Assembly: GCA_025054635.1 (NCBI GenBank)
Contig: JANWZM010000053.1
Span: 1 to 35,210 of the forward strand
Direction: 5' to 3'
DNA length: 35,210 nt
From: Thermoflexales bacterium
Lineage (GTDB): Bacteria; Chloroflexota; Anaerolineae; J036; Brachytrichaceae
Shown here piece by piece: positions 1 to 35,210 of the stretch (its first letter is position 1; each line of letters starts with the position of its first letter). The notes below the pieces were generated by a model, which was given only the letters and a program-made list of their open reading frames with translations, did no database searches and was not told where the DNA came from. Made by a program: the position numbers and the translations under genes.

Positions 1-1
1 G

Positions 2-523
2 CCCACGCCAACGCGCGCGGAGCTCCCTGTCGTCGTCGTGCAGCCTTCCGCAACGCCCGAACCTGCACCCGCCGAACCGGCGATCTCAGAGACGCGCGTG
101 CCAACAGAGGCACAACCTGCGGCGCACCCGGCGGTGCAGACCATCCGCGACGCCAACGAGGAGCTCGTCGCCTTGTTCACTGGGCGCAAGGACGCAGCCG
201 CCCTGCAGCCCTTGTGGATGCCCTCTGCGCTGGACTTGCTGATTGGGTTTGCGACAGTCCGGTTGCCTCGGGCGATGCGCGTCAGCGCCGACCAGCGCGA
301 CACAATCCAGGCGAGCTACGAATATCTGCGCGCGCCTGCCCTCGTGGACGAGCGCGGCAATACCGCTGTCGTCACCAGCCGCGAGTACTGGCAGTTCTCC
401 ACAACTGTGAACAACGTGGTGATCTGCGAGACGCGTGACTACACCTACACCCTGGTCGTCGAGGGCGACGGCTACCGCATCCGCACCTTCAGCGGTCGCC
501 TGCTCAGCACACGCTGCCGATAG
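2..523 (+). CDS. C-terminal part of a hypothetical protein (Pro/Ala-rich linker plus small alpha/beta domain); 5' end lies outside the window
   Basis: Frame 2 is open from the window edge (PTPTRAELPVVVVQPSATPEP...) to the TAG at 523; the linker is followed by a folded-looking tail (YWQFSTTVNNVVICETRDYTYTLVVEGDGYRIRTFSGR). Confidence 0.6.
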   Translation, partial: PTPTRAELPVVVVQPSATPEPAPAEPAISETRVPTEAQPAAHPAVQTIRDANEELVALFTGRKDAAALQPLWMPSALDLLIGFATVRLPRAMRVSADQRDTIQASYEYLRAPALVDERGNTAVVTSREYWQFSTTVNNVVICETRDYTYTLVVEGDGYRIRTFSGRLLSTRCR

Positions 524-610
524 CACAGCCCGCTCGGGCGTGCGAGCAGTCAAGTTGCCAGCGACAACTCTGCCACAGCATCGCCGCTTAGGGTCAAGGT
601 TGGGCAGGCA

Positions 611-988
611 TCAGAGGGCAGCGATGCACTCGATTTCAACGCGCACGCCGCGCGGCAACTGGGCAACCTCCACCGTTGACCGCGCTGGGGGAGGCGCAGG
701 GAAGTAGGTGGCATAGACCGCGTTCATCGCTGCAAAGTCGCTCATGCTCTTAAGAAACACAGTTGTCTTCAACACGCGCCCCATCCCCGAGCCCGCTGCT
801 TCAAGCACAGCCCTCAGATTCTGCAGCACGCGGTGCGTCTGCGCCTCGATGTCGTCCGCAACGACCTCGCCCGTGGCAGGGTCAATTGGAATCTGACCAG
901 AGCAGAAGACGAGCCCATTGCAGACGATCGCTTGCGAATACGGCCCGATGGCTTTTGGCGCATGGTCGGTTTGAACAGCGTTGCGCAT
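611..988 (-). CDS. ridA: RidA/YjgF/UK114 family reactive intermediate deaminase
   Basis: 125 aa; AIGPYSQAIVCNGLVFCSGQIPIDPATGEVV, QTHRVLQNLRAVLEAAGSGMGRVLKTTVFL, RSTVEVAQLPRGVRVEIECIAAL are RidA-family signatures. Confidence 0.93.
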   Translation of the reverse strand: MRNAVQTDHAPKAIGPYSQAIVCNGLVFCSGQIPIDPATGEVVADDIEAQTHRVLQNLRAVLEAAGSGMGRVLKTTVFLKSMSDFAAMNAVYATYFPAPPPARSTVEVAQLPRGVRVEIECIAAL

Positions 989-1026
989 GATGATTTCCTC
1001 GTGAGTTGCCGAAGGAACGGCGAAAG

Positions 1027-1257
1027 CTAGGGCGCTGGCACAGTCAGCACCGCAGAGGCGACCAAGCTGACAACCAGCACTGCCACAACGACCAGCCCCA
1101 GAATCGAGGCGACGCGTCGTGACCGCTCAGAAGACGCTTTTCTTTGCCTCATCGCTTCCATTCTAGCGGATGAGCGCCTGTCGAACTCGGGCGCGACCGA
1201 TATCGAGCCTGGACGCCCATCCCTGGATCTAGCCGCCTGGCGCTTGATCATCTGCAC
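1027..1257 (-). CDS. Small hypothetical protein with one C-terminal transmembrane helix (true start may be the internal Met about 32 codons in)
   Basis: ORF ends ...RRVASILGLVVVAVLVVSLVASAVLTVPAP; hydrophobic helix after a basic stretch. Confidence 0.4.
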   Translation of the reverse strand: MQMIKRQAARSRDGRPGSISVAPEFDRRSSARMEAMRQRKASSERSRRVASILGLVVVAVLVVSLVASAVLTVPAP

Positions 1258-1307
1258 AACACGGTATTAAATCCTCTTCACAATCCAAGCACGTCGGAGG
1301 CTTGTTG

Positions 1308-3353
1308 ATGAAAGAGTACGCAACCGAGAACCTGCGCAACGTTGCCCTGTTGGGGCATAGCTCGACAGGGAAGACCACGTTCGCAGAAGCCATGCTCTTT
1401 GCCAGCGGCGCAACCAGCCGCATGGGGCGCGTCGAGGACGGCACAACCGTGTCGGACTACGACGAGGAAGAGAAGCGCCGTAAGCAGTCTGTTTATGTAA
1501 GCATCATCCCGATTGAGTGGAAGGACTACAAGATCAACCTGCTTGATTGTCCAGGCTACGCCGACTTCTACGGCGAGGTGCGCAGCGCCACGCGCGTGGT
1601 TGACCTAGGGCTGATCTTTGTGGACGCAGTCAACGGCGTCGAGGTCGGCACAGAGCTAGCGATGCAGGCGGTGGACGACGCCAAGATCCCCCGCGCTGTG
1701 CTGATCAGCCGCATGGATCGCGAAAACGCCGACTTCAAGGGGGTGCTCGTCCAGCTCCATGAAGCTTTTCACCAAGACATCGTGCCGCTGATGCTGCCCG
1801 TTGGGGCGCAGGGGCACTTCGAGGGCGTGATTGACCTGGTCAGTCGGCGCTTCCTGCGCGGACCGAAAGGCGAGGTGTGCGCTGTGCCAGCACATCTGCA
1901 CGACGAGGTCGAAGCCGCTCGCGCGCGGCTGATGGAAGCTGCCGCTGAGGGCGAGGACGAGCTCATCGAGAAGTGGTTCGACACGGGCGACCTGACCGAC
2001 GAGGAGTTCATCCGTGGCTTGCGCAGCGCGATCCGCAAGCGCACGTTCGTGCCCGTGTTCTGCGCTGCGCCTGCACTCGGCATCGGGATCCACGCCATGC
2101 TGTTCTCGCTGGTCAACTACGCGCCCATGCCTTTCGACCTCGGCGCAGACCCCGACGACGGGCAACACGGCACCGTGCTGTTCGTCTTCAAGACGATTGC
2201 CGACCCATACGTCGGCAAGGTCAGCTACTTCCGTGTAATCGAGGGGCCAATTCGCGGCGGCGACGTGCGACTGGTCAACGCCCGCACAAATGAGGAAGAG
2301 CGCATTGGCACGCTGTTCGTTCAGCGCGGCAAGGAGCAGATCCCTGTGCCTGTCCTGCACGTCGGCGACATCGGTGGGCTGACCAAGATCACCAGCGCCC
2401 AGACCAGCGACGCACTATGCGACAAGGCGCATTGCGCTAGACTCCCGCCTATCGAGTTCCCCAACCCTCTGTTCGCCGTTGCGCTTTACCCGAAGACGAA
2501 GAACGACGCAGCAAAGCTCAGCAACGCCCTGACGCGGCTGTGCGAGGAAGACCCCAGCCTGCGCCACATGCACGACCCGAGCACGAAGGAGACGCTGCTG
2601 CTCGGCTTGGGGCAGGCGCACATTGATGTGGCTGTGCATCACCTGCACAACAAGTTCGGCGTGGACGTGGACACGGCGCTCCCAAAGGTGAGCTACCGCG
2701 AAACGATCACCCGCCACGGACAAGCACGGTATCGCCACAAGAAGCAAACTGGCGGCGCTGGTCAGTTCGCCGAAATCGAGATGGCGGTCGAGCCTACTGC
2801 GCCGGGGGTGGGCTATGCGTTTGAGTGGAAGGTATTCGGCGGCGCGATCAGCAGCTCGTTCCAAGCCAGCATCGAGAAGGGGATCAAACAAGTGATGGAA
2901 AGCGGCGTGCTCGCCGGCTACCCCATCGTTGACGTCAAGTGCACAGTCCTAGACGGCAAAGAACACCCCGTGGACTCCAAGCCGATTGCCTTCGAGATCG
3001 CCGCGCGGCATGTCTTCAAGCAAGCCTTCGAGCAAGCAAGCCCTGTCTTGCTCGAGCCGATCTACGCCTTCACCATTGTGGTGCCTGAGGCAAACCAAGG
3101 CGACGTGATGGCGCACCTGAAGACAAAGCGCGCGCAGATCATCGGTATGGATCAGCGCGGCAACAAGGCGATCATCGAGGCGCACGCGCCGCTGGCGGAG
3201 ATGCAACGCTACGGCAACGACCTGCGTGGGCTGACCCAAGGGCGCGGCTTTTACACCATGCGCTTCGACCACTATGCCCCTGTGCCGCCAAACATCGCTC
3301 AAGCGATCATCGCCAAGCACAAGGCTGAAGTTCAGGCAGAGGCGGAAGAGTGA
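1308..3353 (+). CDS. Elongation factor G-like translational GTPase (EF-G2-type paralogue)
   Basis: ORF 1302-3353; ATG at 1308 preceded by GGAGG (1296-1300). P-loop GHSSTGKTT, G3 DCPGYADF, EF-G domain IV/V (KKQTGGAGQFAEIEMAVEP..., PIVDVKCTVLDGKEHPVDSKPIAFEIAA, GDVMAHLKTKRAQIIGM). Confidence 0.92.
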   Translation: MKEYATENLRNVALLGHSSTGKTTFAEAMLFASGATSRMGRVEDGTTVSDYDEEEKRRKQSVYVSIIPIEWKDYKINLLDCPGYADFYGEVRSATRVVDLGLIFVDAVNGVEVGTELAMQAVDDAKIPRAVLISRMDRENADFKGVLVQLHEAFHQDIVPLMLPVGAQGHFEGVIDLVSRRFLRGPKGEVCAVPAHLHDEVEAARARLMEAAAEGEDELIEKWFDTGDLTDEEFIRGLRSAIRKRTFVPVFCAAPALGIGIHAMLFSLVNYAPMPFDLGADPDDGQHGTVLFVFKTIADPYVGKVSYFRVIEGPIRGGDVRLVNARTNEEERIGTLFVQRGKEQIPVPVLHVGDIGGLTKITSAQTSDALCDKAHCARLPPIEFPNPLFAVALYPKTKNDAAKLSNALTRLCEEDPSLRHMHDPSTKETLLLGLGQAHIDVAVHHLHNKFGVDVDTALPKVSYRETITRHGQARYRHKKQTGGAGQFAEIEMAVEPTAPGVGYAFEWKVFGGAISSSFQASIEKGIKQVMESGVLAGYPIVDVKCTVLDGKEHPVDSKPIAFEIAARHVFKQAFEQASPVLLEPIYAFTIVVPEANQGDVMAHLKTKRAQIIGMDQRGNKAIIEAHAPLAEMQRYGNDLRGLTQGRGFYTMRFDHYAPVPPNIAQAIIAKHKAEVQAEAEE

Positions 3354-3364
3354 GCCGCGCCGGC

Positions 3365-3958
3365 CTAGGGCGCTCTCGCAGCGATTGCTAGGAAGCGCGC
3401 TGCACCGTCGTCAATGTGCGTGATGCGCCATCCCGACTTGGCGAGCAAGTCTGCCAGTTGGGGTGGCGCAAGCACGTCGTCGTCAGCCGAGGCTTGGGCA
3501 TGGCGCGCAGCGAGCGCAGCGCGGCTGAGCGGATGGAAAATCACCAGTGCGCCCTCAGCTCGCGTCACGCGCGCTGCCTCGCGCAGCGCCTCAAGCGGTT
3601 GGCTGAGATGAGGCAACAGCCCAGCAGCGAAGACCGCGTCCATACAGGCGTCTGCAAAAGGGAGATGCACCGCGTCCCCGACGAGGAGCGAACGGCGTCC
3701 TGCGCGCTGCCCAGCGCGCAGCATCGCCAACGTCGCGTCCAAGCCGACTACTCGCCCGCCTGGCGCTACAGCAGCGTGCAGCAGAGGTAGGGCGCGCGCC
3801 GTGCCGCAGCCCAGGTCGAGCACCGTCATGCCGGGTCGGAACGGCGCCTCGCGGATCGCCTGGGCAAACACAGAATCGTCATCAGCAAAGCGCGCGTCCC
3901 AGTCCGCTGCGCGCACCGCAAAGAACGCCTGCGTCTCGCGCAGGTTGGCGCTAGGCAT
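3365..3958 (-). CDS. Class I SAM-dependent methyltransferase
   Basis: Motif I VLDLGCGTARALPLL, then VVGLDA and LLVGDAVHLPFADACMDAVFAAGLLPHL. Confidence 0.88.
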   Translation of the reverse strand: MPSANLRETQAFFAVRAADWDARFADDDSVFAQAIREAPFRPGMTVLDLGCGTARALPLLHAAVAPGGRVVGLDATLAMLRAGQRAGRRSLLVGDAVHLPFADACMDAVFAAGLLPHLSQPLEALREAARVTRAEGALVIFHPLSRAALAARHAQASADDDVLAPPQLADLLAKSGWRITHIDDGAARFLAIAARAP

Positions 3959-3984
3959 CGCCGCTGCTCGTCAAGAGGAAGCGC

Positions 3985-5376
3985 TTACTTGACTGCGGTC
4001 GCATACAAGCGCTCGCGGATGGACATCAGGTCTCGGCGAAGCTGCTCCTCGAGCTCTAGGCGCTTCTTGATTCGTTCAATGCCGTGCAGCACCGTGGTGT
4101 GGTCGCGCCCGCCGAGCATGCTGCCGATCTCGGGCAACGAGGCATCGGTCTCCTGCCGCAGCAAGTACATTGCCACATGTCTGGGCTGCACCAACTCCTT
4201 GTTGCGAGAGGCAGAGAGCAGCTCAGCGACCGAGATGCGGTAATAGTCGGCTACGACCTGAATGATGTGCGAAGGAGTGATGGACTCGCGGCGGCTGACC
4301 AAGTCGGAAAGCGCGTCGCGGGCGAGCTGAAGGGTGACAGGGCGCCCAGTGAACTCGGACATAGCGAACAAGCGCGTCAGCGCGCCTTCAAGCTCGCGGA
4401 CGTTGCTCTGAATCTGTTTTGCGACGAACTCAGCAACATCGAAGGGGATCTCGCGCCCCATGCGCTCGGCTTTGTGCTGCAGGATCGCCACGCGCGTCTC
4501 CAAGTCGGGCGGCTCGATATCAACGATCAACCCCCACTCGAAGCGGCTGCGCAGGCGGTCTTCCAGTTTGACCATCAGCGAGGGCGGGCGGTCGCTCGTC
4601 AGGACGACCTGTTTGTTTGCGCTGTGCAGCGCGTTGAAGGTGTGGAACAGCTCCTCCTGCACGAACTCCTTGCCGCTGAGGAACTGCACGTCGTCCATCA
4701 GGAACACGTCCACGTAGCGATACTTGCTGCGGAAGGCGTCCTGCGACTGCGTGCGGATAGCGGTGATGAGTTCGTTGTTGAACATCTCCGAGGTGACATA
4801 GCAGCACACCAAGCTGCGCTGCTTGACATAATTGCCGATGGCGTGAAGCAGGTGAGTCTTGCCTAGACCAGAGCCGCCATACATGAAGAGCGGGTTGTAG
4901 CGCATCGCGGGGCGCTCAGCAACTGCCATCGCCGCGGCATAGGCGAAGCGGTTGCCTTGACCAACCACGAAGGCATCGAAGGTGTAGTGCTCTTGGACAC
5001 CGCTCTGGCTTGCGGCGGCGTTTGGCGCTGGGCTGCCTTGGGCTTCTGCCAGCACGCGGGTGGGCAGCTCAGGCGTCTCCGCTCGGCTTGTGTTCCGCGC
5101 GGCACTCGCGGAGAGGGGCTGAGCAGCGACAACACAGCGCACGTCCACCGTGCGCCCCATGCGGCTGCTGAGCAGGCGTTTGATCTCGGACAGCATGCGT
5201 TGTTCGATCCACTCTTTGGCATACCCATTGGCGACGCCGAGGACAAACAACCCGTCCTCGTAGGTGAGCACGTGCGCGGACTTCAGCCAGGTCAGGTATG
5301 CGCTGCGCCCCATGCTCACTTCCAACTCGCCAAGTGCAGCTTGCCAAGCCGCCTCTGGTCTCAATCGCTCTTGCAT
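3985..5376 (-). CDS. dnaA: Chromosomal replication initiator protein DnaA
   Basis: FDAFVVGQGNRFAYAAAMAVAE, NPLFMYGGSGLGKTHLLHAIGN, DVFLMDDVQFLSGKEFVQEELFHTFNALH, and C-terminal box-binding motif EIGSMLGGRDHTTVLHGIERI. Confidence 0.98.
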   Translation of the reverse strand: MQERLRPEAAWQAALGELEVSMGRSAYLTWLKSAHVLTYEDGLFVLGVANGYAKEWIEQRMLSEIKRLLSSRMGRTVDVRCVVAAQPLSASAARNTSRAETPELPTRVLAEAQGSPAPNAAASQSGVQEHYTFDAFVVGQGNRFAYAAAMAVAERPAMRYNPLFMYGGSGLGKTHLLHAIGNYVKQRSLVCCYVTSEMFNNELITAIRTQSQDAFRSKYRYVDVFLMDDVQFLSGKEFVQEELFHTFNALHSANKQVVLTSDRPPSLMVKLEDRLRSRFEWGLIVDIEPPDLETRVAILQHKAERMGREIPFDVAEFVAKQIQSNVRELEGALTRLFAMSEFTGRPVTLQLARDALSDLVSRRESITPSHIIQVVADYYRISVAELLSASRNKELVQPRHVAMYLLRQETDASLPEIGSMLGGRDHTTVLHGIERIKKRLELEEQLRRDLMSIRERLYATAVK

Positions 5377-5542
5377 CGCGTCAGCCCTCTAGTAAACCAA
5401 TCATCGTTTGCAGAGTTGCCCTAATATCGTGCAGGTGGCTGAACTAGGGGACTAGCATTGTAGTGACGCAGGGAAGGGGCACAAGTTGGCGGAGGGCTGA
5501 AAACCTTAAATGCGGGGTGCTTTTTTAAGATCGTTACGTCAG

Positions 5543-5584
5543 TGTGGATGAAATGCCAAAGACTTGTGCAAGGATTGTGCAAAA
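5543..5584 (+). promoter_or_regulatory. Cluster of three DnaA-box-like 9-mers (TGTGGATGA 5543-5551, TGTGCAAGG 5565-5573, TGTGCAAAA 5576-5584)
   Basis: Compared with TGTGNATAA (reverse complement of TTATNCACA): the first and third have one mismatch, the middle has three. Starts are 22 and 11 bp apart, same orientation, between divergent dnaA and DUF177-rpoD. Confidence 0.5.
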
Positions 5585-5588
5585 CCTG

Positions 5589-5617
5589 TTGACTTCTGCC
5601 CATCAACCTGATACGAT
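5589..5617 (+). promoter_or_regulatory. Sigma70-type promoter for the DUF177-rpoD operon (TTGACT-N17-TACGAT)
   Basis: -35 at 5589-5594, exact 17-bp spacer, -10 at 5612-5617; ATG of the next ORF at 5627. Confidence 0.6.
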
Positions 5618-5626
5618 CATGAGCAC

Positions 5627-6112
5627 ATGCGGTACCGGCTACACAAGCTTCTCCACGAGCCGGTGGGCAGTCGGCAAAGCGCGAGCTTAGATCAAGGCGC
5701 GTTCGCTTTCGATGAAACCCTGCATGTGCCGTTTCTGCGCGGCGAGTTCCTCTTCACGCGACTGAGCCGCGCGATCCTCGTTCAAGGTCAGATCGAAACC
5801 CAAGTCACCCTGCAATGTGTGCGCTCGCTCGAGCGGTTTGACCTGCCGCTCAAAGTCGCCCTTGAGGGCGTCCTGTTCAGCTTGCCCAATTTCCCTGCCG
5901 AAGAGCCCAGTCGGCAGGTTAGCGATGATGGTTGGATTGATCTCACTGAGACGTTGCGCGAGGAGATCATCCTATCAATGCCGACAAACCCGATCCACCC
6001 CAAGTTCGTCCACGCTGACCCCCGCGACTTGCTCAGCGAGCTGGAGGTCGAGGAGGCAGCCGACTGGCTGAGCATTAAGCTGGCGAACCGAGATTCGACC
6101 GAGGAGAGGTAG
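5627..6112 (+). CDS. DUF177 (YceD-like) family protein
   Basis: 161 aa; [28 protein letters not shown]... and [28 protein letters not shown] match DUF177 architecture, although the usual Cys pairs are mostly missing. Confidence 0.7.
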
Positions 6113-6114
6113 AG

Positions 6115-7314
<1,200 letters not shown>

Positions 7315-7323
7315 TCCCCGCCT

Positions 7324-8019
7324 GTGCGCGCACACCGCTGCCTGGACTTCATCATTGGCGCCTTCGTCGCCGTCCTGCTGGCTAGCAACTTGTTGTCGTC
7401 CGCCAAGATTGTGTCGCTTGGTGCGCTCACTTTCGACGGCGGGACGTTGCTGTTTCCAGTCAGTTACATCTTTGGCGATGTCCTCGCCGAGGTGTATGGC
7501 TATGCGATAGCCCGGCGGGTGATATGGACAGGCTTTGGTGCTTCCGCGCTGTTCAGCGCGTCGGTGTGGCTAGTCGGGCTGCTGCCGGGTGAGGCGGAGT
7601 GGAGCAGCCGCGTCGGGATGGACGCATACAACGCGGTGTTGGGGAGCACCGCGCGCGTTGTTGTGGCTTCACTCGTCGCCTACTGGTTCGGCGCGTTTGC
7701 TAACGCTTTTGTGCTAGCGAGGCTCAAGGTGCTCACCAACGGACGGTGGCTGTGGACGCGCACAATTAGCTCGACCCTCGTTGGTCAATTCGTGGACACT
7801 GCGCTCTTCGTCTTGATCGCCTTCGCTGGCGAGATGAGCGCCGAAGTGCTGTGGAAGATCGCCTGGTCAAACTATGTCTTCAAGGTTGGCGTCGAAGCAG
7901 GGTTCACGCCGATCACCTACCTTGTCGTCGGCAGGTTGAAGCGCGCTGAGGGCGGAGAGGCGTTCGATAGGCAAACGGACTTCAACCCGTTTTTGCTCGG
8001 CGCTGCGCCGAAGGGTTGA
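7324..8019 (+). CDS. yhhQ: VUT-family queuosine precursor transporter (YhhQ-like)
   Basis: LASNLLSSAKIVSLGALTFDGGTLLFPVSYIFGDVLAEVYGY, IDTALF-like VGQFVDTALFVLIAF, several TM helices; GTG start. Confidence 0.88.
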   Translation: MRAHRCLDFIIGAFVAVLLASNLLSSAKIVSLGALTFDGGTLLFPVSYIFGDVLAEVYGYAIARRVIWTGFGASALFSASVWLVGLLPGEAEWSSRVGMDAYNAVLGSTARVVVASLVAYWFGAFANAFVLARLKVLTNGRWLWTRTISSTLVGQFVDTALFVLIAFAGEMSAEVLWKIAWSNYVFKVGVEAGFTPITYLVVGRLKRAEGGEAFDRQTDFNPFLLGAAPKG

Positions 8020-8060
8020 GCAGGGGGTGCGCAAGCCGCCTCGGCGCGCGAACGCTCGGG

Positions 8061-11000
8061 CTAATGCCCAGTCTCTTCAACCTTCGCGCCTTGTGTGAGA
8101 TTCGCTGCCATGCTGCCTGCCAGCAACATGAACGGGTACGCCAATTCGATCAGGAAGAACGAATGGTCAACAAGCCCGTGCCCGAGCATTGCAGCCAGCA
8201 TCCCCGCCGCGCCCAGAGCCAGCGCGCGATCCCGCAACAGCGTTCGGCGCACCAAGCGGATGTAGCCCAAGATAAGCCCGATTCCAACGAGCACACCGCC
8301 TATCCCCAAGCGCGTCGCGAAGTCCAATCCGATGTTGTGAGGGTGCGAAAGGTTTGGCTCTTGCCACGCCGCTGGCAGGATGTAAAAGCTGCGATAGGCA
8401 TACAGGAAGTTGTCTAGCCCGACACCAAGCCAGAAGTGGTCGCGCCACATGGTTAGTGCGCTTTGCCACAGGTTCAGCCGAAAGAAGCCCGTGCCGCTTG
8501 ACCAGTCGAAGGCAGCAGCGAGACGCGCGAACCGTGTGCCTTCCAACAGCGGCGCAGCGGCGCCACTGAAGAGCACACCCAAGCTCACGAGTGCCCCCAC
8601 CCCAAGGGCAATGCCCAGCCAGCGCCAGCGCCCACCAGCGAGCACGAGGATGGTCACCAGCGCAGCGGGGACGCCAAGCAAAATCGCCCCGCGCGATTGG
8701 CTGAGCAGCAGCGCAGCCGCCACGGGCACAAGCCCTGCTGCATAGAGCAAGTGCCGACTGCTCAACCTGCCGGCGCTAGCGAGCGCACCCCCCAACATGA
8801 CGGCTAGGGCGCGCTCCAGATAAAGTGCGTCGTTATTGGGCGAGCCAAACACACTCTTGATGCGCGGCAACCCGAACTCAGCCGCGATGGTCTCGCCGCG
8901 CATATAGTTCAGCAGCCCGATCGCCGCCACAACGACAGCCCCCAGCACAAACCCATCCACCACGCTCCAGGTCGCCAACTGTGCCCGCGATGGTGACACG
9001 TAGGGCAGTGTGCGCAAGATCAAGTACGCCAGCCCAGGTCCGAGAATCACCAGCCGAAACTCGCGGAACGCCTCGGTGCGAAAGTCCGCCTGCAGCGCGG
9101 ACAGCAGTGCCACGCCCAAAAGCCCGAGCACAGCCGCGTCCAATAGGGTTACCCTAACTGCACGTAGGGAGGCGACGCCTGCGCGACGATGCCTGAGCAG
9201 AAAGCCCGCGACTCGAATCGCCCAACCCACAGTGCACATCAGCGCCAGCAGCTCGACCATCGCAAACGACCGCTCAAACAACCGCTGAGGCTGCAAGTAA
9301 AACGGTACGAAGAATGCCAGCAGCATCAAGCCGACCTCGAGGCGCAGGACGACGAGCACAGCGAGCAGGGACAGCGCGGCTAGGGTCACAACGAAAGCAG
9401 GCGACCAGAAGCCAACCGCCGAGACAAGCGCGGGCAGGACAACGCCTGAACTTAACCCGAGCGCGCGATATGCCGTCGCTGCTTCTAACGCCCAGGTCAA
9501 GGCTGACCCGAGCCAAACTACCAGCCCGAGCCCAAACGCCTGGGCGCGGACAAGGGGCGGCGGCGCTTGCGCGAGTGTTGTTCTGAGCGCGTCGAGTGCT
9601 TGTCGCCACTGTGCGCGCGGCGCGCTCCACGTGACAATCCCTAGCCCAATGATGCCGAGCAGCGCGGCAAGTGCATAGAGTGTCCCCCAGGGAGGGCGGT
9701 CGTCGAGCGATAGAGACGACCAGCCGATTAGTGCCCACTGATTCCAGCCGCGATCCACAGTAACCACAGCCGTGTGCGCGCCGTCGCCCAGTCCCTCGGC
9801 AACGGGGATGGTCTCGATGACAGGGTACAGCCCGGGCGAGGTCATGATCAAGTAAGCGCCGCGCGGCTCACGAGGGAGCAGATTGGCAGGCTTGCCATCA
9901 ATCTCGACAAATGTGTAGGCGCGATAGTTGCCTCGCCGCACAATCAACGCCAGCGCGTCACCGTGAAACCGAAACACCACCCGCGCGTCAGAGCGATCAG
10001 GGATGTCTGCGCCAAGCTGGTCGAAGCGCCATCCCGGGCTGAATGTTGCCTGAGGATTCGGCGCACGACAGTCTGGCTCGGCTGCCAGGACCTCTGGCAT
10101 GGCAGTCATGACGTTCTCCAGGTTGAGCGTTCGGTACACGCTCTGCGGCGAGGCGCAGTTAGCGAAGAGCTGGGCACGTGGAGCGCGGGCTGCCTCCGCG
10201 AGCGCTGCCTCCAGACCAGCCATCACGGGGCGCGGGCGACCCTCTGGGTCGAGCAGGGCAAACCCCCACTGGGCATCGCGCAGCGGGTCAACTGCGCGCG
10301 GCGCAGGCTGGAGCACGTGCACGAACATCGCGCCCATCCAGTGCCACTCGCGAGCAGCGCGGCGGACAGCGCGGTGCAGATACTCAGCTTGCTCCGCTTC
10401 GCTGACCTGACCCCAAATCGAAGGTTCGCCCCCCCAGCCAGGCGGCAGAGCATTCCAGCCAAACTGAGTTGCCCAGATCGCCTTGTGTCCTTCGTTGTGC
10501 GCGACCATCATTTCGCGCATCAGGATCACATGCGCGAAGTTCAGCAGCCCAGCATCCACGCGGCGGTCTTCGGGAGGGAGGCTGAAGCCGTAGGGCTTAG
10601 CTGCGACGATGTCGAAGGCTTGATGACCGCCGAGCTGATACAACTTGAGCAGATAAGTCTGTGGCGCAAGATTGACGTTGCTTTGTTCAACTGTGGGCGC
10701 CAGCGCAGCTAGCACGATGCGTGCCTGCGGGTTGACTTGGTGGATTGCTGTGCGCGCAGCGCGCAGCAACTGCAAGTAGTACGTGGGGTTGACCAGCCCA
10801 TCTCCCCACGCCGCGCTGAGGTTTGGCTCGTCCCAGATTTGGTAGGCTAGGATAGCGCCTGTTGCGTCGTAGCGGCGTGCGAACGCGCCGGCGAAGCGGG
10901 CAAAGTCTCTGACCGAGTAGGGCGGCGCAGTTCGCGTCGCGGATGCGCGCGCGGAGGCTGTCGGCGTGCGCGCCCACTCCGGTGTGGTCCACAGCACAGC

Positions 11001-11357
11001 AAGAATACGGAAGTTGTGCCGCCGGGCAGCCTCAACGATGCGGTCGCTGACCGCCCAATCGAACTGACCTGGTTGAGGCTCAATTTCGTCCCAGCGGAAC
11101 TCTTGGCGCAAGTAAGCGACGCCGCGCGCAGCTAGGTCAGCCAATCGTGCTTCGAGCGTCTGCGGGTCATATTGCTCGAGGGCGACGTTGACCCCCAGAT
11201 ACAACGATTCCGCGCCAAAGACAGGTTGGGGAAAGCCGTCAGGGCGACCGCGCGCCTCTGTGCGCTCGGCTGAGCGCACAGCAAGCCCGCCTGCGGCTGA
11301 AAGCGCTAGGCATAGCGCTCCAAGCACGCATAGCCAGCGATAAAGCACAGGACTCAC
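8061..11357 (-). CDS. Fusion protein: N-terminal GH-A-like glycoside hydrolase domain plus beta-rich domain, then C-terminal O-antigen ligase/polymerase (Wzy_C/WaaL-like) membrane domain
   Basis: One 1098-aa ORF. GH part: LADLAARGVAYLRQEFRWDEIEPQPGQFDW, AYQIWDEPNLSAAWG, KAIWATQFGWNALPPGW. Ligase part: LLLSQSRGAILLGVPAALV, FWLGVGLDNFLYAYR...SHPHNIGLDFATRLGIGGVLVGIGLI. Confidence 0.85.
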   Translation of the reverse strand: MSPVLYRWLCVLGALCLALSAAGGLAVRSAERTEARGRPDGFPQPVFGAESLYLGVNVALEQYDPQTLEARLADLAARGVAYLRQEFRWDEIEPQPGQFDWAVSDRIVEAARRHNFRILAVLWTTPEWARTPTASARASATRTAPPYSVRDFARFAGAFARRYDATGAILAYQIWDEPNLSAAWGDGLVNPTYYLQLLRAARTAIHQVNPQARIVLAALAPTVEQSNVNLAPQTYLLKLYQLGGHQAFDIVAAKPYGFSLPPEDRRVDAGLLNFAHVILMREMMVAHNEGHKAIWATQFGWNALPPGWGGEPSIWGQVSEAEQAEYLHRAVRRAAREWHWMGAMFVHVLQPAPRAVDPLRDAQWGFALLDPEGRPRPVMAGLEAALAEAARAPRAQLFANCASPQSVYRTLNLENVMTAMPEVLAAEPDCRAPNPQATFSPGWRFDQLGADIPDRSDARVVFRFHGDALALIVRRGNYRAYTFVEIDGKPANLLPREPRGAYLIMTSPGLYPVIETIPVAEGLGDGAHTAVVTVDRGWNQWALIGWSSLSLDDRPPWGTLYALAALLGIIGLGIVTWSAPRAQWRQALDALRTTLAQAPPPLVRAQAFGLGLVVWLGSALTWALEAATAYRALGLSSGVVLPALVSAVGFWSPAFVVTLAALSLLAVLVVLRLEVGLMLLAFFVPFYLQPQRLFERSFAMVELLALMCTVGWAIRVAGFLLRHRRAGVASLRAVRVTLLDAAVLGLLGVALLSALQADFRTEAFREFRLVILGPGLAYLILRTLPYVSPSRAQLATWSVVDGFVLGAVVVAAIGLLNYMRGETIAAEFGLPRIKSVFGSPNNDALYLERALAVMLGGALASAGRLSSRHLLYAAGLVPVAAALLLSQSRGAILLGVPAALVTILVLAGGRWRWLGIALGVGALVSLGVLFSGAAAPLLEGTRFARLAAAFDWSSGTGFFRLNLWQSALTMWRDHFWLGVGLDNFLYAYRSFYILPAAWQEPNLSHPHNIGLDFATRLGIGGVLVGIGLILGYIRLVRRTLLRDRALALGAAGMLAAMLGHGLVDHSFFLIELAYPFMLLAGSMAANLTQGAKVEETGH

Positions 11358-11454
11358 ACGGCGGTCACGAACGTTGTTCTACGGTGTGGAGAAGCGCCCA
11401 GATCCAGATGTGTAGCGCGTGGTGCGCCGATCTGCCCTCCACCCCCAGACCTAT

Positions 11455-11487
11455 CCTCGGCTGCGACTCCCTTTAGCACAGCCGAGG
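11455..11487 (-). terminator. Hairpin immediately 3' of the HEAT-repeat gene (perfect 9-bp stem, 15-nt loop, no U-tract)
   Basis: CCTCGGCTG (11455-11463) and CAGCCGAGG (11479-11487) are exact reverse complements; HEAT stop codon begins at 11492 going leftward on the minus strand. Confidence 0.45.
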
Positions 11488-11489
11488 CG

Positions 11490-12491
11490 TTAGTCTTCAT
11501 CAGGCGGTCGAACGATGCGGTTTGGCTTGAGATCTGCTTCGTCGAACAGCGCCAAGGGGAAGTCCATCTGACCGTGCCAGAACTCCCAGACCTCAATCGC
11601 CTCTTTAGCAGCATCCGCGAATGCTTCGTCTTCGGACTGTGCTGCGCGCTCCAGCGCGTCGCGCGCGGCTTGTGTGCCGACCAAAGCTAGCCCTTCCAGT
11701 GCAGCGAAGCGAACGGTCTCGCTCGGGTCGTCGAGGAGCTTGATCAAGTCTGGGGTTGCTTCCTCGTCTTCCAGCTCGCCGCAGGCGATGGCGGCTGCGC
11801 CGCGCACGAGCGGAGAGATGCTGTGCAGCTCAGCGCGGACGAAAGGTTGATAGGCGCTGTTCGCGCTCCGCCCCATGGCGACAACTGCGCTCAGCCGCAA
11901 CAAATCGTCGTCGGCGTGATAGGCGCTGCGGATGAGCCAGTCCACTTCTTCAGTGTTGACGTAGGCGATTGCCTCCAGGGCGCGGCGGTAAACAGGCGAA
12001 GTCTGCGCCTCACGTTGCAACGCAGCGCGCAAGGCGCGATACACCTTGTCGCGCTTGGCTTTGGGGAGCAGCTCGATCTCGCCTTGAGACATCAGCGGGG
12101 CGAGTGCCTGAGCTGCGGCTGCGCGCACAGCCTCTGAGGTGTCTTGCTCCAAACGCGCGATGAGCGGCTCCACGAATTGCGCGTCCACCTCGCCGACAAG
12201 CCCCTCGGTTGCTGCGAGGCGAACGCGGGGGTCAGCGTCATGCAAGCCGTGTAGGAAGATGGGGGTAAAGTCCTTTTCAATTTCTTCCTCTGCCGTGTCG
12301 CGGAATTGCTCCATCAGCGCTGCGCGCCGATCAGCGCTCAAGGCGTCCCAACTGCGCTTCCACTGGGAAAGCTGCACTTCGCTCATTGTAGCGATGGTGA
12401 AGATCGCTGCTGGAGGTAATGCCTCTTGCCCCTGCATCAGCGTCGCGATCTCGTTAAGGGAGAGGGTGCGAGGGATACGTGACTTTGGCAT
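11490..12491 (-). CDS. HEAT-repeat domain protein
   Basis: 333 aa with repeated helical units (DPRVRLAATEGLVGEVD, SEAVRAAAAQALAPLM, SPLVRGAAAIACGELED, SETVRFAALEGLALVG). Confidence 0.88.
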   Translation of the reverse strand: MPKSRIPRTLSLNEIATLMQGQEALPPAAIFTIATMSEVQLSQWKRSWDALSADRRAALMEQFRDTAEEEIEKDFTPIFLHGLHDADPRVRLAATEGLVGEVDAQFVEPLIARLEQDTSEAVRAAAAQALAPLMSQGEIELLPKAKRDKVYRALRAALQREAQTSPVYRRALEAIAYVNTEEVDWLIRSAYHADDDLLRLSAVVAMGRSANSAYQPFVRAELHSISPLVRGAAAIACGELEDEEATPDLIKLLDDPSETVRFAALEGLALVGTQAARDALERAAQSEDEAFADAAKEAIEVWEFWHGQMDFPLALFDEADLKPNRIVRPPDED

Positions 12492-12498
12492 GGCTCAT

Positions 12499-13641
12499 TC
12501 ACCGCAAGGTGACTGGTGCACTGATGTCCAGGATCACCACTACAAAGGATAGCGCAAGCAGGACAGCCATTCCCACTGCGTGGACCCATTGCTCGCGTTG
12601 AGGGTCAATCCTGCGCCCGCGCAGCGACTCGATCACGATGAACAGAATCCGTCCACCGTCCAGAGCGGGAATGGGGAGCAAGTTGGTCAACCCCAGCACG
12701 ATGCTGATAAAGCCAGCAAAGCGCACAAACGGGAACAGCCCTTGTGTATCGCGCTCCTCAATCAGGGATACACCAATGGTGGTGATCCCGATCGGCCCGA
12801 CGGGGCGCGCTTGCTCGAGCGGGACACGTTGCTCGATCAGCTCGAAGGGCAAGCGCACTAGTCCGATGAAGATGGCAGCGACGTCTTGAGCTGCGCGCCC
12901 AGCAGCTTGGTCGAGGGTATGAGCAACGCGCTCTGACCTGAGCACTCGCAGCCCAATCGAAATACCCAGCGGCGCTGTGCGGTCAGGGTTTGCAGGCATC
13001 GTGCCGCGCAGCACAACGCGCTGCAGCTCAGCGCCGTCGGCGACAGGGCGCAACACCTCTAGTTCGAGGGTCTGCCCAGCCGCGCGCAGCACAGCGCTGC
13101 GCAGGGCACTTGCGTCCGGCAAAGCAGAGTTACCGGCTGGGACGCGCTGAGTGAGGTCAACGCCGTTGACGCTGACGATCTCGTCGCCAGGCTGCAGCCC
13201 AATCCGTGCCGCAACGCTATCAGCGCTGACCGTCACAACGCGGAAGCGGACCTCGCTCGGCGCTGTGGCAAACAGCAGGTACGCCAGCACCAAGATCAAA
13301 AATCCGCTGGCGAAGTTCATCAATGAGCCACTAGCAAGGATCAGCAAGCGCCAGCGCTTCGGCTGTGCAGCAAAGCTGCGCGGATCGCTGGGGTCTTCCT
13401 CGCCAGTCATGCGCACGAACGCGCCGAGCGGCAGCCAGTTCAGGGTGTATTCCGTTTCGCCGCGCTTGAACAAGCGCACTAAGCGTGGGGGAAAACCCAT
13501 CCCAAACTCTTCTACTCGCACCCCAGCGCGCTTTGCGGCGATGAAATGACCAAGCTCGTGGACGAACATCAGCGGTCCTAGCAGGATGATGAAAACGGGC
13601 AAGCCCACTAGAAGCGCGTTCAGAATTTCCATTGGACTCAC
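12499..13641 (-). CDS. rseP: RseP-type site-2 protease (M50 metalloprotease with PDZ domain)
   Basis: VHELGHFIAAKRAGVRVEEFGMGFPPRL (HExxH), PDZ-like AARIGLQPGDEIVSVNGVDL, second motif NLLPIPALDGGRILF. Confidence 0.95.
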   Translation of the reverse strand: MSPMEILNALLVGLPVFIILLGPLMFVHELGHFIAAKRAGVRVEEFGMGFPPRLVRLFKRGETEYTLNWLPLGAFVRMTGEEDPSDPRSFAAQPKRWRLLILASGSLMNFASGFLILVLAYLLFATAPSEVRFRVVTVSADSVAARIGLQPGDEIVSVNGVDLTQRVPAGNSALPDASALRSAVLRAAGQTLELEVLRPVADGAELQRVVLRGTMPANPDRTAPLGISIGLRVLRSERVAHTLDQAAGRAAQDVAAIFIGLVRLPFELIEQRVPLEQARPVGPIGITTIGVSLIEERDTQGLFPFVRFAGFISIVLGLTNLLPIPALDGGRILFIVIESLRGRRIDPQREQWVHAVGMAVLLALSFVVVILDISAPVTLR

Positions 13642-14354
13642 ACTTTAATCCAAGTGCGCTTGAAACACATCAACTTGGTCTAGTCTAAGCAGAGCTTGTG
13701 CACCCATGACTGAACGCAAAGGTTGCTGCCTGTGCACACTTGAGAACCGATACCCAACCTCTCGCAACCTACACGATGGCTTGCGGCAAGGTTTACGCGC
13801 TGGAATTTCAAGGTTCTGCGCACCGCAAGCCTGCACCATGAGCAAGAGGTCGTCGCTGCGCGCTGCGCGCAAGCGCCTCGATTCGTGGACGTTGAGGCAG
13901 TTGGCGCTGCGGTTGTCGAATCAGCGGAGGCCATACGACTGTGTGCAGGGTGGTATGTCTGCGACGAGGGAGCGTGTGGGCGGACGAATAGGGCGGATAC
14001 AGCAGCACGTGGCAGGGATCGAGCGCGCGTTGTGGCTGCCGCTAGTGCACCCCGGGTAGGCTCGGAGCTTCTCTGGGAAGAGCGCAATCTTGTCCGAACT
14101 TGCCTAGTAGCGAAGGGACAGCAACGAGATCGCTGATCAGTTTCACCTGACAGAGGGCATTGCGCAGAGTCACACCCCCAACTTGCCAAGCTGCATGTGA
14201 AGAATCGCATTCTGGCAGCGAACATCGCCCGAGTGCGAGGCTTGGTCACACTGATTTGCACCTGTTCAAGGACTGCGCACAGGGGAAATCCACCCTGGTG
14301 CGGCGCGATGAGCGCAATACTTTGCTGCAGACCTGCAATGAAATGGGTAAGGAC

Positions 14355-15260
14355 TCAACGGAGACGGTGGTTGCCCTTGCGGTTATTCAAGATCGCTCTC
14401 AGTTCTTCAATGGCGTATGCCGGGCTGCGCCGATGCAGCATAGCATGGCAGTTCGGGCAAACAGGGCGCAAGTCAGCGATGGGGTCAATTTCGTACGCCT
14501 CATCGATCTCAGACAGCGGGACGATGTGGTGTACGTGGATGTAGCCCTCGCCAATTGACCCATACACCTCCTCGAAGTTGAAGCCGCAGACAGCGCAGCT
14601 CAGACCGTAGTGCTGGATGCAAGCCTGGCGTGCTCTTGGGTTGCGCTCGTAGGCGTTGACTGTCACTCGCTTCCTCGCGCCTTCATAGTAGGTTTCGGTT
14701 ACCTCCTCCGGGAAGGGAGTCGGGGTGTAAACCGGACGCCCTACAAACTCTGCCCACTCTCTCTCGAGTTGCTCAGCAATCTCATTTGGAATCATCCTTC
14801 CCGAAGCCTGCACGTCCCAGTGCATCCTTGCGTAGATGCCGTGGTCGAGCCGCGATCGGGGGAAGATACGCTTAGCCGGGTTGAGGATGACATCAAACTC
14901 GACGTCTACGTACAGGGCTTTCCTGCCCTCGGCTCGTGCCCGCAGATCCCAGTGAGGCTTTTGGCGAACCTTGCTGGTTGCCCAGCCAGAAGCAATGATG
15001 CCGCGCGGCTCTGCCCCCTGCTTGAGCAGGAACACGCGATCGCCAGGCACAATCCTCTTCGTGACGCCGCAGCTCCAGTCGTCCTTGTAGTATCCATGCT
15101 TCTCAATCTCCTGGATGCAGTCCTCAATACTCTGCCAGTCGTGGCCGTAGCGTGTGGGATTCCATAAGTAGATAGGTCGCCATGCGGCTATGGTAGCAGC
15201 GACGGGCAAGGCGTCCAAGTGTGTCGCTCCAGGACAGAAGGCTGCGCTGAGCGTAGTCAC
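14355..15260 (-). CDS. EVE-like domain fused to an HNH endonuclease (putative modification-dependent restriction enzyme)
   Basis: N-term WNPTRYGHDW...SCGVTKRIVPGDRVFLLKQGAEPRGIIASGWATSKV (EVE-like); C-term CAVCGFNFEEVYG...HVHHIVPLSEI...DLRPVCPNCHAMLHRR (HNH with two Cys pairs). Start codon uncertain. Confidence 0.82.
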   Translation of the reverse strand: MTTLSAAFCPGATHLDALPVAATIAAWRPIYLWNPTRYGHDWQSIEDCIQEIEKHGYYKDDWSCGVTKRIVPGDRVFLLKQGAEPRGIIASGWATSKVRQKPHWDLRARAEGRKALYVDVEFDVILNPAKRIFPRSRLDHGIYARMHWDVQASGRMIPNEIAEQLEREWAEFVGRPVYTPTPFPEEVTETYYEGARKRVTVNAYERNPRARQACIQHYGLSCAVCGFNFEEVYGSIGEGYIHVHHIVPLSEIDEAYEIDPIADLRPVCPNCHAMLHRRSPAYAIEELRAILNNRKGNHRLR

Positions 15261-15390
15261 GCGCAGCGAGCTTCCCTGAGCCGGATGTGGCTGCAGGGCT
15301 GATTCGTTTCATGCCGCTGTTGAGGACTGATCTCTCCAAAGCTTCTGCGGTGATGGGTGGTGAAACGTCCTGAACAGCCATCGCATAGCC

Positions 15391-15419
15391 TCGACAACTT
15401 CGCACAAATCAGCTACAAT
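15391..15419 (+). promoter_or_regulatory. Sigma70-type promoter (TCGACA-N17-TACAAT) upstream of the S1-domain gene
   Basis: -35 15391-15396, 17-bp spacer, -10 15414-15419; about 75 nt before the GTG start at 15494. Confidence 0.6.
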
Positions 15420-15493
15420 TTTGGGGCTAACTTCTGGGGCTCGCATTCAGCCCGCGTCTTTAGTGTGAACTTGACACAGGGAGATTCCCCGCA

Positions 15494-16441
15494 GTGAGCG
15501 ACGAAACTCTCGCACTTCAGACATCCGAGGAGCCAACGACTGCATCAACGGAGCAGTCTGCGCCTGCGCCTCAGCCGCTGCGCATTGAGGACATCAAGCC
15601 GCGCATGGCGTTCACCGGGCGCGTCATCCGGGTGGAATTAGGTGGTGCTTTCATTGACATCGGCGGCTTAATTGGCTTTCTCCACATTTCGCAGATCGTG
15701 CCTCCAGACGACAAGCCTGTGCTTCGGGTGGCTGATGTGCTCAAAGAGAACGATACGCTCACAGTCTATGTCAGCCGAGTCTTTCCCAAGCGCAAGCGAA
15801 TTGACCTGACGATGCGCCGACCTGCTGCATATGGTTGGGACAATCTGCAGGTCGGCATGAAACTCCACAACGTCAAGGTTGTCTCTGTCGAGAGCTTCGG
15901 TGTCTTCGTCGACTTTGACGGCCCGAAGCACGCGCTGATCCCGTTCAACCTGATGCCCAAAGGTATGCGCCCAAAGGTCGACGATGTGATTGAGACAGCC
16001 TGGGTGGTCGAAGTGGATGAGCCAAAGCGGCGCATCGGTTTGACCATGGTCGAGCCACCTGCGCTGCCTTGGGAGCGCATCAAGAAGGGCGAGAAATACC
16101 CCGGCAAGGTTGTGCGCGTCGAGCGGAATGCAGCTTATGTGGACATCGGCGCAGAGCGGGAAGGCGTGGTGCGTGCTTCATCGCTGGGCGCGAGCTTCTT
16201 GGATATGCGCACGTTCGTCACTCAAGGTGAAGAGGTCACAGTCAAGGTGTTGCGTGCTGACCCTGGTAAGCGCATCCTTGAACTTGCGCTCGAAGGTGTC
16301 AACCCAAGTGACTTCGCGCTGTCGTCCGGCCCAGAAGAAGAGCTGAGCCCGTTTGCCGTAGCGCTGCAACGTGCCCAGCGTCTGAAGCGCGCTCAGGAAG
16401 CTGCGTCGAACGCAGCGCGCGCTGAGGAGAGCACCAGCTAA
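15494..16441 (+). CDS. S1 RNA-binding domain protein (three S1 repeats; ribosomal protein S1-like)
   Basis: Repeats: MAFTGRVIRVELGGAFIDIGGLIGFLHISQ; MKLHNVKVVSVESFGVFVDFDGPKHALIPF; YPGKVVRVERNAAYVDIGAEREGVVRASSL. Confidence 0.9.
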   Translation: MSDETLALQTSEEPTTASTEQSAPAPQPLRIEDIKPRMAFTGRVIRVELGGAFIDIGGLIGFLHISQIVPPDDKPVLRVADVLKENDTLTVYVSRVFPKRKRIDLTMRRPAAYGWDNLQVGMKLHNVKVVSVESFGVFVDFDGPKHALIPFNLMPKGMRPKVDDVIETAWVVEVDEPKRRIGLTMVEPPALPWERIKKGEKYPGKVVRVERNAAYVDIGAEREGVVRASSLGASFLDMRTFVTQGEEVTVKVLRADPGKRILELALEGVNPSDFALSSGPEEELSPFAVALQRAQRLKRAQEAASNAARAEESTS

Positions 16442-16444
16442 CAC

Positions 16445-18052
16445 TTGCACCAGGCAACCTCAGCCTACCCTCTCGTTCCGCCTATGGAATTCACAGAGGT
16501 CGAGCGTGAGCGCCTAGCTAAGCTCGAGCGCTTGCGCGCGGCTGGAATTGATCCGTATCCCCCGCGTGCTCAGTTTCTCCGCGAGCGCGTCATGGCGACC
16601 GAAGCTGTTCAACGCGCGCTGCACACGGCAGCAGACAGTAGCGCTGTTCAGCCTATAGCTGTCATGGGGCGGATTGTCTCGCGGCGGCTGATGGGCAAGG
16701 CGTGCTTCGCCCACATCGAGGACGGCAGCGGGCGAGTTCAGCTCTACGCTCGCGTTGGCGAGGATTCCCTCACAGCGGAGCAGTTCGAGTGGTTCAAGGA
16801 ACTCGACTTGGGTGATTTCGTCGAGGCGCGCGGCGTGCCGATGCTCACCAAGACCGGCGAGCCCAGCGTGCGCGTGACAGCGTGGCATCTGCTCGCCAAG
16901 TCGCTCAGCCCACTCCCCTTTGCCAAAGAGGAGCGTCAACCCGACGGCACGCTGCGCCGCTATAACGCGCTCGCCGACCCTGAGCTGCGCTACCGACAGC
17001 GCTATGCAGACCTTGCAGTGAACCCTGAGGTTCGCCAGATCTTCGTGTTGCGGGCAAAGGTCATCCGCGCGATTCGAGAGTTCCTCGATGAGCAGGGCTT
17101 CCTCGAGGTTGAGACGCCGATCTTGCAGCCGATCTACGGCGGCGCGGCTGCGCGCCCGTTCATCACCCACCATAACCAGCTCGACCAAGATTTGTATCTG
17201 CGCATCTCGTTCGAGCTTTATCTCAAGCGGTTGCTGGTGGGCAACCTGGAGCGTGTATATGAGATTGGGCGCGACTTCCGCAACGAGGGGGTGAGCTTCA
17301 AGCACAACCCCGAGTTCACCATGCTGGAGTTCTACGCGGCCTACTTTGACTTGTACGACGTGATGGAGCTGACCGAGCAGATGATCCATTACGTCGTGCA
17401 GCGTGTGCTTCCGCCTGAAGCCGGGGGGAAAACGGTCTTCCGTGGCAACACCATTCATTGGTTGCAACCGTTCAAGCGAATTAAGCTCCGCGACGCCATC
17501 CTGGATCGCACGGGCATTGATTACAAGCAGTTCCCCACTGCTGAATCGCTCGCTGCTGAGACAGTGCGGCGCGGCTTGCTTCCTCCAGAGGCAGTGCACG
17601 GCAAACCCTGGGGCAAGATCGTGGATACGCTGATCGGCGACTACGTTGAGAAGACGCTGATTGACCCTACTTTCCTCTACGAGTATCCGCGCGATATCTC
17701 GCCCTTTGCCAAAGGCGTTGCCGGCGACCCACAAAGCGTTGAGCGTTTCGAGGGATTCGTCGGTGGAGCAGAGCTGTGCAATGCCTTCACAGAGCTTAAC
17801 GACCCGCTCGACCAATACAACCGCTTCCTAGCGGAATCGGCTAATGCCGAGGAAGGTGAGGCAAACCCAGTGGACGAGGACTTCATCCGCGCTCTGATGT
17901 ACGGTATGCCGAACGCGGGCGGGTTCGGAATGGGGATCGACCGACTCGTGATGATGCTGGCAGGGAAGGACTCTATCCGCGAGGTGCTGCTCTTCCCTCA
18001 CTTGCGCAAGGAGCAGTTAGAGCCCCGCCCGACGGCGAACCTCGCGGAATAG
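16445..18052 (+). CDS. lysS: Lysyl-tRNA synthetase, class II (start at TTG 16445 or ATG 16484)
   Basis: RYADLAVNPEVRQIFVLRAKVIRAIREFLDEQGFLEVETPILQPIYGGAAARPFITHHNQLDQDLYLRISFELYLKRLLVGNLERVYEIGRDFRNEG; C-term GMPNAGGFGMGIDRLVMMLAGKDSIREVLLFPHLR. Confidence 0.97.
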   Translation: MHQATSAYPLVPPMEFTEVERERLAKLERLRAAGIDPYPPRAQFLRERVMATEAVQRALHTAADSSAVQPIAVMGRIVSRRLMGKACFAHIEDGSGRVQLYARVGEDSLTAEQFEWFKELDLGDFVEARGVPMLTKTGEPSVRVTAWHLLAKSLSPLPFAKEERQPDGTLRRYNALADPELRYRQRYADLAVNPEVRQIFVLRAKVIRAIREFLDEQGFLEVETPILQPIYGGAAARPFITHHNQLDQDLYLRISFELYLKRLLVGNLERVYEIGRDFRNEGVSFKHNPEFTMLEFYAAYFDLYDVMELTEQMIHYVVQRVLPPEAGGKTVFRGNTIHWLQPFKRIKLRDAILDRTGIDYKQFPTAESLAAETVRRGLLPPEAVHGKPWGKIVDTLIGDYVEKTLIDPTFLYEYPRDISPFAKGVAGDPQSVERFEGFVGGAELCNAFTELNDPLDQYNRFLAESANAEEGEANPVDEDFIRALMYGMPNAGGFGMGIDRLVMMLAGKDSIREVLLFPHLRKEQLEPRPTANLAE

Positions 18053-18931
18053 CGCGCGCGGAATGAAGTCGCTGATCAGCACAACCGCGCGGTTGTGGAT
18101 GCCTGGAATGCATATCGGATCGTCGCTGCCGAGTTGGTTGAGTGACGCCTCAACGACTTGCTCGCTGGTTTGCCACATGAAGGCAGGGATTGAGTCGCGA
18201 CGAAAGCCCACCGCGCGATAGGCAGGGGCGTCGTGAAACTCAGTGTAAGTCAGCCCTGGGCACAGCGCTTGGACGAAGACACCTGTGCCGTCTAGCTCAG
18301 CTTGCAGCGCCTGAGAAAAGTTGATCAGGTAGCGCTTGCTTGCACCGTAAACAACGTTGCCGACCATCGGCGTCCAGCCTGAGATCGAGGCGACGTTGAT
18401 CACGGCACCGCGCCGCCGGCGCAAGAAGCCAGGCAGCGCAGCTCGGGTGAGTTGCACCGAGGCGGTGATGTGCACCTGATTCATAGCCATCTGTTCAGCC
18501 AGTGGCAAGTCGGCAAAATGCCCTACTGTGCCGAACCCCGCGTTGTTGATCAGCAGGTCGAGCTGCCCTTCGTTTGACAACCCGGCGACAATGTCTGAGA
18601 CACGACGCAAGTCGTCCGCGTAGGTGAGGTCAGCAGTGAATGGCTGAGCGCTGATGGCATACCGTCGCTTCAAGTCTTCGGACAATGCCTCGAGGCGCTC
18701 TTTGCGTCGAGCGACAAGCACAAGGTCATAGCCCTCGCGCGCAAGGCGACGGGCAAACGTCTCGCCGATGCCTGAGGAGGCGCCGGTGATCAGCGCTATA
18801 GCGCGAGCAGGCGCACCAGCAAGAAACGGCGAAGGGCCTTTGTAGCGCAGTTCTGGAGCGAGAAGCTGCCAAGCAGCTCGGGCTGCGACAATGCCACCGA
18901 GCAGGGCGAGAAGGCGCTTGAGCATATCCAT
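18017..18931 (-). CDS. Short-chain dehydrogenase/reductase (SDR) with N-terminal hydrophobic helix
   Basis: TGASSGIGETFARRLA, LLINNAGFGTVG, YGASKRYLINF (YxxxK). Start chosen at the internal Met (MDMLKRLL); ORF extends to 18991. Confidence 0.9.
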   Translation of the reverse strand: MDMLKRLLALLGGIVAARAAWQLLAPELRYKGPSPFLAGAPARAIALITGASSGIGETFARRLAREGYDLVLVARRKERLEALSEDLKRRYAISAQPFTADLTYADDLRRVSDIVAGLSNEGQLDLLINNAGFGTVGHFADLPLAEQMAMNQVHITASVQLTRAALPGFLRRRRGAVINVASISGWTPMVGNVVYGASKRYLINFSQALQAELDGTGVFVQALCPGLTYTEFHDAPAYRAVGFRRDSIPAFMWQTSEQVVEASLNQLGSDDPICIPGIHNRAVVLISDFIPRALFREVRRRAGL

Positions 18932-19134
18932 GGCGTCGCTTTTGCATGGTATCACGCCTGCAGGTAGGGTGCGTCTGGACGTGCCCCACATTCAAGGCTC
19001 TCTCCGCAAAGGTGCGCTCTAGCAGCGAAAAGCCGCCCACGCTCTGGATTGCTAGACCAGGTTGCAAGCGCGATCTGAGACGAGCTCGCCTTGTTGCGGA
19101 ACAACTTGGGGCGACTTAAGCAGCGTCGTGCAAT

Positions 19135-20781
19135 CTATCCCTCTTGGAGAGTGTGTTTATAGATGTCTCGGTCTGCGACGCACTCCCAGCCGACAACTTG
19201 GCGCAGGGATTCGCTGAACTCGACGCCAATCAGGTAGACCACACGTCCATCGGCGCGGTACTTCGCGGCGTAGTCGCGCGCCTTGAGCTGCGCTAGAGCT
19301 TCTCCAGTAGCTTGTTTGCCAGCTACAACCTTGAACTCGAAGAGATACACACGGTCTCCGAAGAGCACCGCTAAGTCACACCGACCTTTGTTGCTGACGT
19401 CTTCAGCAATCAGCTCCAAACCAAGTGCAGCCAAGTGGCTGTAGAACACGCTGGCGTAGTATCCCTCGTAGTGCGCAAGCGGTGTTGAGCGGTACCAGTC
19501 GGACGGTATCGAGGCGTAAAGACGCTCGAAGTGTTGACGCATCCCATCGAGGTCGTTTTGTTGGATCAGGTTGTATAGCGCTGTGTTGAGCCGGCTGGTC
19601 TTCGCCCTGTCGCGGAGATACCAGTGAGCAAACAGTTCACCGTTGAGCGCCGAGCGAACCTCGAGGTTCGGCAGGCTCAAGACGTAAGTCCAGCGTGTGC
19701 CTTCTTGATGACGGTCGCGGATGGTCAAGTACCCAGTCTGCCACAGCATTGCCTCAACCGAGATCCCGTCCACATCGAAGGTAGAGAGCAGAGCGTCGTC
19801 GGCGTAGAGCGACTCAAGTCTGTGGGTGGGGAACTGCCGCTCAGCAAGCCAATTCACTAGGAAGGTTGGCGTGCCCGTCTCGAACCACCAGGTGCGGAAC
19901 TCGCCTGACTTGAAGAGCATCAGCACGTCGAAGGGGTTATAGACGGGTTCGCCAAGCCATTGATAGCCGTTGTACCAGCGCCGCACATCGAGAATGTTAA
20001 AGCGTTTGATCTCTGGTGCGAAGACCTCGTGCAAGTCGGCTTCGGTATAGCCGCAGATTGTGGCGTAGGCAGGGTCTAGCGTAAGGTCGTATAGGTTGTT
20101 CAGCCCAGAGAACAAGCTGACCTTGCTGAACTTGGTCACGCCTGTGAGGAAGACAAAGCGCAAATAGGCGTCTTGCCCTTTCAGCACGGAGTAGAAGCCG
20201 CGCAGCTCGTCGCGCATTTGGCGAGCCGTTTCAGGGGAAGTCAGATTATCGAGAATCGGCTTGTCGTATTCGTCCACCAACACAACCACGCGCTCGCCCC
20301 ACTGTCTCGACGCTCGCTCGAGCAACTCCATCAGGCACGTTGTGGGGTCTTGTGCGCTGCACGTTACGCCGAGTTGCTCAGCGTTGGCACGCAGGATGTA
20401 AAGAATCCGCTGGCGAAGCGCTTCCTGGCTGTTCAGTACCCCCTCAGCAAAACTGATGCGCACGACAGGGCGTCGGCGAGACCAATCCCAGTGATGCTCG
20501 AGATACAGGCCCTCGAACAGGTGCTGGTTACCAGCGAATGCCTCAGCGAGGGTGTCCAGAAACAGGCTTTTGCCAAAGCGCCTCGGGCGCGCCAGGAAAT
20601 AGAACTTGCCTTCTTCCGCGAGCTGCGCGATCATCGGTGTCTTGTCCACGTAGTAGTAGCCCTCCTCCCGAAGCTCGCGAAAGGTCTGGATGCCGATGGG
20701 CAGTTTTCGCTTTCCGGGAGCTCGATGGGCTTTCGCCTTCGTCAGCAGAGTGGCGAACCGTGCAGCGCTGCGGAAATCCAT
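19135..20781 (-). CDS. AAA-ATPase-like / PD-(D/E)XK nuclease family protein (DUF1703-type)
   Basis: KLPIGIQTFRELREEGYYYVDKTPMIAQL, FLARPRRFGKSLFLDTLAEAF, VVLVDEYDKPI; C-term GRCDLAVLFGDRVYLFEFKV (D...EFK). Confidence 0.9.
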   Translation of the reverse strand: MDFRSAARFATLLTKAKAHRAPGKRKLPIGIQTFRELREEGYYYVDKTPMIAQLAEEGKFYFLARPRRFGKSLFLDTLAEAFAGNQHLFEGLYLEHHWDWSRRRPVVRISFAEGVLNSQEALRQRILYILRANAEQLGVTCSAQDPTTCLMELLERASRQWGERVVVLVDEYDKPILDNLTSPETARQMRDELRGFYSVLKGQDAYLRFVFLTGVTKFSKVSLFSGLNNLYDLTLDPAYATICGYTEADLHEVFAPEIKRFNILDVRRWYNGYQWLGEPVYNPFDVLMLFKSGEFRTWWFETGTPTFLVNWLAERQFPTHRLESLYADDALLSTFDVDGISVEAMLWQTGYLTIRDRHQEGTRWTYVLSLPNLEVRSALNGELFAHWYLRDRAKTSRLNTALYNLIQQNDLDGMRQHFERLYASIPSDWYRSTPLAHYEGYYASVFYSHLAALGLELIAEDVSNKGRCDLAVLFGDRVYLFEFKVVAGKQATGEALAQLKARDYAAKYRADGRVVYLIGVEFSESLRQVVGWECVADRDIYKHTLQEG

Positions 20782-20935
20782 TCGCGACCTATGTCCTTAT
20801 CAACGCAAGTCGGCTACGCTAGCAGTATAGTGCTGCTGCATTGACCGAGCCGCAGCTTTTAAACGAGTCGCAAGGTGCGCACCACGCCTTGTTGCCATTA
20901 GCGAATATGATACGAGTGCCAGGGAGTCTACAACC

Positions 20936-21397
20936 ATGAGACACCTGAAGGTAACTGCTACCCTCGCCCTTATAGGGGCACTTCTGTTTTCACCGCAGCA
21001 TGCAGTTGCACAGCGCGGTGATTGGGAGATTGTGCCAAGCGTACTGCTCCCCTTTGATGGTCGCCAGTGGCAAATCGACTCTGCATACAACCAGCTCGTG
21101 AGCAAGCCTTTCTCGGGCTGCGCACTGGCACAAAACGTTGGGCGCGGCATTCCGGTCGATTGGACCAAGCGTGAGGAGCGCATCACGCGCGGCACGCGCC
21201 AGATGGTGCGCACTACTTACCGCGATGCCCAGAACCGCGTTCAGTTCGCTGTATACCGTTACGTCCGCCCAACCAACTTAGGCTACTTGAACAGCGAGGG
21301 TGTGTTGCTCCTCCCACCGACAAACCTGAACCAGTGGAATGCCTGCCGCAGCGCGGCTGAGCAAGTCCTTGCAGGCGCGCGGCGAATAGGCGGATGA
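20936..21397 (+). CDS. Hypothetical secreted protein with Sec signal peptide
   Basis: MRHLKVTATLALIGALLFSPQHAVAQ signal; 153 aa; two Cys in the mature part. Confidence 0.6.
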   Translation: MRHLKVTATLALIGALLFSPQHAVAQRGDWEIVPSVLLPFDGRQWQIDSAYNQLVSKPFSGCALAQNVGRGIPVDWTKREERITRGTRQMVRTTYRDAQNRVQFAVYRYVRPTNLGYLNSEGVLLLPPTNLNQWNACRSAAEQVLAGARRIGG

Positions 21398-21541
21398 GCA
21401 CGCCGCGCCTCCTCCGTTGGGGGATTAGCTCACTGGGCGTTGGTCGGAGCGCCAGAGATCGGCTTACAGCGAAGCGAATTCTCGACCTACCTGTAACCAA
21501 GTGCTCTGTCGAGGGCGAGCCCTACAGTACAATCACACGCG

Positions 21542-22186
21542 ATGGAGATCACGTGGTACGGGCACTGCTGCGTCCGAATGACCGAGCGCGCAACCATCGC
21601 GATTGTCACTGACCCGTACACCCCTGCCAACGGCTCAGACCTCCCCAAGTTGCGCGCTGACGTGGTGACCATCAGTCGCGACGACCCACTACACAACAAC
21701 ATCAATGCGGTTGCTGGCGCGCAGCGCGGCGACGTGCGCCGGATCACTGGTCCAGGCGAGTACGAGATTGGCGGCGTGTTCATCATCGGCGTCGCCATGC
21801 GCCCCGAGAAGAAAGGGGCTGCTGCTTCACGGAGCACAGTCTATGCATTCAACTTTGACGGGTTAACAATCGCTCATCTTGGCGGCTTATCGTTCGTGCC
21901 AACGCAAGCCCAAATTGACGCCCTAGAAACTGTGGATGTACTGCTTGTACCCATCGGCGGAGAGCCAGAGCTGTCGCCTCTGCAGGCGGCTGAGGTGATC
22001 AGCATGATCGAACCCAGCATCGTCGTCCCGATTGGCTATGGCGCTCAAGCGAAGGGCAAGGAAGCGCTTAGCCGCTTCCTGAAGGAGATGGGCGCCTCCA
22101 GTTTAAAGCCACTTGAATCGCTCAAGGTTACAAAAAGCCAACTCCCCGAGGAGACGCAGGTTGTGCTGCTAGAAGCGAGAGCCTGA
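21542..22186 (+). CDS. MBL-fold metallo-hydrolase (UPF0173-like)
   Basis: MEITWYGHCCVRM...IVTDPYTP, GPGEYEIGGVFIIGV, FDGLTIAHLGGL, PIGGEPELSPLQAAEVISMIEPSIVVPIGYG. Confidence 0.8.
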   Translation: MEITWYGHCCVRMTERATIAIVTDPYTPANGSDLPKLRADVVTISRDDPLHNNINAVAGAQRGDVRRITGPGEYEIGGVFIIGVAMRPEKKGAAASRSTVYAFNFDGLTIAHLGGLSFVPTQAQIDALETVDVLLVPIGGEPELSPLQAAEVISMIEPSIVVPIGYGAQAKGKEALSRFLKEMGASSLKPLESLKVTKSQLPEETQVVLLEARA

Positions 22187-22207
22187 TCGGCGCAAAGCGA
22201 ACACGAC

Positions 22208-22489
22208 ATGGTCAAGCTGGTCTTTAGCTGGAACATCAAGCCGAACGAGGAGATGGCTTACTCAGAGTTCGTTAATCAGGAGTTTGCGCCGAAGATCATG
22301 CGCTTGGGGATTCGCCTGACAGAAGCCTGGTTGACGGTTTACGGCGAAGGCCCGCAGATCATCATGCCAGGTATTGCGGCTGACCACGAGTCGCTGCAGA
22401 AGGTGCTCTCGAGCAAAGAGTGGCGCGAGCTGGAGGAGCGCCTGAAGACACTGGTGACCGACTATAGAGTGCGTATCTTGACTGGATGA
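22208..22489 (+). CDS. Small conserved-looking hypothetical protein (possible dimeric alpha/beta-barrel fold)
   Basis: 93 aa between MBL hydrolase and glgC on the same strand, short spacings, balanced composition. Confidence 0.6.
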
Positions 22490-22502
22490 ACAGGAGCTAC
22501 CC

Positions 22503-23774
22503 ATGCGAACAATCGCGATGATCCTAGCCGGTGGCAGGGGGAGCCGACTGAGCGTGCTCGCGGACAAGCGCGCAAAGCCCGCTGTCCCCTTCGCTGGGAA
22601 GTACCGCATTATTGACTTTCCGCTCTCAAACTGTGTCAACAGCGGCATCTACACGGTCGGCGTCGTCACCCAATACCGCCCCCGCTCGCTGCAAGACCAC
22701 ATCCGCAACGGCGCACCCTGGGATCTCGACCGACTCAATGGTGGGGTATGGATTCTTCAACCCTACCTCGGGCGCATGTCCTCCGACTGGTACAACGGCA
22801 CAGCCGATGCAATTTATCAGAACTTGGATTTTATTCGCAACGCAAAGGCGGATTATGTTTTAGTTTTGTCGGGCGACCATGTCTACAAAATGGATTACAC
22901 GTTGCTGCTGCGCTTCCACCAAGACCGCCAAGCGGATGTCACTGTGGCAACGCTCAAGGTCAGCCTAGAGGAAGCCAGCCGCTTCGGCATTGTCCAAACC
23001 GACTCAAACTACCGCGTGATCAACTTCGAAGAGAAACCCAAGCAGCCGAAGGGCACCCTTGCCTCGATGGGCATTTACGTGTTCAACTATGACACCTTGG
23101 TCAAAGTCCTCCACGAGGATGCGAAGAACCCCGAGTCTAGCCACGACTTCGGCAAAGACGTGTTCCCCAAGATGGTCAGCGAGGGCTACCGCGTCTTCGC
23201 CTACCCTTACTCGGACTACTGGGTTGATGTAGGGACGATCCAGAGCTACTGGGAAGCGCACATGGACTTGCTCGCGGAAGTGCCGCCGCTGGACTTGCTG
23301 GAGCGCAGTTGGGTGATCCACACCCGTTCAGAGGAGCGCCCGCCTGTCAACATTCGCACGGGCGCTATCGTTAGCCACTCGCTGATCACCGACGGCTGCG
23401 TGATCGAAGGCTCGGTCGAGTACTCCGTCCTCTCACCTGGTGTCCGCGTTGAGCGCGGCGCAGTTGTGCGCTACTCAATCATTATGACTGACGCCAAGAT
23501 TGAGGCTGGTGCGGTCGTTGACCGCTGCATCATAGACAAGAACGTGGTGATTGGGCGCGAAGCCCACATCGGCTGCGGCTCGGACTACACCCCCAACCGA
23601 GACCCGAGCTTGGGATTGACTACAGGACTGAGCGTCGTCGGCAAAAACACCTTGATCCCACCTGGCTTCGAGGTCGGGCGCAACGTGATCATTGGCAGCG
23701 ACTTGAACGACGATCACTTCCAGGGCAACTCGCTGCGCAGCGGCGAGACCTTCGTGCTTGAAGCGGCTGACTGA
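22503..23774 (+). CDS. glgC: Glucose-1-phosphate adenylyltransferase
   Basis: [80 protein letters not shown], left-handed beta-helix C-term. Confidence 0.97.
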
Positions 23775-23776
23775 AC

Positions 23777-24187
23777 GTGCACCTCGAACATCTCGCCATC
23801 GCTGTTGCTGACCTCGACGCCGCGCTGCGCTTCTACCGAGACGTACTTGGGTTGACCCTCGAGCGCGTTGAGGAGCTGCCTTCCGAGGGCGTGCGCGTTG
23901 CCTTTTTGCCGCTGGGTGAGAGCCATATCGAACTCGTCCAACCTACCCAGGAAGAGACGGGGATCACGCGCTGGATGGCGAAGACCGGCGGTGGAATGCA
24001 TCACCTCTGCCTTGCTGTTGATGACATTCGCGCTGCGTTGGCGCGTCTGAGCGCAGCCGGCGCCGAGCTGATCACCCCTCAGCCGGTTGCGCGCCCCGAT
24101 GGCACCTTGTACGCCTTCATTCACCCCCGCAGCACAGGCGGCGTGCTGATTGAGCTGTATCAGAAATCTCAACCAACCTCGCCCTGA
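23777..24187 (+). CDS. mce: Methylmalonyl-CoA epimerase (VOC/glyoxalase superfamily)
   Basis: LEHLAIAVADLDAALRFYRDVLGL, ESHIELVQPTQEETGITRWMAKTGGGMHHLCLAVDDI, GVLIELYQK; GTG start 2 nt after the glgC stop. Confidence 0.85.
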   Translation: MHLEHLAIAVADLDAALRFYRDVLGLTLERVEELPSEGVRVAFLPLGESHIELVQPTQEETGITRWMAKTGGGMHHLCLAVDDIRAALARLSAAGAELITPQPVARPDGTLYAFIHPRSTGGVLIELYQKSQPTSP

Positions 24188-24328
24188 ACCTCCGTTGGTC
24201 AGCAGAGAGAGTGAGCAGAGTCAGGATTGCGCTGCACAGCATCACGGTCATGCCCTGACTCCGAAGCTACCCATGTCCACGTTTGAGGCACAAGTGGCGA
24301 GAAGCCCGAAAGGCACAGGAGATGGTAG

Positions 24329-24347
24329 GGGCGCGCCGCGCGCGCCC
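24329..24347. terminator. GC-only hairpin between convergent mce and anion-transporter genes
   Basis: GGGCGCGC (24329-24336), CGC loop, GCGCGCCC (24340-24347): perfect 8-bp inverted repeat; no T-tract. Confidence 0.4.
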
Positions 24348-24400
24348 AATGCTCACCCCTGTGCGCCTCTCAGAGAGCCATCCCTGCCTCTGGCGCGTGC

Positions 24401-25666
24401 TCACCCCAGCAACACGACTGCGACGAGCAACGTCAGCGCTGTGATCAGTGGTCCGGCTTTCAAGTACTCTGCGAAAGTCAGGTTGACCTCAAATTTGCGG
24501 GCTTGCTCTGCGACGATGAGGTTTGCGACTGAGCCGACTAAGGTGAGATTGCCTGCCAGCGTTGACGCTGCTGCGAGCGTCAACCAAGTTTGCGTCGGGT
24601 CTGGGAACTGATCAACGAGCGGTCGGAAGAGCAACACCGCAGGCACATTCGAGACTAAGTTGCTGAGCACAGTCGTGACCAGCGTCAGCGCAGCGGTGCC
24701 GCCGAGGGCAATCGGGCGGAACAGGGCGAAGAGCTGCTCCGACGCGCCCGTCACTTCTAACGACCCCATCACAATGAACAACCCTCCAAACATCAGCAGC
24801 AAGGGCCAGTCCACCAATGCCAAAATCCGCGAGGACTCCACGCGGCGGCTGACCAAGATGACACAGGCGGCGATGAACGCTGCCAGTGTGACGTTCACTC
24901 CGGCGACGAAGGCAACCAGCATTGCTGCGATGACGATCAGGCTTTTGCGCAAGGTCGGGACGTAGATCAATTGCTCGGCTTCAGCTAACGTCAGCGCGCG
25001 CCCGGCGCTGACGGGCAGCCGCCCGTGGACAGTTGCTGGTGTTGAGCGAGTGCCGAAAAACTCATGGCGATATACCAGCACGACCACCCCAACGACTATG
25101 ACTAATCCCAGCGCCGCGATTGGGCCGAGCCGCGCCAACCAGTAGAGATATCCGATCCCTGACGACGCGCCGATGAGGATGTTTTGAGGGTTTCCCGTGA
25201 TCGTAGCGACTGAACCAACGTTTGCTGCACACGCCAGCGCAATCAGATACGGCATCGGGTTTCGCCCAAGTCGCAGCACAACCCCAGTGACCAGCGGCGT
25301 GAGCATCACGCAGACAGGGTCGTTCAGGAAAAGCATCGAGAGCACGCCAGCGGTCAAGACAACCAGAATCAACAAAGGCAGGGGACGGCTCACCCGCTCG
25401 ATGATCTGCTCGCCGACCCAGGTGAAGAAGCCGCTCAGCTCAAGCACAGCGTTGATCACCATCATGCTAAGCAGTAGCATCAGCGTGCTGAGGTCAATGG
25501 TGCGCTCCGCATCCTTGAGTGAGATCACCCCGAGCGCGAGCAACACTCCCGCGCCAACGAGGGCAATGGTGGAGCGATTGAGCTTTAAGCCGGGAACCTC
25601 GCCCAGAGCAAGCGCGGCAAGGGTGAGCAGCGCAACGCCAGAGGCGAGCGCTTGGTTAAGCGCCAT
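24401..25666 (-). CDS. SLC13/ArsB-NhaD (CitT/ArsB-like) ion transporter
   Basis: Polytopic; MLFLNDPVCVMLTPLVTGVVLRLGRNPMPYLIALACAANVGSVATITGNPQNILIG; repeat-like LSNLVSNVPAVLLFRPLV...LAGNLTLVGSVANLIV. Confidence 0.87.
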   Translation of the reverse strand: MALNQALASGVALLTLAALALGEVPGLKLNRSTIALVGAGVLLALGVISLKDAERTIDLSTLMLLLSMMVINAVLELSGFFTWVGEQIIERVSRPLPLLILVVLTAGVLSMLFLNDPVCVMLTPLVTGVVLRLGRNPMPYLIALACAANVGSVATITGNPQNILIGASSGIGYLYWLARLGPIAALGLVIVVGVVVLVYRHEFFGTRSTPATVHGRLPVSAGRALTLAEAEQLIYVPTLRKSLIVIAAMLVAFVAGVNVTLAAFIAACVILVSRRVESSRILALVDWPLLLMFGGLFIVMGSLEVTGASEQLFALFRPIALGGTAALTLVTTVLSNLVSNVPAVLLFRPLVDQFPDPTQTWLTLAAASTLAGNLTLVGSVANLIVAEQARKFEVNLTFAEYLKAGPLITALTLLVAVVLLG

Positions 25667-25678
25667 TTGTCGCGGGGG

Positions 25679-26470
25679 CTACTCTGTCTTACCGAGCTGT
25701 GCGCGCAGGCGCGCCAGCTCGGCTTCGAGCTCTGCGATCCGCTGCTCAGCTGCCTCAGCACGCTGGCGCTCTGCCTCGGCGCGCGAACGTTCGAGTTGAG
25801 CCACCTCGGCATCGGTTGGGATCAAACGTCCCTGCTGGTCATACAGCCGCAGCCAGCGCGTCCGCACCTGACCATATATCCCTTCCCAAAGCCCCAGCCA
25901 TGCGCCCAGCACCTCACTCCATATCCACCCGTGCTCGTTTGCGGTCACTGGCTGGTATCCTGCTGAGGTCAACTGCCAAGCGTGTAGCTCAAGCTCAACC
26001 TCCCCTTCCGTCGGGTCAGGTCCGTAGCACACGTATTCCAACACCCCCAACGCTTGTTCATAGATTGCCTTCTTGCGCCCCAGGTCTTCCTTCCGCGTGC
26101 GTGGCGACAGCAACTCGACGACCAGCTCAGGGCGGCGCTCCTCCTCCCATACCACCCAGCGCTTGCGCGCTCGTGTGCCGTCCACGCCGCGCACAACGAA
26201 TAGGTCTGGTCCTCTGAAGTCGAGTGACCTAGCTTGGGCAAGGCTATAGAAGACGAACATGTTGACGCCAATGAAATAGTCTGTTCGGTCGTGCCAAAGC
26301 TGGGCGATGGACTCACGCAGCAAGGCAGCCTGGAGATAATGCCACTGGTTCTCCAACGGTTCACCATCCTCTTCGGGGAGTTCGAGGGCAGCCAGTGCCG
26401 AAAGGTCAGGTCGCTCGTCGTCAGGAACAGTGACGTGCGGGACAAGCTCGGCAGTTGCTTGCTCGGGCAT
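25679..26470 (-). CDS. Uma2-family (DUF820) putative endonuclease with C-terminal coiled coil
   Basis: PDLFVVRGVDG...RPELVVELLSPRTRKEDLGRKKAIYEQALGVLEYVCYGP; coiled-coil tail AEAERQRAEAAEQRIAELEAELARLRAQL. Confidence 0.88.
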   Translation of the reverse strand: MPEQATAELVPHVTVPDDERPDLSALAALELPEEDGEPLENQWHYLQAALLRESIAQLWHDRTDYFIGVNMFVFYSLAQARSLDFRGPDLFVVRGVDGTRARKRWVVWEEERRPELVVELLSPRTRKEDLGRKKAIYEQALGVLEYVCYGPDPTEGEVELELHAWQLTSAGYQPVTANEHGWIWSEVLGAWLGLWEGIYGQVRTRWLRLYDQQGRLIPTDAEVAQLERSRAEAERQRAEAAEQRIAELEAELARLRAQLGKTE

Positions 26471-26483
26471 GGTTTGATTTTAG

Positions 26484-27272
26484 CTACACCCGCTGCACAA
26501 ACGACAGCGGCCCGAGCACGCCCAACGCTTGCAGGGCGAGCATGACTAGCGCAACCAGCGCCCAAAAGGCGAGGACGAAGGCGCCGTCCAGCGGTGTGAG
26601 GCGCACGCGACGGAAATGCGTGCGCGTGCTGAATGCACCGAAGGCGCGCCCGTCCATCGCCAGCGCTGCGCGTTCAGCGCGACGGATGGACGAAGCCAGC
26701 AGCGGCACAATCGCGCGCCGAAGCTGGGCGAAGTCGCCCAACAACCCAGGCTGACCGATGCCGCGCACGCGATGCGCGGAGCGGATTAACTCGAGCTCGT
26801 AGCGCAGCAGCGGCGCAAAGCGCAGTGCCACCATGATTGAGTAGCCAATTCGATAGGGCAGCCGCGCCTGCTGCACCAGCGCGCGCATGAAGTCGCTGAC
26901 GTCAGTCGTCAGGTTGAACAGCAGCGCCAAGCTCACCAAGGCGATGATGCGCAGCCCCGCGCGCAATCCAGCCATAATCGCGCCCTCGTAGATCGGCACG
27001 CCGCCAACCTGCAAGAGCGTCGGCGTATGACTCACCAGCTCGCGCCGAATCAGGAAGGGATACAACACGACGAAGCCGAGCAAGACCAGTAGCATCGGCG
27101 CCAGCGCGTAAAGCGCACTGTGCAGCGGCACTCGGCTTGACGCCAGCAGTACTAGCGCCAGCGCAGTGAACGCCAGCGGCGCAAACGGATCCGTCGTCAG
27201 CGCCACCACTGCCAGCACAGGGGCAAGGGCGATGACCTTAGCCAGCGGGTTCAACCGATACAGCCAGCCCAT
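26484..27272 (-). CDS. ECF transporter transmembrane (T) component, YkoC/EcfT-like
   Basis: LYRLNPLAKVIALAPVLAVVALTTDPFAPL, ALVQQARLPYRIGYSIMVALRFAPLLRYELELIRSAHRVRG, LLASSIRRAERAALAMDGRAFG. Confidence 0.92.
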   Translation of the reverse strand: MGWLYRLNPLAKVIALAPVLAVVALTTDPFAPLAFTALALVLLASSRVPLHSALYALAPMLLVLLGFVVLYPFLIRRELVSHTPTLLQVGGVPIYEGAIMAGLRAGLRIIALVSLALLFNLTTDVSDFMRALVQQARLPYRIGYSIMVALRFAPLLRYELELIRSAHRVRGIGQPGLLGDFAQLRRAIVPLLASSIRRAERAALAMDGRAFGAFSTRTHFRRVRLTPLDGAFVLAFWALVALVMLALQALGVLGPLSFVQRV

Positions 27273-28950
27273 CCTGCATAGAGATGCGCAGCGCAGCTAC
27301 AAGCTCGTCCAGCGTGAGCGCGTCTATGCCGAGCCGCCGCGCCAGCCGAGCAAGCGGGGGGAGCACCAAATTCGCCTGTTCCAACACGTCGGGCTGGGCA
27401 AAAGCCTCGCGCGCGCTGCCCCAGAAGCGCACCTGACCATGGCTCATCACTGCGACATGGGTGGCGCACTCTGCGACCAGCGCCATGTCATGGGTGACGA
27501 CGATGATCGTGCGACCCTCAGCGTGTAGCTCGCGCAGGAGCGCTGCGATTGCCTCTGCGTTTTGCTGGTCTTGCCCGAAGGTCGGCTCGTCCAGCAACAA
27601 GATTGGCTGGTTCATCATCAGCATCGTGGCGACGCTGAGGCGGCGCTTCTCGCCATGGCTCAGGGTGAACGGGTTGGCTTTGGCATACTGCGTGAGCTTG
27701 AAGCGCGCCAGCATCGCCTCTACCCGCTGCTTGACCTCACGCGCAGGCAACCTGCTCTGGCGAAGGCTGAGCGCGAGCTCGTCCTCGACTGTTGCAGCGA
27801 CGAACTGATGCTCTGGGTTTTGGAAGACCATGCCCAGCCAGCGCGCGCGCTCGAGCGGCGATAGGCGGCTAGCGTCCTTGCCGAACAGGGCGATTGTGCC
27901 CTCAGGGACAGTTAGCAGCCCGGCGATGCAGCGCAGCAGCGTGGTCTTGCCTGCGCCGTTTGCGCCGATGAGGGCAGTGAAACTGCCTGCTGGAATTTCC
28001 AGCGAGACGTCGTCCAGCGCGAGTTCACTGCCGTAGCGGTAAGACAGGTTGTGGATGCGAACGACGGACGCTGCCTCACGATAATTGAGCGAGGTTTGCG
28101 TGTGGAGCGGCAACTGAGGACGCAGCAAGCCGCGCAAGCGCCGTTCCGCCTCCTCCAAAGTGATCGGCAACGGGTGCACTCCAAGGCGCTGCGCGAGGCG
28201 AGTGACCTGCGGCACCCACACACCAAGCGCATCGAGCATCTCCGCATGGTCATTAAACACAGCCGAAGGCGCGCCGTCGGCGACAACCGCGCCCTGAGCA
28301 TCGAGCACGACCACACGGTCAATCAGCGGCATCAGTTCGTCCAGGCGATGTTCGATCAAGACCAGTGTGTGCTGCCCCTTGCGCTTGAGCGCGGCGATCA
28401 TCTCGAAGACTTCTCGCACGCCGACTGGATCCAGATGTGCCGTTGGCTCGTCGAAGACCAGCGTGCGCGGCTGCATGGCGAGCAGTGCTGCCAGCGCCAC
28501 GCGCTGCTTCTGCCCTCCGCTCAACGACCACACACTTGCCTTGCGCAGAGAGGTGAGGTTGACCTGCGCCAACGCCCGTTGCACCCGACGCTCGATCTCG
28601 TCCAGCGGCAAGCACAGGTTCTCCAGCCCAAACGCCACCTCGCTCTCGACGTCGAGCATAACGAACTGCGCCTCGGGGTCCTGGAAGACGATGCCAACGC
28701 GCTGCGAAAGCTGGGCTGGCGAGGTTTGGCGAGTGTCCTGACCATCCACTAGCACGCGCCCATCGAACACCGCCACATCTTGGCTGTGCGGGATCAGCCC
28801 ATTGAGGGTGAGGGCAAGCGTGCTCTTGCCGCAGCCGCTTGGGCCGAGCAGCAACACAGTCTCGCCCTCGTTGAAGCGCAGGTTAACGCCCGATAGCGAG
28901 GGGGCGCGGCGTCCGAAGTAGCGAACCGTGAGTTGCTCGACCGCGATCAC
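27238..28950 (-). CDS. ECF transporter fused double ATP-binding protein, YkoD-like
   Basis: Two ABC domains: LLGPSGCGKSTL/SLSGGQKQRVALAAL and LIGANGAGKTTLL/TLSHGEKRRLSVATML. Likely GTG start at 28950 overlapping the upstream stop. Confidence 0.93.
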   Translation of the reverse strand: MIAVEQLTVRYFGRRAPSLSGVNLRFNEGETVLLLGPSGCGKSTLALTLNGLIPHSQDVAVFDGRVLVDGQDTRQTSPAQLSQRVGIVFQDPEAQFVMLDVESEVAFGLENLCLPLDEIERRVQRALAQVNLTSLRKASVWSLSGGQKQRVALAALLAMQPRTLVFDEPTAHLDPVGVREVFEMIAALKRKGQHTLVLIEHRLDELMPLIDRVVVLDAQGAVVADGAPSAVFNDHAEMLDALGVWVPQVTRLAQRLGVHPLPITLEEAERRLRGLLRPQLPLHTQTSLNYREAASVVRIHNLSYRYGSELALDDVSLEIPAGSFTALIGANGAGKTTLLRCIAGLLTVPEGTIALFGKDASRLSPLERARWLGMVFQNPEHQFVAATVEDELALSLRQSRLPAREVKQRVEAMLARFKLTQYAKANPFTLSHGEKRRLSVATMLMMNQPILLLDEPTFGQDQQNAEAIAALLRELHAEGRTIIVVTHDMALVAECATHVAVMSHGQVRFWGSAREAFAQPDVLEQANLVLPPLARLARRLGIDALTLDELVAALRISMQDGLAVSVEPAG

Positions 28951-29321
28951 CGCTGCTGAGCAGCAAGCAACACCTGAATGTCGCCCCAGGCGAGGATAGC
29001 GATGACCACCGTCATCACTACGCCGAGTCCGAGGTAGCGCCAGCGCCAGCTCGTGTTCCACAGCCGGCGGATGTTCAGCGCGATTGTGGTCAGGGCGACG
29101 GCATCAACTACCAGCGCGATGATTGACGACAGCGTTCCTGCCAACCCGAGCAACGGCAGCATGAACGGCAAAACCACATAGCGCAGCGTGCAGCGCAACG
29201 CCACAAACGCCACCGATCCTGTGAACAGCCGGTCGCCCTCTTTTACCGACGCCGGCATCGTCTCACCTGGGACGACAGGACACTCAATTTGAGCGGTCTG
29301 AGTTTCTTGCGAGACAGTCAC
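28947..29321 (-). CDS. Uncharacterised small membrane protein inside the ECF operon
   Basis: 124 aa, about 3 hydrophobic helices; overlaps both neighbours by about 4 nt (translational coupling). Confidence 0.7.
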   Translation of the reverse strand: MTVSQETQTAQIECPVVPGETMPASVKEGDRLFTGSVAFVALRCTLRYVVLPFMLPLLGLAGTLSSIIALVVDAVALTTIALNIRRLWNTSWRWRYLGLGVVMTVVIAILAWGDIQVLLAAQQR

Positions 29322-29908
29322 GCGAATGCTTCCTCCCTTCCAAACGCCGTATTAATCAGAACGCCTGTTCGCCGCACCGCATGCGCGAGCGCAACGGCGA
29401 CCAGCGCTGCCAGGACAAAGGTGGCGACGGCAATCCCTATCGCGGCGAGCAGGACGGGAGCAGTGAACGTTGAAGTGCGCAAACTGCTGAGCAGCACCAG
29501 CCCAAACTCAACTATGCCCGCGAATGCGCCGAAGCCAACTACGTGCATTATCCCGAAGCGCCGGTAGCGGGTGATAACAAACCCAGAAAGCTCGCCGACA
29601 ATGCCCGTCAGGACGCCGATGCCGAGCACAAGCAGTCCGTAAGGCGTAAACGGGATTGCGGCTAACCCACTCACTGCGCTGACGAGGAAGGCAGCGCCCG
29701 GCTTGCGCAGCACATAGACAGCGAACGCTGCTGGAAGGAAAAACGACCCCGTCACTGCTGAACGCGCAAAGATACCCAGCCCAAGCACAGCCGCGTAGAC
29801 ATACGTGAACGACACCACAGCGACGGTGAACGCCATCGCGATCACCGAAGCAGTCAGAAGCTCGCGGGTTGTCCAAGCGGGCAAAGCCAGGCGAACAGCA
29901 CGGCTCAT
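29318..29908 (-). CDS. ECF transporter S component, YkoE-like (hydroxymethylpyrimidine/thiamine-type, putative)
   Basis: 196 aa, about 6 TM; AFTVAVVSFTYVYAAVLGLGIFARS...GFFLPAAFAVYVLRKPGAAFLVSAVSGLAAIPFTPYG; directly precedes double-ATPase and T genes. Confidence 0.75.
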   Translation of the reverse strand: MSRAVRLALPAWTTRELLTASVIAMAFTVAVVSFTYVYAAVLGLGIFARSAVTGSFFLPAAFAVYVLRKPGAAFLVSAVSGLAAIPFTPYGLLVLGIGVLTGIVGELSGFVITRYRRFGIMHVVGFGAFAGIVEFGLVLLSSLRTSTFTAPVLLAAIGIAVATFVLAALVAVALAHAVRRTGVLINTAFGREEAFA

Positions 29909-29939
29909 CTCAAGTCACCTCCTCTGCTAGAGACGCTCG

Positions 29940-30707
29940 TTACGCAGCTTGCGGTGCAGGGCGCGGTTGCGGCGCGCCCCCAACCGCGAATTGAAAGCCA
30001 ACGAACAACAGAACCAGACCACCCAAGATGCCGACGTACTTCGTCGCAGCAGCAATCTCGCTCAGCTCAGGCACAGTTGTCGCCCAGCGCATCATCGCGC
30101 CGCCCAGCGCGGGAATTAGCCCCCCTGTGGCGATGAAGATGTTGCCGATCACGCGGTTGGGCATGATCTCCTTGCGGAAGAACAGGACTGCCGAGTAAAT
30201 CGCACCGCCGACCAACGCCAACGTGCCCCAGCCGTTCATCAGCGGCGAGAGCACACTGCGCACAGGCGAACGCGGCAGGATCTCGCGGTAGCTCTCGGTC
30301 AGGAAGCGCGCCACGTCGCCGCCTGGAACGAACGCTGCCGCGTTGAGCGGGATGGAGAGCACCCACACCAGGCTCGCCGCTGCCAGCGTCAACACAATGA
30401 TTGTGCTGATCGGCGCAACATAAGGGCGACGCACCAGCAGATGGATCGTGCCTTGCCCAAGAATGGGCGGGATCACCAGTGCGCCCGTCCAGTACCACAA
30501 CCGAAAGGCAAGGTCATTCCACCCAAATGCCAGGATAGTCTCGGATAGCCCAGCGACAAAGTAGAGCGCCAACCCTGTTCCCCACAGCAGCAGATGGACT
30601 CCTCTGCCGCGCAGGCGGTAGCGGTTGAAGACAAGCAAAGATAAGACCGCAGCCACGACAGTCGTCAACACCCCAATCAGAAAGGTCGGCGTCAGTACGT
30701 TCTCCAT
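29940..30707 (-). CDS. Uncharacterised polytopic (about 7 TM) membrane protein, first gene of the ECF operon
   Basis: 255 aa, seven hydrophobic segments, 31 nt upstream of the S-component gene on the same strand. Confidence 0.75.
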   Translation of the reverse strand: MENVLTPTFLIGVLTTVVAAVLSLLVFNRYRLRGRGVHLLLWGTGLALYFVAGLSETILAFGWNDLAFRLWYWTGALVIPPILGQGTIHLLVRRPYVAPISTIIVLTLAAASLVWVLSIPLNAAAFVPGGDVARFLTESYREILPRSPVRSVLSPLMNGWGTLALVGGAIYSAVLFFRKEIMPNRVIGNIFIATGGLIPALGGAMMRWATTVPELSEIAAATKYVGILGGLVLLFVGFQFAVGGAPQPRPAPQAA

Positions 30708-30830
30708 AACTCAGTTCAACCTCGATCAACTGCGCTCAGTTTAGATCAGCTTTGTGAGTTTAGACTTAGCCCTGCATGTGCCACTCGGTATTTGCTGTTT
30801 GCCACTAGCTTGCTTCGGCGGGCTCGAACT

Positions 30831-31862
30831 TCACAGCGCTACAGCAGGCGCAATGCAGCGCAGCCGTCCGCGCTGACCTGGAGCGAAGCTGAATGTGCTG
30901 CTTGCCCGAACCAGCAGGCTGACCCCGTCGAGTTTGACGCTGATGAGTTGGTCATGACCGAAGAACAACCGCCGCTCTACAACAGCGTCGCCGTTGGCGT
31001 CAGGGTGAAACTCTAGGGCTTCTGGGCGGATTAGGATCGTTGCCATGCCGTGGGCAGTGCGCTGCAATGGCACTTCGCCCAGCACGCAGACAGCGTAGCT
31101 GCCTTGTGCAACACCTGCAAGCAAATTCGCCTCGCCCAAGAATCGCCCGACTTGGATCGAAGCTGGTTCAAGGTAAAGCTGCTGAGGCGCGCCTGTCTGC
31201 AGGATGCACCCCCCATCCATCATGAGAAGGGTGTCGGCAAGGCTTAGCGCTTCTTCGCGATCATGAGTGACGAAGAGCGCAGCCACGCCGCTTTGCTTGA
31301 GCAGTTCCCGCACGTCCTCGCGCAGCTCGACGCGCAGCGCATGGTCGAGGTTCGAGAACGGCTCGTCGAGCAACACAATCGTTGGGCGCGGCGCTAACGC
31401 GCGCGCCAACGCCACACGCTGCTGCTGCCCGCCCGAAAGCTCGTGTGGGTAACGCTGCGCCAACCCCTCCAACCGCACCCAAGCCAGCATCTCTCGCACG
31501 CGCGCCTCACGCGCCTGGCGCGACCAGGTGTGCAGCCCGAAGGCGATGTTTTCCGCGACGGTCATATGCGGGAACAGCGCGTAATCCTGGAACACCAACC
31601 CAACCAAGCGCTGGTCAGGCGGAAGATCAATGCCTTTGTCGCTGTCATAGACCACGCGCTCACCGATCTGAATGCGCGACTTAGGGCTGGGGTCAGGCGG
31701 CTCCAGACCTGCTATCAGGCGCAGCAAAGTGGACTTGCCGCAGCCGCTCGGCCCGACCAGGACGCCGATTTCGCCCGAGGCGATCTCGAGCGAGGCGTTG
31801 CTGACAGCGACGACTTCGCCGAAACAGCGCGACAACCTCTCTGCACGCAGAGCAATCGTCAT
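30831..31862 (-). CDS. fbpC: Ferric iron-type ABC transporter ATP-binding protein (FbpC-like)
   Basis: LVGPSGCGKSTLLRLIAGLEPPD, HELSGGQQQRVALARALAPRPTIVLLDEPFSNLDHALR; ATG at 31862 overlaps the permease TGA (ATGA). Confidence 0.88.
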   Translation of the reverse strand: MTIALRAERLSRCFGEVVAVSNASLEIASGEIGVLVGPSGCGKSTLLRLIAGLEPPDPSPKSRIQIGERVVYDSDKGIDLPPDQRLVGLVFQDYALFPHMTVAENIAFGLHTWSRQAREARVREMLAWVRLEGLAQRYPHELSGGQQQRVALARALAPRPTIVLLDEPFSNLDHALRVELREDVRELLKQSGVAALFVTHDREEALSLADTLLMMDGGCILQTGAPQQLYLEPASIQVGRFLGEANLLAGVAQGSYAVCVLGEVPLQRTAHGMATILIRPEALEFHPDANGDAVVERRLFFGHDQLISVKLDGVSLLVRASSTFSFAPGQRGRLRCIAPAVAL

Positions 31863-33532
31863 AGGCTCGTCCTCAGGCTCTCCATGCGCTGCAGCAGCAG
31901 CGCTGCTGGCAGGATGCTCAAAGCCACGATTGCCAGCGCCGGTGTTGCTGCGCCGACCCAAGCTGATTCAGACGCCAACATGTATGCCCAGGTGGAGAGC
32001 GTCTCCATGCCGAACGGGCGGAGGAACATCGTCAGCGGCAGCTCTTTGAGCACATCCACGCACACCAGCAGCGCAGCCGAGGCAATCCCGCCGCGCAGCA
32101 AGGGTAAATACACCTGCCGCAGCACACGTCCAGTTCGCGCGCCGAGCGACCGTGCTGCCATCTCCATCGAGGGTGAGACCTTCTCCAGGCTTGCCTCGAC
32201 ACTGTTCAGCCCGATCGCGAGAAAGCGAACAACATAGCCGTAGAACAGACCGATCAGCGAACCGCTAAACAAGACTGCGCCGCCTGTGAGCGCGCTCACA
32301 GGCTCGTTCAGCGGGGCGAGCATGAACAGCACGCCGACGGCTAACGCAGCGCCGGGAACAGCGTAGCCCAGGGTTGCCAGGCGAATCACGCTGCGCACTG
32401 CGGGTGACGATTGCTGCGCCGTTTGGCGCAGCGCCCATGCTAGCGGGATCGCCACCAGCAACACGAGGGCTGCCGCGCCAAGGGCAAACCCCAGCGTGTT
32501 CGCCAGATACTGTGTGAACACAGTGTCCAGCGTGCCAGGCGGAGCGCTCGACACGTCTTCAATCGCCCAGAGCAGCAGTTGAACGCCGGGCAGCCCAAAG
32601 GCAAGAGTGAACACCAGCCCCGCGTAGAGGCTTGCTGCGATCCCGCGCCAGCTGCGCAGTGGCGTAGGCGCGATCGGGCGCGCTTGACCGCTGAGCTGGG
32701 TGTAGCGCGCTTTGCGCCGCAAGAAGCGCTCGATCAGCAGCACAGCCAGCGCGACTGTCATCAAGATGGAAGCAACCTGCAACCCACCCTCTCGGTTCAT
32801 CTGACCGACCCATAACCGAACCACGCCTTCGCTCAGGGTGACGACGTTGTAGTAACGCACGACCGCGAAATCGGTTAGCGTCTCCATCACAACCAACATC
32901 CAGCCGGCGGCGATTGACGGGCGCGCCAGCGGCAACGCTACTCGCCAGAACGTCTGCCATGTCGAGTAGCCCATCGCCCGCGCCGCGTCGCGCTGCGAGG
33001 CAGATTGCTCTCGAAAGGCAGACAGCGAGAGCAGATACACATACGGGTAGAACACTAAGCTAAGCACGATGATCGCACCGACGAGGGTGCGGATTTCAAC
33101 CTCGAAATGCTCGCCGAGCCAACTGCGCAGCACTGTCTGGATTGGACCAGCGTAGTCCAACAGCCCCATGAAGACAAACCCGAGCACGTAGCCAGGCACT
33201 GCCAGCGGCAGCACCAGCAGCACCTTGAAGACATTTGCGCCGGGGAAGGTGTAGTGCGCGATCAACCAGCCCAGCGAAACGCCGAGGGCTAGGGTCAGCG
33301 CAGAAACGCCCAGCACGAGCAGCGCTGTGTTCAGCAGCATGTCTGGTAGCAATGTCTCCCACAGGTGCGCCCAGGTTGACAGGTCAAATTGCAGCCAGGC
33401 TGAAGCCAAAAACACAAGTGGCAGAGCCATGCACCCTGCCAGGGCAGTTGCAGGCAGCGCGCTGAGAGATAGACGGGATGAGCGCAAGCTGGGCACTGCC
33501 AGCTTGCGCCCTAAAGTGAGGGACTGACGCAT
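31859..33532 (-). CDS. fbpB: Ferric iron-type ABC transporter permease (FbpB-like, fused two-half permease)
   Basis: About 12 TM; AARAMGYSTWQTFWRVALPLARPSIAAGWMLVVMETLTDFAVVRYYNV and EMAARSLGARTGRVLRQVYLPLLRGGIASAALLVCVDVLKELPLTMFLRPF (two EAA-type loops). Confidence 0.9.
   Translation of the reverse strand: MRQSLTLGRKLAVPSLRSSRLSLSALPATALAGCMALPLVFLASAWLQFDLSTWAHLWETLLPDMLLNTALLVLGVSALTLALGVSLGWLIAHYTFPGANVFKVLLVLPLAVPGYVLGFVFMGLLDYAGPIQTVLRSWLGEHFEVEIRTLVGAIIVLSLVFYPYVYLLSLSAFREQSASQRDAARAMGYSTWQTFWRVALPLARPSIAAGWMLVVMETLTDFAVVRYYNVVTLSEGVVRLWVGQMNREGGLQVASILMTVALAVLLIERFLRRKARYTQLSGQARPIAPTPLRSWRGIAASLYAGLVFTLAFGLPGVQLLLWAIEDVSSAPPGTLDTVFTQYLANTLGFALGAAALVLLVAIPLAWALRQTAQQSSPAVRSVIRLATLGYAVPGAALAVGVLFMLAPLNEPVSALTGGAVLFSGSLIGLFYGYVVRFLAIGLNSVEASLEKVSPSMEMAARSLGARTGRVLRQVYLPLLRGGIASAALLVCVDVLKELPLTMFLRPFGMETLSTWAYMLASESAWVGAATPALAIVALSILPAALLLQRMESLRTSL
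33482..33509 (-). repeat. Perfect inverted repeat (11-bp stem, 6-nt loop) within codons ~8-17 of the permease gene
   Basis: GCGCAAGCTGG (33482-33492) / GCACTG / CCAGCTTGCGC (33499-33509). Confidence 0.85.
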
Positions 33533-33542
33533 TGGAGACGGA

Positions 33543-34586
33543 CTACTGATAGCGCACGCGCTCAAGGAGCTTGATCGCGTCGGCTTGCAGCTTGCCGTAC
33601 TGTCTCAGGGTTGCGTAGTCAATCTTGAACCCTGTGCCGACGAGTGATTCGAGCACTTTTGGCGCTTGTGCGGACGGGTTCACTGGGAACTCGCTGTTGC
33701 CGCCAGGCAGGTGGGTGTCCGCAGGACCCTGTCCTTTGGTCACCAGCCACTCCAGCAGGCGGATGGCGTTGTCACGGTTGGGCGCTGCAGCAGTCACCCC
33801 TGCGCCGGTGATGTTCACGTGCACGCCCGCGCCCTTCTGGTTTGCCCAGACCAGCTTAACAGGGAAGTTGGCGTTCGCCTTCAGCTTGTTGCCAACGTAG
33901 TAATGGTTGGTGATGCCCACGTCGCAGCGACCAGCCTCAATGGTCTCCAGGATGCGGGTGTCGCTGTCAATAAACTGCGGGCGGTTGTTCACCCAACCGC
34001 GGACGATGCGCTCTGCTTCGCGCGCGCCGCGGGTGGCGATCAAGCTGGCAGTCAGCGAGATGGTGTAAATGTGCGTCGCGGGGCGCAGGCACAGCCGACC
34101 GCGCCATTTCGGGTTCGCAAGATCAGCGTAGTCCTGCACCTCCTCGGGCTTGACCTTTGCGGGGTTGTAAACGATAGTGCGCATGCGTTGCGAAAGGGCG
34201 TACCAACGCCCCTCAGGGTCGCGCAGTTCGGGCGGAACAGCCTTGTCCAGCACCTCAGACCTAACGGGCTGAAGCAAGCCCTCCTCAGCCGCGAGCTGAA
34301 GTGTGCCTGCGTCAATCACCATGAACAGGTCAGCGGGCGTCTGCTTGCCGTCGGCGCGCAGTCGCTCTAGTAAGGCTTGGCTAGAGCCACTCGACAACCG
34401 AACCTGGATGCCGGTCTCCTTGGTGAACTCAGCAAACACCTTCTCGAGCGCGCCGTAGTGACGCGCAGAGTACACGTTGACCACTTGGGTCTGCGCTTGG
34501 GCTGGGCTTGCGACCGAGGACGCAAGCACAACAGCCGCTAGCATGCCTGTGAGGGCAACCCTCGTCGAGTAGTTGATCGTTTTCAT
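33543..34586 (-). CDS. fbpA: Ferric iron ABC transporter substrate-binding protein (FbpA/FutA-like)
   Basis: Signal peptide ...LASSVASPAQAQ; VVNVYSARHYGALEKVFAEFTKETGIQVRLSSG; twin Tyr GITNHYYVGNKL typical of Fe3+-binding proteins. Confidence 0.92.
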   Translation of the reverse strand: MKTINYSTRVALTGMLAAVVLASSVASPAQAQTQVVNVYSARHYGALEKVFAEFTKETGIQVRLSSGSSQALLERLRADGKQTPADLFMVIDAGTLQLAAEEGLLQPVRSEVLDKAVPPELRDPEGRWYALSQRMRTIVYNPAKVKPEEVQDYADLANPKWRGRLCLRPATHIYTISLTASLIATRGAREAERIVRGWVNNRPQFIDSDTRILETIEAGRCDVGITNHYYVGNKLKANANFPVKLVWANQKGAGVHVNITGAGVTAAAPNRDNAIRLLEWLVTKGQGPADTHLPGGNSEFPVNPSAQAPKVLESLVGTGFKIDYATLRQYGKLQADAIKLLERVRYQ

Positions 34587-34611
34587 CGTGCTTAACCTCT
34601 TCGTCGCTGTT

Positions 34612-34655
34612 TGTGACGACGGTCACATACTAAGGGGTTAGCCGACGACGATCAA
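34612..34655 (-). promoter_or_regulatory. Predicted fbpA promoter (TTGATC-N17-TAGTAT) overlapped by palindrome TGTGA-N6-TCACA
   Basis: Minus-strand -35 = complement of 34650-34655, -10 = complement of 34627-34632; palindrome 34612-34627. Confidence 0.5.
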
Positions 34656-34732
34656 CGCCGCACGTTTTGCCTGAGGATTGAACTAGGTCGAAACGGGGTG
34701 TTGCGTTGAGTTTTGCGAGCGGTTAACGTGTG

Positions 34733-35191
34733 TTAAGGTGTGATCAAGCCAAGTGCGAGTGCAGCTTGGTCGAGCACACCGCGGCTCTGATCGAACGTAA
34801 TCAGGTCACGTGCCTCGTCGTAAGGCGCCCAACGGTAGTCTTGAATCTCGCTCGGCTGGACACGCACGGTGGGGTCGTTGACCCAGCCCAAGAAGTAACG
34901 CACGGTCTTCTCGACGTGCTGGTCAGGACGCCCCCAGGCGGGCTTGAGGTAACGCTCCTCGAACACGAGGTCGGGAACGAGCGTGACGTTGCGGATGCCA
35001 GTCTCCTCGCGCAGCTCGCGGCGTGCGGCTTCGATGTCAGTCTCGCCGACGCTGGCGTGTCCCTTGGGGAACGCCCAATGACCGCTGGTGTGGCGGATGA
35101 CTAAGAAAAGCACTCGGTCACCTTCGCGGCGGACTGGGATCACGCCGAAGGACTGTTCGGTGCCACTAGGTATCTGCGTCATGGGGCGCAT
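34733..35191 (-). CDS. NUDIX hydrolase (start at 35191 or 35182)
   Basis: Nudix box GHASVGETDIEAARRELREETGI, matching Gx5Ex7REUxEExGU. Confidence 0.95.
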   Translation of the reverse strand: MRPMTQIPSGTEQSFGVIPVRREGDRVLFLVIRHTSGHWAFPKGHASVGETDIEAARRELREETGIRNVTLVPDLVFEERYLKPAWGRPDQHVEKTVRYFLGWVNDPTVRVQPSEIQDYRWAPYDEARDLITFDQSRGVLDQAALALGLITP

Positions 35192-35210
35192 GATACTTGG
35201 GCGGGTTATT

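Follow-up and report, generated by a model that had tools for sequence, protein, structure and literature searches.

PslG of Pseudomonas aeruginosa (PDB entries 4zn2, 5bx9 and 9g17) is a GH39-type endo-β-glucanase. Its Glu276 is the residue that was trapped covalently (PMC11912335), the inactive double mutant of the enzyme combines E165Q with E276Q (PMC9075953), and normal Psl production requires its hydrolytic activity (PMC6813494). In WaaL of Cupriavidus metallidurans (PDB entries 7tpg and 7tpj; CAZy family GT121), Arg191 and Arg265 bind undecaprenyl diphosphate (Und-PP) and His313 is the proposed activator of the acceptor; a histidine at this position is the O-ligase state, whereas Asp or Glu occupies it in the related inverting polymerase families, with one exception (PMC10920833). 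We searched the open-access literature and found no description of a fusion between a glycosidase and an O-ligase; in the same literature, no paper linking PslJ with Wzy and Psl was found. Here, we describe such a fusion, encoded in the window (the whole stretch of 35,210 nucleotides that was analysed). Our preferred reading, to which we assign a probability of roughly 0.55, is that a pseudo-glycosidase domain holds glycan for the WaaL-type transferase to which it is fused.

The gene begins with a GTG start codon at 11357, ends with a stop codon at 8061–8063 and lies in a stop-to-stop frame of 1105 amino acids (Table 1). The earlier note had described a single open reading frame with TIM-barrel glycosidase-like, β and O-antigen ligase domains, and the open frame, Pfam, phmmer and AlphaFold2 all bear out that description. 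The full-length AlphaFold2 model, which was built from 61 homologues, is one confident chain with a mean pLDDT of 91.0 and a pTM of 0.86. A frameshift or misassembly joining two genes is excluded because full-length homologues (34–67% identity) are encoded in one open reading frame on about 80 independent contigs and also in whole genomes. The existence of a 1098-residue fusion that contains both folds and is missing the canonical glycosidase site is well supported.

Table 1. Features of the fusion gene and of other genes in the window, with positions in the window and the evidence for each.
Feature	Position	Strand	Evidence
Whole gene, 1098-residue PslG-like/WaaL-like fusion protein	8061..11357	(-)	Single open frame, full-length homologues, AlphaFold2
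N-terminal membrane anchor helix, residues 3–35	11253..11351	(-)	Hydropathy and helix in AlphaFold2 model
GH39/PslG-like TIM barrel, residues 45–400	10158..11225	(-)	phmmer, profile, Foldseek
β-sandwich after the barrel, residues 432–553	9699..10064	(-)	Strands in model and PslG structural match
First helix of the membrane part, residues 557–582, linking the outer-face module to the transferase	9612..9689	(-)	Hydropathy, models
WaaL-type GT-C membrane domain, residues 585–1097	8067..9605	(-)	Wzy_C, profile, Foldseek to 7tpg
Codon 176, Asp replacing the Asn of GH39/PslG (WNEPN to WDEPN)	10830..10832	(-)	Alignment to PslG
Codon 177, Glu, acid/base retained (PslG E165)	10827..10829	(-)	Alignment to PslG
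Codon 298, Gln in place of PslG nucleophile Glu276	10464..10466	(-)	Alignment to PslG
Codon 889, Arg, equivalent to WaaL Arg191 (Und-PP binding)	8691..8693	(-)	Alignment; role from PMC10920833
Codon 960, Arg, equivalent to WaaL Arg265 (Und-PP binding)	8478..8480	(-)	Alignment; role from PMC10920833
Codon 1007, His, equivalent to WaaL His313 (proposed acceptor activation)	8337..8339	(-)	Alignment; role from PMC10920833
HEAT-repeat gene and RseP-like site-2 protease gene, directly upstream and co-oriented	11490-13641	(-)	TIGR00054 above cut-off (protease)
AAA-ATPase_like/PDDEXK_9 gene	19135-20781	(-)	
Uma2 gene	25679-26470	(-)	

The front half of the protein contains a (β/α)8 barrel with PslG/GH39 homology, as identified by three methods. 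Using phmmer against solved structures, PslG was matched across residues 53–386 (E = 7e-18); the family profile matched it with an E value of 3e-32, and in Foldseek three PslG entries ranked first (the best being 5bx9, E = 1e-17) over 502–510 alignment columns. Pfam gave a weak GH42 match to residues 61–128. The structural match appears to span the β domain as well, and the β-sandwich is probably the counterpart of the C-terminal β domain of PslG. With this number of aligned columns, residues 1–555 look like an entire PslG-like protein rather than a fragment.

The catalytic site of this barrel is altered at two positions. In the NEP motif of GH39/PslG an Asn precedes the acid/base Glu; here, the Glu is present (Glu177) and the Asn is replaced by Asp176. 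The nucleophile Glu is replaced by Gln298, which corresponds to E276Q, the substitution that the inactive PslG double mutant carries along with E165Q. The earlier note had proposed a module that recognises or trims glycan: recognition survives, while trimming is not supported for this protein, given the Gln at the nucleophile position and the Asp before the acid/base. We infer that the barrel does not hydrolyse glycan and that its dead site binds it.

For an unbiased count of the site in relatives, loci were taken from a whole-genome search in which a single genome represented each family, giving 46 fused proteins of the class. Position 176 is Asp, His or Arg in these proteins and Asn in none, position 177 is Glu in most though not all, and the nucleophile column contains E, A, N, H, Q, R or other residues. 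Both catalytic Glu residues are retained in about 13 of the 46, so glycan cleavage may persist in some family members; the others are without the nucleophile, the acid/base or both, and a subset (DQ..E, DN..E and DS..E) drops the acid/base yet keeps the nucleophile position. Ten tryptophans of the barrel (W89, W101, W128, W175, W184, W295, W301, W315, W338 and W340) are 93–100% conserved in the same set and are assumed, by analogy with the family, to line the cleft. An apparently invariant WDEPN motif (81 of 81) was discarded as an ascertainment artefact of the search pattern YQIWDEPN, being weaker after a recount on whole-genome hits. All of the stand-alone PslG-like paralogues of the class that were examined have the canonical N-E...E site. 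Class genomes carry several such stand-alone genes each, and some of the match regions contain in-frame stop codons.

In other classes of the phylum the canonical site is complete in 15 of 18 fusions, so that the ancestor of the fused module probably had hydrolase activity; the three non-canonical fusions (loci L192, L193 and L194) have Asp176 in common. A tree of 108 rows needs a single change at position 176 (branch support 97), nine at position 177, 11 at position 298 and at least 15 between an intact and a broken catalytic pair. Reading the tree as unrooted, the fused barrels all lie on one side of one branch with a support of just 82, so we go only as far as calling a single origin of the fusion possible. 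Residue 254 is Gln, Met, Asn, Ala or His in canonical proteins and often Lys in the class fusions; its pairing with Asp176 (52 D-K and no N-K, with too few independent events for significance) is suggestive of coupling between the two positions.

These observations bear on two explanations in which the barrel retains a chemistry of its own. It is unlikely that the barrel still cuts glycan, by means of another residue or a water mechanism, for the ligase to transfer: Glu177 is present, most of the other-class fusions keep a full canonical site and PslG hydrolysis matters for Psl (PMC6813494), but Gln occupies the nucleophile position here, most class members carry N, H, A, S or another residue there, the class as a whole has replaced the Asn that precedes the acid/base and the catalytic pair is broken repeatedly on the tree. 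The same requirement for hydrolysis in Psl production also counts against our preferred reading, as the analogy with PslG predicts activity and not its loss. Engineered glycosynthases have the nucleophile replaced and the acid/base kept, and the pattern in the class fusions resembles them. A natural glycosynthase, in which the nucleophile-less barrel itself joins an activated α-linked donor to an acceptor using its acid/base, would accommodate the retention of Glu177 alongside N, H, Q, S or A at the nucleophile position, as well as the diphospholipid activation of Wzy/WaaL donors. We nevertheless consider it far-fetched, since the DQ..E, DN..E and DS..E subset loses the acid/base and a decay of catalysis fits better than one new chemistry. 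A fold and aromatic residues that are kept while catalysis is lost form the pattern that is expected of a domain that holds glycan.

The back half of the protein falls within the Wzy_C/WaaL family, as the earlier note had proposed. Pfam Wzy_C (PF04932) matches residues 875–1023 with an E value of 1e-16 and a score of 61.5 bits against the curated cut-off of 31.7, and the family profile matches WaaL (7tpg; E = 1.8e-8). A separate model of residues 556–1098 (pTM 0.90) was used for Foldseek and has the WaaL membrane fold; the sole match below 1e-3 is 7tpg (E = 3.2e-8, TMt 0.63), and FtsW and RodA come next. The motifs SQSRGA (residues 886–891) and HPHN (residues 1005–1008) are present as previously reported, and the two Und-PP arginines and the acceptor-activating His of WaaL have counterparts in R889, R960 and H1007. 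All 107 class fusions compared have the Arg of position 960 and the His of position 1007. The R889 position is Arg in 54 of the 107 and varies within the family as a whole; that the arginine pair of WaaL is not kept throughout weighs against our preferred reading.

The choice between ligase and polymerase, which the earlier note had left open, turns on His1007. We prefer a ligase because this residue, the same in all 107 proteins, stands where the inverting polymerase families (BP-Pol, the Wzy polymerases) have Asp or Glu; the His-type site thus points to ligase-type chemistry, in which a lipid-linked glycan would be transferred by ligation rather than polymerisation. A Wzy polymerase, for which the disarmed barrel would clamp the growing polymer and so set processivity or chain length, is a rather doubtful alternative. 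Wzy and WaaL do share Wzy_C (PF04932), and in many relatives a separate Wzy_C protein is encoded downstream, so that polymerisation and ligation may be divided between the two, but in the fusion as well as in the separate protein the activating residue is His, not the Asp or Glu of inverting polymerases (PMC10920833), and WaaL is the best structural match in Foldseek, with no polymerase closer. The genome under study also encodes a separate Wzy_C protein of 505 amino acids (L197:4413-5930, contig C234), on the same contig as gyrB, and its counterpart adjoins the fusion in other families.

The WaaL group also contains PglL and PglS, and the proposed catalytic His of PglS aligns with that of WaaL (PMC12800693). 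A protein O-oligosaccharyltransferase of this type, with the ligase domain glycosylating surface proteins and the barrel holding the glycan, is nonetheless improbable, as no conserved gene for a target protein was recognised and the conserved neighbours include glycan-building genes. An NDP-sugar epimerase gene is located downstream of the fusion in about 40 of 80 relatives, and a second Wzy_C protein, a GtrA-type membrane protein and a GT4 glycosyltransferase are encoded near it in about 20–35 of 80. The earlier remark that no polysaccharide genes are visible nearby is thus accurate for the immediate surroundings, as the only sugar gene noted is a nucleotidyltransferase-like open reading frame (22503–23774) 11 kb off, but does not extend to the relatives with their conserved glycan cluster. 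A conserved gene for G5 and WD40/PD40-like repeats (about 520–1500 amino acids) is found upstream of the fusion in 47 of 80 loci (for example, L034, L041, L063 and L085). In the family to which the window belongs, the neighbours are instead the HEAT-repeat and RseP-like protease genes; about nine close relatives have this pair in front of the fusion as well, so the pair may be a lineage-specific operon. In other classes, a stand-alone PslG-like gene is often directly upstream. Loci L186 and L189 were considered as split fusions and rejected: the glycosidase part falls in the stand-alone clade and the motif of the Wzy part is of fusion type, which makes them adjacent separate genes. Elsewhere in the window, the AAA-ATPase_like/PDDEXK_9 and Uma2 genes belong to families that are often mobile or expanded.

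The search for this architecture across Chloroflexota that the earlier note had suggested was carried out and indicates that the fusion is close to universal in its class. A whole-genome search (E ≤ 1e-30) gave a strong match in 280 of 299 sampled genomes of the class; the 19 genomes without a match are of high quality and fall in three families (f27, f53 and f59). One-ORF fusions are present in at least 45 of 54 families (44 family representatives identified by script and L118 in genome G018), and in several of the representatives without a one-ORF call the locus is cut at contig ends. The fusion also occurs in other classes of the phylum. Outside the phylum, where the search was thin, the single match (L065) is doubtful: this putative 'PVC' fusion is alone on a 4-kb contig, has no equivalent in the 116 genomes sampled from that group and is probably misbinned. 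Plasmids gave only partial glycosidase matches.

If the protein does hold glycan for ligation, the membrane domain would be an inverting transferase that uses undecaprenyl-diphosphate-glycan, most likely a ligase, with R889 and R960 holding the diphosphate and H1007 activating the acceptor hydroxyl. On the outer face of the membrane, a complete PslG-like module that has lost hydrolysis would use the aromatic cleft that it retains to bind glycan, either a chain that is growing or lipid-linked or that of the acceptor, and would hand this glycan to the ligase site. As Chloroflexota have no LPS biosynthesis genes (PMC13319060), an acceptor other than lipid A–core is expected. A bolder version, which we offer tentatively and on balance doubt, is that the remodelled site (Asp176 and often Lys254) has gained a new positive function, reading or positioning the lipid-linked glycan and gating the ligase, which would make a former hydrolase an obligatory in-cis partner. 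Such a gated surface-polymer ligase would be the central step in the assembly of an undescribed envelope glycan in the class.

The combination of known domain families seen here is lineage-wide and apparently undescribed in the literature searched, and points to a shared way of building the outer envelope in this Chloroflexota class. That envelope is poorly understood: LPS genes are absent (PMC13319060), yet an O-ligase-type enzyme is present in nearly all sampled genomes of the class and offers a handle on the missing surface glycan. The family also provides a natural test of why glycosidases are encoded in polysaccharide gene clusters, as a glycosidase that is fused to a transferase and apparently disarmed, yet kept in one large lineage, suggests a structural or binding role that is separable from hydrolysis.

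Among known systems, chitinase-like lectins similarly keep a glycoside hydrolase fold and have lost a catalytic residue, although they belong to a different family and have no transferase attached. PslG is the best match in both sequence and structure and shares the barrel, apparently the β domain that follows it, inner-membrane association and a polysaccharide-assembly context; it differs in being a separate protein with Asn-Glu and Glu276, whereas the fusion has Asp-Glu and Gln298 and is joined to a ligase. WaaL resembles the back half in its fold and in the aligned residues R191, R265 and H313, but is only 19% identical to the fusion, which has the extra N-terminal half. A parallel in overall plan is WadA of Brucella and Mesorhizobium, likewise a two-module protein with an O-ligase (GT121) and a carbohydrate-active domain (PMC10920833); the partner in WadA is a globular GT25 glycosyltransferase, whereas that in the fusion is a glycosidase-type barrel.
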